Of a stretch of 61,396 nt of DNA, positions 1 through 61,396 are shown piece by piece. The stretch lies in NCBI GenBank assembly GCA_020852815.1, contig JADZAN010000017.1, positions 1 through 61,396 of the forward strand, written 5' to 3'. Source of the DNA: Gemmatimonadaceae bacterium. GTDB lineage: Bacteria > Gemmatimonadota > Gemmatimonadetes > Gemmatimonadales > Gemmatimonadaceae. Numbering within the stretch: the stretch's first letter is position 1; each line of letters begins with the position of its first letter. The position numbers and the translations under genes are program-made. Under the pieces are notes generated by a model. That model was given only the letters and a program-made list of their open reading frames with translations, had not been told where the DNA came from and did not search any database.

Positions 1-773
1 GCGGCCGGATCGTGGTGACCTTGAGCGTCTGGTGCCAGCGTTCGAGCTTGCCGTTCGACTGCGGATAGTAGGGCGACGTCCGCACGTGCGTCATCCCCGC
101 CAGCCGCACGAACTCCTTGAAGTCGCGCGCGAGGAACTGCGGCCCGTTGTCCGAGATGATCCGCGGCCGCGCGTCGGGGTACTGCTCGCGCGCCCGTTGC
201 AGGATCGTCTCGACGTCGGCGGTCGTCATCCGTTCGCGGAGCTCCCAATGCACGAGATAGCGCGTCGCGCCGTCGAGGAGCGCGCAGAGGTAGTAGAACG
301 TCCCCGCGAGGTTGACGTAGCTGATGTCGATGTGCCAGTGCTCGTGCGGGGCGACGGGCTGGACGAACCCCGTGCCCTTCGTCGACGGCGTACGGTTCCA
401 GCGGTCCAGCACCCCGGCCGCGCGCAGCACGCGATACACCGTCGCGGGACTCACCGCCACGATGTTCGCGTCGAGCATCAGGTAGGTCATGCGGCGATAG
501 CCCTCCGGCGCATGCGTGTCGTGATACGCGAGGATCGCTTGCCGCTCTGCCGGCCGCAACCAGTGGTCGCGCGGCACCGGGCCGTTGGGTGTGTTGGCCT
601 GGCCGTAGCGTGCGGTCCAGCGATAGTACTGCGCGGGGGCGACGCCCAGGCGGGCCAGCACCCAGCGCACCGACTGCTCGGTACGCGCACTGAATGCCGT
701 CACGAAATCGACGACCGCATCGCGGAGATCTGGCGGCACCCATCGCTCCCTCAGGGCGCCCCAAGCTTTTTTT
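1..773 (-). CDS. IS3 transposase OrfB (integrase core), partial
   Basis: This is the catalytic half of an IS3 transposase, reached by a -1 frameshift from orfA; no start codon of its own is evident. The reading frame runs off the left edge of the window, so the last 60-80 residues and the stop are absent. The DDE integrase motifs are all visible: HIDISY with the first Asp, SDNGPQF with the second, and SNGKLERWH with the catalytic Glu. An upstream HTH_21-like segment (YRRMTYLM, SPATVYRVLRAAGV) precedes the core. The protein cuts and joins the element ends. It appears intact as far as it can be read. Confidence 0.88.
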
Positions 774-1092
774 TCAAGGCGAGGTACTCCTCCGACACCT
801 CGGCGATCACCGCATCCTTCTTCGCCAGCTTGGCTTCGAGCGCGGCGACGCGCGCCCGTTCGGCCGCTCCAGCCTGCGCTGCGCCCCGCTGCGTGCGCCC
901 GTCCTGGAGGGCGGCGGCCAGTTGCTCGAAGGCCTGACGCTGCCACAGGTAGAACAGCGTGGGCTGGATCGCGTACTCGTCACACAGGTCCGAGACGGCG
1001 ATCTTGTCGACGAGATGGCGCCGCAGGATCGTCGCTTTCTCCTCGGGCGTGAACTGTCGTCGGGTCTTCTGCTTGCCGTTGCGTCGACTCAT
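751..1092 (-). CDS. IS3 transposase OrfA (HTH_Tnp_1 DNA-binding subunit)
   Basis: A 113-residue protein that binds the IS ends. An N-terminal helix-turn-helix (FTPEEKATILRRHL through DLCDEYAIQPTLFYLWQRQ) is followed by an Ala-rich coiled coil (VAALEAKLAKKDAVIAEVSEEYL) that would act as the leucine-zipper dimeriser of IS3 OrfA. The ATG at 1092 is preferred over an upstream one at 1137 because GGAGGAG lies just before it and because 1137 falls at the IS terminus. The frame ends in KKKLGAP, right after the A8 slip site, so normal termination gives OrfA and slippage gives OrfAB. Confidence 0.88.
   Translation of the reverse strand: MSRRNGKQKTRRQFTPEEKATILRRHLVDKIAVSDLCDEYAIQPTLFYLWQRQAFEQLAAALQDGRTQRGAAQAGAAERARVAALEAKLAKKDAVIAEVSEEYLALKKKLGAP
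767..774 (-). promoter_or_regulatory. Programmed -1 frameshift site (A8-G)
   Basis: Eight T on the plus strand read as AAAAAAAAG on the coding strand, near the 3' end of orfA. In frame 0 the text is TTG AAA AAA AAG CTT and stops at 751-753. Slipping back one base gives TTG AAA AAA AAA GCT TGG and continues without a stop into the integrase frame. A_AAA_AAG-type heptamers are the classical IS3 slippery sequence. A stimulatory hairpin was not resolved. Confidence 0.8.
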
Positions 1093-1133
1093 GGACTCCT
1101 CCGAGCTCACTGCATAGAGTGAGCGGTTGGGAG

Positions 1134-2656
1134 TCACATTTCAACTGAGGCAGGACAGCTCCCCTCCACCGCACCCACGAACGCCCGCGAAAACCCGCCA
1201 GCCGCCACGTAGTACAACGGCGAGCGCCTCTCCAACGCCGCGTGCGCCCACGCGCGCCCAGCGTCCGCCGCACGCGTCAACATCTCCATGTGCTGGTGAT
1301 GCACCCGGGCGCCGATAGGCGTACGATCCCACTTCACCGCGCCAGTCATCACGCCGCCGCCTACCAACGGCGCGACGACGTCGATCTCCAATGACTGACG
1401 CGCACGATCGACCCCCTCCCAGTGCGTCCAGCGCTCCACCAGCGGCAACGCCGGCTTCCGCGTCGTGCCACTGGCGCGATCGTATGCCTGCGCGGCCATG
1501 CGCTCGAACGCCAGCCCCATGAAGGTGTCCAGGTGCGGTGCGATGGCGTCCTCCCACACGACTCGGCAGGATAGCGCGCCAGTGCCGACACGTTAGGCAC
1601 CACGAAGCGGTGGTAGAAGCGGATGGCGGGATCGGCCACGACGTAACGCGTCGCATCGTTGGCCCTGGCATCCACATTCGCACGCGCCTCGAGATAACCC
1701 AGCTCGACGAGGGTGGACAGCTTCTCGCGCAGGGCATGGTCGTTGGCCAGCCCCACGCGCTGCGCGATCTCGTTGCGCTCGGTGCATCCGTTGGCCACGG
1801 CACCGAGGATGGCGCGGTACTTGTTCGCGTCGCGAAGCCCCTCCTCCTGATCGAGCGCCGTCTCCAGCAATGCACGCACCTCGCCGCGTGGCGAGAGAAC
1901 GAGTTCGATGACGTTCTCTGACAGCGTGCGCGACGGGTCAACGGCGGCGAGGTAGCGCGGAGTCCCCCCGAAAATCGCGTACGACTGCGCACGATCGCGC
2001 AGCGCACGGAAGCTGGCGAGTTGCGCGGCATCCCAGTAGATGAACGGCGCCAGTCGATGTCGCCAGGCGAAACGTCCGTACAGCGGCGCTCCTCCCGCGT
2101 CGAGCGCCTCCATGGTGGTGACCTCCGATCCGGCGAGCATCAGGAGCACGGGACTCGTCGAGGGGCCGCTACGCTGCTCCAGCACCGCGTTGAGTTCCGA
2201 TGCAACCTCGGCGAGACCGCCACTCCCTTCCGCCAGATACTGGAACTCGTCGAGTACCACGACGCGCCCAGCGGACGCTTTGCCCAAACTCGCACGAGCG
2301 GGCGACAGGAGGAGCTGGAAGATGGTGCGCCAGGTGGGATAGTCGTCCGGAACGAGCGTTGCGCCAGTCCACGCGGCGAAGTCCTGGACAAGCTGCCGCC
2401 TGTTGAGCTCCGGCGTGGTGCGCGAGGCGGTGAAGAGGAAGAGCCGCTCCTGCGGCCACGCGTGGGTGAGGAGAAAGGTCTTCCCCACACGACGACGTCC
2501 CGTGAGGAGCGCAGCGATCGGGCGCCCACGGTCCTCGGCCTGCTTCAGTAGCCGGGAGAGCTCCGAGCGCTCCTCCTCCCTGTCCACCAGCAAGTCGGTC
2601 TGCGCAACGTAGCGCGAAGCGCCTTCGCGAATCCTGCGCGCGGTACGAGCGGCCAT
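1134..2656 (-). pseudogene. ATPase_2/DUF234-type ATPase, frameshifted and 3'-truncated by IS
   Basis: A cytosolic P-loop ATPase of the archaeal-type ATP-binding family. The first ~365 codons read cleanly: Walker A GRRRVGKT, Walker B VVVLDEFQY, then a winged-helix segment. Near 1562-1565 the frame is lost; one missing base would join RYPAES to VWEDAIAPHLDTFMG, which continues in another frame with a DUF234 nuclease-like domain (EIDVVAP then AVKW, a PD-(D/E)xK-like spacing). The end (GFSRAFVGAVEG...) resembles the usual C-terminus, but the stop codon (1134-1136) lies inside the IS terminus. The start at 2656 is preferred because upstream sequence is filled by the palindromes at 2660-2691. Nuclease role is inference; a sequencing error at the shift cannot be excluded. 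Confidence 0.75.
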
Positions 2657-2659
2657 GCC

Positions 2660-2691
2660 TGCAACTATAGTTGCATGCAACTACGGTTGCA
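2660..2691. promoter_or_regulatory. Two abutting 16-bp palindromes, likely operator of the ATPase gene
   Basis: TGCAACTATAGTTGCA (2660-2675) is a perfect palindrome and is followed with no spacer by TGCAACTACGGTTGCA (2676-2691), identical except for the central two bases. They fill almost all of the 41 bp between the oxidoreductase stop and the ATPase start at 2656. The perfect symmetry and position just upstream of a start codon suggest an operator for two dimers. The regulator is not identifiable here. Confidence 0.65.
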
Positions 2692-2697
2692 AGCACC

Positions 2698-3714
2698 TCA
2701 CCCACACCCTTGCTCCACCCCCGCCACCACCCTCATCACCTCCACCGCCTCACTCGGCGGCACCGGGTTCCCACCAATCCCCCTCACCGCATCCCGCACC
2801 CCCTCGTAGAACGCCCGCCAATCTCCCCGCTCCGATTCCACCACCCGCTCCACGCGCCGCTCCCCTTCGTACGACGTGAGCACCCCCGGCTGCCGATCCA
2901 CCCCCCACTCCGCACCGCCAACCACGCCACCGCCGCGCAGCACCTCCTCCTGCGGATCGGTCCCAAACTTCACATAGCTCCCACGCGTCCCGTGCACGAC
3001 AAACCGCAGGTCGTTCGCCGCCGCGAGCATCGACGCGTGCAACACGACGCGCAGGCGCTCGTACCGCAGCACGACGTGGAAATAGTCGTCCACCTGCGCC
3101 CCGTCGCGCTGGATGACCAGGTCGCCCTCCACACCGAGCGGCTGGCCGAACAGCTGCAACGCCTGGTCCACGAGGTGCGGCCCCAGGTCGTACCACAAAC
3201 CCGCCCCCGCGCCGGCGCGCTCGCGCCAGCGGTCACGCACCACGGGGCGATAACGATCGATGCGCGACTCGAAGTAGCGCACATCGCCTAACGCGCCGTC
3301 GCCGATCAGCTTTCGCACGGTCACGAACTCGCTGTCCCACCGCCGGTTGTGAAACACAGCGAGCACGCGCCCCGCACGCTCGGCGTGCGCCACGACCGAC
3401 TCGGCCTCCTCGACGGTCACGGTGAACGGCTTGTCGACCACGAGGTGCTTGCCGGCGCTCAAAGCGGCGTGCGCCTGCCGGGCGTGAACGGCGTTGGGCG
3501 TGGCGAGGACAACCAGATCGATGTGGGGATCGGTGAGCGCCTCGTCGTAGTCTCCGACCACCCGGGCGTCTGGGTGCGCACCGCGGGCAAGCGCCCCCTG
3601 GCTGGAGACAATGGTGTGCAAGCGAAGCCCTTCGACCGCCGCGACGAGCGGCGCGTGAAAGCTGCGGCCGGCGAAGCCAAAGCCGACAAGGGCGACGTTG
3701 ATCGTTTCGTTCAT
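2698..3714 (-). CDS. Gfo/Idh/MocA-family NAD(P)-dependent oxidoreductase
   Basis: 338 residues, the normal length for this family. The N-terminal Rossmann fold shows VALVGFGFAGRSFHAP at residues 6-21 and the family signature DKPFTVTVEEAE with the conserved Lys-Pro of the active site; the C-terminal half is the alpha/beta oxidoreductase domain (WYDLGPHLVDQALQLFG contains the usual catalytic-region His). The start at 3714 places the nucleotide-binding strand at the expected distance; an in-frame ATG 48 bp upstream adds an unlikely tail. Substrate is probably a sugar, inositol or related polyol, but cannot be specified. It is cytosolic and transcribed divergently from the CHAT protease gene. Confidence 0.85.
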   Translation of the reverse strand: MNETINVALVGFGFAGRSFHAPLVAAVEGLRLHTIVSSQGALARGAHPDARVVGDYDEALTDPHIDLVVLATPNAVHARQAHAALSAGKHLVVDKPFTVTVEEAESVVAHAERAGRVLAVFHNRRWDSEFVTVRKLIGDGALGDVRYFESRIDRYRPVVRDRWRERAGAGAGLWYDLGPHLVDQALQLFGQPLGVEGDLVIQRDGAQVDDYFHVVLRYERLRVVLHASMLAAANDLRFVVHGTRGSYVKFGTDPQEEVLRGGGVVGGAEWGVDRQPGVLTSYEGERRVERVVESERGDWRAFYEGVRDAVRGIGGNPVPPSEAVEVMRVVAGVEQGCG

Positions 3715-3907
3715 TGACCGTGTTACTCCAGTTCCACAAACAGATTCGTCCGGCGATTCCACGAGCGCCTATCGCCTGCCGTACGGTTCGGCCCGGTTGA
3801 GCGCTATGTATCCTGCACGCCACAGTTTGCCCAACCGGCCCGCGCGCGTTAGCGTCACCAGACTCACGGGGCTGCAGTCAAGGAACGGCGCGAGTGCGGA
3901 GGCTGGC

Positions 3908-6900
3908 ATGGGCACTTCGGTGGGCGAGGACGGCTTCGCGCGCTACTCCGCGCGCGTGGACAAGCTCCAGCAAGACCTCGTCGCCGCCAAGCGCGACGGC
4001 GACATCGTCAACGAGATCGACACGCTGCTGGCGATCGGTGATGCCGCGCTGGAGCGCGACCCCGCCCTGGCGATGATGCACTACCGCCTGGCCGAGCGCC
4101 AATGTCGCGGCGAGGGCCCCCGCCTGCACGCGGCGATCGGCGGGCAGGGGCGCGTGCTGCGGCGCGGAAAGCAGCTCCCCGAAGCAATCGAGCACTTCCA
4201 GCGGGCCGTGGCAGCCGCCGAACGCGCCGGTAATCGCGTGGCGCAGGTACTCTGGATGGTGCGACGCGCCGCTGCGCTCCGCGCCGGGGGTGACGCCGAG
4301 GCGGGAGGGGCGCTGGCGCGTAAGGCGGAGGCGCTGCTGCGCTCTCCCTCATCAACCAATGGCCGGCGAGCGCGACTCGGCGCGGTGAACCTGTTCGACG
4401 CCGAGCAGGTCACGACGCTCGTGGAACTCGAGGGGGAACTCGGGCGCGATTGCGCCGCACGTGGCGACGAGGACGGCGCGGAGGATCACTATCGCAGCGC
4501 GTGGAGCCACGCGCAGTCGATGCAGCAATGGGATGCGGTCGACACCTGGGCGCGCAACACAGGGAATGCCTGCGCGCGCCGGCAGCGCTTCGGCGACGCA
4601 CTTGCCTGCTACGAAGCGGCGCTCGCCGCAGCGCGCCAGCTCGACGGCGACGACCATGTGACCGCGACGTTGCGCGCGCTGGCCAGCGCGTATCATGGAG
4701 CCGCGCGCTTCGAGGAGGGTGGGGCGCGGCTGGAGGCGCTGGCTGGCGAGCTGTCGGGGACGGCCCAGCTCACGGCGCTGGACGAGTCGCTGTCGCTCTA
4801 TGATCAGGGGCTGGCGGCAATCGATGGGATCCGCGTCGCCGACCGCATCGCCGAGTTGGGGAAGGGGAGGCCGTTCGCCGAACAGTTCGCGCGCCGGGTG
4901 CGGGAAACGCGCGCGAAGCTCGCTCGCCTTGGCACCATGCCGCCCAACACCGACGGTCCGTGTGCGCTCGATCTCTGGTTGCCGCACGTGATGGCGCGTG
5001 CGGTGGATGCGCGCGATGCCGATGGGGCGCTGGTGGCGGCGCACCTGGTGTGCGACGTGCGCCTGGCGCTCGCGCTGCGCGGTGGGCGGGAGTGGGCGCG
5101 CATGATTGGTGGTGACGTGTTGCAGCAGGCGGGGCTCGACCTGCGCGTGGTGAGCGACACGCTTGCCCTGCTGGTGGAGATGGACCGCAACGATGCGGCG
5201 AGCGACCTGCTACAGCGTTGGAAGGCGCCGGCCTTCTGCACGGCGACGCTGCACCGGTTGTTGGAGGCTCCCCCGGCGCACCCGGAGTTGGGTGCGGTGG
5301 CCGATGCGGCGCGCGCGCTGGCCCAGTCGGTCGACGCGATGGCCGGCGTGGCGCAGCCCGACTTCATCCGCGCCGTCAATGGCGTGCGGCGCTCGGCGTT
5401 GCAGCTGCGGGAGGCGGGCGAGCGCATCCGCGCGCGCGACCCGCTCCTGCACGCGCGCCTGGGATTTGGCGTGTATCCGCGCGACCTGGTCGACGCCCTC
5501 CCCATCGACGGCGGCGTGGCGATCGTCGACTTCCTGGTGGGGCGCGACGCGACCGACGGGGTGATCTACACGCGCGGTGCCGACGGCGTCGTGACCACGC
5601 TCCTGCATGCCCCCACCTTCACCGCCCGTGAGGCGCGCGCGCTCACCGAGTTGCAGCAGGCGGGCAACCTCTCCAACGCCCTTGGCGGGGCGCAGACCGA
5701 GGCGTTGCTCGACATCGCGAAGATCCTGCACGACCACTTCTTCTGCTTCCTCGCCCGCTCGCTCTCCGAGCGCGGCGTCACGCAGCTCATCCTCGTCCCC
5801 GACGTGCTCACGCGCGCCATTCCCTTGCATCTGGCGATGGTGTGCGGGAAGGAGGTCGCGATAACGGGGATCGACACGTCGGATGCCAACTTCCTGTGCG
5901 AAGTGATGCCGGTCGAGTACGCCCCCGCGGTGCAGGCGGTGGCCGCGTCGCAGGCGTTCGTGCGCCCGCGCGCCATTGGCGCCGTGGCTGGGTTTGCCGA
6001 TCCCAATGGCGACCTGGCAGGAGTACGCGCCGAGCTGGAGGCGTTTGGCGCACGGGCAACCGCCGGCGGCCACGCGGCGCGATGGTCGCTGGCGACGGGT
6101 GCCGAGATGACGCGCGAGGCGGTGAGCGAGGCCATCCGCACCGCCGACCTCGTTGTGCTGGGGACGCATGGGCACTTCGTGGCCGGCGACCTGCGCGCCT
6201 CGCACCTGGTGATGCACGACGCGCCGTGGTCGCTGGACGAGATGTTGCGCCTGCCGGCACTGGAGAAGCGCGCGCTCCTGGTCCTCATTGCCTGCGAAGC
6301 GGGCGCGGTGGCGCTCACGCCGGACGACGCGCTGTCGTGGGGCATTCCCGGGGCGCTGGTGAACGCAGGCGCGAGCGCTGTGCTGGCCAATCTCTGGCCG
6401 GTGGTCGACGTCACGGCGAACATCCTCCTCGACCGCTTCCTGGTGCACCTGGCGCACCGCGGATTTCGCCCGTCAGCTGCACTGTTCCGCGCTGTGCGCG
6501 ACCTGCGGCGCATGACGCACGACGAGGCGGTGGCCGCCTGCCGCCTGCACTACGATCGCCTCAAGGCGCACAAGGCGGCGCCCGAGGCGCTGGTGGGGGC
6601 GCGCACGCTGATGGACTGGGTCGATGACAGCGACTCGCCGACGCCGTTCGCGCACCCCTTCTTCTGGGGAGCGACGGCCATCTTCGGAAGCGGCTGGCAC
6701 CTCCCGGCAGGCGCCTGCGTCGGCGCCATGGACCGCGTGGTCGACAACGAGATGCGCCTGCGCTCGGCGGTGGAGGCGATGCGCTCTGGCAGGATGCGCG
6801 ACGCGCTGGACGACGCGACGGCGCTGGCGCAGCGTTCGGATGGCGTCACGCGCGCCCGCGCCTACGTCCTCATGGCCGACAGCATGCTGCAGGGGGCCGA

Positions 6901-7057
6901 CCTCACCGCGCACGCGCGCGTGTCGCGTCGCGCCGGGCGGCTCCTTGCGGCTGCCGGACGCATGGCGCGCGCCGAGGAGGACGACGAACTGTTGGAGTGG
7001 ATCAACACCCTGCAACGCTCCCTGGAGAGTGACGATGTGGAACCGTACGAGCGCTGA
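3908..7057 (+). CDS. TPR-CHAT caspase-like protease, partner of gasdermin
   Basis: A 1049-residue cytosolic protein. Residues ~20-450 are alpha-helical TPR-like repeats (for example GRVLRRGKQLPEAIEHFQRA and RRQRFGDALACYEAALAAA). Residues ~500-930 form a CHAT peptidase domain: catalytic His754 in VVLGTHGHF and Cys796 in LVLIACEAG, then PGALVNAGASAVLANLWPV and HPFFWGATAIFGSGW, all typical CHAT landmarks. About 110 helical residues follow. The ATG at 3908 is chosen over longer in-frame starts because GGAGG sits 5 bp upstream. Its last 23 bp overlap the gasdermin gene, so the two are translated together. By family precedent the TPR region senses a signal and the CHAT domain cleaves the partner; the signal is unknown. 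Confidence 0.88.
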   Translation: MGTSVGEDGFARYSARVDKLQQDLVAAKRDGDIVNEIDTLLAIGDAALERDPALAMMHYRLAERQCRGEGPRLHAAIGGQGRVLRRGKQLPEAIEHFQRAVAAAERAGNRVAQVLWMVRRAAALRAGGDAEAGGALARKAEALLRSPSSTNGRRARLGAVNLFDAEQVTTLVELEGELGRDCAARGDEDGAEDHYRSAWSHAQSMQQWDAVDTWARNTGNACARRQRFGDALACYEAALAAARQLDGDDHVTATLRALASAYHGAARFEEGGARLEALAGELSGTAQLTALDESLSLYDQGLAAIDGIRVADRIAELGKGRPFAEQFARRVRETRAKLARLGTMPPNTDGPCALDLWLPHVMARAVDARDADGALVAAHLVCDVRLALALRGGREWARMIGGDVLQQAGLDLRVVSDTLALLVEMDRNDAASDLLQRWKAPAFCTATLHRLLEAPPAHPELGAVADAARALAQSVDAMAGVAQPDFIRAVNGVRRSALQLREAGERIRARDPLLHARLGFGVYPRDLVDALPIDGGVAIVDFLVGRDATDGVIYTRGADGVVTTLLHAPTFTAREARALTELQQAGNLSNALGGAQTEALLDIAKILHDHFFCFLARSLSERGVTQLILVPDVLTRAIPLHLAMVCGKEVAITGIDTSDANFLCEVMPVEYAPAVQAVAASQAFVRPRAIGAVAGFADPNGDLAGVRAELEAFGARATAGGHAARWSLATGAEMTREAVSEAIRTADLVVLGTHGHFVAGDLRASHLVMHDAPWSLDEMLRLPALEKRALLVLIACEAGAVALTPDDALSWGIPGALVNAGASAVLANLWPVVDVTANILLDRFLVHLAHRGFRPSAALFRAVRDLRRMTHDEAVAACRLHYDRLKAHKAAPEALVGARTLMDWVDDSDSPTPFAHPFFWGATAIFGSGWHLPAGACVGAMDRVVDNEMRLRSAVEAMRSGRMRDALDDATALAQRSDGVTRARAYVLMADSMLQGADLTAHARVSRRAGRLLAAAGRMARAEEDDELLEWINTLQRSLESDDVEPYER

Positions 7058-7847
7058 CCCGCTGGCCCGCCTCCTCTTCGACAAGTACGACGTGCACGTG
7101 CTGAGCCGACCGCGTGCGGCGCTTCCCGTGCTCACCGTCTTTGCCGTGCGCGATGACAAGGTCTACCTGGGCGGAGCGCTGACGTCGCTGCTGCGCGTTC
7201 CCTTCGATCCGCCGGACATCACGAAGGGGGAACCGGTGCTCGACATCTCGACCACCGTCTCGAGCGCCACGTCGGGGAGTGGGGCGCTCAACTTCCTGAA
7301 GGGATTCCTGGCCACGATTGGGGGAGCGATCGGCGTCTCGATGGGGGCGGCCTTCGAGCGCACCGGGACGTCGGTACTCAAGTTCCGCTTCGACGGCTGC
7401 ACGCTCGACTCGGTGACCGATGCCTTTGACCTCGAGAACCGGCTGGCCGACCTCGACTTCGACCGCGCGAAGTCGGCGATGCGCGACGATGCGCGGTACT
7501 ACATCGCGCGCGGTGTGCATTCGTGCGCGTCGTTGACCTTCGAGGCGCTCGACAAGAAGTCAGCGAGCATCGACCTGCATGCCGACGTCGCCGCGATTGG
7601 TGATGCCAAGGGGGCGCTCTCGGTCAACAAGGACAAGACGATCACCGCGTCGAGCGCTGCGCCGCTGGCGTACGGCGTGGTGCTCAACGAGTTGGTGTAC
7701 GACGGCCGGCGCAAGCGGCTGGGGCTCAAGGAAGCGCGTGACTACGTGCACGTGATGGGGGCGGTGAAGCGGAAGATCGCGGCGGCGGAGGTGGGGGGTG
7801 AGAAGGGTGGGGTGTTGGAGGTGACCGAAGGCGTTTTGTCTGACTAG
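7035..7847 (+). CDS. Bacterial gasdermin-like pore-forming protein
   Basis: 270 residues, no signal peptide or Pfam-style enzyme motif. I recognise it from the overall pattern of bacterial gasdermins: an N-terminal segment (DPLARLLFDKY, VHVLSRPRAALPVLTVFAVRDD, LGGALTSLL), a Gly-rich helix-strand region at 81-107 (ALNFLKGFLATIGGAIG then VSMGAAFE), alternating strands 112-215 (VLKFRFDGCTLDSV, ARYYIARGVHSCASLTFEA, PLAYGVVLNELVY) and a short charged tail from ~225. The pairing with a CHAT protease is the classic bGSDM arrangement. The tail (VKRK at 244-247) is the likely inhibitory part removed by the protease. The first Cys is residue 122, so the usual N-terminal palmitoylation Cys is absent. 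GGAGAG at 7024-7029 supports the start. Assignment is by remembered pattern, not a search. Confidence 0.66.
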   Translation: MWNRTSADPLARLLFDKYDVHVLSRPRAALPVLTVFAVRDDKVYLGGALTSLLRVPFDPPDITKGEPVLDISTTVSSATSGSGALNFLKGFLATIGGAIGVSMGAAFERTGTSVLKFRFDGCTLDSVTDAFDLENRLADLDFDRAKSAMRDDARYYIARGVHSCASLTFEALDKKSASIDLHADVAAIGDAKGALSVNKDKTITASSAAPLAYGVVLNELVYDGRRKRLGLKEARDYVHVMGAVKRKIAAAEVGGEKGGVLEVTEGVLSD

Positions 7848-7860
7848 TCTGACCAGACTA
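7838..7860. promoter_or_regulatory. Toxin-antitoxin operator overlapping the gasdermin stop codon
   Basis: TAGTCTG (7845-7851) and CAGACTA (7854-7860) are perfect inverted arms around AC, and GTCTGAC occurs as a direct repeat at 7838-7844 and 7847-7853. The gasdermin stop TAG is the first three bases of the left arm. The antitoxin ATG is 10 bp downstream, so an autorepressing antitoxin bound here would cover its own promoter region or ribosome binding site. Confidence 0.55.
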
Positions 7861-7870
7861 CATTGAAGTC

Positions 7871-8158
7871 ATGGCAGACGAGTGCTCTCTTTACGACGCG
7901 AAAGCGAAGCTCTCGGCACTTGTTCGTCAGGTGCGGGAGGGACGGACGATCGTCATCACCGTTCATGGTGAACCGGCGGCGGAGCTTCGCCCCATCGAGC
8001 GAGGTGCGCGGAAGCAGTCACTCGCGGAGCGAGTGGAGGAACTGGAGTCCCGTGGAGAGCTGTCCGCGCCGACGCGCAGGTCCGGGGCGTCGGTCGCGTT
8101 GCGGCGGTTGGCTCGCCGCCCTGGGGCGCTGAAGCGCTTCCTCAAGGAACGCGAGTGA
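7871..8158 (+). CDS. Phd/YefM-type antitoxin
   Basis: 95 residues. The N-terminus (YDAKAKLSALVRQVREGRTIVITVHGEPAAELRPI) is the Phd/YefM DNA-binding fold: helix, helix, then the VxVHGxPxAxLxP strands. The C-terminal half is polar and basic, the usual disordered toxin-neutralising tail. It would dimerise on the inverted repeat just upstream and cap the PIN toxin. Its TGA overlaps the GTG of the toxin gene by 4 bp (GTGA), the normal coupled layout. The antitoxin looks intact although its toxin does not. Confidence 0.82.
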   Translation: MADECSLYDAKAKLSALVRQVREGRTIVITVHGEPAAELRPIERGARKQSLAERVEELESRGELSAPTRRSGASVALRRLARRPGALKRFLKERE

Positions 8159-8535
8159 AGGTCGCCATCGTCGACAGCTCGTGAATTGTCGCCGTCGCGC
8201 TCGATGAGCGGACGGGTCACGCCGTCCGAGCGCGTCTCGTCGAGTTCGACAGGATCTTCGCGTCGCCGCTCCTCGAAGCGGAGTTGAGAGCTGCGTTGCG
8301 CCGCGAAGCACTCCCGGACGCGGAGCTCGACCTCTCGGACATTCAGTGGATTCTGCCGTCGCGTGCGTTGACTGACGAAGTGGAGCGCGTGCTGGACGCG
8401 GGCTGCGTGCGCGGCGCCGATTGCTGGCACCTCGCCTGCGCGCTCTACCTCGCCCAGGATTCCGGCGAGGTGACGTTCCTCACGCTGGACCTTCCGCAGC
8501 GAAAGGTCGCGAAAGCGCTCGGGTTCGCGACGTAG
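8155..8535 (+). pseudogene. PIN-domain toxin gene with nonsense codon at position 10
   Basis: The frame starts GTG in a 4-bp overlap with the antitoxin and reads VKVAIVDSS, then TGA at 8182-8184, then IVAVALDERTGHAVRARLVEFD and on to ADCWHLACALYLAQDSGEVTFLTLD, ending TAG at 8533. This is a whole PIN toxin (126 codons) broken only by the TGA. PIN toxins commonly have DSSCIVA at this point, so one change in a Cys codon would give the stop. The first catalytic Asp (residue 7) lies before the stop and the Glu and C-terminal Asp lie after it. No good internal start preserves the active site, so the toxin is probably silent. Confidence 0.78.
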
Positions 8536-8601
8536 GCGACGCCCGCGGGCGCCGGCACTTCTCCCCCTTCCTCCCCCCTCCCCCGACCCGCCGAGCCAAC
8601 G

Positions 8602-9366
8602 ATGGGCAGCGCACTCCCGCCGATCCCGAAGGGAACCGGCCAGCATCCGATCGCGATGATCACCATCGCCGCCAACGACTTCGCGGCGTCGACGGCGTTC
8701 TATCACGCCGTCTTCGGGTGGCAGTTGATGACGATCACCGCCGACATCGCAGCGACCGCGCTCGCCTCCGGGCCGGCGGTCACGCTGCGCGCAAAGACAC
8801 CCGATGGCTTCCAGGGGGTTGTCCCCTTCATCGCCGTAGCCGACGTGCCGGCGGCGTTGCAGCAGGTGGTTGCGGCTGGCGGCGCGGTCGAGCGCGCACC
8901 GTGGGCGATGCCGATGGCGGGAACGCTCGCCCGCTTCACCGACCCCGCGGGGACTGTGTACGGACTGGCCAGCGCGCCGAGCCCGGCACCGCCGCACATT
9001 CCCGCCCCCTTCGGCGACGCGCGCCGTCCGCCTAACGGGACGGTCTGCACGCTGGAGATGCACGCCGGTGACCTGGACGTCGCCGCGCGATTCTTCGGCG
9101 CGCAGTTCGGCTGGGGTACGCTCCCCACCATGCCGCAGTACCTGATGTTCGACGCCGGCGCCGGCATCGGCGGTGTCTTCCAGTCGCACACGCCGGCCAC
9201 CCGTGGGCTCGCCTATCTCTACGCCGCCGACGTGACGGCGACGCTCGCCGCAATCGAGGCGGCGGGAGGGAAGCGCATGGGCGAACCGATGGCCATTCCC
9301 GGCATGGCGACCTTCGGCTACTTCACCGATCCCTCCGGGACGGCGATGGGGTTGATTGGGGGGTAG
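8602..9366 (+). CDS. VOC-superfamily protein with two glyoxalase-like domains
   Basis: 254 residues containing two VOC repeats: ~15-125 (MITIAANDFAASTAFYHAVFGWQ to ARFTDPAGTVYGL) and ~140-252 (TVCTLEMHAGDLDVAARFFGAQFGW to YFTDPSGTAMGLI). Each begins with the conserved xxxDxxAAxxFY turn and ends in FTDPxGxxxGL. Similar two-domain proteins include glyoxalase/bleomycin-resistance and CFP-30/hydroxylase-like proteins; the metal ligands are not clear enough to name a substrate. It is cytosolic and sits between two toxin-antitoxin pairs, with no sign of co-transcription with them. Confidence 0.8.
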   Translation: MGSALPPIPKGTGQHPIAMITIAANDFAASTAFYHAVFGWQLMTITADIAATALASGPAVTLRAKTPDGFQGVVPFIAVADVPAALQQVVAAGGAVERAPWAMPMAGTLARFTDPAGTVYGLASAPSPAPPHIPAPFGDARRPPNGTVCTLEMHAGDLDVAARFFGAQFGWGTLPTMPQYLMFDAGAGIGGVFQSHTPATRGLAYLYAADVTATLAAIEAAGGKRMGEPMAIPGMATFGYFTDPSGTAMGLIGG

Positions 9367-9392
9367 GTCAACCGCCCCCGCCCTGTGCGATG

Positions 9393-9418
9393 GCAAGCAA
9401 GCTTGCTACCTTGCTTGC
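9393..9418. promoter_or_regulatory. Inverted-repeat operator abutting the antitoxin start codon
   Basis: GCAAGCAAG (9393-9401) and CTTGCTTGC (9410-9418) are perfect 9-bp arms around an 8-bp spacer, and the 12-bp palindrome AGCAAGCTTGCT (9396-9407) is nested in the left half. The right arm touches the ATG at 9419. Binding of the antitoxin would block ribosome access and transcription, fitting autoregulation. Confidence 0.65.
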
Positions 9419-9727
9419 ATGAAGGCCACCATCGACCTCGACGAAGCGTTGTATCGCCGCCTCAAGATCGAGGCGGCGCGGCGTGGGCGGACGGTGCGGG
9501 AGTTGGTCGCCGAGGGTGTGCGATACATCCTCGACGCCCCGGACGGGAGCGCTGGTCGAGGGGAGGCCGCGTCGACCACCGCGCCGTGGAATCCCGCGTG
9601 GCTGGGTTCCCTGCAGCGCTACGGGAGCGCGATCGAGGACCACTCGATGGACGCAGTCCGCGAGAGCGTGGCGCGCGCGCGGCGACAGCAGCAAGGGCGC
9701 GCACGAGGGAAGGAGCGAAAGTCGTGA
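9419..9727 (+). CDS. Ribbon-helix-helix antitoxin (VapB-like)
   Basis: 102 residues. The N-terminus MKATIDLDEALYRRLKIEA then RRGRTVRELVAEGVRYIL is a ribbon-helix-helix fold: one strand that pairs in the dimer and two helices. The rest is a charged, low-complexity tail expected to wrap the toxin. The ATG at 9419 abuts a strong inverted repeat. The stop overlaps the toxin GTG start by 4 bp. Unlike the neighbouring pair at 7871-8535, both partners here look functional. Confidence 0.85.
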   Translation: MKATIDLDEALYRRLKIEAARRGRTVRELVAEGVRYILDAPDGSAGRGEAASTTAPWNPAWLGSLQRYGSAIEDHSMDAVRESVARARRQQQGRARGKERKS

Positions 9728-10122
9728 CCATCGGATTGGACACGTCGCTCACGCTCCGGTTGCTCACCGGTGTGCCCGAGGCACAGGCCGATGTCGCGCG
9801 CCGGCTGGTCGCGTCGTCACCGTCGCCTGTCGCCATCTCCGACCTCGTGGTCGGGGAGACGTACCTTGCCCTGCGCCATCACTATGGCGTGCCGCATGGC
9901 GAGGCGACGCGCGTCCTGCACGCGCTACTCTCCGATCCGCGCATCAGGGGCACCGGCGTGGCGCGTTCCATTCTCGCCGACCCGGAGTCGCGACGCAGTG
10001 CCAAGTCGCAGCCCGGACTCATGGATCGGCTGATCCATGGCGACTATGATCGAGAGGGACTCGCGGTCGCGACCTTCGATCGTGCGCTCGGGCGACTCCA
10101 GGGCGCACAGCGACTCGGCTGA
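9724..10122 (+). CDS. PIN-domain toxin (VapC-like ribonuclease)
   Basis: 132 residues with a GTG start in a GTGA overlap with the antitoxin. PIN acidic residues are visible: Asp in IGLDTSLTLRLL, Glu in SDLVVGETYLAL, then an Asp pair in LMDRLIHGDYDREG and the final Asp in VATFDRALGRL. Such toxins are Mg-dependent endoribonucleases that usually cut tRNA or rRNA when the antitoxin is degraded. It ends 3 bp before the LOG gene, so read-through into that gene is possible. Confidence 0.85.
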   Translation: MTIGLDTSLTLRLLTGVPEAQADVARRLVASSPSPVAISDLVVGETYLALRHHYGVPHGEATRVLHALLSDPRIRGTGVARSILADPESRRSAKSQPGLMDRLIHGDYDREGLAVATFDRALGRLQGAQRLG

Positions 10123-10125
10123 CCC

Positions 10126-10911
10126 ATGTCTTCCCCACACGACTCCCGCCACATCGACCTCTCCTTCCTCGAGGGACCACGCTCCCGCTGGAAGGAACTC
10201 GGTTCGGTCTTCTCCATTGCCGGCGAGTTCATTCGCGGCTTCCGTGCGCTGCACTTCGTGGGTCCGTGCGTGACCTTCTTCGGCTCGGCGCGCTTCAAGG
10301 AAGACCATCCGTACTACAGCGCCGCACGCGAGCTGGCGCAACGCATCGGACGTGTAGGGTTCACGATCATGACCGGGGGCGGCCCCGGGATCATGGAGGC
10401 GGCCAATCGCGGGGCCCGGGATGTCGGTGCGCTCAGCATCGGCTGCGGGATCGTCCTTCCGCATGAACAAGCGCTCAACCCGTATTGCGACATTGCCCTC
10501 AACTTCAATCGCTTCTTCATCCGCAAGGTCCTCCTCCTCAAGTACAGCATCTGCTTCGTCGTGATGCCGGGCGGCGCGGGGACGCTCGACGAGCTGTTCG
10601 AGACCATCACGCTCATTCAGACGGGGAAGGTGGAGAACTTCCCCATCCTCCTGTACGGCAAGGAGTACTGGGGGCCTACGCTGGCGCAGATCGACCGGAT
10701 GGTGGCCGAGGGGACGCTCAAGCAGAAGGAGCTGTCGTTCGTCTTCGTGGCCGACAGCGTGGAGGAAGCGACGACGCTCCTGCAGGATCGCCTGGTGGCG
10801 ATGTGGCAGGAGCGTCAGAAGGGGCGCGAAGTGCCGCGGTGGTGGTTCCTCGAGGGGCGTCGCCCTACTTCGCAACCATCCGCACCAGCGGGTCAGCCCA
10901 CGAGAATATGA
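10126..10911 (+). CDS. LOG family protein (TIGR00730 Rossmann fold)
   Basis: 261 residues. Both family signatures are present: GGGPGIMEAANRGA and PGGAGTLDELFE. LOG proteins are cytokinin riboside 5'-monophosphate phosphoribohydrolases or nucleotide N-glycosidases; PGGxGTxxE holds the catalytic Glu and the GGGPGIM turn binds phosphate. This longer form, with an N-terminal extension and a conserved VGPCVTFFGSAR strand, is widespread in bacteria and may act in purine-nucleotide salvage rather than hormone synthesis. The last 47 bp overlap tail-to-tail with the large membrane-protein gene on the other strand. Confidence 0.88.
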   Translation: MSSPHDSRHIDLSFLEGPRSRWKELGSVFSIAGEFIRGFRALHFVGPCVTFFGSARFKEDHPYYSAARELAQRIGRVGFTIMTGGGPGIMEAANRGARDVGALSIGCGIVLPHEQALNPYCDIALNFNRFFIRKVLLLKYSICFVVMPGGAGTLDELFETITLIQTGKVENFPILLYGKEYWGPTLAQIDRMVAEGTLKQKELSFVFVADSVEEATTLLQDRLVAMWQERQKGREVPRWWFLEGRRPTSQPSAPAGQPTRI

Positions 10912-13900
10912 GCGTCCGCGCGCCCGGATACTCGGACACGGCGAGCGTGAGGAGCGGGACGGCGCCGAAGGTGATGACGTTGAGGACGAACGCGGTGTCC
11001 CACGTGAGCTTTCCCGGTGTAGTGCGCGACACTCGGCTCAGCATCTCGTTGCGATTCATGCGCACCATCACGAAGAAGACCGAGACGACCGTCCCCAGCA
11101 GGAGCGCGATGGCGTACATGTTGATGACGCTGTGCGGGACGTACGGATAGAGCATCCCGACGCTGACGAGGATGAGGAGCGAGGCAAAGAGGAAGAAGCA
11201 GAGCCCGCGCAGGTTGCGGAGGTAGGTGTCGACGAAGGCGATGATCTCGCACGCCAGGTACTCCTCCATCGAGGCCAGCGTGCGCGCCGTGGGAGGGGGG
11301 AGCGAGGAGGCACCGCCAGGTGCATCGCCGCGGCGGATGGTCCAGAGGTCGCGCGCCACTCGCAGCGACAAGGCCACGCTGGCCGACCCGCGCTGTTCGC
11401 GCTGCGAGACCTCCAGCACGCCGGGCGGGCTGACACTCGCGGCGTCACTCGCATCCTGGCGCACCCGCTCCCACAGCTCCACCACGTAGCGATCGGCGCC
11501 GTGATCGTCGCGCCGCATCCCCAGGAAGCCGACATCGGTAAGGCGGATGATGTCGATGGGGAGTCGCGCGAAGGCGTCGGCAATCGGCGTCCCCGCCATG
11601 ATGTCGAGGAAGCGCTCGAGGCCGTGCCAGGTGTGCACCAGGCGATAGATCGCCCACGACGACGAGACGAGGACGGCGACGAGCCCGACCCAGAGACTGG
11701 CGTCGAACCAGACGTCGGCGCCGCGCCCGCCGTGGGCCAGCGACTCCAGCGACGGCAACCGACGCCGTACGATGATCCAGATGGCGGTGAGTGCCGCCAG
11801 GATGATCCAGGCGACGTGCATGCTGGGGGCGAACCAGGCCAGGCCGCGCCGCGCCTCCACCGCCGATCGATAGGCGCGCCGCCAGATGGCGGGGCTGGTG
11901 CGCGTGTCCGCCAGGGTGCGCAACCCGTTCTCGATGGGGAGGAGCGCGTCCATGCCGCGCGCCTGTTGCAGCTGCCACCACGTCCAGATGGCAAAGGTGG
12001 CGCCGAGCAGGACGAGCGGGATGAGTGGTGACACGCCGCTCGCCAGATGCAAGGCGCGATACATCGACAGCGTCGCTTCGCTCCCGCCACGGCTGGCGAA
12101 GCGCAGCAGGTGCGCCGTGTAGGCGAGCGAGCTCACCACGAACAGCGCGCTCACCACAGAGACGATGAGGTCTCCGGCGCGCGCGATCAGCGGCGCCTCG
12201 CGGCGCTCGGTGCGCTGCCGGTACTCCCGCAGGTCGTCGCTGTCCTTCACGGCTGGTACCTCGCCGCTCAGGCGCGTGGATGCGCGCATCCGCTCCAGGA
12301 GCGAGCGGGCGCCGCCGCCGGGCGCCGCGGTTGCCGTCGGCCCGGTCGTTGCAACCGGCGGCGACGAGGCTGCAGGTGTCGCCGCCACTGGCACGGACGA
12401 CGCGTCGTCAGGCGCCGCGACGTCGCCAGGTGCCGCAGCACCGGCGTCCGGTGCGCCGGCCTCGCTCCCCCGCACCTTCTTGATCCTCGGAAAGAGAAGC
12501 CCGCCAATTCCATAGAACGCCAGCGACAAACCGAGGACGATCTCCAGCGCCGAGAGCGCGAGGACAATCATCACGGCGAGCGAGGGGAAGCCGCTGTACT
12601 CGTCGACCGAGGCCACCACGCGTCGCGCATCGACGGCTACGGAGAAGGGGAGATAGGTCGCGCTGAGCGAGATGATGAAGAGCCCCAGGTAGAGCGCCTC
12701 CTTGCTCGTCCGCGGTTGCGCCAACGCGTCGGGGACGATGAAGCCCGTGCTGAGGAGCCACTGGCGATCGAGCAGCGTGAGGATGGCGAAGACGGCGATG
12801 AGGATGGACGGGAGGAGCACGGCGACGGAGAGCATCGCGTCGTGCGTGAAGGAATGCTCGTGCAGGCGTGCGGGGATGCGCGCGCTGCGCGCCGTGTCGG
12901 AGGGGCCTACGTTGAGGTACGACTGCCACTGCGCCCCGGGCATCTGGTACGTGAGCGGATAGAAGCCCCCGCGCCCCACCACGGAGACCCAGATGGGCGG
13001 GATCGTCGTCCCGCGTCGCGTTCCCGCACGGATCGAATACTCCTCCTGGCGCTCGTGCAACCCCAGCCGCGTGACGGCCGCGTTGTACACGCCGATGGCG
13101 GCGGCGTTGGAGAAGGCCATCAGGTCGGTCATGCGCGTGTACGACGAGTCGTTCCCCGCCTTGGTGCTGCGCTCGGCCGACGACCAGAACTGGTTCTCCA
13201 ACGTCAGCGGATACGTGCTGAGGACGAGCGAACCGATGAGCGCATCGGAGTACTCGGGGCGCGCGAGCAGGACGTGCGCCTCGTAGTTCACGATGATCGC
13301 GTCGCGAAGGTGGCGCTTCACCTCGCGCGCCAGCATGAGCTTGTCGCGCACATCGGTGGCCTTCACGAGCACCACGCGAATGTCGTGTTCGTCGAGCGAC
13401 GTCATCAGGTGGTCGAGGACGACGTCGAGCGAGGGGATGCTCAAGGAGGAGGTAAGCGCCGGCGTCTCGCGCGGGCGCATTTTCTCGTCCAGCGACAGCT
13501 TGGTGCGCGGTGCGTCGGTGAGCGAGGGCAGGTTGGGCGAGGCTTCCAGCGCGGTCGGCGCCTTCTCGAATTCGCTGCGCAGCGAGGCGATGTTGAGCGG
13601 GAAGGGGACCGTGAGGTAGCTCGATTCTCCCGACGGCTTCGCCTCGTCCTCCCTGGTGGGCCGGCTCTCGCCAGCTGCACCGCTCCCCGCCTCGGACGTG
13701 CCGCACAGGCGCGCCTGCTGCCGATTGTTGGAGCGTCCTGAGTCCTTGCCCGTTGGCCGAACGGCGCCGTATGCCGTGCCCGACTCGGTGAGGACGGCGA
13801 CCTGGTCGGGGCGCACGCGCAACACGCGCACGAGCCGCGCCAGCACGTCGTCCATGGCGTTGTCCGGGTTCACCGTGGCGGAGAAGCGAATGCGGGCAAT

Positions 13901-14845
13901 GCGAACCGAGTCGGCCGTCGCGCTCTCGCGCCTCGGCAGGCGCACGCAGGTCGAGTCGGTGAGGACGGAGAGGTTGCTGAACGATGTCGCCGAGCCTGAG
14001 ATGACGCGCGCCGTCCTCGGCGCGGGGTCGCGCGCCTCGGGGAGGGCGGAGGCCCTCGGCGCCAGCGCCTCGTCGATCAGCATGCGCAGCGAGAACGACG
14101 AGCCGCTGAAGGTCGGACCAAGGACGGAGAGCTCGTCGCGCTCACGGGGATCGGTGTCGAGGAGCGCGCTCCCTTCGGCGATCAGCGCGGCGCGATCGGC
14201 GAGAGCCGCGCGAAAGGCGTAGTACTGGACCCCCGAGGTGGGGATCTCGGGGACGAGGTAGACCACGTGCAGCGCCGGCGCCTGCATGTCCGCCGATCGG
14301 AAGAGGAGCACGCCGGGCTGGAAGTCGTGCACCGCATAACGAGCGGTTCCGCTCCCGATGTTCAGCGTCATGCTGTCGGTGCGCGGCGGGAGCCAGTAGC
14401 CCTGCGGGACGAGCGCGGCCGTCCCCATCGCACGCCGGATGGCCTCCAGCACCGCATCGTACGACCAGTCGAGGTGCGAGTCGGTGGGGTCGGGGATGGT
14501 GGCGATGGTGACGCGCAGCGGCATGCGCGCCACCGAGTCCGGTGACGGCGATCGCGCGAGCGCGGCATCGCGTCCCAGCGCGCGTATGGAGCTCCACTGT
14601 GTCCCGAAAAAGTCGGCGACGAGGCGTCGCCCGCGGTCGAAGTCGGCCACGGCCCCCTCTGGGGTCGGCTTGTCGCTGCTTGCGCCTGACGGGACGGTTT
14701 GCACGATGGGGGGGCCGGGGACCGGAGCGGCCACCGGGGGCGACGATCCGCCGCGAAAGAGGAGCGCAAAGAGCGCGACGAGCAGCCCGATCCCTCCCAC
14801 GCCGGTGGCGGCCGTGGTGCCTGACGAGCGGTTCTCGCCGCTCAT
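10865..14845 (-). CDS. Very large multi-pass membrane protein with periplasmic-binding-like region
   Basis: 1326 residues of unknown function. One membrane helix at ~16-32 (GIGLLVALFALLF) is followed by a ~600-residue region that should be outside; within it, VVLVKATDVRDKLMLAREVK and LIGSLVLSTYPL resemble type-1 periplasmic-binding folds. Then come about ten further helices, for example SVAVLLPSILIAVFAILTLL, LAVMIVLALSALEIVLGLSL, LIPLVLLGATFAIWTWW, SLWVGLVAVLVSSSWAIY and three near the C-terminus, with a Pro/Ala-rich linker between the two membrane blocks. The start at 14845 is chosen because the upstream extension is basic and unlike an N-terminus. It may be a ligand sensor or transporter; no enzyme motif was found. 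Confidence 0.7.
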   Translation of the reverse strand: MSGENRSSGTTAATGVGGIGLLVALFALLFRGGSSPPVAAPVPGPPIVQTVPSGASSDKPTPEGAVADFDRGRRLVADFFGTQWSSIRALGRDAALARSPSPDSVARMPLRVTIATIPDPTDSHLDWSYDAVLEAIRRAMGTAALVPQGYWLPPRTDSMTLNIGSGTARYAVHDFQPGVLLFRSADMQAPALHVVYLVPEIPTSGVQYYAFRAALADRAALIAEGSALLDTDPRERDELSVLGPTFSGSSFSLRMLIDEALAPRASALPEARDPAPRTARVISGSATSFSNLSVLTDSTCVRLPRRESATADSVRIARIRFSATVNPDNAMDDVLARLVRVLRVRPDQVAVLTESGTAYGAVRPTGKDSGRSNNRQQARLCGTSEAGSGAAGESRPTREDEAKPSGESSYLTVPFPLNIASLRSEFEKAPTALEASPNLPSLTDAPRTKLSLDEKMRPRETPALTSSLSIPSLDVVLDHLMTSLDEHDIRVVLVKATDVRDKLMLAREVKRHLRDAIIVNYEAHVLLARPEYSDALIGSLVLSTYPLTLENQFWSSAERSTKAGNDSSYTRMTDLMAFSNAAAIGVYNAAVTRLGLHERQEEYSIRAGTRRGTTIPPIWVSVVGRGGFYPLTYQMPGAQWQSYLNVGPSDTARSARIPARLHEHSFTHDAMLSVAVLLPSILIAVFAILTLLDRQWLLSTGFIVPDALAQPRTSKEALYLGLFIISLSATYLPFSVAVDARRVVASVDEYSGFPSLAVMIVLALSALEIVLGLSLAFYGIGGLLFPRIKKVRGSEAGAPDAGAAAPGDVAAPDDASSVPVAATPAASSPPVATTGPTATAAPGGGARSLLERMRASTRLSGEVPAVKDSDDLREYRQRTERREAPLIARAGDLIVSVVSALFVVSSLAYTAHLLRFASRGGSEATLSMYRALHLASGVSPLIPLVLLGATFAIWTWWQLQQARGMDALLPIENGLRTLADTRTSPAIWRRAYRSAVEARRGLAWFAPSMHVAWIILAALTAIWIIVRRRLPSLESLAHGGRGADVWFDASLWVGLVAVLVSSSWAIYRLVHTWHGLERFLDIMAGTPIADAFARLPIDIIRLTDVGFLGMRRDDHGADRYVVELWERVRQDASDAASVSPPGVLEVSQREQRGSASVALSLRVARDLWTIRRGDAPGGASSLPPPTARTLASMEEYLACEIIAFVDTYLRNLRGLCFFLFASLLILVSVGMLYPYVPHSVINMYAIALLLGTVVSVFFVMVRMNRNEMLSRVSRTTPGKLTWDTAFVLNVITFGAVPLLTLAVSEYPGARTLIFSWADPLVRMVAK

Positions 14846-15209
14846 GACCGCCCCTGCGACGAATGGTCGGCCGAACGAGCGAGCGGCTCGACGCGGCGGC
14901 GGCCGTGCTGCCTGGCGATGCGAAAGACCTGCATGCGACGGGTTCGGGAGAAGGGAGGGGGGAGGGGGACGAGGACGTGACCCTGCAGAACCGCTGTAGG
15001 CCGACACAATCCGACAGCGCGTGATGGCTGCGCGCCAGTAGGGGTGCACGACCCTCGCACCGGACTCGCGCACCCCCTCGTGGCGCACTCATCCATGCGC
15101 ACTGTTAGGCAGTGAGCGGAACGGGATGCCGACACGAAAAAACCGCGCCAGCATGGAAGCGCTGGCGCGGGGAGGGGTGCGGTAACGAGGTGCGCTGTGG
15201 TGCGAACCG
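14846..15209. other. 364-bp intergenic region
   Basis: No gene is supported here. It must hold the promoter of the large membrane-protein gene, but no clear -35/-10 pair is visible on the minus strand. Near its right side it carries the rho-independent terminator of the AstE/AspA-type gene (15137-15170). Confidence 0.5.
15137..15170 (-). terminator. Rho-independent terminator of the AstE/AspA-type gene
   Basis: On the minus strand CCGCGCCAGC and GCTGGCGCGG are perfect 10-bp arms around an 8-base loop, followed by six T (plus-strand A at 15137-15142). It lies 40 bp past the stop at 15210. Confidence 0.85.
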
Positions 15210-16310
15210 CTATGGCGTGCCGGGCACCCCGATGGCCGCGACGGTCTCGCCGGCCAGTATCGACGGGATGGGCCGGACATACAGCACGATCCCGGCGGCT
15301 GGCGCGACGACCGTTTCCAGCACCTTGCCCCACCAGTCGGTGGTTACCCCGAGCTTGTCGCCCTTGCTCACTCGCTGCGTGCGTGACACCAGCGGGTGGA
15401 AGATCCCGCGCTGTTGCCCAACCACGGTGTGCATCGCGGTGAGCCAGGTGGGGTTGATGCGCGGCACCTTGCGGTCGTACATGTCGAGCGCCGCCATCAC
15501 CTTGAGCGTGCCGTTCACCAGGGTGTCGACATCCTGCGGCATGACCGTCCCGTGATAGCCGGCCTCGGCCGTGAACGAGGCTTTCCCTCGCGTGGTCGCC
15601 GTGTTCTCCAGGTAGCGCGACGCACCCGGGTCGCGCGGGCGGTCGCGCGAGACGACGATGTGCGGGACACCAAAGGCGGTTACCATCCGCCGAGAGAGCG
15701 AGTCCTGCGCCGCGTTCCCCGTTGGAGTCCAGTAGCTGAAGGGGAAGAGCGACTCGTCGGTGTCGCCACCATGCATGTCTATCACGTGGTCTGCCTGCTC
15801 GATCACCTCGCGCGTGATCGCAAACGAGGCGCGATCGGTCTGCGTCCCGTTGGGCTTGCCGGGATACTCGCGGTTCATGTTCTTCCCGTCGACCGGATTG
15901 AGGTGCGCCACCCGTTGTTCGAACGACGGGATGTTGACCAACGGGACGATGATGACGCTGCCGCGCACCTTGGCCGGATCGAGCGTCGTGATGAGTCGTT
16001 CCAGCGCGATGATCGATGCGTACTCGGTGCCGTGCGAGCCGGCGACGAGAGCGAGCACCGGCCCACGCGCGGCGCCGTGTACCACGGTGACCGGGATGTC
16101 GAGCGCCGCGTCGCTCCCCGCGGGGACCTTGAGCAGGCCGTTCACCTTCTGGCCTCGCTGGGCCGTGGCGCTACCGACCGTGAGCGTGGGATGCCGGTCG
16201 GCCGGCGCCTGCGCTCCTAACGAGCGCGAGCCGGCGGCGGGATTCAGCGTGGCGACGAGGAGGGCGGTGGAGATCGTCGCTCGGCAAACGATCGCGAGAC
16301 GGGTCGACAT
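15210..16310 (-). CDS. Secreted AstE/AspA-family zinc deacylase/carboxypeptidase
   Basis: 366 residues with an N-terminal signal peptide (TISTALLVATLNPAAGSRSLGAQA). The M14C/AstE-AspA zinc site is visible: His93 and Glu96 in GSHGTEYAS and His180 in DMHGGDTDE; the Arg-Glu-Tyr-Pro box (NMNREYPG) matches the family's substrate-binding motif. Members remove acyl groups from amino acids (succinylglutamate, N-acetylaspartate) or act as carboxypeptidases; the export signal suggests breakdown of an extracellular N-acyl amino acid or peptide. Monocistronic, with its own terminator downstream. Confidence 0.85.
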   Translation of the reverse strand: MSTRLAIVCRATISTALLVATLNPAAGSRSLGAQAPADRHPTLTVGSATAQRGQKVNGLLKVPAGSDAALDIPVTVVHGAARGPVLALVAGSHGTEYASIIALERLITTLDPAKVRGSVIIVPLVNIPSFEQRVAHLNPVDGKNMNREYPGKPNGTQTDRASFAITREVIEQADHVIDMHGGDTDESLFPFSYWTPTGNAAQDSLSRRMVTAFGVPHIVVSRDRPRDPGASRYLENTATTRGKASFTAEAGYHGTVMPQDVDTLVNGTLKVMAALDMYDRKVPRINPTWLTAMHTVVGQQRGIFHPLVSRTQRVSKGDKLGVTTDWWGKVLETVVAPAAGIVLYVRPIPSILAGETVAAIGVPGTP

Positions 16311-16484
16311 GGCGCGGAGATGGAGGGCGTGGGCGTCGGTGGCGCCAACATGCCGCCAACGACCGGGCTGGACAAGGGAGCGGAGCTTTGCGCCGGCGTC
16401 ACGTCATGCGCGTCGCGTCAGGCGTCTCGCGCTCTGGCGATGCGTGCGTCATCTTCGCGGACCCTCGAGACTGGCGGCTCACCC

Positions 16485-17504
16485 ATGTTCGGCTCCGAAG
16501 TCCTGGACGTCGCAATCGGCCTCGTCGTGGTCTATCTCCTCCTGTCGCTGTTCGCGACGGCGGTGCGTGAGGCGCTCGAGTCGGTCTTCAAGACGCGCGC
16601 GGTCTTCCTGGAGACCGGTGTCCGCGAATTGCTCGACGACCGGCGCGGGCGCGGTCTCTCGCGGCAGTTGTACGAGCATCCGTTGATCGCCTCGCTCTAT
16701 ATCGGCCCGTATGACCCGGCTTCGGACCCGCAGGCCCCCGCAGACGCGCCCGTGCGAGAGCGTCTCACCGGGGCGAACCTCCCGACCTACATCCCGGCAC
16801 CATCCTTCGCGGCAGCGCTGATCGACCTGATGGTTCGGGGGCCGGCGTCCGGCCCCGACTCGGAGCTGCAACGCGCCCCACTCACCTTCGACTCGTTGCG
16901 CACGGGAGTGGAGCTGATCGACTCACCGCACGTGCGACGCGCGCTCTTTCTCGCGCTGGATGATGCGAAGGGGGATCTCGACAGGGCCAAGGCCAACATC
17001 GAGCAGTGGTTCGATCGTTCCATGGATCGCGTGTCCGGGTGGTACCGGCGTCGCACGCACTACTGGTTGCTCTTCATTGGTGTGGCGTCCACGCTGGCCC
17101 TCAACGTCAACACGATCGCCATCGCGCAACATCTCGCGCGATCCAAGGCAGCCCGCGAGCTGGTCGTGGGCAAGGCGTCCGCAATCGTCGCGGATAGCCT
17201 GGCGCGCGCCGCCGCGGCGGGAGTGCCAAACGCACCCACTCCCATCGACCCCACGCTGGCGCACCTCGACGCGCGGCTTACCGCGCTGGCCGCGCTCGAG
17301 CTCCCCATCGGGTGGGAACACATGGCGCCCGTTGTCGGGCCCCCCTTCTCCTGGTTTGTGCAACAGGTCGTGGGGCTCCTGCTCACGGCGCTGGCCATCA
17401 CGCTCGGCGCGCCCTTCTGGTTCGACGCGCTCAACAAGGTGATGCAGGTGAAGACCACGGGAGCGTCGGGGACGCGACGCGCGACGAGCGAGGAGACGCA
17501 CTGA
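16485..17504 (+). CDS. Hypothetical membrane protein
   Basis: 339 residues. One helix at ~8-26 (VAIGLVVVYLLLSLFATAV), a long soluble middle region, one or two helices near 190-210 (HYWLLFIGVASTLALNVNTIAIA) and one at ~305-325 (VVGLLLTALAITLGAPFWFDALNKV). The LGAPFWFDxLNK ending recurs in a widespread family of uncharacterised membrane proteins. The start at 16485 removes a 55-residue upstream extension with no protein-like features. Function unknown. It is divergent from the AstE/AspA gene. Confidence 0.75.
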   Translation: MFGSEVLDVAIGLVVVYLLLSLFATAVREALESVFKTRAVFLETGVRELLDDRRGRGLSRQLYEHPLIASLYIGPYDPASDPQAPADAPVRERLTGANLPTYIPAPSFAAALIDLMVRGPASGPDSELQRAPLTFDSLRTGVELIDSPHVRRALFLALDDAKGDLDRAKANIEQWFDRSMDRVSGWYRRRTHYWLLFIGVASTLALNVNTIAIAQHLARSKAARELVVGKASAIVADSLARAAAAGVPNAPTPIDPTLAHLDARLTALAALELPIGWEHMAPVVGPPFSWFVQQVVGLLLTALAITLGAPFWFDALNKVMQVKTTGASGTRRATSEETH

Positions 17505-17562
17505 GCCTCCGTCAGCGCATCTGTAGAGTCGGGTAGAGGGGATCACCGGTTCCAAACGTTCC

Positions 17563-17590
17563 TTGACAGCTATCGCGGTTAGGGTAGCGT
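17563..17590 (+). promoter_or_regulatory. Possible sigma70-type promoter
   Basis: TTGACA at 17563-17568, then 16 bp, then TAGCGT at 17585-17590. The -35 is a perfect match and the -10 is weak. It lies about 70 bp before the small membrane-protein gene at 17661. Confidence 0.4.
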
Positions 17591-17660
17591 TTGTCGCGCC
17601 GCGTGTGGTACTGCGCAGACCCCCTGTTCGCACTTTCCCCTCATGCTGGAGGCTGTCGCC

Positions 17661-18221
17661 ATGGTTTCGCTCGCCTCGTTGCTACTCCCCATAGTGCTCG
17701 CCGCGGTTGTCGTCTTCCTCGCCAGTTCCGTGATCCACATGGCGACACCCTGGCACAAGAACGACATGCGCAAGGTCGGCGATGAGGATGGGGTGATGGG
17801 GGCGCTTCGCCCGTTCAAGCTTGCGCCCGGCGACTATGCCTTACCCATGGCGGGCTCGATGGAGGCGATGAAGTCGCCGGACTTCCTGGCGAAGATGAAT
17901 GAAGGCCCCGTCGTCCACATGACGGTGCGCCCATCGGGGCCGATGTCGATGGGGACGAGCCTCGGCACCTGGTTCTTCTACGCGCTCGTGGTCTCCCTGT
18001 TCGCGGCATACGTGGCGTCGCGCGCCCTCGCCGCGGGAGCGGACTACCTGCAGGTATTCCGCTTTGCCGGCACCACGGCGTTTGCCGGTTACGCCCTCGC
18101 CCTGGCGCAGAACTCGATTTGGTGGGGGCGGAACTGGGGGATGACGCTGCGCACGATGGTGGACGGGCTTGTGTACGCGCTCCTCACCGCCGGCGTCTTT
18201 GGCTGGCTCTGGCCGCGCTGA
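17661..18221 (+). CDS. Hypothetical membrane protein, three to four TM helices
   Basis: 186 residues. Membrane helices at about 3-25 ([21 protein letters not shown]), 105-125 ([20 protein letters not shown]), 135-155 ([19 protein letters not shown]) and 165-185 ([18 protein letters not shown]). A soluble loop between helices 1 and 2 contains [15 protein letters not shown]. The family is known only as a conserved hypothetical. The ATG at 17661 is preferred because GGAGG lies 9 bp upstream; an in-frame ATG at 17643 would add six residues. A hairpin terminator follows. Confidence 0.75.
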
Positions 18222-18250
18222 TCCGCACCGCTGAGTTCGAGTAACGTCGT

Positions 18251-18298
18251 GCCCTGCGCGGCGCTGACCGGTCGAGCCGTGTCAGCGCCGCGCAGGGC
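18251..18298. terminator. Bidirectional hairpin terminator
   Basis: GCCCTGCGCGGCGCTGAC and its exact complement are 18-bp arms around a 12-base loop, placed between two convergent genes (stops at 18221 and 18319). There is no T-run, so it may stall or protect ends rather than act as a strict rho-independent terminator. Confidence 0.75.
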
Positions 18299-18318
18299 AG
18301 CGCGTTTCAACGACGTGC

Positions 18319-19932
18319 CTAACGACTGGCGCCGTTCACTTTCTTGAACTCGTCCATCCCATCCGCGCTCACGCTGGCCACCTTGCCACTTGCGTCGAGC
18401 GTGAAGCGCACCGTGAGCCCCTGCTCGGTGAGCGGGCCGGCGGTTGGCGCGGCGCCGAGGAAGGTGTCGTAGTTGAGGTGCGTGAGGCGGAGCGTGATGG
18501 CGTTGGGGTAGCGCAGGACGAGCGCTCCGTCCTCGAGCGACACGGTGAGATCGCCGTACATCTGGCTGCGGTACGTCGCGGCGTACTCGGCCAGCGGGCG
18601 CGACGGCGAGGTGCCCTGCACGCGCGCGTTCCACCGCTTCTTCGCGGCGTCGGCGGCCGCCTGCTCGCCCTTGCGCGCCTGCTCCAGCGACATGGTGCTC
18701 CAGTCGCGGGTGGCGCCACCCAGGAAGGTGTTGAGGATGCGTGTTCCCAGCGCGGTGTAGAGCGCGTTGTGGCCAGCGACGTTGGTGAGGACCACGATGC
18801 CGAGCCCGCGCTCGGGGACCATCGCCACGAAGGAGAGCATCCCATCGATGCCGCCCGTGTGCTGCAGCACCTTGGCGCCATGCAGGTCGGAGAGCCCGAT
18901 CCCCAGCCCGTAGGTGGAGAAGTGCCGCGTGGGGTTGATCGTGTCGCCGACCACGCGTCCGGCAATCGTGTGTGGCGTCTCGATGTCGGCGAGGGTGAGC
19001 GGCTTGAGGAGTTCACGCCCGTTGGCCTTTCCGTTGGCGAGGATGAAGCGCATCCAGCGCGCCATGTCCTGCACGTTGGAGTTGATGGAGCCGGCGGGGG
19101 CGACGTTGTCGATGTTGAGGTAGGGAATCGGCGTCGGGCGCTGGGCCGTGGGGTCGAGGTTGTGCGGCTGCGCGACGTTAGGCATCCCGGCGAGCTGCGT
19201 GACGCTGGTGTTGCTGGATGTCATCCCCAGCGGTTCGAAGATGCGCTCGCGGATCACGTCGTCCCACGACTTTCCGGCGGCGGCGGCGATGACCTGGCCG
19301 GCGGTGAGGAACATGATGTTCTGGTAGCCGAACTCGGTGCGGAACGAGGAGTTGGGGACCAGGTAGCGTACGCGGCGAATGACCTCGTCGCGCGAGTACG
19401 GCGTGCCGTACCACAGGTTGTCGCCGCGTCGTCCGAGCCCGCTGCGGTGCGACATCACGTCGCGCAGGGTGATTTCGCGCGTGACCCACGGGTCGTAGAG
19501 CTGGAACCAGGGGAGGTGCTTCGTGACCTTGTCGTCGAGCGTGAGCTTGCCGTCGTCGGCGAGCATGCCGGCGGCGACGGCGGTGAAGAACTTGGAGTTG
19601 GAGCCGATGGCGAAGACGGTGCGATCGTCGACCAACTCGGGCTTCCCGACCTCGCGCACGCCGAAGCCCTTGGCGTAGATGAGGGAGTCATTGAGGACAA
19701 TGCCGACCGCGACGCCGGCGCCATTCCAGTCGGCGAGCGCCTTGGGGATGTAGCGATCGAGATCCTGGAGCGCGGCGCGCGTATCGACGGCCGGTGTGGC
19801 AGCGGAGGGACCTTTCGGAGCGCGGGCCTGAGCGGAAAGTGTGCGCGGTGCGGCGACGAGTGCGGCGATCGCGAGCAATCCGACCGCAATCCGGCGTGGG
19901 TGCCGGGCGAGCAACGGATGGGTTGGAGACAT
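18319..19932 (-). CDS. Secreted class C beta-lactamase-fold serine hydrolase
   Basis: 537 residues with a signal peptide (RIAVGLLAIAALVAAPRTLSAQA). The beta-lactamase/transpeptidase-like domain spans ~45-400: SxxK motif in AIGSNSKFF, the YxN-type motif in EFGYQNIMF and the HxG motif in LQHTGGIDGM. The C-terminal ~100 residues (PLAEYAATYRSQMYGDLTVS) match the DUF3471-type accessory domain. Such proteins are usually esterases, D-aminopeptidases or peptidases, not antibiotic-resistance enzymes. An upstream palindrome and promoter (19983-19992) suggest regulation. The start at 19932 fits the signal peptide. Confidence 0.88.
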   Translation of the reverse strand: MSPTHPLLARHPRRIAVGLLAIAALVAAPRTLSAQARAPKGPSAATPAVDTRAALQDLDRYIPKALADWNGAGVAVGIVLNDSLIYAKGFGVREVGKPELVDDRTVFAIGSNSKFFTAVAAGMLADDGKLTLDDKVTKHLPWFQLYDPWVTREITLRDVMSHRSGLGRRGDNLWYGTPYSRDEVIRRVRYLVPNSSFRTEFGYQNIMFLTAGQVIAAAAGKSWDDVIRERIFEPLGMTSSNTSVTQLAGMPNVAQPHNLDPTAQRPTPIPYLNIDNVAPAGSINSNVQDMARWMRFILANGKANGRELLKPLTLADIETPHTIAGRVVGDTINPTRHFSTYGLGIGLSDLHGAKVLQHTGGIDGMLSFVAMVPERGLGIVVLTNVAGHNALYTALGTRILNTFLGGATRDWSTMSLEQARKGEQAAADAAKKRWNARVQGTSPSRPLAEYAATYRSQMYGDLTVSLEDGALVLRYPNAITLRLTHLNYDTFLGAAPTAGPLTEQGLTVRFTLDASGKVASVSADGMDEFKKVNGASR

Positions 19933-19982
19933 GACGGGGGGCGGCGAGTGGTGGGTGCGCCGAGTAACCGGGGGGCGGCAAT

Positions 19983-19992
19983 TTGTATACAA
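19983..19992. promoter_or_regulatory. TTGTATACAA palindrome overlapping a -10 box
   Basis: A perfect 10-bp palindrome 51 bp upstream of the beta-lactamase-fold gene. On the minus strand it contains TATACA, 16 bp after TTGGCG, a reasonable -10/-35 pair. The GT-TATA-AC symmetry is similar to GntR-family operators, so repression by a GntR-type protein is possible. Confidence 0.45.
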
Positions 19993-20080
19993 TGTTGGCT
20001 GGCGGCGCCAACCGCAATGCATGGGGTGGGCGCCCTCGCGCCGCGGCCAACCGCGGCCTCTGGAAGGGGGCGAGAGTCGC

Positions 20081-21643
20081 CTAACGGGCGACCACAACGC
20101 CCTTGGTCGCCGCGTCCACCACGCTGCGCTGCACGCCCGCGCTCCCCAGCGCGCCGGCCAGCGAACCGGCGGTGCTGAAGCCTGCCACAAGGGCGCCGCC
20201 GCCGGGTCCCACCAGGAGGTTGCCGCTGAGCTTCGCCCCCGGCAGGCAGTTCACGATCGGGCCGCCGCACCCGTGCAGCGAGTAGCGCCCGCGGGTGAGG
20301 ACGTTACGGCGAAATGTGAGTCGAATGCCGCTCGGCGCCGGCGGGGCGACCATGAAGTCGTTCTTGATGTTGTTGCCGAGGATCGTGTTCCGCTCGATCG
20401 TGAAATCGGTGGCCCCCTGCATGATGCTCACGAGCTGCTGCGCGCCGCTGTACATCCCGGCGCCGATCTCCTCGGCCCAGTTTTCGGTGATGAGGAAGCG
20501 GCGCGCCAGCGAATCGACCCCTTTCCCCGGGCCGCCGTCCCTGCCCGTGATCCCGAAGGCGCCGGCCGCACGGCGAATGTAGTTCCGCTGGATAGTCACG
20601 TCAGAGACCGAGCACCAGGTGCAACGTCCGCCCTGGTTGGACGTCTTGAGGACGAAGGCGTAGCCGATCTGCCCATCGGACCAGGATCCCTCGAGCACAT
20701 TCCCCTCGATCAGGACGCGCCGTGCGTTCTTGGTCTCGAAGATGTTCTTCTTGGTCCACTTCCGGTTCCACTCGGGGGGGGTGACGATGTGGTTGCGCGT
20801 GAAGGTGAAATCGGTGGGCTGTGCGCCCGCCTCCCTCGGATCGGCGCCGCCGAGCATCACGTTCTCCCCGGCACCGGCAAGCGTGTTGTTGTCCACGAGG
20901 ACGGGGCCCTCGCTCTCCCAGCTCAGGATGGCCTGCGAGTCGAACCCCTTGCCATGACACTCGTCGAGCCACGATGACACGATACTCGTGCTGGCGCTGT
21001 TGACGACCACGCAACGCTGTACGTTCTGCTCGGTCCCGGCGTGGATGTAGGTGCGGTCGAGGACGAGGTCGCGCGCGCCGCGCGCGAAGTTCACGATGGT
21101 CGAGGTGACCTTCGTGACGCTGGGTTCGATGGTGATGTCGAGGAGCGCCAGGTACCACCCGCGCGCGCCAGGTTCGGTCGCCAGGGCCGGTGCGCCGCCT
21201 GCTGTGACGAGTTGGGCCAGCGACGCCGCCTGCGACGGCCGCACGCGTGCGCCGGGAGCGGGATGCGCCGACGCCGGCGCTGTCCTGATCACGACCCACC
21301 CCTCGTCGCCACGATTGGGGAGGAGGAGTTGCCCGGAGAAGCGTTCGCCCGCGTCGAGACAGAGGACCGCCCCGCCCTTCGCACGCCGCACCGCCGACTG
21401 CAGCCCCGAGCCCGACACCTTCTGCGTGCAGGCGGCGATGGCGAGCGTCGCCGGTACGCGCGGGACGGCGCGCGGAAGCTCGGGCGCGCCCTGCGCCGCG
21501 GCGAGCGAGGGCGCGAGAGCGCCGGCGAGCGAAGTCGCAGCAGCGAAGACGCATGCCACGGTGAGCGCTCGAGCGTTTCGCGATACCACGTGCGCTCCGG
21601 AGCGGATGCGACGGGCGACTAACAACGTTCTCGTTGCGAACAT
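20081..21643 (-). CDS. Secreted right-handed beta-helix (pectate-lyase-like) protein
   Basis: 520 residues. N-terminal signal sequence (ALTVACVFAAATSLAGALAPSLAAAQG). Residues ~90-480 show the irregular repeats of a right-handed parallel beta-helix: NFARGARDLVLDRTYIHAG, FTFTRNHIVTPPEW, RVLIEGNVLEGSW, VTIQRNYIRRAAG, FTIERNTILGNNI and LTFRRNVLTRG, each with the xxIxxNxI turn. Such proteins bind or cleave polysaccharides (PbH1 repeats, polysaccharide lyase or right-handed helix surface proteins). No lyase catalytic triad is obvious. Four Cys near the ends could form disulfides. Confidence 0.82.
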   Translation of the reverse strand: MFATRTLLVARRIRSGAHVVSRNARALTVACVFAAATSLAGALAPSLAAAQGAPELPRAVPRVPATLAIAACTQKVSGSGLQSAVRRAKGGAVLCLDAGERFSGQLLLPNRGDEGWVVIRTAPASAHPAPGARVRPSQAASLAQLVTAGGAPALATEPGARGWYLALLDITIEPSVTKVTSTIVNFARGARDLVLDRTYIHAGTEQNVQRCVVVNSASTSIVSSWLDECHGKGFDSQAILSWESEGPVLVDNNTLAGAGENVMLGGADPREAGAQPTDFTFTRNHIVTPPEWNRKWTKKNIFETKNARRVLIEGNVLEGSWSDGQIGYAFVLKTSNQGGRCTWCSVSDVTIQRNYIRRAAGAFGITGRDGGPGKGVDSLARRFLITENWAEEIGAGMYSGAQQLVSIMQGATDFTIERNTILGNNIKNDFMVAPPAPSGIRLTFRRNVLTRGRYSLHGCGGPIVNCLPGAKLSGNLLVGPGGGALVAGFSTAGSLAGALGSAGVQRSVVDAATKGVVVAR

Positions 21644-21960
21644 GCGTGAACCGAACGGGGACGGATCAGGAGCTGCCTAGAGTTACCCCCCGGCGAGGGC
21701 GGCGGTACCCGCTGGTTCATTCACTTTCCGAGCCAGTCGGTTGCGCAGAGCGCCACGAGCGCGGCGCGCTGCGAGGGCGCGCGCGTCAAAGCCTCCGGCA
21801 ATCATTGCCGAGCGCGTGGGCCAAGTCGTTGGTGTCACGCGGGTTGCACCACCGGCAGTGTGCGGGCACTTCGATTGCCACCTCGAGGAGACGTTGCGGC
21901 CGTGCGGAGGCTGGCCTCCGCCAGTGACGCTGTCGCCCCACATGTCTTCGCCGAGTGACC
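21644..21960. other. 317-bp divergent intergenic region
   Basis: It separates two divergently transcribed secreted-protein genes (starts at 21643 and 21961) and should hold both promoters. No convincing -35/-10 pair, repeat or small gene was found; open frames through it are codon-unlike and high-GC artefacts. Confidence 0.45.
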
Positions 21961-23235
21961 ATGCTACGCCCATCGACACGCACCCTCGTCACGTGCGCAA
22001 CAATCGCGACCATCGCCACTCTGGCGGCGTGCTCCGGCGCCGATTCCGCGGGCAACGCGCTCGCCCCTCCAGCGAGCGATGAGCGCATCGAGGTCATCAA
22101 CGACTCGCCCGACTTCGCAGGGCGCGTGCAAATCACCGGCAGCGACACCATTCCGCTGGCGCAGGACAGCGCGTCCGAAGCGTCCAGCGCGCGCGCCTTC
22201 GCCTCGGTGTCGCCCAACCCATCGTCGGCGACGACATTCATTCGCTCGGCGGTGGTGTCGCCCCCCACGATGAACGGCAGCGTGCTGCAAGCCTCGCACG
22301 TGGTGGTCAAGGACGGCTACGCCTACGTGGGCTACATGACGCTGGGCGAAGCGACGCAGGGGGCGGTTGAAGTCTTCGACATCAACGTGCCGTCCGCGCC
22401 GCGGCTGGTATCGCAGGCGCTGCTCAAGACGTCCGACGTGCTCGCCCTCGCCGTCGATGACAGCTACGTGTACCTGGCGACGTCGAGCGACGACCCGGCG
22501 CAGAGCGAGCGGGCGATGCTCGTGCGCATCGGGATCAAGTCCGGGCGCCTGACGACGACCACGACGCGCGTGGCACTCCCCAGCTACGCGGCGACGGGCG
22601 TAGACCTGTCATCGAAATGGATCTACGTGACGTCGGGCAGCGGCGGCGCAGGCGTTGGCGGACTGACGATCCTCGAACGCAACTCGCTCACGAAGGTGAC
22701 GACGGATGTTTTCCTCGATGCACGCGCGGTCACCGGTGCGGCGGGGAAGTATGTGGGAGTGTCGCAGGGCGGGCCCGCGCGGTTGCGCCTGTACGACGCC
22801 AAGAGCGGCGTCCTCACCAGCAGCGTCCCGATGCAGGGGGGGACGATTCCGGACTCGAAGTCGGCGGTTGCGCTCTTCAACGACTGGGGCTTCGTGGCCA
22901 CCGGTGACGGTGGCGTGCAGGTGGTCGACCTCCCAGCGGGGCAGGTGCGCGCCGTGGTCCCGCGCCCCAACGTCGCGGGGGTGCCGTCGCTCGATGCGGT
23001 GACGAATGCGGTGAGCCTGGCGAACGATCTCGTGCTTGCGGCTGACGGCGGCGCCGGGATCGCGGTGACGTGGAGCGACTACAAGTCCACGAAGAGTGGC
23101 GCGACGCCGCGGCTGATCCCGCTGGGGCGGCTCCTCCTCCCCGGCTCGGCCAACTTCGTGGCCTCGGATGACCAGGCGTTGTTCGTGGCGCAGGGACGCG
23201 CCGGCCTGCAGGTATTGTCGATCGTCGCGCCGTAG
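21961..23235 (+). CDS. LVIVD-repeat beta-propeller lipoprotein
   Basis: 424 residues. The N-terminus is a lipoprotein signal with lipobox LAAC (Cys near residue 24), so it is anchored in the membrane facing the periplasm or cell surface. The body has repeats of the LVIVD type (VVVKDGYAYVGYM, VEVFDINVPSAPRLVSQ, VLALAVDDSYVYLATS, LKVLDLP-like GVQVVDLPAGQ), which fold as a beta-propeller used for binding rather than catalysis. The ATG at 21961 is the second of two close candidates; the other is GTG at 21955. Ligand unknown. Confidence 0.8.
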   Translation: MLRPSTRTLVTCATIATIATLAACSGADSAGNALAPPASDERIEVINDSPDFAGRVQITGSDTIPLAQDSASEASSARAFASVSPNPSSATTFIRSAVVSPPTMNGSVLQASHVVVKDGYAYVGYMTLGEATQGAVEVFDINVPSAPRLVSQALLKTSDVLALAVDDSYVYLATSSDDPAQSERAMLVRIGIKSGRLTTTTTRVALPSYAATGVDLSSKWIYVTSGSGGAGVGGLTILERNSLTKVTTDVFLDARAVTGAAGKYVGVSQGGPARLRLYDAKSGVLTSSVPMQGGTIPDSKSAVALFNDWGFVATGDGGVQVVDLPAGQVRAVVPRPNVAGVPSLDAVTNAVSLANDLVLAADGGAGIAVTWSDYKSTKSGATPRLIPLGRLLLPGSANFVASDDQALFVAQGRAGLQVLSIVAP

Positions 23236-23319
23236 GCGACGACAAGCGGGAGCGGGCGAATTGCGATCGATGGCGACGGGCGGCACGTTTGCTCGTCGCC
23301 ATTCCCGTGTGGAGCCCAC

Positions 23320-26300
23320 ATGTCCGCCAGCCGCTCGCTCATCTCCCTCGCAATCGTCCTCGGCGCCCTCGGCGCACTGGGCCATCGTCCGCTTTCAGCC
23401 CAGCAATCGACGAGCGTCCCCGCGGACACGGCGATTGCCCTCCCCATCCAGGCCGAGCGCACGCTGCGCTTCACCACCGACGAAGGGACGTGGATCTCGC
23501 TCGATGTCTCGCCTGACGGAACGCGCATCGTTTTCGACCTCCTGGGTGACCTCTATGTCATTCCCATCGACGGCGGGAAGGCGACGCGCCTGACGAGTGG
23601 GATGCCGTGGGACGCGATGCCGCGCTGGTCGCCCGACGGGCGATCGATTGCCTTCATCAGTGACCGCGACGGCGGCGACAACCTCTGGCTCGTGAACGCC
23701 GACGGGAGCGGTGCGCACAAGATCACGAAGGAAGTGGACAACGCGCTCTCCTCGCCGCAGTGGACGCCGGACGGGGAGTACCTGGTGGTGCGTCGCTTCG
23801 GTCCCTATCCGAGCGCCGAGAACTACCTCACGAACGTCCCGCTCTGGATGTACCACGTGAACGGGGGGAGCGGGGTGCAGCTGTTCCCGTCAGCCGCAAC
23901 ACGCAAGTCGACGAACACGGGCGTCGCCTTCGCGCCGGACGGGGCGGTGATGTACGTGTCGACGCACGCTGGCGGCTATACGGGCGAGAATTTCGCGGCG
24001 TACCAACTGCTGGCCTTTGACCGGCGGAGCGGCACGGAGACGGCGCTCACGGCGAGCGCGGGCGGGGCGTTTCGTCCCGTGGCGTCGCGCGACGGGAAGT
24101 GGCTGGTGTACGCCACGCGCGCCGGGACGAAGACGGCGCTCCGCATCCGCGACCTTGCCACGCAGGAGGACGACTGGCTGGTGGGGGAGACGCAGCGCGA
24201 CGACGCCGAGGGCTATGCGCCGAACGACGTCTTTCCGGGGTATGCGTTCACGCCGGACTCGCGGAGCGTGGTGTTCTACGGTGGCGGGAAGATCAAGCGC
24301 GTGGACCTGGCCACGAAGCAGGTGCGCGTGATCCCATTCACCGCCGAGGTGGAGCTGGGGATGGCGAAGCGCCACTTTGTCCCGATGGCTGTAAGCGACG
24401 CGGCGCTGCAGGTCACGCAGCTGCAATCGGTGCGCGAGGCGCCCACCGGGAAGGCGATCGCCTTCTCGGCGTTAGGCAGGATCCATGTCGCGCCGCGCGA
24501 CGGGGCAACGATCGGGACGCCACGGCGCCTGACGAAGGGGGTGGCACACGAGTTCTTCCCCGCCTTCTCCCCCGATGGGGCGTGGGTGGCGTACGTGACC
24601 TGGTCCGACTCCGCCGGCGGGGCGCTGTGGAAGGCGCGCACCGACGGCACCGGGCAGCCGGTGGCGCTCACCCTCGATGGCGGGTGGGTGACCGGGCCGG
24701 CGTGGACGCCGGAGGGCGATCGCATCGTGTATACCTGGCTCCCGCGCGCGGTGGGGCTGGGGGCGGACGATGTGGCGGCGATCACCGAGGTGCGCGTCGT
24801 GCCTGCAGCTGGCGGGGCGTGGGCGAAGGTGACGTCGCTGGCGAGCGCCGGTGGGACAACGGTGGCGGGCGTCTCACCATCCAGCGCAGGACCGACGCGC
24901 GTCTTCTTCACGGAGAACGTCCCCAACGCCACGCCGGGCTTCAACGCGACGGCCACCAGCGCGCTCGTTTCGGTGCGGCTGGACGGGACCGACAAGCGCA
25001 CGCACGCCAAAGTCACGACCAACCAGGCGCTGGGGATCACGGTGCAGGTTGCGCCTGACGGGAAGCACGCGGTGGTGCTCGACCGCGACGACCTCTACGC
25101 CTTCCCGCTGGTGGACGTGGGAGGCGACGGGCTGACGATCAACTTCGCCGCGCCGTCGGTCCCGTTGCGCCGCCTCACCACGGAAGGGGCGAACTATGCC
25201 GGCTTCGCCGATGGCGGGAAGACGATCACCTGGTCGTTCGCCAACCACTACTACCGCGCCCCGCTCGACACGGTGATGAAGTACGCCGAGCCGTCGAAGT
25301 GGGGGACGTCGCACGCCGTGGTGACGCTCACCGTCCCGCGCAGTGCGCCGCAAGGGAGCGTCCTGCTCAAGGGCGCTCGCGTGGTGACGATGAAGGGGGA
25401 CGAGGTGCTCGAGCGCGGCGACGTCCTGATCACCGGGAATCGCATCGCGCAAGTGGGGGCGAGCATCGCCGCGCCGCCAGGCGCAACAGTGATCGATGCG
25501 GCGGGGAAGACCATCATTCCCGGTATCGTCGACGTGCACGCCCACCCGAGAACGGGGCGCGAGATGGCGCCGGACCAGGAATGGTCCATCGCCTCCAACC
25601 TCGCCTATGGCGTCACCACCACGCGCAGCCCCAGCGGGACGCGGTGGAATGTGGCCTGGGGCGAACTGATCGACGCCGGCGAGATGGTTGGCTCGCGCAT
25701 CTACGCCACCGGCTTCCCGCTCACCAGCAACAACACGCCGATTCGTTCGTACCAGGACGCACTCAGCGTGGTGCGGCGCTACAAGGGACAAGGGGTCAAC
25801 TCGCTCAAGCAGTACCTGCAGCCGCGCCGCATCCAGCGGCAGTGGATCCTGCAAGCCGCCGAGGCAGAGGGGATCAACGCGACGAACGAGGGGGCCGCCG
25901 ACCTCAAGGCGGACATCACGATGGCGATCGACGGCTACACGGCGCTCGAACACTCCATCGGGCAGGTGCCGCTGTACAAGGACGTGATCACGGTGCTGGC
26001 CGACGCGCGCATCACCTACACGCCAACGCTTGTGGTGGCTTACGGCGCCCCCGGCGGCGACGGCTACTGGCGCGCCCGCACGGACCTCGACAAGGATCCC
26101 AAGACGTCGTACTTCACGCCCAGCGATATCCTGACTCGTCAGGCACGTCGCCGGCCGTTGATCATCGAGGAGGACTACAACTTCCCAGCCATCGCGCGCG
26201 GGGTGCGCGACGTGGTGCGCGCCGGCGGGCGCGCCGGCCTCGGCTCACACGGGCAGCAGGACGGAATCGGCGCGCACTGGGAGTTGTGGATGCTGCAGAG

Positions 26301-26595
26301 CGGCGACATGACGCCGATGGAAGCGCTGCGCATCGCAACGATCTACGGGGCGGAGTCGATTGGATACGGCAAGGACCTGGGGTCGATCGAACCCGGAAAG
26401 CTGGCCGATCTCGTGGTCCTCAACTCCAATCCGCTGGACAACATCAAGAACTCGCTCGACATCCGCTACGTGGTGAAGAACGGCGAGGTGTACGAGGGGG
26501 CGACGCTCAACCGCGTGTGGCCGAGCGCAAGGCCGTTCCCCAAGCCATACTGGGTGCAGGAGCGCGAGCGCTTGGAGGCGCTGCGGAAACAGTGA
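23320..26595 (+). CDS. Secreted TolB-propeller/amidohydrolase fusion
   Basis: 1091 residues with a signal peptide (ISLAIVLGALGALGHRPLSAQQ). Residues ~45-680 are TolB/PD40 propeller repeats (LDVSPDGTRIVFDLLGDLYVI, PRWSPDGRSIAFISDRDG, FFPAFSPDGAWVAYVTWSD). Residues ~690-1090 are an amidohydrolase: KTIIPGIVDVHAHPR has the HxH metal ligands, with later His in YTALEHSI and GSHGQQDG, and the closing GSIEPGKLADLVVLN. Such fusions are common in Gemmatimonadota and Acidobacteriota and probably act on peptides or cyclic amides outside the cell. GGAG precedes the start. The stop overlaps the GTG of the cyclophilin gene. Confidence 0.88.
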   Translation: MSASRSLISLAIVLGALGALGHRPLSAQQSTSVPADTAIALPIQAERTLRFTTDEGTWISLDVSPDGTRIVFDLLGDLYVIPIDGGKATRLTSGMPWDAMPRWSPDGRSIAFISDRDGGDNLWLVNADGSGAHKITKEVDNALSSPQWTPDGEYLVVRRFGPYPSAENYLTNVPLWMYHVNGGSGVQLFPSAATRKSTNTGVAFAPDGAVMYVSTHAGGYTGENFAAYQLLAFDRRSGTETALTASAGGAFRPVASRDGKWLVYATRAGTKTALRIRDLATQEDDWLVGETQRDDAEGYAPNDVFPGYAFTPDSRSVVFYGGGKIKRVDLATKQVRVIPFTAEVELGMAKRHFVPMAVSDAALQVTQLQSVREAPTGKAIAFSALGRIHVAPRDGATIGTPRRLTKGVAHEFFPAFSPDGAWVAYVTWSDSAGGALWKARTDGTGQPVALTLDGGWVTGPAWTPEGDRIVYTWLPRAVGLGADDVAAITEVRVVPAAGGAWAKVTSLASAGGTTVAGVSPSSAGPTRVFFTENVPNATPGFNATATSALVSVRLDGTDKRTHAKVTTNQALGITVQVAPDGKHAVVLDRDDLYAFPLVDVGGDGLTINFAAPSVPLRRLTTEGANYAGFADGGKTITWSFANHYYRAPLDTVMKYAEPSKWGTSHAVVTLTVPRSAPQGSVLLKGARVVTMKGDEVLERGDVLITGNRIAQVGASIAAPPGATVIDAAGKTIIPGIVDVHAHPRTGREMAPDQEWSIASNLAYGVTTTRSPSGTRWNVAWGELIDAGEMVGSRIYATGFPLTSNNTPIRSYQDALSVVRRYKGQGVNSLKQYLQPRRIQRQWILQAAEAEGINATNEGAADLKADITMAIDGYTALEHSIGQVPLYKDVITVLADARITYTPTLVVAYGAPGGDGYWRARTDLDKDPKTSYFTPSDILTRQARRRPLIIEEDYNFPAIARGVRDVVRAGGRAGLGSHGQQDGIGAHWELWMLQSGDMTPMEALRIATIYGAESIGYGKDLGSIEPGKLADLVVLNSNPLDNIKNSLDIRYVVKNGEVYEGATLNRVWPSARPFPKPYWVQERERLEALRKQ

Positions 26596-27305
26596 AGCTC
26601 GTCCGGCGAAGGGTGACCGTGAGTGCGCGCTGGGCGCTGGCGGCGGCAATGTCCGTCGCCTGCGCGCGCACGACTTCCAACGGTGTGCAGCTGGCGACAG
26701 CGTCGCGCGCGCTCCTCCTCGACCCGGCCAACGCCGAGTGGACGCGCCCGGCGCCTGCCGTGTCTCGGCTGCGCTTCGAGACCACCAAGGGGCACTTCAC
26801 GCTCGAGCTGCACCGCGCGTGGGGGCCCATCGGCGCCGACCGCCTCTACAACCTGGCGCGCCTGGGATACTACGACGACACGCGCCTGCATCGCGTGCGC
26901 GCCGGCTACATCGCGCAGTTTGGGCTGCACGGCGACTCGGCGGTGAACGCGGCGTGGAAGGGGCGCTACCTCGCCGATGACCCGCCGCGATCGCACAACC
27001 GGCGCGGTACGTTCGCCTTTGCCTATGAGGGGCCGGGCAAGCCCGCCACCCGCAACACGCAGATCTATATCAACCTGGGCGACAACGCGCGCAACGACGC
27101 CGAGCCGTTCACCGTGCTGGGGACGGTGATCGAGGGGATGGCGGTGGTCGACGCGCTGTACGCCGGCTATGGCGAGGAGTCGGGAGGCGGCGTGCGACAG
27201 GGGAAGCAGGGGGCGCTCGAGCGCGGCGGGAATGCGTACATGGATCGCACGTATCCCAGGCTCGACCGCATCATCCGCGTGACGCTCGAACGCGTGCGCG
27301 ACTGA
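26592..27305 (+). CDS. Cyclophilin-type peptidyl-prolyl isomerase, probable lipoprotein
   Basis: 237 residues. GTG start in a GTGA overlap with the amidohydrolase gene, so the two are translationally coupled. A short hydrophobic stretch ending in AAAMSVAC gives a possible lipobox. The cyclophilin domain (~55-235) has VSRLRFETTKGHFTLELHRAWGP, RLHRVRAGYIAQFGLHGD (normally FHRVIPGFMIQGGD), RGTFAFAY, NTQIYINLGDN and FTVLGTVIEGMAVVDAL. Some active-site residues differ from the canonical set (Phe and Gln positions), so activity is uncertain. It may help fold the propeller-amidohydrolase or its substrate after export. Confidence 0.82.
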   Translation: MKLVRRRVTVSARWALAAAMSVACARTTSNGVQLATASRALLLDPANAEWTRPAPAVSRLRFETTKGHFTLELHRAWGPIGADRLYNLARLGYYDDTRLHRVRAGYIAQFGLHGDSAVNAAWKGRYLADDPPRSHNRRGTFAFAYEGPGKPATRNTQIYINLGDNARNDAEPFTVLGTVIEGMAVVDALYAGYGEESGGGVRQGKQGALERGGNAYMDRTYPRLDRIIRVTLERVRD

Positions 27306-27340
27306 CACTCGCCCGCCACATCACGCGTTAGGCCAGGAGA

Positions 27341-29047
27341 TCACTGCCGGCACGGTGCCTTGGGATCGTGACGCGCGAAGTCGACGCGCGGACGATGGTC
27401 GAGGTTCCCCACCGCGCGCATCACCGACTCCGCGAGCTTCGCCACGCGCACCATGCCGTCGAAGTCGGCGTACTGCGCCTCGTCGGTCACCTGGTGGTAG
27501 TCGGCGTGCTCGCCGCGTGAGACCGCCACCGAGGGGATGTCGTAGCGCGCGTAGCTGTAGTGATCGGCGCGACAGTAGTACTGCAGCGGGTGCCCCGGGG
27601 CGTCGAAGGTGCGGTTGAAGGCGAACGGGAGCGGTTGCCTGGCGTTGGCCGCCTCGATGATGTCGCCGTACTCCCTGGACAGGCGGCGCATCCCGATAAC
27701 CTCGAGATAGGCCGGGCCGCCGCCCTCTACATCGCGAATGCCGCCGCGGGCGACCATGTCCATGTCGAACTCGCTGACGATGGAGTCGCGCGTCACGGTG
27801 GGGTGATCGGTGAACCACTGGCTCCCGCGCAGCCCTTCCTCCTCCGCGGCGTGCGAGACGAAAAGGATCGATCGGCGCGGACGACTCGCCCCCGACGACA
27901 GCGCCTCCGCCACCTCGAGGAGGGCCACGGTCCCGCTCCCGTCGTCGTCGGCGCCGTTGCGGATGGAGTCGAGGCGCGGCGGACGCAAGCGGCGCAGTGA
28001 GTCGAGTGACTGGCGGATCGTCACCCACTCGAGCGCCGTCGGTTCGCGCTCGGGCGAGTCGGCCCCCATGGGGCGCACGACGAGGTTGCGTGCGCGCAGC
28101 GAGTCGTGATCCACCGGCGAGAAGTCGAAGCCGACGTGATCGTTATGCGCCGTGAGGGCGACGTAGCTTCCGGCGAGCTTGCGGTCGCGCCCGGGGAGGA
28201 TGGCGACGACGTTGCGCGCCGCATAGGGGAGCGGGGTAAAGGCAACCGTCCCCGCGCCATGCACCACATCGCCTAACGTGCCCGGGGTGAGCCCCTCGGG
28301 CGAACGGCCGAGCAGCTGCTCGACGGCGCGCGCAGAGACGAAGAGACGCCCCGGACCCTCGGCCGTGCGTGTGGTGTCGGTCATCACCCGCCCGGCCATC
28401 AGCGCCGCCGCGAACTCGGCGGGGAGCGACTCGAGGACCGGGAGCGCGACGGCTGCCGCCCCGGCGAAGCGCGCCTCGCGGGCGACCCTCAGCGCGACGA
28501 GGAAGTTGGTCCGCGGCGGTGCGGATAGGACCACGACGCGGTCGCGTGCGCTGTCGGCGCTGATCCAGGTCGACGAGTCGGTCATCGATCCGCCGAAGAC
28601 CACGCGCTTCCCCTCGAGCGATCGCGGGATCGTGCTTGACGTCGCGACTATGTAGTCGTGCCCGATGCGCAGCGTCGCGCTCCCCGTCACCAGCGTCCCC
28701 TTGGGATCTGCGGCCTGGCGGAAGAACGGGACCACCTGGAACCAGCCGCCGTTCTCTCCGGCAGCTCGGAGCCCGAGGCGCTTGAACTCGGCGGCGATGT
28801 AGTTGGCCGCCTGATAGTTCCCCCACGACCCGGTCGCCCGCCCGCCCATCGAGTCGTCGGCGATGAGGAAGAGGCGGTGTCGCATGTCGGCCGCCGTGAT
28901 GGCGCGTGTCGTCACTCCTGGTGCCGCTGCCCCAGCGGGGCCGGTGCTTCGTCTCGGAAGCGGCTTCGGGGGGATCTGCGCGCCGGCGGCGAGCGGAAGC
29001 GCACCGGTCGCGGCGAGAACCAAGACAATCGAGCGACAGATCGGCAT
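27341..29047 (-). CDS. Secreted M28-family zinc peptidase
   Basis: 568 residues with a signal peptide (VLVLAATGALPLAAGAQI). A PA-like insert (~150-320) precedes the peptidase core. The two-zinc M28 site is complete: His in ALTAHNDHVG, bridging Asp in NGADDDGSGTV, catalytic Glu in SHAAEEEGLRGS, Asp in SEFDMDMV and the last His in CRADHYSYARYDIPSV. It is an aminopeptidase of the Ap1/PA-domain type, acting outside the cytoplasm. The start at 29047 fits the signal peptide and removes an 87-residue low-complexity extension. It is divergent from the sensor-kinase gene. Confidence 0.9.
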   Translation of the reverse strand: MPICRSIVLVLAATGALPLAAGAQIPPKPLPRRSTGPAGAAAPGVTTRAITAADMRHRLFLIADDSMGGRATGSWGNYQAANYIAAEFKRLGLRAAGENGGWFQVVPFFRQAADPKGTLVTGSATLRIGHDYIVATSSTIPRSLEGKRVVFGGSMTDSSTWISADSARDRVVVLSAPPRTNFLVALRVAREARFAGAAAVALPVLESLPAEFAAALMAGRVMTDTTRTAEGPGRLFVSARAVEQLLGRSPEGLTPGTLGDVVHGAGTVAFTPLPYAARNVVAILPGRDRKLAGSYVALTAHNDHVGFDFSPVDHDSLRARNLVVRPMGADSPEREPTALEWVTIRQSLDSLRRLRPPRLDSIRNGADDDGSGTVALLEVAEALSSGASRPRRSILFVSHAAEEEGLRGSQWFTDHPTVTRDSIVSEFDMDMVARGGIRDVEGGGPAYLEVIGMRRLSREYGDIIEAANARQPLPFAFNRTFDAPGHPLQYYCRADHYSYARYDIPSVAVSRGEHADYHQVTDEAQYADFDGMVRVAKLAESVMRAVGNLDHRPRVDFARHDPKAPCRQ

Positions 29048-29298
29048 GCGTTGAAATGATAGAGACGGGGAACGATCTGCCCCGAACGTATCGCGAGCAA
29101 TGCGCGCGTGACGACCCGTGGCGTGGCGGGCCGAACTCGCCCTTGAACGGCGGGCCGGGTCCGTTACCCATCGCGGTGGATCGGTCGCCCCGCACCCTCC
29201 CTCGCGCCACGTCGTCCCGCCCGTCAGAATACCGGAGTGTGACCGGCGGCTTTTGATTCGACCGGGCTCTCCAACCGCGCGCCCCTCCGCGCCTTGGC

Positions 29299-32118
29299 AT
29301 GAACGCACCGCTCAACCACGCCCCCGACGCCCCGCCGTCGGGGGGTGATCGTCCCTCGCCCGAGCGCGAGGCGCACCAGGACCTCATCGAGCGCATCGCC
29401 GGGATCGGGAGCTGGGAGATCGATCTCGCCACCGACCGCATCAACTGGTCGCGCGAGCAGTGCCGGATCCATGGCGTGACGGAAGCCACGGCGCCCAGGA
29501 CACACCAGGACTTCCTCCGCATGGTGCATCCGGAGGACCTGCACGTCGTGAACGAGGGGATGGCGACGCTCGTCCCCTACACGCAGAAAACCGCCGAGTT
29601 TCGCGTCGTGCGCCCCGACGGCGTGCCCCGCCTGCTGCAAGCACATGCCCTCCTGGTTGCGGCTGACAACGGCCAATTCACGCGCGTCCTCGGGACATCG
29701 CTCGACATCACCGAGCGGCGCGCGACGGAGCTGGCGCTGCGTTCGTCGGAGAAGGCGTATCGCTCCCTCTTCCAGTACGCCTTCGACGCGATGTGGGTAC
29801 ACGACCGGCAAACGGGCGAACTGCTGGAGCTCAACGAAGCGGCGATCGACCTGTTCGGTTACACGGCGGAGGAGCAGCGCGCACGCGGCATGGCGGGGCT
29901 TACGGCGGCCGACCGCGGCTTTACCGAGGAGCGTGCCTGGGAGTTCGCTCGCAAGGCCACGGCCGGCGAGCCGCAACAGTTCGAGTGGATGGGCTACCAC
30001 AAGAACGGGACGCCCGTGTGGGAGGAGATGCGGCTGACGGCGATCACGATCGGCGGGCGCGATTGCCTGGTGGCGACGGCGCGAGACATCGGTGCGCGCA
30101 AGGCAGCCGAGTTGGCGCAGCAGCAGGCGAACGAGGAACTGGAGCGCCGCGTGGCGGAGCGCACGGCGGCGCTGGCGCAGGAGATCGCCGAGCGCACCGC
30201 GGCACAGGAAGCGCTGCGCGAACAGGAGGAACACTTCCGTCGCTTGATCGAGAACTCGAACGACCAGGTCTTCATCTTCGACACGACAGGAGCGGTGACC
30301 TTCGTGGGGCCGTCGGTGGAGCGACTCCTCGGCGTCACGCCGGCCGAGATGATCGGGCAGCGCCCGAGCGACGTGATCCATCCCGACGACGTGCCGGAGG
30401 TGATGACGACGATCGGGAAGGTGATCGACCAACCGGGACAGTCGTTCACCAACCAGTATCGCATCCGGCACAAGGACGGTCGGTGGCTCTGGTTCGAGGG
30501 AGTGGCGCGCACGCTGTCGCCGCACGGCGTGGAGCAGGGGCTCATCGCCAATGCGCGCGATATCTCGGAGCGCATCACCGCAGAGCGCGCGCTGCGCGAA
30601 GGTGACGAACGCTTCCGCATGATCATCGAGAACGCCGCCGACTTCGTGATGATGTGCGACTCTACTGGGGCGCTGACGTACGTGGGGCCGTCGTCGTTCC
30701 GCATGCTGGGCTATCGTCCGGAGGAACTCGCCGGGATGCGTCCCACCGACCTGTTGCACCCGGACGACGTGCCGCAGACGCTGGCCGACCTTGCATGGTT
30801 AGGCGATCATCCGGGCGAACCGACCACGTCCACCTTTCGCATCCGGCACAAGGACGGGAGCTATCGCGTGTTCGAGAACGTTGGGCGCACGATCTCCAAC
30901 ACGACGATGGACGAGGGGGTGATCGCCTTCGGGCGCGACATCACCGACCGGCGCATGGCCGAGGAGGCGCTGGCACGCGCCAAGGAAGAGGCCGAGCGTG
31001 CCAATCGCGCCAAGAGCGAGTTCCTGTCGCGCATGTCGCACGAGTTGCGCACGCCGATGAACTCGATACTCGGCTTCGCGCAGCTGGCGGCCCGCGGTGA
31101 GCTGGCGCCGGCGCAGCAGAAGGGGATCCAGCACATCCTCAAGGCGGGGCGCCACCTGTTGCACCTCATCAACGACGTGCTGGAGATCTCGCGCATCGAG
31201 GCGGGGCGCGAGCGCTTCTCGCTGGAGCCGGTGGCGCTGGGTCCCCTCCTGCACGAAACGGTTGGTCTGGTGCGCCCGCTGGCGCAGCAACACATGGTGC
31301 AACTGCGCGAGGGGGCGTTCCCCGAGGGGGCGTTTGCCCACGCCGACCGGCAGCGGCTCGTGCAGGTGATCCTGAACCTCCTGAGCAACGCGATCAAGTA
31401 CAATCGCCCCAACGGCTACGTGCACCTGGACTGCGCACCGCTGGAGCGCGCGCGGTGGGCAATCCGCGTACGCGACAACGGGCACGGCATCCGGCCCGAT
31501 CGACTGGACCAGCTCTTCACCCCGTTCGCGCGGCTCGGCGCCGAGCAGACCGAGGTGGAGGGGACGGGGCTGGGGCTGGCGCTGTCGCGGAGGCTGTGCG
31601 AGGCAATGGACGGAGCGCTCATTCTCGAGTCGACGTCGGCCGAGGGGAGCACCTTCCGCGTGGAGCTGGACGGCGCGCACGACTCGGTGCAGTGGCTGGA
31701 TGAGACGGGCACCTACGCCATCCCTTCCGCGGCGCACCGTGAGGCGACGCTCCTCTACATCGAGGACAACCTCGCCAACCTGACGCTGGTCGAGGCGATC
31801 CTGCAGGCGCGCCCGGGGTGGAAGGTCCTCCCCGCGTTGCAGGGGCAGTTGGGCGTGGAGCTGGCGCGCGAGCACCTTCCCGACGTCATCCTGCTCGATT
31901 TGCATCTGCCGGACATCCCTGGCGGCGATGTGCTGCGCCGGCTGCGCAGCGACCCGCGCACCGAGCGCATCCCGGTGGTGGTGGTGAGCGCCGACGCCAC
32001 CAGGGCCTCGCTCGACACGTTGCGAGTGACGGGGGCGAACGCCTACCTCACCAAGCCGCTCGATGTCGACGAGTTCCTCGAGGTGGTGGAGGGGTTCCTC
32101 CCCGGAGGGCCCGGGTGA
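29299..32118 (+). CDS. Four-PAS hybrid sensor histidine kinase
   Basis: 939 residues, no membrane helix, so cytosolic. PAS domains lie at about 25-140, 148-275, 312-432 and 435-560, each ending with PAC-like GRDIT/ARDI turns; a coiled coil (EELERRVAERTAALAQEIAE) separates PAS2 and PAS3. The HisKA helix carries His581 in RMSHELRTPMN, followed by an HATPase with DNGHGI and GTGLGLAL, and a C-terminal receiver with Asp867 in VILLDLHLPD. It would autophosphorylate and pass phosphate to its own receiver. The stop overlaps the GTG of the next gene by 4 bp, so a two-component pair is likely. Confidence 0.92.
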   Translation: MNAPLNHAPDAPPSGGDRPSPEREAHQDLIERIAGIGSWEIDLATDRINWSREQCRIHGVTEATAPRTHQDFLRMVHPEDLHVVNEGMATLVPYTQKTAEFRVVRPDGVPRLLQAHALLVAADNGQFTRVLGTSLDITERRATELALRSSEKAYRSLFQYAFDAMWVHDRQTGELLELNEAAIDLFGYTAEEQRARGMAGLTAADRGFTEERAWEFARKATAGEPQQFEWMGYHKNGTPVWEEMRLTAITIGGRDCLVATARDIGARKAAELAQQQANEELERRVAERTAALAQEIAERTAAQEALREQEEHFRRLIENSNDQVFIFDTTGAVTFVGPSVERLLGVTPAEMIGQRPSDVIHPDDVPEVMTTIGKVIDQPGQSFTNQYRIRHKDGRWLWFEGVARTLSPHGVEQGLIANARDISERITAERALREGDERFRMIIENAADFVMMCDSTGALTYVGPSSFRMLGYRPEELAGMRPTDLLHPDDVPQTLADLAWLGDHPGEPTTSTFRIRHKDGSYRVFENVGRTISNTTMDEGVIAFGRDITDRRMAEEALARAKEEAERANRAKSEFLSRMSHELRTPMNSILGFAQLAARGELAPAQQKGIQHILKAGRHLLHLINDVLEISRIEAGRERFSLEPVALGPLLHETVGLVRPLAQQHMVQLREGAFPEGAFAHADRQRLVQVILNLLSNAIKYNRPNGYVHLDCAPLERARWAIRVRDNGHGIRPDRLDQLFTPFARLGAEQTEVEGTGLGLALSRRLCEAMDGALILESTSAEGSTFRVELDGAHDSVQWLDETGTYAIPSAAHREATLLYIEDNLANLTLVEAILQARPGWKVLPALQGQLGVELAREHLPDVILLDLHLPDIPGGDVLRRLRSDPRTERIPVVVVSADATRASLDTLRVTGANAYLTKPLDVDEFLEVVEGFLPGGPG

Positions 32119-33356
32119 GTCACGCCGACGGCGGCCTGCGTGGCAGCACGATCCTCCTCGTCGACGATGAGGTGGCCAACCTCGACCTGCTCGAGGGGTT
32201 GCTGGAGTCGGCCGGCTTCACGTCGTTGGTGCGCACCGGCGATGCGCGACAGGTCCTTCCACTCGTCAGGCAGCACGCGCCCGACCTCATCCTGCTGGAC
32301 CTGCACATGCCCAACCGGCACGGGCTCGACGTGTTGCGCGACCTGCGCTCGGCGACCCCCGCGGGGGACTACCGCCCGGTCCTCGTGCTCACGGCCGACG
32401 TGACGTCGGAGGTTCGCGATCGCGCGCTGTCGCTGGGGGCGCGCGACTTCGTAACCAAGCCGTTCGATGCAACCGAAGTGTTGTTGCGGGTGGAGAACCT
32501 GCTCGAGACTCGGCAGCTGCACGTGGCGGAGCGCGCCGCCCGCGAGCGCGCCGAGTCGGCGACGCGAGAGCGCGAGCGACTGCTGGCGGTGGTCGCGCAC
32601 GACCTGCGGAACCCACTGGCGGTGGTCTCGATGTATGCCGAGACGTTGCTGCTGCAGGGGCTCGCGCCGGGAGCGGCGGCCAGTGTGGCGCGCGCGGCGC
32701 CGGCCGTTTCGTGCGCCCCGGGCGGTGATGCAGCTGACGGGTCTGGCGAGGGCGGTGACGACGCGGAGTGGGGGCGCGCGGCGCTGTCGACGATCCATGC
32801 CAACGCGGTGGCGATGCAGCGCTTGGTCGAGGATTTGCTCGACGCCTCGTCGATCCGCGGCGACGGTCTGCGAATCAACCGCACGCGGCATCGCGTGGGT
32901 GACGCGTTCGAGCGTGCGCGCGCAATGCTGGCGCCGCTCGCCGTGTCGGCGGGGGTCACGCTCACCGTTGCCGGCGACGCGGGGGCGGACGGGGTGACCG
33001 CGTCGCTCGACCGCGAGCGGATGGTGCAGCTCCTCTCGAACCTGGTGGGAAACGCGGTGAAGTTCACGCCGCGCGGCGGGCGCGTCGCGGTGCGGTACCT
33101 CGTGCGCGACGCGACGCTCGAGGGCGAGGTGGGCGACACCGGGCCCGGCATTGCGCCTGACGACCTTCCGCGCCTCTTCGACGCCTTCTGGACCGGCGTG
33201 CGCCGCGATGGTGAGCACAACCGCCACGGCGCGGGGCTCGGGCTCTGGATCGCGCGCGGCATCGTCGAGGCGCACCAAGGTACGCTCACCGCCGAGTCGG
33301 TGCCGGGAGAGGGGGCGACGTTCCGCTTTCGCATCCCGCTCGAGGGCGGCGACTGA
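32115..33356 (+). CDS. Receiver-histidine kinase, coupled to upstream sensor kinase
   Basis: 413 residues with an N-terminal receiver (Asp62 in LILLDLHMPNRHG; DD pair in LLVDDEV) directly fused to a HisKA-HATPase kinase (His162 in VVAHDLRNPLA, DTGPGI and GAGLGLWIA). No PAS or membrane domain, and no DNA-binding output. GTG start at 32115 inside a 4-bp overlap. An Ala/Gly-rich insert (~190-225) lies in the kinase dimerisation helix region. It probably receives phosphate from the upstream hybrid kinase and relays it; the final regulator is not in the window. Confidence 0.88.
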   Translation: MSHADGGLRGSTILLVDDEVANLDLLEGLLESAGFTSLVRTGDARQVLPLVRQHAPDLILLDLHMPNRHGLDVLRDLRSATPAGDYRPVLVLTADVTSEVRDRALSLGARDFVTKPFDATEVLLRVENLLETRQLHVAERAARERAESATRERERLLAVVAHDLRNPLAVVSMYAETLLLQGLAPGAAASVARAAPAVSCAPGGDAADGSGEGGDDAEWGRAALSTIHANAVAMQRLVEDLLDASSIRGDGLRINRTRHRVGDAFERARAMLAPLAVSAGVTLTVAGDAGADGVTASLDRERMVQLLSNLVGNAVKFTPRGGRVAVRYLVRDATLEGEVGDTGPGIAPDDLPRLFDAFWTGVRRDGEHNRHGAGLGLWIARGIVEAHQGTLTAESVPGEGATFRFRIPLEGGD

Positions 33357-33431
33357 CGCGCGCGCTCGTCACGCGCCCGTCGTGCGCCCGTCACGTGCCT
33401 GTCGCGCGCCCGTTGCGCGCCCGTTATGCGC

Positions 33432-35141
33432 TCATCGCGCGTAGCGCACCGCGACCGAGTCGGGGAAGGCGCGCACCACATCGCCGGTGATGCGGCGACC
33501 CGAAACGCGCACTTCACGCAGCCGCGGTAGTCGCGCCAGCTGTGCGACGCCGGCATTCGTGAGGCGCGCACAACTGTCGAACGTGACCGACTCCAGCGAG
33601 TCGATGGTGGCAAGGAGCGCCGGCGTGCGGTCGGTGACCTGCGTGTAGCTGGCGAAGTAGCGCGTGAGGCGCGGGAGCGCCACCAGGTGCTCGGTGGCGG
33701 CGTCGGTCGTGTCGCGGCAGTACATGAGCGTCAGCACCTCGAGATCCGTGCACCGCGCGATGTGCCGATACCCCGCGTCGGGGATGTCCATCGGCATCAG
33801 CTCGCGCAGGGCAGGGAAGTGTGGAAGCGCGGCGACCCCAGCGTCGCCGACGTTCTTGCAACTGACGGAAAGCGCGCGCAGCGCCGGGAGGCGCGACAGC
33901 GCCTCGAAACCGCGGCGCTGGAGGTTGTGGCAGCGGCGCCCCCAGATGGACTCCAGCGTGCGCGACCGGCTCAACGCCATCCAGCCGTCGTCACCGGCCG
34001 GCGTGTCCTGGCAGCTCAACGTGCGCAGCTCCGGCAACTCGGCGATCACGCTCATCGCGTCGCCATCGATGTCGACCATCAACCAGCCGAGTCTTGGGAG
34101 GTCGAGGAGCGGTCGCAACGACGCCCCGTCACGCGGCACGTCGCCAGCCGCAACGCCGAGTGCGTAGAGACCGTCGAGCCCGCGCAGCGCGGCGATCCCC
34201 CGCGCCGTCACGGTGCGCGGCAGCGAGAGGTGGTTGGGTGGCACGCTTGGGCGCAGAAACCCGGAGGTCACGTCGCCGCCCTGCCAGGTCGTGAAGCAAG
34301 GAAGCTCGTGCAGCACGCGAATCCCATCGTCGGTCACGTCGTGTCCCACGTGCAGCTGCGACAACCGTGGCTTCCCGGCGAGTGCGCGGAGCGCGCCGTC
34401 GCCGGTGTGCGTCCCGCTCAGGTTCACGTCAACCAGCAACTGGCAGCCGCGCAGGCCGCCCAGGCCGGCGTCGGTCACGCGCGTCCACGCCAGCGACAGC
34501 GTCTCGAGCGATGGCAGCGAGGCCAGCAGCTGCAATCCGTCATCGGTGACCGACGTCCCGCTCAGGTCGAGCTGCCGCAGGCCCGGCAGCGCGGCGAGTG
34601 CGCGCACGCCGTCGTCGGAAACACCCGCCGAGCCTCCCAGCTGCAAGTTCGTGAGATGCCGGAAGCGCGCGAGGTCGGAGAGCATGGCATCGGTGGCCAT
34701 CCCGTTCCCCACGAACGTCGTCGCCGTGGGCGACGCGAGCCGCTCCAGCACGGTGGCCCAGTCGTGCGCCGAATGCTCGGTGGCATGCACGCCCGACGCG
34801 TCTGCCGAGAGGACACCGACTGGCTTTCGCAGCACCGTGGCGTCGGCGCGAAGGGTGGTACAAAAGGTGACGAGCGCCGTCCAGTCGTCGAAGTCGTGCT
34901 CGCGCGCGACGAGCCATCGCGCATCGTCGAGGTCGATCTCCACGTCGGGCGACTCGCGATGCCCCAGGTCACTCTGCACGTAGCGACGCATGGCCTCCCA
35001 CGTGCGCCGGTGCCAGGTGAAGGCGTACAGGCGCTCCATCGCCTCGCTCGTCCCGCTGCGATACGCGTCGAGCAGAGCCTGCGCCATCGCTTCATATCGT
35101 GCGAGCGAAGGGCGAACCGCTCCCACCTCCGTCGTCTCCAT
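33432..35141 (-). CDS. Leucine-rich-repeat protein
   Basis: 569 residues, no signal peptide. Residues ~10-105 (AMAQALLDAYRSG, RWLVAREHDFDDWTALVTF) match the helical module found at the start of many bacterial ankyrin and LRR proteins. Residues ~165-565 are ~24-residue LRRs of the RI/cysteine-containing type (GLRQLDLSGTSVTDDGLQLL, LETLSLAWTRVTDAGLGGL, FDSCARLTNAGVAQLA). It is a cytosolic interaction scaffold of unknown partner, between the kinase pair and an alpha/beta hydrolase. The start at 35141 removes an extension of basic low-complexity sequence. Confidence 0.82.
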   Translation of the reverse strand: METTEVGAVRPSLARYEAMAQALLDAYRSGTSEAMERLYAFTWHRRTWEAMRRYVQSDLGHRESPDVEIDLDDARWLVAREHDFDDWTALVTFCTTLRADATVLRKPVGVLSADASGVHATEHSAHDWATVLERLASPTATTFVGNGMATDAMLSDLARFRHLTNLQLGGSAGVSDDGVRALAALPGLRQLDLSGTSVTDDGLQLLASLPSLETLSLAWTRVTDAGLGGLRGCQLLVDVNLSGTHTGDGALRALAGKPRLSQLHVGHDVTDDGIRVLHELPCFTTWQGGDVTSGFLRPSVPPNHLSLPRTVTARGIAALRGLDGLYALGVAAGDVPRDGASLRPLLDLPRLGWLMVDIDGDAMSVIAELPELRTLSCQDTPAGDDGWMALSRSRTLESIWGRRCHNLQRRGFEALSRLPALRALSVSCKNVGDAGVAALPHFPALRELMPMDIPDAGYRHIARCTDLEVLTLMYCRDTTDAATEHLVALPRLTRYFASYTQVTDRTPALLATIDSLESVTFDSCARLTNAGVAQLARLPRLREVRVSGRRITGDVVRAFPDSVAVRYAR

Positions 35142-35369
35142 GGCGCCTCGCCGTCCACTGGTCTCGTCTTCGACACCGCTCACCGTGTCGCACCAACAAT
35201 AGCTCGAGCTTCGCGACCTCGCTCGGCGCCATGCGCGCACAAAAAGATGGCGTGGCTGGCTGACGCGCTCGCACGCATGCGACATCTTGTCGGCGACAGG
35301 GTCGCCGTGTGCGCTGAGCTCCGTGCGCGACGGCACGTTCTACTCGCGAGCCTCACCGCCTCCACACGC

Positions 35370-36374
35370 ATGACGAACGAGAGACAGCCATCGCTCGAGC
35401 AGCGCGACCTCTCGTGGTCGCTCGACGATACCACGGTCGACGCGACGGTCCAGTTCGCGCGCGAGGGCGTGGACGCCACAGGTGCAGGCGTCGTCTTCAT
35501 TGGCGGGAGCGGCCCCACCGACCGTGACTGGAACACGCCGCTCCTGCCGGGGACGAACGGGAGCGCGCGGTTGCTCGCCGAGGTCCTGGCGCAGGAAGGC
35601 ATCACGTCCATCCGCTACGACAAGCGCGCCGCTGGGGTGCGTGCGCGCGAGAACATGCCGCGCCTGGTGGGGAAGGTGAGCATGCAGAGCCACCTGGACG
35701 AGTTGGCCGGTGCCGTGCGCGCGCTCGCCGCGCAGCCCGGCGTGCGCCGCGACCGGTTGTTTGCGGTGGCCAACAGCGAGGGGACGTTGCACGCGCTGCA
35801 CTATCAGCTGCAACGTCCGGAACTCTCACTGGCGGGACTCGTCCTCATCGCGCCACCGGGGAGGAGCGTGGGGGCGGTGGCGCGCGCGCAGATCGCGGCG
35901 CAGCTTGCCCCCGTCCCTGGCGGCGAGGCGATCCTCGCGATGTACGATGCAGCGATCGCGCGCTTCCTCGCGTCGGAGCCGGTCGCGCCCGACCCCGCAC
36001 TCCCGCCGGGGATCGCCGGGCTCGTGCAGGGGTTGGCCAGCCCGGCCAACCTCCCCTTCTCGCGCGAGTTGTGGCTGGCGGACTCGGCGCCGCTGCTACG
36101 CGACGTGAACGTCCCCGTCCTCGTCGTCATCGGTGAGAAGGACGTCCAGGTGGATGTGCGGGCCGATGGGGGACCATTGCAACTGGCGGCTGCCGGGCGG
36201 GAACAGGTGACGTTTGCCTTCCCGCCCGACGCCAACCACGTGCTCAAGCACGAAACGCGGCCGCGCGCCGAACTGACGGCGGAATCGGCCTTCAGCTACA
36301 ACGCCGCCGATGCCGTCCTCGACCCCGAGGGGGTGGCGACGATCGTCGCGTGGTTGCGACGGCACGTGGCGTAG
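35370..36374 (+). CDS. Alpha/beta hydrolase
   Basis: 334 residues. The fold is seen in VVFIGGSGPTDRDWN (oxyanion strand), SIRYDKRAAG, the nucleophile elbow VANSEGT (Ser in NSEG, a variant of GxSxG), VLVVIGEKDVQVD with the acid Asp and DANHVLK with the catalytic His. Length and the late Asp/His match dienelactone-hydrolase/esterase-type enzymes of the alpha/beta hydrolase clan with a cap. No signal peptide, so it is cytosolic. Substrate unknown. The start at 35370 replaces a long artefactual open frame that reads antisense through the LRR gene. Confidence 0.82.
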   Translation: MTNERQPSLEQRDLSWSLDDTTVDATVQFAREGVDATGAGVVFIGGSGPTDRDWNTPLLPGTNGSARLLAEVLAQEGITSIRYDKRAAGVRARENMPRLVGKVSMQSHLDELAGAVRALAAQPGVRRDRLFAVANSEGTLHALHYQLQRPELSLAGLVLIAPPGRSVGAVARAQIAAQLAPVPGGEAILAMYDAAIARFLASEPVAPDPALPPGIAGLVQGLASPANLPFSRELWLADSAPLLRDVNVPVLVVIGEKDVQVDVRADGGPLQLAAAGREQVTFAFPPDANHVLKHETRPRAELTAESAFSYNAADAVLDPEGVATIVAWLRRHVA

Positions 36375-36429
36375 CGTCGCGGGTCGTCGCGCGTCGTCGC
36401 AGCACGAACACCTTCGGTTGGCGCCGCGC

Positions 36430-37698
36430 TCACACCACGATGCGCGGCATCCCCATCCCGAGGTGCATCAGGACGTCGTACACCGAGACGCCGGCCGCCG
36501 TGGCCACCTGGTTGGGATGCACATCGGGGTGGTCTGGGCCAATGAGCGTCGCCACGTCCCCCACCGCCACCGTGGTCTCGCTCCCCAGGTTCACCACGCA
36601 GTGCGAGGCGCTCACCGCACCGATCACGGGATACGTCCTGTCGCCAATGAGGATGCGTGACCCCTTCACGGCGCCGCGTGGATAGCCGTCGGCGTGACCC
36701 ACGGGGATGGTGGCGGTCCACGTGGGCGATTCGGCGGTGAAGCGGCGCCCATAGCTCACCGAGTCACCCGGGCGCAGGCGCTCCACGCGCACCACGCGCG
36801 CGCGCACGGCCAGCGCCACCTGCAATGCGGCGATGCTCCGTTCGCGCCCGTCGTCCGTGGGGTAGCCGCCAAACAGTGAAATGCCGGGGCGCACGGCGTC
36901 GAGGAGCGTGTCGGCGTGGTTGAACACCGCGTGCGACGAGGCCGCGTGCAACGGGCCGCCGATCGTGACCCCCGCACTTCGCGCCTCGGCCGCGAGCGAC
37001 GTGAGCCGCCCCACCTGTTCCGTATCGAAGGCACGGTCCTCGGTGAGCTCGGTGAACATCCCGCGCAGCGTCACGCGCGGCGCCCCCGCCATCTCGCGCA
37101 TGATGGGAAGGGCGCGGTGATACGGCACCCCCATCCGGCTCATTCCTGTGTCGATGTAGAGCTGTGCCGTCGCCGCGCGACGGGCGCGCGCCGCCGCGCG
37201 GGCAACGCGCGCCGCGGCATCGGGGACGCAGAGACTGAGCGTCACTCCGCCGCGCACCAACGCCTCACCTTCGGTGTCGTCGAACAGCGCGAGGAGGAGA
37301 ATGGGTTTGCGAATGCCCGCCTCCCGCAGCGCGAGCGCCTCGCTCACTTTCACCACGCCAAAGCCCTGCACGCGAGCGTCGAGTTCCAGGATGCGCGCCA
37401 CCTCGCGCAGCCCCAGCCCGTAGCCGTTGTTCTTGATGACGGCGATGATCGGGCGCTCGCCCGCCAGACGCGACAACACGTCCACGTTGTGGCGCATGGC
37501 CGATGGCGTGACTTCGACCCACGGCTCGAAGCGCGCCGGCGCGACGATCGGTGCATGGTCGCGCGCCCCATGCATGTCGCCGTCGTCGCCCTCGCCGGCC
37601 TGGAGTGGCGACGCCAGCAGTGGCGAGGAAAGGAGAGGCGACGCGAGGAGCGGCGAGGCGCTGGCGGCGGCGAGAAAGCGGCGACGTGAAAGCGACAT
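36430..37698 (-). CDS. Tat-exported alanine-racemase-family PLP enzyme
   Basis: 422 residues. The N-terminus SLSRRRFLAAA is a twin-arginine signal followed by a hydrophobic stretch with repeated SPLLASPLL units. The PLP barrel has the Schiff-base Lys89 in VIKNNGYGLG (consensus KANAYGHG), and the C-terminal domain carries the second catalytic Tyr in DSVSYGRRF and the IPVGHADGYPRG loop. It interconverts L- and D-amino acids, here outside the cytoplasm, so it resembles exported broad-spectrum racemases rather than the housekeeping enzyme. The substrate could be Ala, Ser or others. Divergent from the DUF488 gene. Confidence 0.85.
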   Translation of the reverse strand: MSLSRRRFLAAASASPLLASPLLSSPLLASPLQAGEGDDGDMHGARDHAPIVAPARFEPWVEVTPSAMRHNVDVLSRLAGERPIIAVIKNNGYGLGLREVARILELDARVQGFGVVKVSEALALREAGIRKPILLLALFDDTEGEALVRGGVTLSLCVPDAAARVARAAARARRAATAQLYIDTGMSRMGVPYHRALPIMREMAGAPRVTLRGMFTELTEDRAFDTEQVGRLTSLAAEARSAGVTIGGPLHAASSHAVFNHADTLLDAVRPGISLFGGYPTDDGRERSIAALQVALAVRARVVRVERLRPGDSVSYGRRFTAESPTWTATIPVGHADGYPRGAVKGSRILIGDRTYPVIGAVSASHCVVNLGSETTVAVGDVATLIGPDHPDVHPNQVATAAGVSVYDVLMHLGMGMPRIVV

Positions 37699-37711
37699 GA
37701 ACGAGAACCGT

Positions 37712-37739
37712 CGGTAGGTTTGAAACAGGGATCCTACCG
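37712..37739. promoter_or_regulatory. Inverted repeat in divergent promoter region
   Basis: CGGTAGG (37712-37718) and CCTACCG (37733-37739) are perfect 7-bp arms 14 bp apart, between the starts of the racemase and DUF488 genes. It could be an operator for either or both. Confidence 0.4.
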
Positions 37740-37771
37740 CCAACCTCCCGCCGTCGCCATCCGGAGCGCGC

Positions 37772-38185
37772 ATGTCGATTCGCATCGTCCAACTGGGTAC
37801 GCCCCGCCATCCGGGCGAGGGGCTCCGCATCGGAACCGTTAGGCGCCCTCCGCGCGGCGTCCCCAAGGAGCGCTTCGCCGCCGAGAACTGGTACGACGTC
37901 TGGTTCCCCAACCTCGCACCGAGTCCCGAGACGATAAAGCTCGGGCTGTCGGCGAAGACGCCGGCCGAGTGGGGGCGCTTTACGCGACAGTACCGCGCCG
38001 AGATGAAAGAACCGTCGGCACGCCACGACCTGGAGCTCCTCGCCGCATTGTCGCACGTGACGAACCTCTCGGTGGGATGCTACTGCGACGACGAGGGGCA
38101 CTGCCACCGCTCGGTACTGCGGGAGCTGCTGCGGGATTGCGGTGCGGCGCTCGCGTCCGCGCCGCGAGCGTCGCCCACCGTGTGA
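37772..38185 (+). CDS. DUF488-family protein
   Basis: 137 residues. The family pattern is visible: IRIVQLGTPR at the N-terminus, RPPRGVPKERFAAENWYDVWFPNLAPS, YRAEMKEP and the Cys-rich SVGCYCDDEGHCHRSVLRELL at the end. DUF488 proteins are small cytosolic proteins of unknown biochemistry; the CxCxxxxxCHR segment suggests metal binding or redox chemistry. The stop codon lies inside a CRP-like palindrome. No operon partner is evident. Confidence 0.82.
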   Translation: MSIRIVQLGTPRHPGEGLRIGTVRRPPRGVPKERFAAENWYDVWFPNLAPSPETIKLGLSAKTPAEWGRFTRQYRAEMKEPSARHDLELLAALSHVTNLSVGCYCDDEGHCHRSVLRELLRDCGAALASAPRASPTV

Positions 38186-38196
38186 TGCATATCACA
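38181..38196. promoter_or_regulatory. CRP/FNR-type binding site
   Basis: TGTGA-TGCATA-TCACA is a perfect TGTGA-N6-TCACA dyad, the classical CRP half-site pair. It lies ~135 bp upstream of the membrane sulfatase-fold gene (38329) and overlaps the DUF488 stop codon. The distance is longer than usual, so a role at the sulfatase promoter is tentative. Confidence 0.45.
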
Positions 38197-38328
38197 AGGA
38201 ATCGCGCTAAGAAGGGTGTGGCGTGCGCGCAACCAGCTTGCGGCTTTGTCGGGTCGATCGCAGGATAGCTCCCCGCGTTTCCCGCATTGTGTTGTTTGAC
38301 CGCTAAGCAGGCACAACAGGGGCCACGT

Positions 38329-40239
38329 ATGACCGTGACTGCCCTCGAGCACCGTCCGACTCGTGCGAACGCACGGGCTGAGCGAAACGACGACATCGCG
38401 CCGCGCCTGCGCAGTATGGAGCTGCTCTGGCTCGTCCCCTGGACCGCCCTCGCGTTCGGGCTGGCTGAGGGGGCGTGGATGACGTACAGCCGCCTGATAC
38501 TCGGCGACAAGACGCTGACGGGCATTCACAATGCCTGGCTCGCTTCGCTCACCGACCTGGTCTGGTTCACGCTCCTGGCGCTGCTCCTCCTGGCCGTGAG
38601 TGGGCTACGACGACTCATGGGGCGAGCGGCACTCCCCGCGGGAGTCGTGCTCGGCAGCTTTGTCGGCTTTGGCACATTCACGCTGCTACTTCTCGTGAAA
38701 GGCCTTCATCCGCTGGCGGCGGCGATGCTTGCGACCGGCATCGCCATGGAAGGGGGACGACAGCTCTCACGCCGGCTTCCGGCGGTGCTGCGGCTGGTGC
38801 GGCTGACGACGCTTCCGTTGGTGGCGCTGTTCGGTCTCGTCATCGCCGGCGCCTTTGCCCGCGAACGGTTCAAGGAGGCGCGCGCCATTGCAGCCGCCGG
38901 AGGGGCCATGGCGCCGGACGGTGCGCCAAACGTCCTCCTGCTGGTGCTCGACACGGTCCGTGACATCGACCTGAGCGTCAGCGGCTACGCGCGCAGCACC
39001 ACCCCCAACCTCGAGCGGCTGGCGGCCACTGGGGTGCAGTTCACGAAGGCATGGTCGCCGTCGTCGTGGACGCTGTCGTCGCACGCCAGCATGTTCACCG
39101 GTCGCTATCCGCATGAACTGACCGCGGGGCTTGCGGTGCGACTGGACGGGCGCGATGAGACGATCGCCGAGCGCCTGTCACGGAAGGGATGGCGCACCGC
39201 GGGCTTTGTCGGGAATCTGCACTACGGCAGCACGTACTTTGGCCTCAACCGCGGCTTCCAGCACTACGAGGACTACGTCATCACCCCGGGTGAGGCGGTC
39301 CTCAACTCGTCGTTCGGCCGCTTCCTCGTCACCGAGGAGTCGTTGCGCGAGCTGGTGGGCTACCATGATATCGTGGGACGGCGGCGCGCTCCGAGCCTCA
39401 ACGCTCGGCTCCTGCGATGGATTGCCACCGGGGCGCGGGAGAGCCGACGCCCGTTCTTTGCCTTCGTGAACTACTACGACGCGCACGAGCCGTATGAACC
39501 GCCCGCCGACTACGAGCGCCGCTTCGCGAGCAACGTTCCGCTCCATCGATTCGTGACCGACCAGAGCGTGCGCGGTGCGCGACAACTGGACAAGCAGTCG
39601 ATGACGCCCGCCGAGATTGCCAGGCTTCGCGACAACTACGACGCATCGATCGCGTACCTGGACGCGTCCATCGGGCAGTTGCTCGATTCGCTGCGCGCGC
39701 TGGGGGTGCTGAAGAACACGCTCGTCATCATCACCTCCGACCACGGGGAGCAGTTCGGCGAGCGCGGGCTCTTCGTGCACGGCAACAGCGTGTACCGTCC
39801 GGTGATGAAGGTACCGCTGATCGTTTCCATGCCGGGACGCATCCCGCCGGGGCGCCGCGTGGACGCGCGCGTCAACACGCGATCGCTCGCGGCGACTATC
39901 GACGAATACACGGGGTCGTCCGGGCGCCGCCCCATGCCGGGGCAATCGTTGGCGCCCTACCTCGACACGATCCCGGATACGGTTGCCGACGTTGCCATGC
40001 TCCATGAAGCGATCACGACGAAACACGAAAAGCTCTGGACCCTCCTCGTCGGCGACCTGCAGTACATCCGCCACGAGGGGGGGCGCGAAGAGCTGATCGC
40101 CCTGCCAAACGATTCGACGCTCGCACCCGGCACGCGCAGTTATCGAGGGCAAACGTCGACGATGCCGCTGACCCGCCTGCTCGCGTTGCAGCTGGATTCG
40201 ATCCTTCGCACAACCGGCCCCGAGCGCTGGGCGCGATAG
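38329..40239 (+). CDS. Membrane-anchored sulfatase-fold (alkaline phosphatase superfamily) protein
   Basis: 636 residues. Four to five membrane helices lie in the first ~190 residues (LLWLVPWTALAFGLAEGAW, VWFTLLALLLLAVSGL, GVVLGSFVGFGTFTLLLLV, LPLVALFGLVIAGAF). The catalytic domain starts at NVLLLVLDTVRD; the nucleophile position is Thr248 in SSWTLSSHASMFTGRYPHE, not the Cys/Ser of formylglycine sulfatases, and other metal ligands appear in NYYDAHEPYEPP and ITSDHGEQFGERGLF. A Thr nucleophile is typical of phosphoglycerol/phosphoethanolamine transferases and related phosphatases. It probably acts on lipid-linked or envelope phosphodiesters. The start at 38329 fits GGGG upstream. Confidence 0.85.
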   Translation: MTVTALEHRPTRANARAERNDDIAPRLRSMELLWLVPWTALAFGLAEGAWMTYSRLILGDKTLTGIHNAWLASLTDLVWFTLLALLLLAVSGLRRLMGRAALPAGVVLGSFVGFGTFTLLLLVKGLHPLAAAMLATGIAMEGGRQLSRRLPAVLRLVRLTTLPLVALFGLVIAGAFARERFKEARAIAAAGGAMAPDGAPNVLLLVLDTVRDIDLSVSGYARSTTPNLERLAATGVQFTKAWSPSSWTLSSHASMFTGRYPHELTAGLAVRLDGRDETIAERLSRKGWRTAGFVGNLHYGSTYFGLNRGFQHYEDYVITPGEAVLNSSFGRFLVTEESLRELVGYHDIVGRRRAPSLNARLLRWIATGARESRRPFFAFVNYYDAHEPYEPPADYERRFASNVPLHRFVTDQSVRGARQLDKQSMTPAEIARLRDNYDASIAYLDASIGQLLDSLRALGVLKNTLVIITSDHGEQFGERGLFVHGNSVYRPVMKVPLIVSMPGRIPPGRRVDARVNTRSLAATIDEYTGSSGRRPMPGQSLAPYLDTIPDTVADVAMLHEAITTKHEKLWTLLVGDLQYIRHEGGREELIALPNDSTLAPGTRSYRGQTSTMPLTRLLALQLDSILRTTGPERWAR

Positions 40240-40330
40240 CGGGGCCTGCCGTTAGCGGTTAGGGTGGGTGAGGACTGCGCGCCACACGCTTGCCGCGCAC
40301 GCGGGAATGCCGCATTGTGTGCCGCTTCCC

Positions 40331-40365
40331 GCACCGCACCGCACCGCACCGCACCGCACCGCACC
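40331..40365 (+). repeat. GCACC pentanucleotide tandem repeat, seven copies
   Basis: Seven perfect GCACC units in a row, 105 bp before the next gene (40470), in the intergenic region after the sulfatase-fold gene. Pentamer slippage would shift spacing rather than a reading frame. Confidence 0.85.
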
Positions 40366-40469
40366 GCGCGTCGCGCGTCGTCCCGCGCGCGCGATGCGCA
40401 CCTGAGGATCCGGTCCCGGCCATCCCTGGCCGGGATTTGCACTCCCCCCTCGCACGCCGGAGCCCTTGC

Positions 40470-41144
40470 ATGCCCCTCATCGCCCATCCTTCCGATCCGT
40501 CCCTCACCCCGCGACGCACCTTCCTCCAACGATTGGCTGCCGCGTCGGCAATGCTCGCTGGCGCGACCCCGGCGATCGCCGACGCGCAGCAAGCCAAGGC
40601 CCCGGCCGACCCCTGGCTTGCCAAGGTCACGGCCAAGCACCGGCAGGTCTTCGATGCCCCCGAGCACAACAGCGGCTTCCCGGCCGTCTTCGCGGCGACG
40701 TACCTCCGCACGATGACGGAGTCGTACCAGCTCGCGCCCGGCGGCGCCCACGCCATCGTCGTGCTGCGGCACTGGGCGATGCCGATGGCGCTCACCGACG
40801 CGGTCTGGAACAAGTACGCCATCGGGTCGATGTTCGACGTGACCGATCCCGCCACGAAGGCACCCGCCAGGCGCAACATCTTCTGGAAGCCCAACGAAGG
40901 CGACGTTCCCTTCCCGCAGTTCTCCATCGAGAAGGTCATGGCGATGCCGGCGACCTTCGTGGCATGCGGGCTGGCACTCACGGTGCTGAGCGCGCGCGCC
41001 GCCGCGAAGGCGGGCGTCGACGCGGCGACCGCCAAGCGCGAGTGGGAGGCGGGGATCATCCCCGGGATCACGGTCGTCCCGTCGGGCGTGCTGGCGGTCG
41101 CCCGCGCGCAGGAACACGGCTGCTCGTACTGCTACGCCGGGTAG
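40470..41144 (+). CDS. Exported DsrE-like hypothetical protein
   Basis: 224 residues with a probable Tat signal (TPRRTFLQRLAAASAMLAGAT). The core (AIVVLRHWAMPMALTDAVWNKY, VMAMPATFVACGLALTVLSA) has the DsrE/DsrF-like alternation, and the end is AQEHGCSYCYAG with a Cys pair that could be redox-active or bind metal. This family is common in Gemmatimonadota and Bacteroidota as a conserved secreted protein of unknown function. The ATG at 40470 is chosen because it fits the signal; a longer in-frame version reads through the tandem repeat. A hairpin terminator lies just after the stop. Confidence 0.75.
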   Translation: MPLIAHPSDPSLTPRRTFLQRLAAASAMLAGATPAIADAQQAKAPADPWLAKVTAKHRQVFDAPEHNSGFPAVFAATYLRTMTESYQLAPGGAHAIVVLRHWAMPMALTDAVWNKYAIGSMFDVTDPATKAPARRNIFWKPNEGDVPFPQFSIEKVMAMPATFVACGLALTVLSARAAAKAGVDAATAKREWEAGIIPGITVVPSGVLAVARAQEHGCSYCYAG

Positions 41145-41152
41145 GTCACGAC

Positions 41153-41178
41153 GATGGGGGGCGTGTGAGCCCCCCATC
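41153..41178. terminator. Convergent hairpin terminator
   Basis: GATGGGGGGC and GCCCCCCATC are perfect 10-bp arms around a 6-base loop, between two convergent genes (stops at 41144 and 41190). No U-tract; it could serve both directions. Confidence 0.7.
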
Positions 41179-41189
41179 GCACCGTGCGG

Positions 41190-41870
41190 TCAGTGCTTGT
41201 GGCCGCCCTGCTGCGTGTGGTACCGGCAGCTCACATTTGGGTTGAACTGCGCAAAGATCCCCTTGGGGTTGTCGCGCCACAGCCAGACGTGGCGGTCGTA
41301 GTGCGGCTCGAACATGTGCGCCTCGTCGATTGCAGTGGCCGGGTCGTCTTCCATGCGATCCCACGGCACCCCCTGGAACGACGGAGGGGCGGTGTTGCCG
41401 GCCTGCTCCCACGCCTTGATGAAGACGAGGTTCTCCACCGCGACCAGCGCCAGCGAACCGTCGCGCTGTGGTTCGTAGATCAGGACGGCCGGCTTGCTGA
41501 AGTCGGTGTGCGTCCCCGTCCCGTTCACCTTGGGCGATGGCGGGGTGGTGATCCCCAGCATGTCGGGGCGGAAGAAGTGGATCCCCATCGCCCCCAGCTC
41601 CGCGGGGCGCCCCATGAGCTCGGCGCTGTCGCAGATGTTGCCGGGATCTCGGACGTAGCCCTCGGCGAGCGCGGTGCGCACGTCACGAAAGCGTTCGGTG
41701 GCCTTGCGCACCGCGGCGAGCGACGGCTCGACCTTCGGCGACGGCTGTGCGGCAATGGGGGCGACGGACAAAAGACAGAGTGCCGCCGAAAGCACGGTGA
41801 GGGCCGAGCGGCTGGGCGCGGTTAGGGCTTCGCCAATGGGCGCGCTATGCAATGAGGTAGTGAAACGCAT
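41190..41870 (-). CDS. Secreted hypothetical protein
   Basis: 226 residues with a signal peptide (ALTVLSAALCLLSVAPIAAQ). Motifs such as VRDPGNICDSAELMGRP, GAMGIHFFRPDMLG, AVLIYEPQRDGSLALVAVENLVF and EPHYDRHVWLWRDNPKGIFAQFNPNVSC are conserved in a known but uncharacterised secreted family. The His-rich C-terminus (CRYHTQQGGHKH) could bind metal. No neighbour suggests a function. Confidence 0.75.
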   Translation of the reverse strand: MRFTTSLHSAPIGEALTAPSRSALTVLSAALCLLSVAPIAAQPSPKVEPSLAAVRKATERFRDVRTALAEGYVRDPGNICDSAELMGRPAELGAMGIHFFRPDMLGITTPPSPKVNGTGTHTDFSKPAVLIYEPQRDGSLALVAVENLVFIKAWEQAGNTAPPSFQGVPWDRMEDDPATAIDEAHMFEPHYDRHVWLWRDNPKGIFAQFNPNVSCRYHTQQGGHKH

Positions 41871-42022
41871 GGAGGGCTCCAGATCCGTGAGGGGGCAGCG
41901 CCGGCCCTACCTCGGCCGCACCGGCCAGCACCCCGGACCAGGGCGCCGACGCTCTACGATGTCAGGGGGCGCGATGCCGCACATGAGTCACCTGACCCAT
42001 CGAGTGCCGGCGCTCGACCGCG

Positions 42023-43624
42023 TCAGCCGCCGCCGAACGTCCTGGCCAGCGCCGTCGCCGAACGCGCCGCCAGCGCATAGATCGACAGCTGGGGGTTGGC
42101 GCCGACGCTCGTGGGGAAGAGCGATCCGTCGATCACCGAGACGTTGTCGACGTGGCGCAGGCGACCGAGCGAGTCGGTGACGCCGCGCCTGTCGTCGGCA
42201 CCCATCGCGCACCCACCCATCACGTGCGCGCTCACGAGCTTGGCCTGCGGGGAGCGCATGGTGAAGGCGGCGATCTGCGCCTTGGCGGCGGCCAGGGTGC
42301 GCGCTGGCGTGGCGCGCTCGTGGAACGGGATCACGAGCTGCGCTCCAGCGGCGAATTGCAGCTCGGCCATGACCCCCATCGCGCGGCGAGCGCCTTCCAT
42401 CAGGTACCGCGACACCGGGTAATCGAGCACGGGGGAGCCGTCGTCGCGCAGCTCGACCGTCCCCCCCACGCTTTCGGGGTGAAAGCCATCGCGCAACAGC
42501 GCCAGCACGACATGCGCGTGCCGCAGCCGCTTCATCACCGCGGCGTGCTCCTCGCCGATGCCGGTGACCGTCGACGCCGTCAGCACCGGGTGCAGCGGCG
42601 GCACCTCGAGCTTGAAGCCAGGACCGTCGGCGCTCCCCTCGTTGAAATGATCCGAGTACACCGACTGCGGCGCGCCGGCAAAAGCATCGACGGGCTCCGC
42701 AAAGCGGGCGAGCGAGATGGTGACCGGATGCAGGAAGGTGCGCGTGCCAATGAGGGCGTTGGGATCAGGGACTCGACTGCGGAGGAGGAGTGCCGGTGTG
42801 TTGATGGCGCCGCCCGACAGGACCACGTGCCGTACGCGGACGCGCGCTGCGTCGCGCCGGCGCTCGAAGCCATCGCTTCCCATGAGGGTCACGACGACTT
42901 CCTGCACGCGACTTCCCGCGAGGACCAGGCGTTCGGCCCGTGCATGATAAAGCAGCTCGGCGCCGCGGTCGAGCGCCGAGGGGAGCGTGGTCACCAGCAT
43001 CGACTGCTTGGCGTTGGTCGGGCACCCCATCCCGCAGTAGCCCAGGTTGTAGCATCCGCTCACGTTGCGCGGAATGACGTGCGGTGCAATGCCGAGTTTG
43101 GTGAGCGCGTCGGCCAGAAGCTGGTTGTTGCGGTTGGGAGGCATTCCCCATGGTGCAATGCTGAGGCGCCGCTCCATCTGCTCCCACCACGGCGTGAGCG
43201 CCTCGGTGGTGAGGTCGGTGAGGCCGAACCGTTCCTGCCAGTGCGCAAGCGTCGACGGCGGCGTGCGGAACGACGACGTCCAGTTGACCACCGTTGTCCC
43301 GCCCACGGTGCGCCCCTGCATGATGTTGATTCCCTTGTCCTTCGTCTTGCGCGACGCCGACTCCTGGTAGAGGGTGGGATAGGCCTCGGACTCGAGCATG
43401 CGGAAGTCGCGCGTGCTGCGCAGCCCTCCTTCCTCGATCAGGATCACCTTGAGCCCGGCGGCCGAGAGGATCTCGGCGGTCACGCCGCCCCCGGCACCCG
43501 TCCCGACGATTGCGACGTCGCCCTCGAAGGTCGAACCGTCGGCGAGCGTGGCGCCGTCGTGCACGCGCCATCCGCGGGCGATACCCTCGGCGATGGGATC
43601 TGGAAACGAGCGCTGCGTCGTCAT
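42023..43624 (-). CDS. GMC-family FAD-dependent oxidoreductase (sugar/polyol dehydrogenase)
   Basis: 533 residues. The FAD-binding Rossmann motif is VAIVGTGAGGGVTAE near residue 40; other GMC boxes are GRTVGGTTVVNW, VLSGGAINTPALLL, HVMGGCAMGADDRRGVT with the catalytic His and SVIDGSLFPTSVGANPQLSI. It is the large subunit of a gluconate/sorbose/fructose-type dehydrogenase. Its start overlaps the stop of the small subunit gene by 4 bp (ATGA), so the two proteins form one complex; the small subunit carries the export signal and could drag the large one through the Tat system. Confidence 0.9.
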   Translation of the reverse strand: MTTQRSFPDPIAEGIARGWRVHDGATLADGSTFEGDVAIVGTGAGGGVTAEILSAAGLKVILIEEGGLRSTRDFRMLESEAYPTLYQESASRKTKDKGINIMQGRTVGGTTVVNWTSSFRTPPSTLAHWQERFGLTDLTTEALTPWWEQMERRLSIAPWGMPPNRNNQLLADALTKLGIAPHVIPRNVSGCYNLGYCGMGCPTNAKQSMLVTTLPSALDRGAELLYHARAERLVLAGSRVQEVVVTLMGSDGFERRRDAARVRVRHVVLSGGAINTPALLLRSRVPDPNALIGTRTFLHPVTISLARFAEPVDAFAGAPQSVYSDHFNEGSADGPGFKLEVPPLHPVLTASTVTGIGEEHAAVMKRLRHAHVVLALLRDGFHPESVGGTVELRDDGSPVLDYPVSRYLMEGARRAMGVMAELQFAAGAQLVIPFHERATPARTLAAAKAQIAAFTMRSPQAKLVSAHVMGGCAMGADDRRGVTDSLGRLRHVDNVSVIDGSLFPTSVGANPQLSIYALAARSATALARTFGGG

Positions 43625-44151
43625 GCGGCGCTCGGCGTTAGGCGCGGCGGCCCCGGGTAGCCCGTCGCCTCCCAGTGTGCGGGGGTGGCGTACCACGCGG
43701 CAAAGGTGATGTCGTGCAGCGCCTGGTAGGCGCTCACCAGCATCGCCGTCCGCCCGTGGCGCCAACGGGCGAGAATCCGTGCAGCACGCGCGGCGTCGAT
43801 GCGACGCCACGGGAGCGCCGTCCCCGCCAGGAGCAACCGCACCGCTCCCCTATCGAGGAGGCAGAAGAACTGCTGCAGCTCCTCGCGCGCCGACGGCGAG
43901 AGTTGCGACACCGTGCGATTCACATCGTCCAGCAGCGTGTCCATCGTGGCGGTGGTCCACGAGCCTGCAGGGACCACCCCGTCGAGGAAGGCGGGGATGA
44001 CGGCGGCGAAGAGCGCGCGACCGGACGGGGAGAGACCGTTGCCGCCATCCTTGCAACTGCGCAGGCGCCAGGCTCCCCAGGCGCCGGCGACCAGCAGGGC
44101 TCCGCCGCCAATGGCGCCGGCCTTGATGAAGGTGCGTCGGGTGATGGGCAT
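43621..44151 (-). CDS. Gluconate 2-dehydrogenase subunit 3-like Tat protein
   Basis: 176 residues. The N-terminus ITRRTFIKAGAIGGGALLVAGA is a twin-arginine signal. The rest matches the small subunit of membrane-bound gluconate 2-dehydrogenase (GLSPSGRALFAAVIPAFLDG, TLLDDVNRTVSQLSPSAREELQQFFCLLD, FAAWYATPAHWEATGYPGPP). It escorts and anchors the GMC subunit at the periplasmic face. It starts 5 bp after the beta-galactosidase stop and overlaps the GMC gene, so the three form an operon. Confidence 0.88.
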   Translation of the reverse strand: MPITRRTFIKAGAIGGGALLVAGAWGAWRLRSCKDGGNGLSPSGRALFAAVIPAFLDGVVPAGSWTTATMDTLLDDVNRTVSQLSPSAREELQQFFCLLDRGAVRLLLAGTALPWRRIDAARAARILARWRHGRTAMLVSAYQALHDITFAAWYATPAHWEATGYPGPPRLTPSAA

Positions 44152-44156
44152 GCGGC

Positions 44157-46319
44157 TCAGCGCTCGCGCCAGACCAGCGCCTGCGCCGGCGCCAGCGGCT
44201 GCGTCCCGTGCAGGACGTCGGCGTTAGGCGGGAGCGGTAGGGTGACAGGGGCCGGGTTGTAGTTCACGGCGACGTACACGCCGTCGCGCCACTCGACAAA
44301 GACGCCAGGGGGCAACTCCTCGATCGCGACACCGGCGCGCCGGTACACGTCGCGCACGAGCGCGCGCTCCAGCGCGCCATCGTCCGTGGCGACGCCGATC
44401 ATCGTCACCGTCCCGCGCCCCACTGCGCGCGTCACCGCGGCCCCGCTCCCGGCAGAGCGGCCGTCCGCATAGCGCGCGAGGAGTTCGCTCTGCGCACGTG
44501 GCGAGAGGACGTCGCCCCACGTGTGCCACGCATACGATGAGTCGCCGCGCACTACATGCCGAGTGACGCCAGCGGGGAGTGCGTCGAAGCCCAGGATGTC
44601 GGCCCCCAGGAGGTCGGCGACGGCCTGCGCCCATGGTCCTTCGCGGAAGTGACCACGTTCGTCCTTCTGCCCGCTGCGCGGCGTGAGAATCAGGTGACCG
44701 CCCTGCTCCACGTAGCGCCGCCACCTTGCGGCGAGCGAATCGCTCACCAGTTGGTAGGCGGGGGCCACGAGGAACGGATAGCGCGAGAAGTCGTCCCCCT
44801 CGCCGATGAAGTCCATCGGGGCGCCAGTCGACTTCACCGCCATCGTGTAGCTGTTGCGATGCTTCCACGTCTTCCACTCGGTCGTTTGCGGCTGGAGCTC
44901 AACATCCCAGTAGTTGTCGTGCGACCAGAGGATGCCGGTGCGGCGCGCCGCCAGCTTGGCGGGAAGCGTCGCGCCCGGCGCCGACTGCCCTTGCACCTGC
45001 CGGATGCGCCGCATTGTCGCCACCCACTCGGCGCCGGTGCGCGTCAGCGTCACCCCGTCGGTACCCACGATCCCCTCGTGGTACATCTCGCTCCCCCGCA
45101 GCGGGTGGCGATAGCGGTACGTCGACAGGAGCGAGGCGCCGGCGCCGTACGCATGCCACATCCACATCCCCACCGCGCCGTCCATCGGCTGCGGGTTCAC
45201 CGCCGCCCAGTTCACCTGCCCGGGTTGCAGCTCCATGATCCCGAATGTTCCAGCAATCGGTCGGTAGTACGCCGCCGCCTCCATGAGCCGTGTCGGGTCG
45301 CCGACGGCGTAGGAGTCGCCCCCCAGGATGTTGTTCCCCGCCACCGGATAGAGCGTGAACGTCACGAAGTCCATCCCGCGGCTGCGGCGCGGATCGGTGC
45401 TCGTGGTGATGTTGGTGTAGTTCGTCGTGACCCACTGCCCCGCGCGCGCGTAACGCTTGAGCGTCGCCGCCTGCCGGTCCAGGAAGCGCGCGGTGACATC
45501 GGCCTGGAAACGCGCGAAGTCGAGGAGCGCGTGCGGCGACAGCTTGTCCTCGGCGGCGAGCACGGCGTTGGGAAGGCGCACCTCGGCAAACGTGCGATAG
45601 CGGGTGGACCAGAAGCTCCCGCCCCACGCGGCATTCATGGCGTCGATGGTCCGGTACTTCTCCTGAAGCCAACGCTGGAAGGCACGCCGCGCGCTGGGGG
45701 AGAAGTCGTTGAACGTTCCCGGTTCATTGTCCACCTGCCACCCCCACACGCGCCGGTCACTTCCGTAGCGCTTGGCCAGCTGCAACACGATGCGATCGAC
45801 GAAGCGCTGGTACGCCGGGTTGGCGAGCGAGACCTCGGCGCGGATCCCGTGCTCATGACGCGCGCCGTGCTCGTCTACGCGATACACCTCGGGGTAACGG
45901 TCGCCCATCCAGCTCGGCGGCGCCGCACTCGGCGTCCCGAGGATCACGCGCAGCCCTGCCTTGTCGGCGAACGCGATCGCCGAATCGAGCCACGCGAAGT
46001 CGAACCGCCCCTCGTCGGGCTCGAGATACGTCCAGCTGAACTCGGCCATGTGCGTGAAGTCGAAGCCGAGCCGCTTCATCCCTTGCATGTCGCGCTCCCA
46101 CTGGGCGCGCGGCCACTGCTCAGGGTAGTAGAAGACGCCGATGGACATCGCCTCGCGCTGGCCGAGCAGCGCGGCGCCCTGTGGCGACGGAGTCTGGGCG
46201 TCGAGTCGCGCGCCAAGGGCCATCGCCAGGAGGGCGACCGTCAGCAGCCGCGCGGCGACGAACGGCCTTGCGACGTGAAGGTGCAACGCGGCCAGGAGAC
46301 GAGTTGGACGAGACGACAC
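44157..46319 (-). CDS. Secreted GH42-type beta-galactosidase
   Basis: About 720 residues. The glycoside hydrolase 42 TIM barrel has AMSIGVFYYPEQWPRAQWERD, the acid/base Glu in WGWQVDNEPGTF, the nucleophile Glu in GIMELQPGQVNWA and the trimerisation/Rossmann-like second domain (TGILWSHDNYWDVE, PYLVAPAYQLVSD-type). A signal peptide (LLTVALLAMALGARLDAQT) follows a short basic N-terminus. The start is uncertain: the GTG at 46319 is used because it gives a normal signal, while an upstream ATG at 46460 adds 47 residues. It hydrolyses beta-galactosides, and the downstream dehydrogenase could oxidise the sugar. Confidence 0.85.
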   Translation of the reverse strand: MSSRPTRLLAALHLHVARPFVAARLLTVALLAMALGARLDAQTPSPQGAALLGQREAMSIGVFYYPEQWPRAQWERDMQGMKRLGFDFTHMAEFSWTYLEPDEGRFDFAWLDSAIAFADKAGLRVILGTPSAAPPSWMGDRYPEVYRVDEHGARHEHGIRAEVSLANPAYQRFVDRIVLQLAKRYGSDRRVWGWQVDNEPGTFNDFSPSARRAFQRWLQEKYRTIDAMNAAWGGSFWSTRYRTFAEVRLPNAVLAAEDKLSPHALLDFARFQADVTARFLDRQAATLKRYARAGQWVTTNYTNITTSTDPRRSRGMDFVTFTLYPVAGNNILGGDSYAVGDPTRLMEAAAYYRPIAGTFGIMELQPGQVNWAAVNPQPMDGAVGMWMWHAYGAGASLLSTYRYRHPLRGSEMYHEGIVGTDGVTLTRTGAEWVATMRRIRQVQGQSAPGATLPAKLAARRTGILWSHDNYWDVELQPQTTEWKTWKHRNSYTMAVKSTGAPMDFIGEGDDFSRYPFLVAPAYQLVSDSLAARWRRYVEQGGHLILTPRSGQKDERGHFREGPWAQAVADLLGADILGFDALPAGVTRHVVRGDSSYAWHTWGDVLSPRAQSELLARYADGRSAGSGAAVTRAVGRGTVTMIGVATDDGALERALVRDVYRRAGVAIEELPPGVFVEWRDGVYVAVNYNPAPVTLPLPPNADVLHGTQPLAPAQALVWRER

Positions 46320-46512
46320 GCGAGGAACGGTTCGGGAGAACTGTGACGTAGCAGACGCTACCGACCGCCGGGGATCGATGTCAACGTGGCGATGGCGGAG
46401 CGGCGCCCTCCGGTGTTGTTTAGCAACTACCGGAACGGGGCGTTGGCCGAGGCGAGCCACGACTCGCGCGGCGCGAACTTCCGTCGCACCCCGCGTGTTC
46501 CTCTAGCTGTCG

Positions 46513-47697
46513 ATGTCCGCGCCGAGCCGTCCCCTCCTTCTGCCACTCCCCATGCGCCCGATCGTCCGTTGTTTCGCGTTGCTCCCGCTGGCCATCCCCG
46601 CGGTCGTTGCGGCGCAGTCGGCGTCGCTCACTTACCGGCTGGGGAAGGACACGCTCGCCATCGAGCAGTTTACGCGCAGCGCCAACGCGCTCACCGGCGA
46701 GATGGTCCAGCGCTCGGGGGCTGCGGTATCGCGCGTCGCGTACACGGTGACGCTGGGGAAGGACGGGCGCGCGACCGCGGTGCGCCTCACGCGGACGCAG
46801 GCTGACGGCACACCGGCACCGGGTGCCCCGCGCGAGTATCGCTTCACACTCGGCGCCGACTCCGCCGTGCGCGAGATCGTCTTTGCCGACAGCACGCAGC
46901 GGCGCGCATTCCCGCTGGCGCGCGCCGCAGTGAACTTCCCCACGTTTGTCTACGCCCCCACCGAGCTGCTTGCCGCGCTACGAAAGGCCAGTGCGAGCGA
47001 GTCGATCCCCGCGTTAGGCCTCGCCGGGGGGCCAGGCTTCTCGGGGCTCACCGCGCTGGGGGGCGATTCGCTTCGCCTGCGCGGGAATCCTTACGCGATG
47101 GTACTGCGCTTCGACGCCAACAACCGATTGCGGGCGGTGGATGGTCGCGGGACCACCAACAAGGTCGTGGCCGAGCGCGGCAGCGGGGGGCTCGACATGG
47201 CGGCGATCGCCGCACGCATGAAGCCCACCGGGACGCTCTCGGCGCGTGAGGATGTGCGCGCCGGCTTCGGCGCCGGCGGGATCGTCGTCGTCGACTACGG
47301 GCGTCCGCAGGTGCGCGAGCGCAGCGTGTGGGGCGGGACGCTCGTCCCCTTCGACTCGGTGTGGCGCGCCGGCGCCAACGACGCGACGCATCTCTTCAGC
47401 ACGCGCACGCTGACCTTCGGCAACGTCACGCTCGCCCCCGGAATGTACACGCTCTGGGTGCAGCACACGCGGCAGGGGTCCTACCTCATCGTCAACCGGC
47501 AGACTGGGCAGTGGGGGACGCAATACGATGCCGCGCAGGACGTGGGGCGTGTCGAGCTGCAGTCGGCCGCGGCGCCGTCGCACGTGGAGGAGCTGACCTA
47601 CACCGTGCGTGCGCTGGCACCAAACCGCGGCGTGCTGGAACTGGCGTGGGGTGACCGCGTGCTCTCGGCGCCGTTCGCCGTCACGGCGGGGCGTTAG
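46513..47697 (+). CDS. Secreted DUF2911-domain protein
   Basis: 394 residues with a signal peptide (IVRCFALLPLAIPAVVAAQS). The last ~140 residues are a DUF2911 domain (GRPQVRERSVWGGTLVPFDSVWRAGANDATHLF, GMYTLWVQHTRQGSYLIVNRQTGQWG). The first part is a beta-rich region unlike known families. DUF2911 proteins are secreted and of unknown function, frequent in Gemmatimonadota and Bacteroidota. Two starts are possible (46513 and 46552); neither has a strong ribosome binding site. Confidence 0.8.
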   Translation: MSAPSRPLLLPLPMRPIVRCFALLPLAIPAVVAAQSASLTYRLGKDTLAIEQFTRSANALTGEMVQRSGAAVSRVAYTVTLGKDGRATAVRLTRTQADGTPAPGAPREYRFTLGADSAVREIVFADSTQRRAFPLARAAVNFPTFVYAPTELLAALRKASASESIPALGLAGGPGFSGLTALGGDSLRLRGNPYAMVLRFDANNRLRAVDGRGTTNKVVAERGSGGLDMAAIAARMKPTGTLSAREDVRAGFGAGGIVVVDYGRPQVRERSVWGGTLVPFDSVWRAGANDATHLFSTRTLTFGNVTLAPGMYTLWVQHTRQGSYLIVNRQTGQWGTQYDAAQDVGRVELQSAAAPSHVEELTYTVRALAPNRGVLELAWGDRVLSAPFAVTAGR

Positions 47698-47702
47698 GCA
47701 CG

Positions 47703-48305
47703 ATGCCGGCCGTCACGATCCCGCGCGAGCTGCAGACGGCGCGCCTCGCGCTGCGGTCGTGGCAGGGTGACGACGCGGCGGAGTTGCTTCCGATCCTCGA
47801 GGCCAACTGGGAGCACCTGTCGCCGTGGATTCCGGCGCGCGTGGCCAGCCCCTCGCCCCTCCCCGAACTGCGCGAGCGGCTGGTCGGCAATGCGCAGGCG
47901 TTCGCCGACGACCGGGAGTGGCGCTTTGCGATGCTCGAGCGCAACGGTGAAAGCGGTCGCGGCGGTCGCATTCTGGGTGAGCTGTCGCTCTTCCCGCGCT
48001 CGGTGCAGGGGCGCGTCCCGTTAGGCGAGTCGGACCGGGCGGAAATCGGCTACTGGATACGCGCCGACGCAACTGGGCGGGGGCTGGTTTCCGAGGGGGT
48101 CGGGGCGCTCGTCGCCGCTGCGCGGACGATCGCGCGATTTCAGCACCTCGAGATCCGCTGCGATGCGCGCAACGCGCCGAGCGTGGCGATCCCCAGGCGG
48201 CTCGGCTTCACCCTGGCCGAGACCATCGAGACCAGCGGCGTGCTGGCGCACGAGCGGACCGTGGCGCTGCAGGTGTGGACCATGCCGCTGGCACGCGGCG
48301 GTTAG
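47703..48305 (+). CDS. GNAT acetyltransferase (RimJ/RimL type)
   Basis: 200 residues. The GNAT fold is visible: TARLALRSWQGDDAAEL at the N-terminus, AEIGYWIRADATGRGLVSEGV with the acetyl-CoA-binding Gly run and the RRLGFTLAETIETSG C-terminal strand. RimJ/RimL members acetylate ribosomal protein N-termini or other amines. It overlaps the convergent nitrilase-fold gene by 4 bp at the stop codons. Cytosolic. Confidence 0.85.
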   Translation: MPAVTIPRELQTARLALRSWQGDDAAELLPILEANWEHLSPWIPARVASPSPLPELRERLVGNAQAFADDREWRFAMLERNGESGRGGRILGELSLFPRSVQGRVPLGESDRAEIGYWIRADATGRGLVSEGVGALVAAARTIARFQHLEIRCDARNAPSVAIPRRLGFTLAETIETSGVLAHERTVALQVWTMPLARGG

Positions 48306-49096
48306 GGCTCCAGCGGGCGATAGCGCCGCGCGAGCAACCCCGTGGCCAAGGCGAGGTCGAGGTCGGCCACGAGCAGCCCTTCCGCGCCGTAGGGCTGCCA
48401 CGCCTGCACCGTCCCGTCTGGGCGCACCACGGTTGACGTCGTCGGGGCGCCTTCGCTCGCATAGTTGGCCGCCGCGATATAGATGGTGTTCTCGGCGGCG
48501 CGGCAGAGCAGCGCCTTCTCGTGGAACGAGTTCGCCGGATCGGCAAACGACCTGGGGCGAAACGAATCCCCCTCAGCCGCATGGAAGTGCGGGATGAAGA
48601 CGAGCTGTGCCCCGCGCCGCGCCGCCCAGCGCACCGTTTCCGGATAGCGCCACCCTTCGTGACAGATCGCGACGCCAAAGGTTGCCTCGCCGCAAGTGAA
48701 GGTGCGCCGAGTTGCACCTGGCGAGTATGGTCCCTCCTCCGACGGGTCGAGCTGCACCTTGTCCTGCGAACCGGCGACCGTGCCGTCGCGGTTCACCACC
48801 AGCGTCGAGATCAGGAGGCGATCGTCGTGCACGCGCTCGGTTCCGAGCACCACGCAGACGTTCGCCTCGCGCGCGGCATCGGCGATTGTGCCCCAGGCGC
48901 GTTCGAGAAAGACGCTGTCGGGAGCGGGCGGTGCGTACCCCAAACCTCGATACCCAGGGACAAAGCACTCGGGGAAGCAGATGATGTCGGCGCCGGCGCG
49001 CCCAGACTCGGCGATGGCCTGCGTGGCCAGCTCGACCGACTCCTCTGGCGACGACGGATGGCGCAGGTTGGCGAGGGTGATGCGGAGCGTGGACAT
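48302..49096 (-). CDS. Carbon-nitrogen hydrolase (nitrilase superfamily)
   Basis: 264 residues. The Glu-Lys-Cys triad is visible: Glu43 in CFPECFVPGY, Lys113 in SQDKVQL and Cys145 in VAICHEGWRYPE. The sandwich fold is complete at the normal length. Members cleave amides or N-carbamoyl groups; the closest recalled patterns are N-carbamoylputrescine amidase and omega-amidase-like enzymes, but the substrate is not determined. The start at 49096 avoids a 127-residue antisense extension. Cytosolic. Confidence 0.85.
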   Translation of the reverse strand: MSTLRITLANLRHPSSPEESVELATQAIAESGRAGADIICFPECFVPGYRGLGYAPPAPDSVFLERAWGTIADAAREANVCVVLGTERVHDDRLLISTLVVNRDGTVAGSQDKVQLDPSEEGPYSPGATRRTFTCGEATFGVAICHEGWRYPETVRWAARRGAQLVFIPHFHAAEGDSFRPRSFADPANSFHEKALLCRAAENTIYIAAANYASEGAPTTSTVVRPDGTVQAWQPYGAEGLLVADLDLALATGLLARRYRPLEP

Positions 49097-49201
49097 GGTG
49101 GAAATGTGCCGGCCATGCGCTCCTCCCTCAAGGGAACGAGGGGGTGCGCGCATGCCATCGCGCGGTGCAATGTTCTCTCTCCCCCGACCGCGATGGTTCC
49201 G

Positions 49202-49735
49202 ATGGATTTCGATCTCGCAAATGCCATGGCCGTTCTCGAGCGGACGCCGCATACGTTGCGCGCCATGCTCGACGGACTCTCTCCCGCATGGACCGATGCC
49301 ACCGAGGGGGGCGAGTCGTGGAGCGCGTATACCATCGTCGGGCACCTCAACCACGGCGAGCGCACCGACTGGATTGCGCGCGCGCAGATAATCCTCGCGC
49401 AGGGCGACAACCGTCGCTTCACCCCGTACGATCGTTTCGCGCAGTTCCACGAATCCAGGGGAAAGTCGCTGGCCCAACTCCTCGGCGAGTTCGCCGAGCT
49501 GCGCGCCGCCAACGTGGCCACGCTCGCCGGCTGGCGCCTAACGCCGGCGCAGCTCGCGCTGGAAGGAGAGCATCCCGATCTGGGGGTGGTGACGCTGTCG
49601 CAGCTGCTCGCCACGTGGGTGGCGCACGACCTTGGGCATGTGGCCCAGGTGGCGCGCGTCATGGCGCGGCAGTATCGAGCCGCCGTGGGGCCGTGGACCG
49701 CGTACCTCTCCATTCTCGGGTCGCCCAGGGTGTGA
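49202..49735 (+). CDS. DinB-family protein
   Basis: 177 residues forming a four-helix bundle. DinB metal ligands are His in YTIVGHLNHGE and the HDLGH box in WVAHDLGHVAQVARVM. These small cytosolic proteins are damage-inducible, thiol- or metal-linked enzymes of mostly unknown substrate. The ATG at 49202 gives MDFDLANAM, the usual beginning; an in-frame ATG at 49193 would add three residues. Confidence 0.82.
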   Translation: MDFDLANAMAVLERTPHTLRAMLDGLSPAWTDATEGGESWSAYTIVGHLNHGERTDWIARAQIILAQGDNRRFTPYDRFAQFHESRGKSLAQLLGEFAELRAANVATLAGWRLTPAQLALEGEHPDLGVVTLSQLLATWVAHDLGHVAQVARVMARQYRAAVGPWTAYLSILGSPRV

Positions 49736-49820
49736 CGAACGCATGTCGCGTCCGCTCCGATTCTGGCGCATCCTGTAGATGCGCACCATTCGCGTCTCCC
49801 CTCATTCGCGAGGTTCCTCC

Positions 49821-50303
49821 ATGCGTCCTGTCCTGTTTACCGTTGCACTCGCCCTCTCGGCAGTCCCCATGGCGCGCGCGGCGGCGCAGGCGGCCTATGG
49901 CCCGTCCCCTGCCGCGGCAACACAGCAGGAGATTCTCAGGCTGCGCGAGCGCGCCTGGCGCACCTGGTTCAGCAACGACACCGCGGGCTTCAAGGCGGTG
50001 GTCCCCGCCGAACTTCTCGCCATCGGTTGGGACGGCGGCCCCTGGCAGGACCGCGCCGAGACCATCAAGGGGATGGCCGACTTCGCCAAGTCGGGGCTCA
50101 AGCTCGATGAGCTGCACTTCGTGAAGAACGCCTGGCAGCAGTACGGCGACGTGATCATCCTCTACAGCAACTTCCACGTCGCCCTGCGGGGGCCCAAAGG
50201 CGAGAAGCAGGAGACCTACGGGCGCGGGACGGAGGTCTTCGTCAAGCGCAACGGAAGGTGGATCCACACGGGGTGGCACCTGGACAACGTGAAGTTCTCG
50301 TAG
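49821..50303 (+). CDS. Secreted SnoaL/DUF4440 (NTF2-like) protein
   Basis: 160 residues with a signal peptide (VLFTVALALSAVPMARAAAQA). The NTF2-like fold is visible in ILRLRERAWRTWFSNDTAGFKAVVP and VIILYSNFHVAL, ending with FVKRNGRWIHTGWHLD. The family includes ketosteroid-isomerase-like and DUF4440 proteins that bind small hydrophobic ligands. GAGG precedes the start. Function unknown. Confidence 0.8.
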   Translation: MRPVLFTVALALSAVPMARAAAQAAYGPSPAAATQQEILRLRERAWRTWFSNDTAGFKAVVPAELLAIGWDGGPWQDRAETIKGMADFAKSGLKLDELHFVKNAWQQYGDVIILYSNFHVALRGPKGEKQETYGRGTEVFVKRNGRWIHTGWHLDNVKFS

Positions 50304-50401
50304 CCCCGGCCGGGTCTCGGCAGCCGGCGACTCGCAGGCGGGGGCGGCGCGTGTTATTCTCGCGCTGCCCCCGCCCTTCGTTCTCCCCGCCTCTCCGTCG
50401 C

Positions 50402-52144
50402 ATGCGCCCCGACCGCACGTCACGCACCTCGAGCATCGCCACCGCCACGCGCCGCGCTCCCGTCGCGCGCGCCCTCCTCACAGCGACGCTCCTCGCCGCG
50501 CTCCCTCTCGCCTCGCACTCCGCACAGGCGCAAGCGCGCGCCTACGACCAGCTCCTGCGCCTCTTTACCGAGTGGCGCACCTTCGAGGACGCGCCGCGCC
50601 TGGCCAGCGGCATCCCCGACTATTCGCCGGCCACCAACGCGCACCGCCTCGCCGCTCTCCGCCGGCTGCAAGCGCGCCTCGCCGCCATCGACACCACCGG
50701 GTGGTCGGTCAAGGAGCAGGTGGACTGGCACCTCGTGCGCGCCGAGATGAACGGGATGGAGTACTTCCAGCGTGTGCTCAAGCCGTGGGCGCGCGACCCG
50801 GCGTACTACGCGTCCGTCGTCACCGAGGAGAGCGACACGCCGGCCAAGGAAGGGCCGCTCATCCACGGCGCCATCAGGCTCTTCGAGTACCCCATCTGGC
50901 CGCGCACGCGCCTCGACACCGCCAGGGCGCTCACCACCGAACAGGGCGCCGACCTGGCGAAGAAGCTGCGCACCATTCCCCCGCTCCTGCAAGCCGCCAG
51001 GCGCAACCTGGCCGCCGGCAACGCGCGCGACCTCTGGTTAGGCGGCTCGCGCGCCTTCGAGGAACAGGCCGAGGCGCTCAAGGAACTCGGCGAGAAGGTC
51101 GGCGACGGCGACGCCGCGCTGGCGCAGTCCATCCGCGAGGCGCGCACCGCCAGCGAAGACTTCGCCTCCTGGGTCGCCGCCGAGGCGAAGAAGAAGACCG
51201 GCCCCTCGGGGATCGGAAAGGAGCAGTACACGTGGTACCTGCGCAACGTCCTCCTCGTCCCCCTCTCGTGGGACGATGAGGTGGCCATCACCCGGCGCGA
51301 GCTGATGCGCGGGAGCGCCGCGTTGCGGCTGGAGGAGAACCGCAATCGCAACCTCCCCCAACTCCCGATAGCCGACACGCCCGAGGATTACGCCGCACTG
51401 CAGGCGCGCGCCATCCCCAGGTACCTCAAGTGGATCGCCGACAACCGCATCCTCACCTATGAGCCGTGGATGGAGCGCGCGCTGCGCGAACGTACCGCCG
51501 GCTTCGCCCCCGCGGCATCGCGCAACTTCTTCCAGCAGGCCACGCAGCGCGACCCGCTCCCGCTCTGGACGCACCTCTCGCATTGGTGGGACAACATGCG
51601 CATGCGCGTCTCGCCGCACGCGAGCCCCATCCGTCGCACGCCGCTCCTCTACAACGTCTGGATGAGTCGCGCCGAGGGGATGGCGACGTCGTTCGAGGAG
51701 TGGATGATGCACGCCGGGCTGTACGACGACTCGCCGCGCTCGCGCGAGATTGTCTGGATCATGCTGGTCAATCGCGCCGCGCGCGGGCTGGGGAACCTCT
51801 ACGCCCACTCCAACGAACTCACCATGGCGCAGGCCGGCGACATCCACATGAACTGGACGCCGCGGGGCTGGATGCGCCGCGACCCCCTCCTCGGCTTCGA
51901 GCAGCACCTGTACCTGCGGCAACCGGGTTATGGTGCCTCGTACATCACCGGCGGGCGCTTGATGGAAGAGACGATAGCGCTGCGCGCGCGGCAGCTCGGC
52001 GACCAGTTCACCCTGCAGCGCGTGATGGACGAGATCAATGCCGCCGGGATGATCCCCGTGTCGATGATCTACTGGGAGGTGACGGGCGACGACCGGATGG
52101 TGCGCGAACTCAAGGAGGGGCGTCCGCTCCCGCCAATGCGTTAG
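50402..52144 (+). CDS. Secreted DUF885-family protein
   Basis: 580 residues with a signal peptide (ALLTATLLAALPLASHSAQA). The DUF885 pattern is clear: YDQLLRLFTEWRTFEDAP, RLQARLAAIDTTGWSVKEQVDWHLVRAEMNGM, and the EGMATSFEEWMMHAGLYDD segment with acidic residues near the active region. DUF885 is related to zinc-metallopeptidases of the M32/angiotensin-type helical fold, but a HExxH motif is not present here, so activity is uncertain. It is followed at once by the convergent KefB-type antiporter gene. Confidence 0.83.
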   Translation: MRPDRTSRTSSIATATRRAPVARALLTATLLAALPLASHSAQAQARAYDQLLRLFTEWRTFEDAPRLASGIPDYSPATNAHRLAALRRLQARLAAIDTTGWSVKEQVDWHLVRAEMNGMEYFQRVLKPWARDPAYYASVVTEESDTPAKEGPLIHGAIRLFEYPIWPRTRLDTARALTTEQGADLAKKLRTIPPLLQAARRNLAAGNARDLWLGGSRAFEEQAEALKELGEKVGDGDAALAQSIREARTASEDFASWVAAEAKKKTGPSGIGKEQYTWYLRNVLLVPLSWDDEVAITRRELMRGSAALRLEENRNRNLPQLPIADTPEDYAALQARAIPRYLKWIADNRILTYEPWMERALRERTAGFAPAASRNFFQQATQRDPLPLWTHLSHWWDNMRMRVSPHASPIRRTPLLYNVWMSRAEGMATSFEEWMMHAGLYDDSPRSREIVWIMLVNRAARGLGNLYAHSNELTMAQAGDIHMNWTPRGWMRRDPLLGFEQHLYLRQPGYGASYITGGRLMEETIALRARQLGDQFTLQRVMDEINAAGMIPVSMIYWEVTGDDRMVRELKEGRPLPPMR

Positions 52145-52156
52145 GCATGGCGCCCG

Positions 52157-54268
52157 TCAGCTCCCGGTGGCCGGTGCATGGCCGTGCCCGCCCGCCTTCG
52201 GCAGCGCGCGCGGCGCCAGCCGCTTCCGCGCCGCGCGCAGCGCCTCCGGCGACCCGGCAATCGCCAGCACGTCGCCAGACTCCAACCGTTCGCTGCCGGT
52301 CGGCATCACCGACACCAGCGTCCCGCCGTCCGGGCGCAGGATGGTGAGCACCTCGGCGCCGGTGTCGCCGCGCAGGTCGAGCTGCGCCAGCGTCTTCCCC
52401 ACCCCCGGGTCGCCAGGGAGGAGGCGAATCGACTCCGGGTCGCCAAGGCCGGGGAGCATGTCGGCCACGCGGTCCATCGCCGTCGCCAGCTCCTCCTCGC
52501 TCCCGCGCGTGCGGTCGTGCTGCGTGAGCGCCATCGCGATCACCTCGGCGCCGGCGCGCGCGTGACCGTACAGCGTGCGCGCGCTGCGCCACACGCCAAA
52601 CAGCAGCGCCACCGCAATCAGCACCAGCGTGGCGCCCGTGACCGCACCGGGGAGGAGTGGGAGGAGGATGGCAACGATGGGGAGCGAACAGGTCGCGAGG
52701 AGCGCCAGGTGCAACGTCACCACGAAGGCGTTACGCGGGACAAAGGCGCGGTCGAGCTTCCCCCGCGCCGGTGTGGGGAGCGCGCGACGGGCCAGCGCGT
52801 AGGCCACCGCGCGCGTCACCCGCAACAGCCCCGCCGCAAACGGCGCCGCTCCAACGAATGACAGCGCAATCACCGCCAGGCGCCCCGCCGGCGGCTGCCA
52901 GCCGAACCACCCCTCCACCATCACCGCCAACCGCCCCATCTCCGCGTACGCCGCGAGAATGAGCCCGGCAATGAGCGCCACGTCGACCACGATGAGCCAG
53001 ATGGAACGCTTGAGCGACGGCGCCTCGCTCGCGCGTCCCGTGGACAGCCCGGCGAACCACGAGCCGTACAGCGCCACAAATGTCTGCAGCGCCGGCGGGA
53101 GCCCGCGTTCCATGCGCGCCGCGAATGGCCCCGAATGCCGCACCAGCCACGGCGTCGCGAGCGTCGTGAGTGCGCTCACCGTCACCGCCACCGGGTAGAG
53201 GAATGGGCGCGTCGCCGCGTTGGCCGCACCAACGCCGGCAATGATGAACGAGAACTCGCCGATCTGCGCCAGGCTCATTCCCGACTGCACCGCGTTGCGC
53301 AGCGAGTGCCCGGTGAGGAAGGCACCGATCGAGACGCCGAACACCTTTCCCGCCACCACTACCGCCGAGAAGACGAGGATCGGGATCCACAGCTCGCGCA
53401 CGACAACCGGGTCGATCGCCATCCCCACCGAGACGAAGAAGATGGCGACGAACAGGTCGCGCACCGGGGAGATGAGGTGTGCAATCTCCTCCCCCAGCCC
53501 CGACTCGGCCACCAGCGACCCGGCGATGAAGGCGCCCAGCGCCACCGAGTAGCCAAAGCCCAGCGCGAGGAGTGCCGCGGCGAACGAGATGCCGATCGAC
53601 ACCACGACCGTCGTCTCCGGGCTGCCTAACGCATTCACCGCCCGCATGAACGGCGGCACCGCGATGCGTCCCACGGCGATGAGGACGACGAGGAAGGTCA
53701 CCAGGCGCACGCCGGTCATCGCCAGCTCGAGCCCGGACAGCCCGCTCCCCGAGGCCAGCGTCGAGAGGAGCGTGATGAGCAGGATCGCGATCACGTCCTC
53801 GACGATCAGGATGCCGAAGACCGTCTCCTTCACCGTCCCCGTCACCCCCTGCTCGGCGAAGGTGCGGGCCACGATCGTGGTCGACGAGATGGCGACCATT
53901 GCACCTGCCACCAGCGCCTCCATCGACGCCCACCCGAACAGCGTTGCCGCCGTGAAGCCGAGCGCGAACATCACGCTCGTCTCGGCCAGCGCGGCGAGCC
54001 CCGAGGTGGCGGCCACGCGGATCACGCGCCCCAGGCGGAACTCGAGTCCCAGGGCGTACATCAGGAGGATGACGCCGAGCTCGGAAAACTCGGTCACCAT
54101 CTCCTGGTCGACCGAGAGCGGGATGGGGACATGCGGCCCCACCACCAGCCCGGCCAACACGTAGCCAAAGACCCCCGGCAGCCGCAATCGGCGCGAGACG
54201 ACCGTCGTAACGGCCGCCGCGCACAACACTACGGCGAGGTCGCGGAGATAGGCGTGGCTTTCCTGCAC
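52157..54268 (-). CDS. CPA2-type cation/proton antiporter with RCK C-domain
   Basis: 703 residues. The first ~400 are 12-13 membrane helices of a KefB/CPA2 antiporter (VFGYVLAGLVVGPHVPIP, ELGVILLMYALGLEFRLG, LIVEDVIAILLITLLSTLAS, SLAQIGEFSFIIAGVGA). The last ~75 (SIRLLPGDPGVGKTLAQLDLRGD, LESGDVLAIAGSPEALRAARKRL) form an RCK_C/TrkA-C ligand-binding domain. A further helix block lies between them. No KTN/RCK_N Rossmann domain is obvious, so regulation may be by the C-domain alone. It exchanges K+ or Na+ for H+. Confidence 0.88.
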   Translation of the reverse strand: MQESHAYLRDLAVVLCAAAVTTVVSRRLRLPGVFGYVLAGLVVGPHVPIPLSVDQEMVTEFSELGVILLMYALGLEFRLGRVIRVAATSGLAALAETSVMFALGFTAATLFGWASMEALVAGAMVAISSTTIVARTFAEQGVTGTVKETVFGILIVEDVIAILLITLLSTLASGSGLSGLELAMTGVRLVTFLVVLIAVGRIAVPPFMRAVNALGSPETTVVVSIGISFAAALLALGFGYSVALGAFIAGSLVAESGLGEEIAHLISPVRDLFVAIFFVSVGMAIDPVVVRELWIPILVFSAVVVAGKVFGVSIGAFLTGHSLRNAVQSGMSLAQIGEFSFIIAGVGAANAATRPFLYPVAVTVSALTTLATPWLVRHSGPFAARMERGLPPALQTFVALYGSWFAGLSTGRASEAPSLKRSIWLIVVDVALIAGLILAAYAEMGRLAVMVEGWFGWQPPAGRLAVIALSFVGAAPFAAGLLRVTRAVAYALARRALPTPARGKLDRAFVPRNAFVVTLHLALLATCSLPIVAILLPLLPGAVTGATLVLIAVALLFGVWRSARTLYGHARAGAEVIAMALTQHDRTRGSEEELATAMDRVADMLPGLGDPESIRLLPGDPGVGKTLAQLDLRGDTGAEVLTILRPDGGTLVSVMPTGSERLESGDVLAIAGSPEALRAARKRLAPRALPKAGGHGHAPATGS

Positions 54269-54569
54269 GTGTCTGGGGGGAACGCGTGTAGGGGGGATGA
54301 GCTGGAGTCCGAATATGATCCGCCGCGCAGCCGATCGGCACCTTGGGCGACCGCTTTATCGCGGGTTGGTGCTGCCTCGCGCGGACGCTGCGCCGCCTCG
54401 CGCGCCGCTCGCCGCTACCGGGAGTGCGTCACGCCGAATGCGAACGGGGCGTGGTGCGACGCAAACGGGTGTCCGGGGCCAGAGGCGCCCGAACACCCGG
54501 GAAGCCGCGCGCGACGTGTGGGTCGCGCGCGTGGCGCTGCGTCAGGCGCCCTGTGTCAGAGGTCCTGCG
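54269..54569. other. 301-bp intergenic region with hairpin and short repeats
   Basis: It lies upstream of the antiporter gene and downstream of GlsB, both on the minus strand. It contains a 9-bp-arm hairpin (54507-54530) and 14-bp tandem repeats (from 54538). No open frame looks like a gene. A promoter for the antiporter is expected at the left side but not resolved. Confidence 0.5.
54507..54530 (-). terminator. Hairpin after GlsB
   Basis: GCGCGCGAC and GTCGCGCGC are perfect 9-bp arms around a 6-base loop, about 40 bp past the GlsB stop. No T-tract follows. Confidence 0.5.
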
Positions 54570-54579
54570 TCAGATCCCC
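54538..54579. repeat. Three 14-bp imperfect tandem repeats over the GlsB stop codon
   Basis: Copies at 54538, 54552 and 54566 share TGYGTCAG followed by six variable bases. The third overlaps the GlsB stop (54570-54572). Confidence 0.5.
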
Positions 54580-54818
54580 TGCTTGGACTTCCCGAACAGC
54601 CAGATGAGGAGCATGGCGCCCAGCGCCGAGGCGATGAGTCCAGCGCCCTGGCCTGGAGGGTACCATCCCACCACGCGTCCCAGGAAGCCGGCGATGAAGC
54701 CGCCACCCAGCCCCAGGAGCATCGTCTTGAAGATCCCCATGTCCTGGCGCCCCGGATAGAAGAGGCGGGCGACGATACCGACAAGGAGGCCGAAGCAGGC
54801 GGCGAAGATGAGTCCCAT
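54570..54818 (-). CDS. GlsB/YeaQ/YmgE-type small membrane protein
   Basis: 82 residues with three membrane helices: LIFAACFGLLVGIVARLFY, MLLGLGGGFIAGFLGRVVGW and GLIASALGAMLLIWLFGKS. The Gly-rich LLGxxGGFxAGFLG pattern is the family signature. These proteins are stress-induced, general membrane proteins of unknown mechanism. The ATG at 54818 is preceded by GGGAG, which decides it over a 30-residue longer option. Confidence 0.88.
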   Translation of the reverse strand: MGLIFAACFGLLVGIVARLFYPGRQDMGIFKTMLLGLGGGFIAGFLGRVVGWYPPGQGAGLIASALGAMLLIWLFGKSKQGI

Positions 54819-54934
54819 GACGATCTCCCGAGCGTGATTGAGGGTCGTGCGACCGGGCCGTCGCGCCGTCGCACCATCTCTACGGACGCTACACCCGGCT
54901 TGATTCAAGGCAAGGTGAACTGGGGGGAAATGAG

Positions 54935-55156
54935 GTGGAATCCCTGCCCACCCCTCCGATCACCGCCTCGACCGAACGCCTCGGGGGGGCGGCGGTCCTT
55001 GCCGAGACTCGTGTCCCAGTTCAGACGCTGATCGATTATCTCGAGGCCGGGCATCCTCTCGATCAGTTCCTCGAGGAGTTCCCGGCTGTGACTCGGGCCC
55101 ACGCCATCGCGATGCTGGAACTGGCCAAGCGCGCGCTTGTCACGCCGGCGGCGTAG
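54935..55156 (+). CDS. DUF433-family protein (orphan antitoxin-like)
   Basis: 73 residues. The DUF433 core is AVLAETRVPVQTLIDYLEAG followed by LDQFLEEFPAVTRAHAIAMLELA, a small helical fold with HTH character. DUF433 genes usually sit directly before a PIN-like (DUF5615) toxin; here the next gene in this direction is absent and the opposite strand carries gamma-glutamyltransferase. It begins with GTG after a GGGGGGAAATGAG ribosome binding site. Likely the antitoxin remnant of a lost module. Confidence 0.75.
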   Translation: MESLPTPPITASTERLGGAAVLAETRVPVQTLIDYLEAGHPLDQFLEEFPAVTRAHAIAMLELAKRALVTPAA

Positions 55157-55219
55157 CGAGGCGTGCCGCGAGCGCCGCGGAATGCGCTGCCGGCTCTCAC
55201 CCCACTCGCCGCGCGCCGT

Positions 55220-56899
55220 TCACCACGCCAACCCATACGCCTCGCGCCGATAGTCCGACCCCACCAGGCGCGCCTTGGACCGCGGATCGACGAGGATCAT
55301 CTGCGCCCCGCCGAACTCCGCGCTCGGCGGCTGCACGGCGACTTTCTGGCCGCGACGCGACAGCTCGGCGCGCACCTCGTCGCTGAGTCCCGGCTCCACC
55401 CCTAAACGTCCGGCGCCGAACACGCGCCAGCGCGGCGCCTCGACTGCTTGCTGCGGCGTCATCCCGAAGCGGAGGACGTTGTTGAGCACCTGGATGAGCG
55501 TTTGCGGCTGACCGTCGCCGCCCGGCGAGCCGAACGTTGCGAAGAGCGATCCGTCCTCGTTGAGCGCCATCGCCGGACAGAGTGTGTGGAACGGGCGCTT
55601 CCCCGCGGCGATGATGTTCGGGTGATTGGGGTCGAGCGAGTAGAGCGAGCCGCGATTGTGCAGGACGATCCCGGTGCCGGGGACCATGCGCCCGCTCCCG
55701 AACGAGGCAAAGAGCGACTGGATCATCGAGACCGCGTTGCCGTCCTTGTCGATCACCGTGAGGTAGACCGTGTCGCCCGTGCCGTGGCGCGAGTCGTCGC
55801 CTGACGCGGCGAGGATCGTGTCGCGCCTGATGCGCGAGGCCAGCGTGCGCGCGTGCTCCTTGGAGAGGAGCATGTCCACAGGGACCTTGGCAAAGGCCGG
55901 GTCGGCGATGTAGCGGTCGCGATCGGCATACGCCAGTTTGGCTCCTTCCACCAGCGTGTGCACGTAATCGGCGGAGCCGCGCCCCATCGCCGTGAGATCC
56001 TCATGCTCGGCGATGTTGAGCATCTCGAGGAAGGTTGCTCCCTGCGTGTTGGGTGGGAAGGCGAGCACCTGCTTGCCGAGGTACGTCGTGCGAATCGGCT
56101 CCTGCCACGTCGACGTGTGCTTCGCGAGATCGGCCGCCGTGACCAGTCCGCCTTCGCGGCTGATGAAGGCGGCAATCTTCTGCGCCGGCGCCCCCGTGTA
56201 GTACGCCCCCGCGCCGCCAGCCGCAATCACGCGCAACGTCGCCGCCAGCTCCTTCTGCACCAGGAGCGTCCCCGGCGCCGGCGCCGCGCCGTTCACCAGG
56301 AAGGTACGCGCCAGGGCGGAGTCGGCCGCGACCTTCTTCAACTCGGCGCCGATGTCGAGCGACAGGCGCGTCGAGACCGGGAACCCTTCGTCCGCGTAGC
56401 GAATCGCCGGCTGCAACGCCTGGCGCAGCGTCGTCGTCCCAAAGCGGCGCAGCGCATCTTCCCATCCCCGCACCGCGCCCGGGACCGAGACCGAGAGGAT
56501 CCCTGAACCCGGGACGCGATCCAGCTTCTGCGCCGCAAAGAAGGCCGGCGTCGCCTTGCTCCCCGCGCGCCCCGAGCCGTTGAGGGCGTACACCTTCCCG
56601 GTTTTGCCGTCGCGGATGAGCATGAAGTTGTCGCCTCCCACGCCGTTCATGTGCGGGCGCACCACCGCGAGCACGCCCGCCATTGCGATCGCCGCGTCGA
56701 CTGCGTTCCCGCCGCGCTTGAGGACGTCGGCGCCGACGGCGCTTGCCAGCGCGTGGTCCGACGAGACCGCGGCGTGCGGTCCCATGATGTCGGGGCGCAT
56801 CGACGGGACCTGCGCGGCGAGCGGCACTGCGGTGGCAAACGTGAGCGCCACGGAGCGATACACGACGGCGCGACGGGACGACAGGATGCGAGAGGTCAT
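55220..56899 (-). CDS. ggt: Secreted gamma-glutamyltransferase
   Basis: 559 residues with a signal peptide (VYRSVALTFATAVPLAAQV). The family landmarks are NAVDAAIAMAGVLAVVRPHMNGVGGD near the N-terminus and the self-cleaving/catalytic Thr377 in GTGDTVYLTVIDKDGNAVS, which becomes the nucleophile after processing into two subunits. The substrate is gamma-glutamyl compounds such as glutathione; acceptor is water or an amino acid. Location is the periplasm. The start at 56899 avoids a long basic extension. Confidence 0.92.
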   Translation of the reverse strand: MTSRILSSRRAVVYRSVALTFATAVPLAAQVPSMRPDIMGPHAAVSSDHALASAVGADVLKRGGNAVDAAIAMAGVLAVVRPHMNGVGGDNFMLIRDGKTGKVYALNGSGRAGSKATPAFFAAQKLDRVPGSGILSVSVPGAVRGWEDALRRFGTTTLRQALQPAIRYADEGFPVSTRLSLDIGAELKKVAADSALARTFLVNGAAPAPGTLLVQKELAATLRVIAAGGAGAYYTGAPAQKIAAFISREGGLVTAADLAKHTSTWQEPIRTTYLGKQVLAFPPNTQGATFLEMLNIAEHEDLTAMGRGSADYVHTLVEGAKLAYADRDRYIADPAFAKVPVDMLLSKEHARTLASRIRRDTILAASGDDSRHGTGDTVYLTVIDKDGNAVSMIQSLFASFGSGRMVPGTGIVLHNRGSLYSLDPNHPNIIAAGKRPFHTLCPAMALNEDGSLFATFGSPGGDGQPQTLIQVLNNVLRFGMTPQQAVEAPRWRVFGAGRLGVEPGLSDEVRAELSRRGQKVAVQPPSAEFGGAQMILVDPRSKARLVGSDYRREAYGLAW

Positions 56900-57072
56900 G
56901 CGACGGAGACGATGGGGGGCGGGGGCGATACGGTGCGACGAGGAGATTCTATCGCCTGAAACGCCGCGACGCCCGAGCGCGCTGCACTGGCGACGCGCGC
57001 CGCGCCCGCCGCTCCCGCCGCTCCCACGGAGCGCTTGCCTGATTCGCCCCGGCGCCGGCACCTTGCGGGCAG

Positions 57073-57342
57073 CCCACGGTCCTGCGGGTCGGCCCCTACC
57101 GCTTCTTCTTCTATTCCCAAGAAGGCCGAGAGCATCGCGACACCCTACTCGGAGCGTGGCATGACTTCTTCGGCGCGACTCCCGAGGAGCGGGCCGCCTG
57201 GCGCCTGATCGGCCACGGTGAGGGCATTCATTGGCCGGCCCTCGACGAAGACATCAGTGTGGACGCGCTCGTCGCCGGACGCCGCTCGCTCGAGAGCCAG
57301 GCGTCGCTCAAACGCTGGTTGTCCGCGCACGGTGCCGCTTAA
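57073..57342 (+). pseudogene. Fossil joining DUF4160 and DUF2442 toxin-antitoxin-like proteins
   Basis: An open frame of 89 codons with no start: PTVLRVGPYRFFFYSQEGRE is the invariant beginning of DUF4160, but the codon before PTV is CAG where ATG is expected. After RE the text jumps to HRDTLLGAWHDFFG, like the DUF4160 C-terminus, so the middle is deleted. It then continues as ATPEERAAWRLIGHGEGIHWP and LDEDISVDALVAGRR, a DUF2442 C-terminus. DUF4160 and DUF2442 genes normally lie side by side, so one or two deletions fused them in frame. No function is expected. Confidence 0.78.
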
Positions 57343-57514
57343 CCCGGCGCTGTAGCAGACCGTCGAGCGAAGGTGGGTGACGAAAGCGTAGCCGACCGTA
57401 ACTAGCGGCCGGTCCCGCCGTGTCGTACATCGGGACGTCGCATCGCCTCCCCCCCCCGCGATGTGACCGGTTGATGCCGCTGGGAGGTTGGGTCTTCGGG
57501 GGTTGCCCAAGACA

Positions 57515-58273
57515 ATGCGACACCAGATCGAGCGAATGCGTCCTACACCTGAACGCGCCACGGTCGCGCAATACGAGGCGGTACTTCGCACCTTCATCGA
57601 GCGCGGCATCGCGCCATCGATCATCGAAATGCTTCGCGCGCAATACGCGATGCCGGGGCGGGTGACAACGATGCGTCGTCTCGCGCAGGCGGCAGGGTTC
57701 GGCAACAGCTGGTCGGCTGCGAACCGCGTATTCGGTGGGTTTGCCGGCCGCGTGCGTCGCGAGATGGACTTGCAATACCACGGGCTCGCGCTCTGGACGA
57801 TCGGATACTGGCCTGTGCCGGAAGATGAACAGCTCGAGGAGTTCTCGTTTCGCATGCGACCAAACTTCGCAAAGGCGCTTGAACGCGTAGGACTTGTGGT
57901 TAACGCGCGGCCAGGTCCGGCACCGAGAAAGCAGCCACCGCGGTCTCTGGAAGGCGAACGGTCGCGGAGCATGCGAACGCACCTTCGCCGTGAAGCCGGA
58001 TTGCGTGAGGCCAAGATCGCGGAATCCTCACGACGCTCGCCAGATGGTCGCCTCCGCTGCGAAGTACCGGGATGTGCCTTTGACTTCGAGGATCGCTACG
58101 GCGTTCAAGGGAAAGGATACATACAGGTGCACCATCTCGAGCCCCTGAGCGCGCGAGCAGAAGCGTCCGAAACCTCCCTCGACGAACTCGTGCTCATATG
58201 TGCGAATTGCCATGCGATGGTTCACAGAGACGGTGCGAATCGATCGCTGCAGACGTTGCTACATCGCGGGTGA
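57515..58273 (+). CDS. HNH endonuclease (McrA-like)
   Basis: 252 residues. The last ~75 carry the HNH nuclease: two Cys in LRCEVPGCAFDFEDRYG, the His pair in IQVHHLEPLSARAE and CANCHAMVH, the ββα-metal set with a Zn-binding Cys4 cage. The N-terminal ~170 are helical with a winged-like RVTTMRRLAQAAGFG segment and YHGLALWTIGYWP, of unknown role. Such proteins cut modified or foreign DNA, so this looks like a solitary defence or restriction nuclease. The ATG at 57515 is chosen over a TTG at 57488. Confidence 0.85.
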   Translation: MRHQIERMRPTPERATVAQYEAVLRTFIERGIAPSIIEMLRAQYAMPGRVTTMRRLAQAAGFGNSWSAANRVFGGFAGRVRREMDLQYHGLALWTIGYWPVPEDEQLEEFSFRMRPNFAKALERVGLVVNARPGPAPRKQPPRSLEGERSRSMRTHLRREAGLREAKIAESSRRSPDGRLRCEVPGCAFDFEDRYGVQGKGYIQVHHLEPLSARAEASETSLDELVLICANCHAMVHRDGANRSLQTLLHRG

Positions 58274-58306
58274 GGCAGTCGCTGCGAATGTGCGTCGCGC
58301 CCGTGC

Positions 58307-58612
58307 TCAAGCGCACTCCGTCGCCAGCCCGGGCTGCTCCGTCAGGATCTCGCGATGCGATGCGGAGCCAAGTCCGCTCCCCGGCCCGGCATTCCCCAGC
58401 GGCATGATCTCAGTGGCGCCGTGGGCGGGGAGCTTGGCCAGTCGCTGCGCGTCGCGCCCAGCGGCGATGAATTGCGACGCGCCGAGATGCCGGGCGATCT
58501 GCACTGCCATGGGCCCCGAGTTTCCGGTGGCGCCGAGGTTGAGCACCTTCTGCCCGCGCTCTAATTGCACGCGGCAGCGCAGCGCGAGCCAGGACGCCAC
58601 GGCGGAATTCAT
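58307..58612 (-). pseudogene. Medium-chain dehydrogenase/quinone oxidoreductase fragment
   Basis: About 100 residues: AVASWLALRCRVQLERGQKV then LNLGATGNSGPMAVQIARHLGA and FIAAGRDAQRLAKLPAHGATE, the NAD(P)-binding core of an MDR-family zinc-independent dehydrogenase (canonical LILGATGNAGQMAVQIA). The catalytic N-terminal domain and the C-terminal third are missing on both sides, so it is a remnant. Confidence 0.75.
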
Positions 58613-58713
58613 CGCGCCGGCGGACGATCGGTTGCCTCGCGCTGCGCGCGCTTGATTGCCGTCGGCCGCAGGGGAACCGACGCGTGAACACGACCGGCGC
58701 GGGGTAGCGGAGA

Positions 58714-58751
58714 CCGTATCGATAGCAGTATCGTATTACGGTGCAAGGAGG
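58714..58751. promoter_or_regulatory. Repeat-containing operator and ribosome binding site of VapBC
   Basis: GTATCG is directly repeated at 58716 and 58728, and ACCGTA (58714) pairs with TACGGT (58737). AAGGAGG at 58745-58751 is 5 bp before the ATG. The layout fits autoregulation by the AbrB-type antitoxin. Confidence 0.55.
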
Positions 58752-58756
58752 CTCCC

Positions 58757-58963
58757 ATGTCGGTGGTCACGGTTTCGCCCAAGTTCCAAGTTGTTATACC
58801 ACGCGAGATTCGCGAGGCGCTCAAGCTCGAGCCCGGGCAGAAAGTTCAGGCGTTCGAGTATGATGGGCGCGTCGAGTTCATTCCCGTGCGCCCGGCCAAG
58901 TCGTATCGCGGGTTCCTGCGCGGCCTCGACACCAGCGTGCCCCGGGAGCGCGATCGAAAGTGA
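58757..58963 (+). CDS. AbrB/MazE-type antitoxin (VapB)
   Basis: 68 residues of the swapped-hairpin AbrB fold: VVTVSPKFQVVIPREIREALKLEPGQKVQ then AFEYDGRVEFIPV. The C-terminal tail contacts the toxin. It has a perfect AAGGAGG ribosome binding site and its TGA overlaps the toxin GTG by 4 bp. It looks intact. Confidence 0.87.
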   Translation: MSVVTVSPKFQVVIPREIREALKLEPGQKVQAFEYDGRVEFIPVRPAKSYRGFLRGLDTSVPRERDRK

Positions 58964-59340
58964 ACGTCGTCGACTCGTCGGGCTGGATGGAGTACTTCGC
59001 TGACGGTCCGGGCGCCGGTTTCTTCGCCGGTGCGATCGAGGACACGAAGGCACTGATCGTGCCGACCATCAGCCTCTATGAAGTCTTCAAGCGCGTGCTG
59101 CAGCAGCGCGACGAAAGCGCGGCGTTGAGCGCGGTGGCCCTCATGCAGCAAGGCGCGGTCGTGGAACTCACGGCGCCGCTTGCGTTGTCAGCCGCCGCGC
59201 TGGGCGTGCAGTACAAGCTCCCGCTGGCGGTTAGCATCATGTACGCGACAGCGCGGACGCACGGCGCGGTGCTTTGGACGCAGGACGCGGACTTCAAGGG
59301 ACTCCCGCAGACCAGGTATCGCGCAAACGTGCGGCGCTGA
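58960..59340 (+). CDS. VapC-type PIN toxin with active-site Asp-to-Val change
   Basis: 126 residues, GTG start. The first Asp (VVDSSGW, residue 5), the Glu in SLYEVFK and the last Asp in WTQDADF are present, but the third acidic position is Val91: LPLAVSIMYATAR where PIN toxins have LxxADxIxYATA. GTT at 59230-59232 differs from a GAT Asp codon by one base. The toxin fold is otherwise complete, so it may be a catalytically dead but antitoxin-binding protein. Confidence 0.82.
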   Translation: MNVVDSSGWMEYFADGPGAGFFAGAIEDTKALIVPTISLYEVFKRVLQQRDESAALSAVALMQQGAVVELTAPLALSAAALGVQYKLPLAVSIMYATARTHGAVLWTQDADFKGLPQTRYRANVRR

Positions 59341-59575
59341 GAGCGAGCGAACGATGTTTGGCGTCTGACGGTCACGGGAGGGAAGCGACGGCTGCGCCGC
59401 TGCATCTCTCGGGGACCCGCAGGACAACCTGACAGTTGTGCCGAATGCTGGCGAGGGATCCTGCGCGGGCTCGACGCATGTACTTGGTACAGCCTAACTG
59501 GCAAGGACAGCATGCCAGAGATGTGGTGATGGGGAACGAGTCTGCTCAGCAGGCTGCCCCCTGCCCGTCCCAGCG

Positions 59576-59833
59576 CTACGTCGAAGACCTCGCCGAGCTT
59601 CCATCCATGACGAGCCCAGCTACATGGCATAGTGCTCCTGGGCCGAGCAGGACATATCCATCAGTCTCGCCCGATCTCAGAGAAGAAGGCGCTCGAATCC
59701 CCGTGAGTCGCTCGGCACTCATGAGCAACTCGTCGCCGTCAGTTGGGCGAGTCTTCTTGAGACTATGCGCTCCCAAGAGTGCCGCGATACCGACAACTGC
59801 CATGCCGGCGATCATGCGATTTGGGGCACTCAC
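59576..59833 (-). CDS. Hypothetical small membrane protein
   Basis: 85 residues beginning GTG in a 4-bp overlap (GTGA) with the upstream gene. One N-terminal helix (RMIAGMAVVGIAALLGAHSL) is followed by a charged segment (RPTDGDELLMSAERLTG). No recognised family. The overlap with the next feature is the main support. Could be decayed. Confidence 0.45.
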   Translation of the reverse strand: MSAPNRMIAGMAVVGIAALLGAHSLKKTRPTDGDELLMSAERLTGIRAPSSLRSGETDGYVLLGPGALCHVAGLVMDGSSARSST

Positions 59834-60066
59834 TTCTTCATCCTCACAGCGATTCGCTTGAGGCCCGACTGAAGGACGAAGACGCCTCCGAGGATAAGCG
59901 CAGCACCCCCTCCGAGTGCAAAGTTCACCTGGTCTCGATCGTGCTGGATACGATCCCAGTTGGCAACGACGACGACGATGAGGGCGGTTCCCCAACCGGC
60001 GACTCCCAAGCCGAGGAGCGACGCCAACAGCGGGCCTACAAGCGACTTCTCCGAGGTCTGGCTCAT
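59830..60066 (-). CDS. Hypothetical two-helix membrane protein
   Basis: 78 residues with helices LVGPLLASLLGLGVAGWGTALIVVVVAN and VNFALGGGAALILGGVFVLQ. ATG preceded by GATCGAG. It pairs with the next small protein by a GTGA overlap, so the two may be co-translated. No family recognised; local GC is lower than the core of the window. Confidence 0.5.
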   Translation of the reverse strand: MSQTSEKSLVGPLLASLLGLGVAGWGTALIVVVVANWDRIQHDRDQVNFALGGGAALILGGVFVLQSGLKRIAVRMKK

Positions 60067-60200
60067 CTCGATCCATTTTAGAGGTGGACACCAGACGTTG
60101 AGTTCGGCGCGTCAGAAAGGCGTCAGGAGTTCAACGCCGACTCGCGTCCGTGACAACTGATGATACCTAAGCGCATGGTGAGCAATGAGTTGCGACATAA

Positions 60201-61259
60201 CATCGCGTGCAGCTCACGGGGTGCGGTTGGGATACGAGCCCGGGGGAGTATACCGTTGACGCCTCGGGCGACGTCTTGCCCCGCTCGTTTCGCGAGTCGG
60301 GTGTTGACCGCGCGTGGGCGTACAGCAATGGCACTGGCGTGTGGATTGGCCAGACCGACACGCGTGTCAACACACATCCGGATTTCAGCACTGCTTGGGT
60401 GTCAGGACAGAGCGCCGGGCGTCAACCGCTCCGATATACGCGTACGATCCCCGGGACGAGTGTGCCGTGCTCTCATGGTTCTCGAGTAGCATCGATAATC
60501 GGCTCGCCGCGGAATGGCGCAGGGATGCAAGGGGTTGCCTGGAAGGCAAATCTCTACGCAGTCCACTTCAATGACGGTGTATGGGAGCTAAGTGGCACCG
60601 ATGCATACCAGGCCATCGCAGATGCCGTCAACTTCGGTAGCAAAGTGATAACGATGGCGTGGTCCGCAATCTCCAACCATCACGCGATCGCGAACTTGAT
60701 TCACGACGCGACGATCAACCGTGATGTCGTGTTTGTCGGCGCCGCCGGGACCTCGAAGGCGGGACTTTCCCAGAATAATGTGGTGTTTCCGGCCGAGCTC
60801 TCAGACGTTCTTGCTGTCTCTGCCGCCGACTTTAACGGGTTCCGCGATAACCAATCGCACTATGGACCTGAACTGGACATTGTCGCTTATCAGCCGACGA
60901 CGTCTGTCGGTGCAACGGCAGGCGCTCTCGCGAACGCGGGCAGCTCGTCGAGCGCAACAGGCTTAGTTGGCGGAGTGGCTGCGCTCGTTCGCGCTCGATA
61001 TCCAACATGGACCAGTAGCCAAGTGAGAAGTAGGCTCGTTAACACCGCCGGAATAGCCTGCGGAGCGAGCACAAGCTTCGGTCCAATCGTCAATGCGGAG
61101 GCAGCCGTCGGGGGAATCTGTGTTCCTCAAGGTCGACCCATTGGCCCGCAGTCGATCCTCTTCGATCACCGTCCTGGTGATTCCCGAACAAGCCAGACGG
61201 CTCAGTACTGTGTCCTGGTTCAGCGAGAATGTGACAGGTGGGGTGGGTGTTCAGTGTAG
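60201..61259 (+). pseudogene. Degenerate S8 (subtilisin-family) peptidase, truncated by IS
   Basis: The subtilisin fold can be followed: Asp in GQTDTRVNTHPDF (canonical DTG is DTR), His in CSHGSRVASIIGSP (HGT replaced by HGS), oxyanion position VGAAGTSK where AAGN is expected and the Ser in GSSSSATGLVGGVAALV. So one oxyanion Asn and two flanking Gly/Thr are changed. It has no signal peptide and starts with GTG directly after a stop at 60198, so the N-terminus is missing. The C-terminus (QRECDRWGGCSV) runs into the IS terminus at 61230. Most likely a dead copy. Confidence 0.7.
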
Positions 61260-61396
61260 TGCCGCGGGCGTGACGGGTGGTCGTGGTGCAGTGGTAGACG
61301 GCGTGGCGCGCCGCGCGGCGCGCGCCGCTTCGAGCTTCTGATCGCGTGCCGCCCAGATGGCCTCCGCGCGGCCCGCCAGCGCATCGGCCGGCGTGA
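61230..61396 (-). mobile_element. IS3-family element, 3' end
   Basis: From 61230 the plus strand reads TGTGACAGGTGGGG, sharing TGTGAC with the terminus at 1138, and beyond it lies a transposase C-terminus. The element continues past the right edge. It has the same orientation as the element at 1-1138. Confidence 0.6.
61251..61396 (-). CDS. IS3 transposase OrfB C-terminus, partial
   Basis: About 48 codons: TPADALAGRAEAIWAARDQKLEAAR is the usual IS3 OrfB tail (canonical TPADxLAGR, then FAARDQKLE-type), ending PAALH and TGA at 61251-61253. The beginning lies beyond the window. If the same element as at 1-773, about 30 residues are missing between the two pieces. Confidence 0.7.
   Translation of the reverse strand, partial: TPADALAGRAEAIWAARDQKLEAARAARRATPSTTAPRPPVTPAALH

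Follow-up and report, generated by a model that had tools for sequence, protein, structure and literature searches.

The window (the whole stretch of DNA analysed, 61,396 nucleotides) is the entire contig C17 of a 5.38-Mb assembly from a Gemmatimonadaceae-like bacterium (Gemmatimonadota) of soil type. Two genes near its beginning are considered here, both on the forward strand. The first (3908..7057) encodes a caspase-like TPR-CHAT protease of 1,049 aa, with a TPR region at residues ~80-270, a CHAT domain at residues 604-927 and the dyad His754/Cys796; the second (7035..7847) encodes a bacterial gasdermin (bGSDM) of 270 aa, the predicted pore-forming effector, with a core at residues 9-238 and a C-terminal tail at residues 240-270. 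The genes overlap by 23 bp (7035..7057) in different frames, so that the protease gene is adjacent to the gasdermin gene as in two-gene bGSDM-protease systems, and the overlap is consistent with translational coupling of the two genes. Both frames are full length, begin with ATG and are preceded by Shine-Dalgarno-like sites (GGAGG for the TPR-CHAT gene and GGAGAG for the bGSDM gene). The 5.38-Mb genome contains a single bGSDM and two CHAT proteins, one of which is the protein beside the bGSDM; because of these low numbers, and because the bGSDM genes at the loci L006, L007 and L011 (see below) are paired likewise, the adjacency is not a matter of chance.

On the reverse strand at the contig end, a transposase remnant (751-1137) adjoins a frameshifted AAA ATPase gene (1361-2680, the C-terminal part continuing in another frame at 1134-1559). 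The ATPase (1134-2680, reverse strand) matches the PADLOC candidate-defence family PDC-S27 (E = 1.9e-28), and this broken gene was the only defence hallmark that PADLOC found near the pair. Downstream of the bGSDM gene, and in the same accessory segment (see below), are genes for a Phd/YefM-type antitoxin (7871..8158, forward strand) and a VapC-like PIN toxin (8155..8535, forward strand), neither of which is thought to be part of the gasdermin module. The toxin is probably inactive because of an in-frame TGA at codon 10, and its antitoxin is intact. Where the bGSDM gene ends, just ahead of the antitoxin gene, there is a near-perfect palindrome (TAGTCTGACCAGACTA, 7845-7860), which is likely the operator of the antitoxin. 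A second toxin-antitoxin pair (RHH antitoxin and PIN toxin) lies at about 9419-10122, in the interval 9367-10141. The surroundings listed in the sequence-only reading (a mobile element, toxin-antitoxin pairs and a broken ATPase gene) were thus recovered, and the "accessory end" mentioned there is the end of the contig.

Identification of the gasdermin

The PADLOC bGSDM profile PDLC02986 matched residues 7-230 of the 270-aa protein (E = 2.8e-27), and phmmer with this protein alone detected the Vitiosangium bGSDM structures 8sl0 (E = 4.6e-7) and 7n51 (E = 5.7e-7), so that similarity to the bGSDM family is evident in the sequence itself. With the NCBIfam model prok_gasdermin (NF051890; E = 5.3e-20), the score of 72 bits was below the naming cut-off of 100, which marks the protein as divergent. 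A Pfam scan of the protein gave no match, its identity to the relatives found here was 19-25%, and a scan of genome contigs with this gasdermin alone as the query returned no relatives.

The structure was predicted with AlphaFold2 from an alignment of the 270-aa protein and four relatives (bGSDMs only) without templates. The resulting model (pLDDT 69.5, pTM 0.72) was mostly well resolved at residues 9-238, where the gasdermin pore-forming fold (a twisted antiparallel sheet) is predicted. When the model was compared with the PDB by Foldseek, the 27 best rows were all gasdermins, with 7n51 first (E = 3.7e-13). VIA-align gave Z = 18.1 for 7n51 (rmsd 3.4, 230 residues) and Z = 14.9 for 7n50, with lower scores for the animal gasdermins and Z of ~6 for the cholesterol-dependent cytolysins; the matches from the two programs span bacterial, Trichoplax and mammalian gasdermins. 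The 270-aa protein is a gasdermin, and a divergent one. The sequence-only reading, in which a gasdermin of 270 residues overlapping the protease gene by 23 bp was proposed and a fold comparison of this kind was suggested as the check, agrees with the ORF coordinates and with the PADLOC, phmmer, Foldseek and VIA results.

From the start codon at 7035, the N-terminus of the gasdermin reads MWNRTSADPLARLL, with no cysteine near it; the only cysteines are at positions 122 and 164. An N-terminal cysteine, which is palmitoylated, occurs in 'the majority' of bGSDMs and not in all (PMC9612521), and membership of the family does not require it. Since it is missing here, the palmitoyl anchor typical of most bGSDMs should be missing as well. 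This absence, together with the stop codon in the adjacent PIN toxin gene and the frameshift in the ATPase gene, might suggest that the module has decayed and that one or both of its genes are nonfunctional like their broken neighbours. We consider decay very unlikely, as both full-length frames have kept their Shine-Dalgarno-like sites, the catalytic residues of the protease are intact and the gasdermin fold is predicted; moreover, the bGSDMs of L006 and L011 are also devoid of an N-terminal cysteine, so that its absence is a recurring variation and not proof of decay.

As for the C-terminus, the length of the protein and the absence of a C-terminal domain fit a short inhibitory peptide, and residues 240-270 are predicted to be the peptide that is cleaved. 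The pLDDT of these 31 residues is below 50, and the model therefore places neither the inhibitory tail nor the cleavage site.

The TPR-CHAT protease

Residues 604-927 of the 1,049-aa protein matched the Pfam CHAT domain (PF12770, E = 1.5e-31), and a TPR_12 match was also obtained (E = 9.4e-9). His754 is found within GTHGH and Cys796 within IACEAG; the protein thus combines a CHAT domain with the intact His-Cys dyad of a caspase-like protease, just as the sequence-only reading had it, and the dyad, the loss of which would have spoken against that reading, is in place. The full-length AlphaFold2 model from the single sequence had a pLDDT of 44 and was set aside. A family-wide search with the TPR-CHAT protein (177 genomes, E = 1e-15) yielded no relatives. 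Neither TPR-CHAT nor bGSDM was matched among the PLSDB plasmids, and no TPR-CHAT, bGSDM or CHAT was found in the viral contigs scanned. Since no close homologue was found for either protein, the exact pair has been seen once.

The fusion of TPR to CHAT is shared with Craspase (PMC9729208, PMC9935389), the TPR-CHAT protein of which is RNA-guided (PMC9729208), and the present protein could accordingly be a Craspase-like protease that answers a CRISPR effector, with the gasdermin as its substrate. The Craspase TPR-CHAT is, however, bound to Cas7-11 (PMC9729208, PMC9935389), whereas neither Cas7-11/gRAMP, the partner in type III-E, nor any other cas gene was detected among the ten neighbouring proteins scanned, and phmmer of the TPR-CHAT protein against the PDB chains (E up to 1) did not find the Craspase TPR-CHAT. 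From these neighbours and this search of the PDB chains, we regard a Craspase-like role of the pair as extremely improbable.

Accessory segment and distribution

In the same-genus genome G427 (locus L024), the segment 3700..8592, which contains the TPR-CHAT gene, the bGSDM gene and the Phd/PIN pair, is missing. Because the flanking genes, for an oxidoreductase (window 2915-3699) and a glyoxalase (8593-9366), are only 131 bp apart in that genome, the module with the Phd/PIN pair is, by this comparison, a 4.9-kb accessory insert. The RHH/PIN pair is also missing from G427, and the interval from the oxidoreductase gene to the LOG-family gene looks like a small insertion hotspot.

bGSDMs were found in 4 of the 395 genomes of the phylum and in 3 of the 179 genomes of the family, in scattered genera. 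This sporadic distribution favours gain at the site in the present genome over loss in G427, where a loss would look alike, and, with the empty site in a genome of the same genus, it fits a mobile defence gene. The only candidate for a target-site duplication was the 8-bp sequence ACCAGACT, which occurs at both 3857 and 7852 and is short enough to be repeated by chance. The insert is not clearly marked by composition (G+C content: CHAT gene, 71.6%; gasdermin gene, 65.9%; contig, 68.6%).

Proposed mechanism

In published bGSDM systems, the neighbouring caspase-like protease cuts the gasdermin behind a Leu or Arg that lies ~20 residues before the C-terminus, and the freed core forms very large pores; toxicity is lost when the His/Cys pair of the Runella protease (H796, C840) is mutated, and a Lysobacter operon shields E. 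coli from T4, T5 and T6 (PMC9612521, PMC9079055). Since the present pair has the same components and its dyad is similarly spaced, we infer the same mechanism: the pair is very probably a two-gene bGSDM-protease suicide module for abortive infection, in which the TPR-CHAT protease, triggered by infection, would cut the gasdermin to release a lethal pore. The gasdermin would be made in an inactive form, held shut by its C-terminal tail, and the TPR region would keep the protease off or detect a sign of infection. The activated protease would then use Cys796 to cut the gasdermin in the loop before the last ~20-30 residues; the freed core would oligomerise into a large pore in the inner membrane, and the cell would be killed before the phage matures. 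The protease-activated suicide module put forward in the sequence-only reading is, by homology and gene order, the best account of the pair.

What switches on the proteases of bacterial gasdermins is a question that the review PMC9612521 leaves open. Among the neighbours of the pair, no gene of NLR, CARD or lectin-like type was recognised, and there is no separate sensor gene; the TPR region is thus the likeliest site of sensing or restraint. A two-gene system of this type narrows the question, as its trigger would be expected to act directly on the TPR-CHAT protein. More tentatively, the pair could be a minimal system in which the TPR-CHAT protein is both sensor and protease and the divergent gasdermin forms pores without an N-terminal lipid anchor; the odds of both features holding together seem to us rather below even.

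The same cleavage and pore formation might instead serve developmental lysis or interbacterial competition. According to reviews, bGSDMs may have roles in further kinds of conflict, and their action is not necessarily lethal (PMC9612521); besides TPR, no phage-sensing domain was recognisable in the Pfam scan of the protease. On the other hand, the module is rare and accessory, and a genome of the same genus lacks it at this site, which argues for defence over core development, and the Lysobacter system that was tested is anti-phage (PMC9079055). A role other than phage defence is therefore considered unlikely.

Comparison with known systems

The pair resembles the Runella zeae bGSDM and its caspase-like protease (Johnson et al. 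2022), as outlined in PMC9079055 and PMC9612521, in the association of a ~270-aa gasdermin with a large protease, in the spacing of the dyad (H796/C840 in Runella, H754/C796 here) and in the C-terminal autoinhibition predicted here. The gasdermin differs from that of Runella (7n52) in being ~12% identical over the structural alignment and in having no N-terminal cysteine. The closest solved structure is the Vitiosangium sp. bGSDM (7n51, 8sl0, 9a84; best sequence and fold scores as given above), from which the present protein differs at the N-terminus and the C-terminal tail, with ~21% identity. The Lysobacter CARD-NLR operons (Wein et al. 2025, as cited in PMC13236601) also use a protease-activated gasdermin; they are multi-gene operons with an NLR-like ATPase, a CARD and a trypsin-like protease, none of which is beside the present pair. 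The fungal het-Q1/het-Q2-like gasdermin-protease pairs are likewise two-gene clusters, and ~17% of the fungal proteases carry CHAT, with several architectures including TPR or other repeats; these pairs are eukaryotic and have been described in the context of fungal cell death and non-self recognition, not of phage defence (PMC10989679).

The pair had been taken as the likely main novelty of this stretch, which was an overstatement, since pairs of bGSDM and caspase-like or CHAT proteases are already published (PMC9612521, PMC9079055) and the PADLOC bGSDM model finds the protein; the pair adds a new, divergent member to the bGSDM-protease systems and is not a new kind. What is distinctive is its minimal make-up without a separate sensor gene, the cysteine-less gasdermin, which would test how far assembly needs the palmitoyl anchor, and the fact that in Gemmatimonadota a gasdermin module occurs as a mobile accessory insert, of which no report was found in the literature searched.

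Other bGSDM loci

A search of the genome contigs with a three-sequence bGSDM alignment gave four loci, two of which had already been obtained in the whole-genome search. At L006 (same family), the bGSDM gene is directly followed by a gene for a CHAT-AAA protein and then by one for a 1,854-aa P-loop NTPase-like protein, apparently in a multi-gene gasdermin operon (L006:9032-18838) that also encodes a protein of 485 aa without a known family; the CHAT-AAA protein also weakly matches PADLOC SAVED_CHAT, and the NTPase-like protein contains a peptidoglycan-binding domain. At L007 (same family; also at L012), the gene directly after that of the bGSDM encodes a CHAT-SIR2 protein; next come the genes for an nSTAND1 protein that contains a C25-like region and for a further two C25-like members of the caspase family, which makes a series of four candidate proteases next to a single gasdermin (L007:620-9531). 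At L011 (Pyrinomonadaceae), a caspase C14 gene directly follows the bGSDM gene.

Pairing with a protease is not universal, since the bGSDMs of the phylum at L008 and L009 have no adjacent protease gene. These two bGSDM genes adjoin genes for Amidase_2, a cell-wall amidase (L008:9684-11818 and L009:5655-7374), an arrangement suggestive of a holin-endolysin-like pairing; Amidase_2 has been noted near some bGSDM operons in a review (PMC9612521).

Follow-up and report, generated by a model that had tools for sequence, protein, structure and literature searches.

Positions 36430-37698 of the window (the whole stretch of DNA analysed, 61,396 nucleotides of a Gemmatimonadaceae genome) encode a protein of the alanine racemase family with a twin-arginine leader, a member of a widespread and apparently unstudied lineage. 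Judged by sequence, it is a Tat-leader protein encoded alongside a second, leaderless alanine racemase (Alr), belonging to a separate lineage in which the PLP site is kept and the substrate side is rebuilt. From these features we infer export itself, the dimer, the activity, the substrate and the physiological role of the lineage protein. The explanation that we favour, at roughly even chances, is an exported Alr paralogue: carried by Tat as a PLP holoenzyme, it would serve as a periplasmic racemase or epimerase whose substrate differs from free alanine or extends beyond it. The features of the gene are as follows.

36430..37698, minus strand: putatively exported alanine-racemase-like PLP protein, 422 aa (Pfam Ala_racemase_N and Ala_racemase_C; TIGR00492)
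36439..36813, minus strand: Ala_racemase_C domain, residues 296-420, with Tyr316, His335 and Ser363-Ala364-Ser365-His366
36859..37506, minus strand: Ala_racemase_N barrel domain, residues 65-280 (Pfam match)
37411..37434, minus strand: PLP-lysine motif KNNGYGLG, residues 89-96, in which Lys89 corresponds to Geobacillus stearothermophilus Lys39 (sequence and alignment)
37594..37698, minus strand: twin-arginine leader, residues 1 to about 35 (sequence; RRx[FLVIMY] motif in the lineage)
37602..37658, minus strand: 15-bp (30-bp) tandem repeat coding SPLLA/SPLLS units (tandem repeat scan, TRF)

The reading frame runs on the minus strand from an ATG at 37698 (residue 1) to a stop codon at 36430-36432, and its 422-aa product begins MSLSRRRFL. 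Pfam scores are 157.8 bits for Ala_racemase_N (cut-off 24.1) and 102.9 bits for Ala_racemase_C (cut-off 25), and the protein passes the alr equivalog model TIGR00492 with margin (226.5 bits versus a cut-off of 168), as do its relatives L010, L046 and L029. The gene is under purifying selection, with dN/dS of about 0.16-0.2 against L010 and L011 at high dS (1.3-1.7). Its neighbours are an alpha/beta hydrolase gene that converges on it (35526-36374, plus strand) and a DUF488 gene that diverges from it (37772-38185, plus strand), so that no operon is apparent; promoter and terminator patterns were absent from 36300-37900, and at gathering scores Rfam matched nothing in the window. In the gap that separates the racemase gene from the DUF488 gene, a perfect 7-nt inverted pair (CGGTAGG/CCTACCG, 14 nt apart, 37712-37739) is possibly an operator, or chance. 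Elsewhere in the window, a GMC oxidoreductase (42023-43810, minus strand) adjoins a small Tat-leader protein (43621-44151, minus strand) that has no Pfam match at 0.001, a pair (42023-44151) that we take to resemble an exported GMC dehydrogenase with its small subunit.

A sequence-only reading of this DNA had proposed an alanine-racemase-family protein with a twin-arginine signal, and the two Pfam domains, the TIGR00492 score and the RRxFL leader all agree with it. The leader, MSLSRRRFLAAASASPLLASPLLSSPLLASPLQA, contains the twin-arginine motif RRxFL (SRRRFL) and, after it, a stretch of moderate hydrophobicity, where 11-residue windows that start at residues 7-22 have Kyte-Doolittle means of 0.84 to 1.65. 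The hydrophobic segment of SPLL repeats described in that reading is real: TRF, with a default score threshold of 50, found 3.7 copies of a 15-bp unit (37602-37656, 75% matches, score 61) and 1.9 copies of a 30-bp unit (37602-37658, 85% matches, score 86), though the repeat is missing from L010 and L011, the two nearest relatives, and is no functional signature of the lineage. The motif RRx[FLVIMY] is found in the leader of 64/70 readable lineage members. The six exceptions carry RK (L042), RRGC (L063) or, in Balneolota, a single Arg (L062, L068, L069 and L081, the last with a leader truncated by the chosen start). The same genome encodes TatC (207.8 bits). Among 21 canonical Alrs, 4 have an RR or RK string of this type within 45 residues ahead of the lysine, and by eye no hydrophobic segment follows in any of them. 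A periplasmic location of the 422-aa protein is therefore predicted, and is well supported by these leader comparisons. A non-functional leader that would leave the protein in the cytosol, or a gene that is a decaying duplicate, is very improbable: four prolines of the repeat interrupt the query leader and the four Balneolota members have a single Arg, but the leader motif is kept across several phyla, selection is purifying, and the full-length protein gives a confidently folded AlphaFold2 monomer model (from 55 lineage sequences; pLDDT 90.9, pTM 0.85), with low confidence at residues 22-39, the leader repeat.

The genome (5.38 Mb, 47 contigs) has two matches to Ala_racemase_C, the window copy and one on contig G000:C10. 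The latter is an ordinary leaderless Alr of 360 aa with the motif KADAYGLG (G000:C10:204763-205803), 34% identical to the window protein. The sequence-only reading had suggested looking for a second cytosolic alr, and had counted a cytosolic location or the status of only alanine racemase against itself; the second gene is there, and a cytosolic location is not borne out by the leader motif or by the presence of TatC. Across the phylum, a canonical Alr accompanies the exported copy in 37/39 genomes, this one included (38 were covered by one search and this genome separately; in G042, G054 and G060 the canonical Alr was recovered in pieces), so that supply of essential D-Ala is not the likely role of the exported copy. 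Only the exported copy and no other Alr was found in G059 and G127 (2/39 genomes).

The lineage ranges over Gemmatimonadota, Acidobacteriota, Bacteroidota, Ignavibacteriota and Balneolota. Within the phylum, 39/298 sampled genomes, this one included, match at E 4e-71 or better, and the next match lies at 3e-45. Sequence was taken from 32 of these (30 with KNN and 2 sister sequences with KAN, from G165 and G183), leaving 7 outside the set, and a 106-residue fragment in G294 lies outside the count. A scan of genome contigs with six peptide patterns, AVIKNNGY among them, yielded 47 loci with titles naming Gemmatimonadetes, Acidobacteria and relatives, Bacteroidetes and relatives, Ignavibacteria, Balneolaceae/Balneolales and one Phenylobacterium metagenome-assembled genome (MAG). 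The 71 lineage sequences compared below are the distinct cores from L009-L085, 30 by whole-protein similarity and 41 from the pattern scan. Identical cores (L039, L043, L044, L045, L052 and L082; L039 matches L014 of genome G265) and duplicate or canonical sequences (L001, L002, L007 and L008) were dropped, and incomplete members (L031, L053, L078, L081 and L085) enter the counts at their readable positions. P0002 and the 20 best-scoring loci of a canonical-Alr search make up the 21 canonical Alrs. A tblastn search for plasmid-borne relatives returned 370 records, all below 60% identity, and among the matches listed (40 of 370) the named features were alr, dadX or vanT. Within the titles and abstract beginnings of open-access articles on exported or Tat-linked alanine or amino-acid racemases or on Gemmatimonadetes, none concerns the lineage, and the examined part of a paper on D-amino acids in the Mariana Trench (PMC12363236) makes no mention of leaders. 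The RacX of a Flavobacteriales taxon is reportedly the subject of published work.

Phylogenetic trees place the window protein, as far as sequence can tell, in a lineage separate from canonical Alr that groups apart from the known broad-spectrum racemases (Bsr). In a tree of 55 lineage rows (16 of the 71 were omitted as incomplete or near-copies), all fall on one side of a branch supported at 100/99, and the 21 canonical Alrs of the same phylum are likewise united at 100/99. In a tree with six Bsr sequences, 24 chosen lineage rows group together at 100/100, as do the Bsr rows; an AU test does not formally reject joining the lineage with Bsr (p 0.054), and support for linking the lineage to canonical Alr is weak (85/70). 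The stem of the lineage measures 0.94 and 1.17 changes per column in the two trees, and that of the canonical Alrs 0.76 and 0.89. Two sister sequences, L132 and L133, from G165 and G183 of the same class, have the motif KANAYG, with a Tat leader readable in L132, and join the lineage at 100/98 (26 rows, tree with five Bsr rows). The only pseudomonadotal member, L066 from an uncultured Phenylobacterium MAG, groups among Acidobacteria in the trees and could reflect either a mis-binned contig or a transfer.

The active site retains its cofactor residues and differs in those that contact the substrate (G. stearothermophilus numbering unless stated; Tyr316 of the query is Tyr265, His335 is Tyr284, and Ser363-Ala364-Ser365-His366 are positions 311-314). 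The sequence-only reading had singled out an altered lysine motif, and this holds in part: KNNGYGLG is present and its Asn at position 40, after the PLP lysine, is distinctive, occurring in 71/71 lineage members (in the 41 from the scan partly by choice, since AVIKNNGY was among its patterns) versus 0/21 canonical Alrs (Ala40 in 21/21), but the LG ending is ordinary, because Leu45 is found in 21/21 canonical Alrs. Lys39, Arg136, His200 and Arg219 are kept in 71/71. Position 265 is Tyr in 58, Phe in 12 and a gap in 1, and the query keeps both this Tyr and Lys89. His166, found in 20/21 canonical Alrs, occurs in 0/71 lineage members (Thr 39, Met 12, Gly 11, Glu 5, other 4; Glu in the query), and Asn203, canonical in 20/21, is replaced by Ser (58), Pro (12) or Ala (1). 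Loop positions 170-171 are absent from 71/71, a gap that makes the lettering of residues 169-172 vary between alignments. Three residues found in 21/21 canonical Alrs are missing from every readable lineage member: Tyr284 (0/70; His 58, Arg 12, gap 1), Met312 (0/68; Ala 56, Ser 12) and Asp313 (0/68; Ser 56, Ala 12). Position 314 is His in 68, the rest being gap or X, and Tyr354 is kept in 55/67 readable members, the query included (Leu 12, gap 4).

According to the portions of the published accounts consulted, these changed positions fall on entryway or substrate contacts of Alr structures (PMC3245724, PMC4517790, PMC3485190). The inner and middle entryway comprises Tyr265', Tyr284', Tyr354, Ala172, Asp173, Arg290', Arg309 and Ile352, and the Met312' NH holds the carboxylate (PMC3245724, in part). 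Of these eight residues the query keeps Tyr265, Tyr354 and Arg290 and has lost Tyr284 (His), Arg309 (Ala) and Ile352 (Ser), with the Ala172/Asp173 loop (S. aureus numbering) shortened. Over the six alignable entryway positions, 53/71 lineage members keep 3, 5 keep 2 and 13 keep 0, versus 9/21 canonical Alrs that keep 4, 3 that keep 5 and 9 that keep 6; as canonical Alrs of the phylum themselves vary at 309 (Arg in 12/21) and 352 (Ile in 15/21), these two positions weigh less as differences. A hydrogen-bond network of His200, Arg219, His166 and Tyr265' has been described, together with, in a relative, an Asp that contacts the PLP lysine (PMC4517790, in part), and the loss of His166 leaves this network incomplete in 71/71. 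With cofactor residues kept and substrate-contact residues changed, the PLP half appears conserved and the substrate half rebuilt. The innermost pair, Tyr265/Tyr354, is said to set alanine specificity (PMC3485190, in part), and its retention in the query and most members fits alanine or another small substrate.

These residues bear on the simplest alternative, a plain alanine racemase moved to the periplasm, where it would interconvert L-Ala and D-Ala from wall turnover. The lineage resembles Alr/DadX (TIGR00492, PF01168 and PF00842) in both domains, the fold, the PLP lysine, Arg136, His200 and Arg219, and in most members Tyr265; the query passes TIGR00492 and retains Lys39, Arg136, Arg219, Tyr265 and Tyr354, and its model has the fold of Alr, the best match among the PDB chains aligned being S. 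lavendulae Alr (1vfh; Z 42.2, rmsd 2.1, 366 residues) and Bar and BsrV ranking 39 and 42 (Z 37.2 and 36.6), although a monomer model cannot show partner-subunit residues. The lineage differs from Alr/DadX in its Tat leader, Asn40 and separate clade, and in His166, Tyr284, Met312, Asp313 and the entry loop, changed in all readable members. The long lineage stem also counts against a plain Alr, though the canonical stem is long too. We regard this alternative as rather unlikely.

A special case of the favoured explanation would make the protein a counterpart of Bsr whose non-canonical D-amino acids, made outside the cell, would serve wall editing, signalling or catabolism, the first two being the roles suggested by the sequence-only reading. 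Like Bsr/Bar/Lyr (NF009879; Vibrio cholerae BsrV, Pseudomonas putida Alr and Proteus mirabilis Lyr), the lineage is an Alr paralogue with a shortened entry loop (71/71 and 6/6) and Arg267 (59/71 and 6/6), and known Bsr members have an export leader; the enzymes are described as periplasmic in V. cholerae and P. putida in the sections consulted of PMC7890096 and PMC6034422. A Bsr-type racemase annotated alr on a plasmid of Novosphingobium sp. EMRT-2 (L156, NZ_CP039697.1) has a twin-arginine leader, MQRRGFLKAGAGLAAFGAG, so a Tat leader occurs in the Bsr group too. The niche may be open in the phylum, as NF009879 found no match over its cut-off in 298 sampled genomes (limit 1e-80; the control genomes of that run were also silent, and P. 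mirabilis scored 461 bits in a separate search), and this genome has three YkuD (L,D-transpeptidase-type) genes. However, the query (P0001) scores 77.4 bits against NF009879, far from its cut-off of 434. The Bsr markers, an Asn next to Arg136 and a small residue in place of Tyr354 (PMC3485190, in part), read NNNNDD at 137 and TAPPAA at 354 in the six Bsr sequences; in the lineage, Asn/Asp137 occurs in 0/71 (Glu in 13, Met in the query) and Tyr354 is mostly kept. Conversely, His166, Tyr284 and Met312 are present in 6/6 Bsr and in no readable lineage member. Lys129 occurs in 0/21 canonical Alrs, so its loss, a Bsr trait, is not telling here. The short loop and Arg267 suggest a wider entrance reached by convergence or old kinship, and the absent Bsr markers together with the lost His166, Tyr284 and Met312 argue for another substrate. 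When the P. putida racemase was deleted, D-Lys disappeared from the medium and the D-Lys catabolic genes were affected, but peptidoglycan composition stayed the same under the conditions tested (PMC6034422, in part), which cautions against assuming wall editing. We regard a Bsr counterpart as quite unlikely.

The membrane serine racemase VanT also shares the Alr domain: vanT-G-Cterm is the second-best NCBIfam model for the query (201.7 bits) and the best for L029 (196.0 bits). The query lies far below the cut-off of 460, however, and has Tyr at residue 354 where VanTG has Asn. VanT presumably has a membrane domain, and the 422-aa protein has none.

Twelve members (L026-L030 and L032-L038) form a subclade that has Phe265, Arg284 and Leu354 in place of the three Tyr residues, and a possible lipobox after the Tat leader; by eye, TSGC/TSAC or SAC closes their leaders, a possible cleavage site of Tat lipoproteins. 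The lack of Tyr265 is at odds with two-base racemisation in these members. For the window protein the automatic name 'alanine racemase' looks doubtful on its residues, and the subclade without the catalytic Tyr makes even 'racemase' a presumptive term.

Neighbour clustering revealed no conserved partner gene near lineage loci, and the surroundings of the gene give no recurrent pointer to wall editing or signalling. Profiles of recurrent neighbours matched, over 62 lineage loci, class I/II aminotransferases (3), class V aminotransferases (4), APC permeases (6), serine hydrolases (13), M20 (3) and S9 (12) peptidases, D-cysteine-desulfhydrase-like genes (2) and FtsX-type ABC permeases (10), versus 0/20 each in canonical-alr control loci; because the profiles were seeded from lineage loci, some loci are near kin and the controls span 293 versus 800 kb, enrichment is not claimed. 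These counts omit L039, L044, L045 and L082 (the same proteins as L118, L123, L128 and L121) and L043 and L052 (identical cores). L042 is surrounded by an M20 peptidase, serine hydrolases and a D-cysteine-desulfhydrase-like gene. A serine-dehydratase pair lies beside L049, and a serine-specific role considered on this basis was rejected, the pair being confined to that one locus. In L077, two adjacent Tat-leader PLP aminotransferases (Aminotran_1_2; 10048-11208 and 11208-12392, minus strand) lie beside an APC amino-acid permease near the exported racemase; their best NCBIfam models are PRK09105 and then pyoverdine PtaA, both below cut-off. L070 and L061 have the same arrangement (three Acidobacteria in all). 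In L130 (Gemmatimonadota, G042), an amino-acid permease and a class-V aminotransferase with the Tat leader VNTSRRSFLRR (5098-6576 and 6609-7982, plus strand) are divergent from a Phe265-type exported racemase. The scattered amino-acid-related neighbours may be a hint that amino acids or peptides are turned over beyond the cytosol.

Another PLP reaction, such as decarboxylation, elimination, one-base epimerisation or transamination of an amino-acid-bearing compound, would suit the 12/71 members with Phe265 and Leu354 beside a kept Lys39, the His166-Arg219-Tyr265 network broken in 71/71, and the Tat-leader aminotransferases beside an amino-acid permease near L061, L070, L077 and L130. Against it, the query keeps Tyr265, as do 58/71 lineage members, both Alr domains are complete, and aminotransferase neighbours are not general (class I/II at 3/62 and class V at 4/62 loci). 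We consider such a reaction unlikely. The probabilities attached to the alternatives overlap with that of the favoured explanation and need not sum to one.

In the favoured explanation, a fold-III PLP enzyme would fold and bind PLP in the cytosol, and the finished holoenzyme would cross the inner membrane via Tat. PvdN and PtaA are a precedent for this mode of export only, with no homology claimed: both are described as folded PLP holoenzymes carried by Tat, with the cofactor bound before export (PMC6206403, in part), which makes Tat export of a folded holoenzyme the natural reading here. Their reactions, decarboxylating in PvdN and transaminating in PtaA, differ from the proposed one. In the periplasm, Lys89 and Tyr316 of the partner subunit would serve as the two bases of a racemase or epimerase, and the shortened loop with smaller or polar residues would widen the entrance to a substrate other or wider than free alanine. 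We take the PLP fold of PvdN and PtaA to differ from that of the lineage.

The sister pair L132/L133 keeps Ala40, Tyr284 and Lys129 and already lacks His166, the loop and Met312; provided that no change was reversed, this set suggests the order in which they arose. Asn40 and His284' are both missing from the pair, which suggests that these two residues may touch in the dimer. Extending the favoured explanation, we tentatively propose, as a possibility rated below even chances, that the cofactor half was kept and the substrate half rebuilt step by step for a compound newly used in the periplasm, be it a larger amino acid, a peptide or a stem peptide of the wall. Export, the shortened loop and loss of His166 and Met312 would have come first, then A40N with Y284H, and then, in one subclade, loss of the catalytic Tyr and of racemase chemistry.

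The automatic annotation 'alanine racemase' would place a wall-precursor enzyme outside the cell, and gene censuses that equate alr copies with D-alanine supply would also be affected. The lineage, its sister pair and the tyrosine-less subclade offer a natural series on how a two-base racemase shifts its substrate or reaction. If the favoured explanation is true, members of several phyla would process amino acids by PLP chemistry in the periplasm along a different route from that of the Bsr racemases of Vibrio and Pseudomonas.
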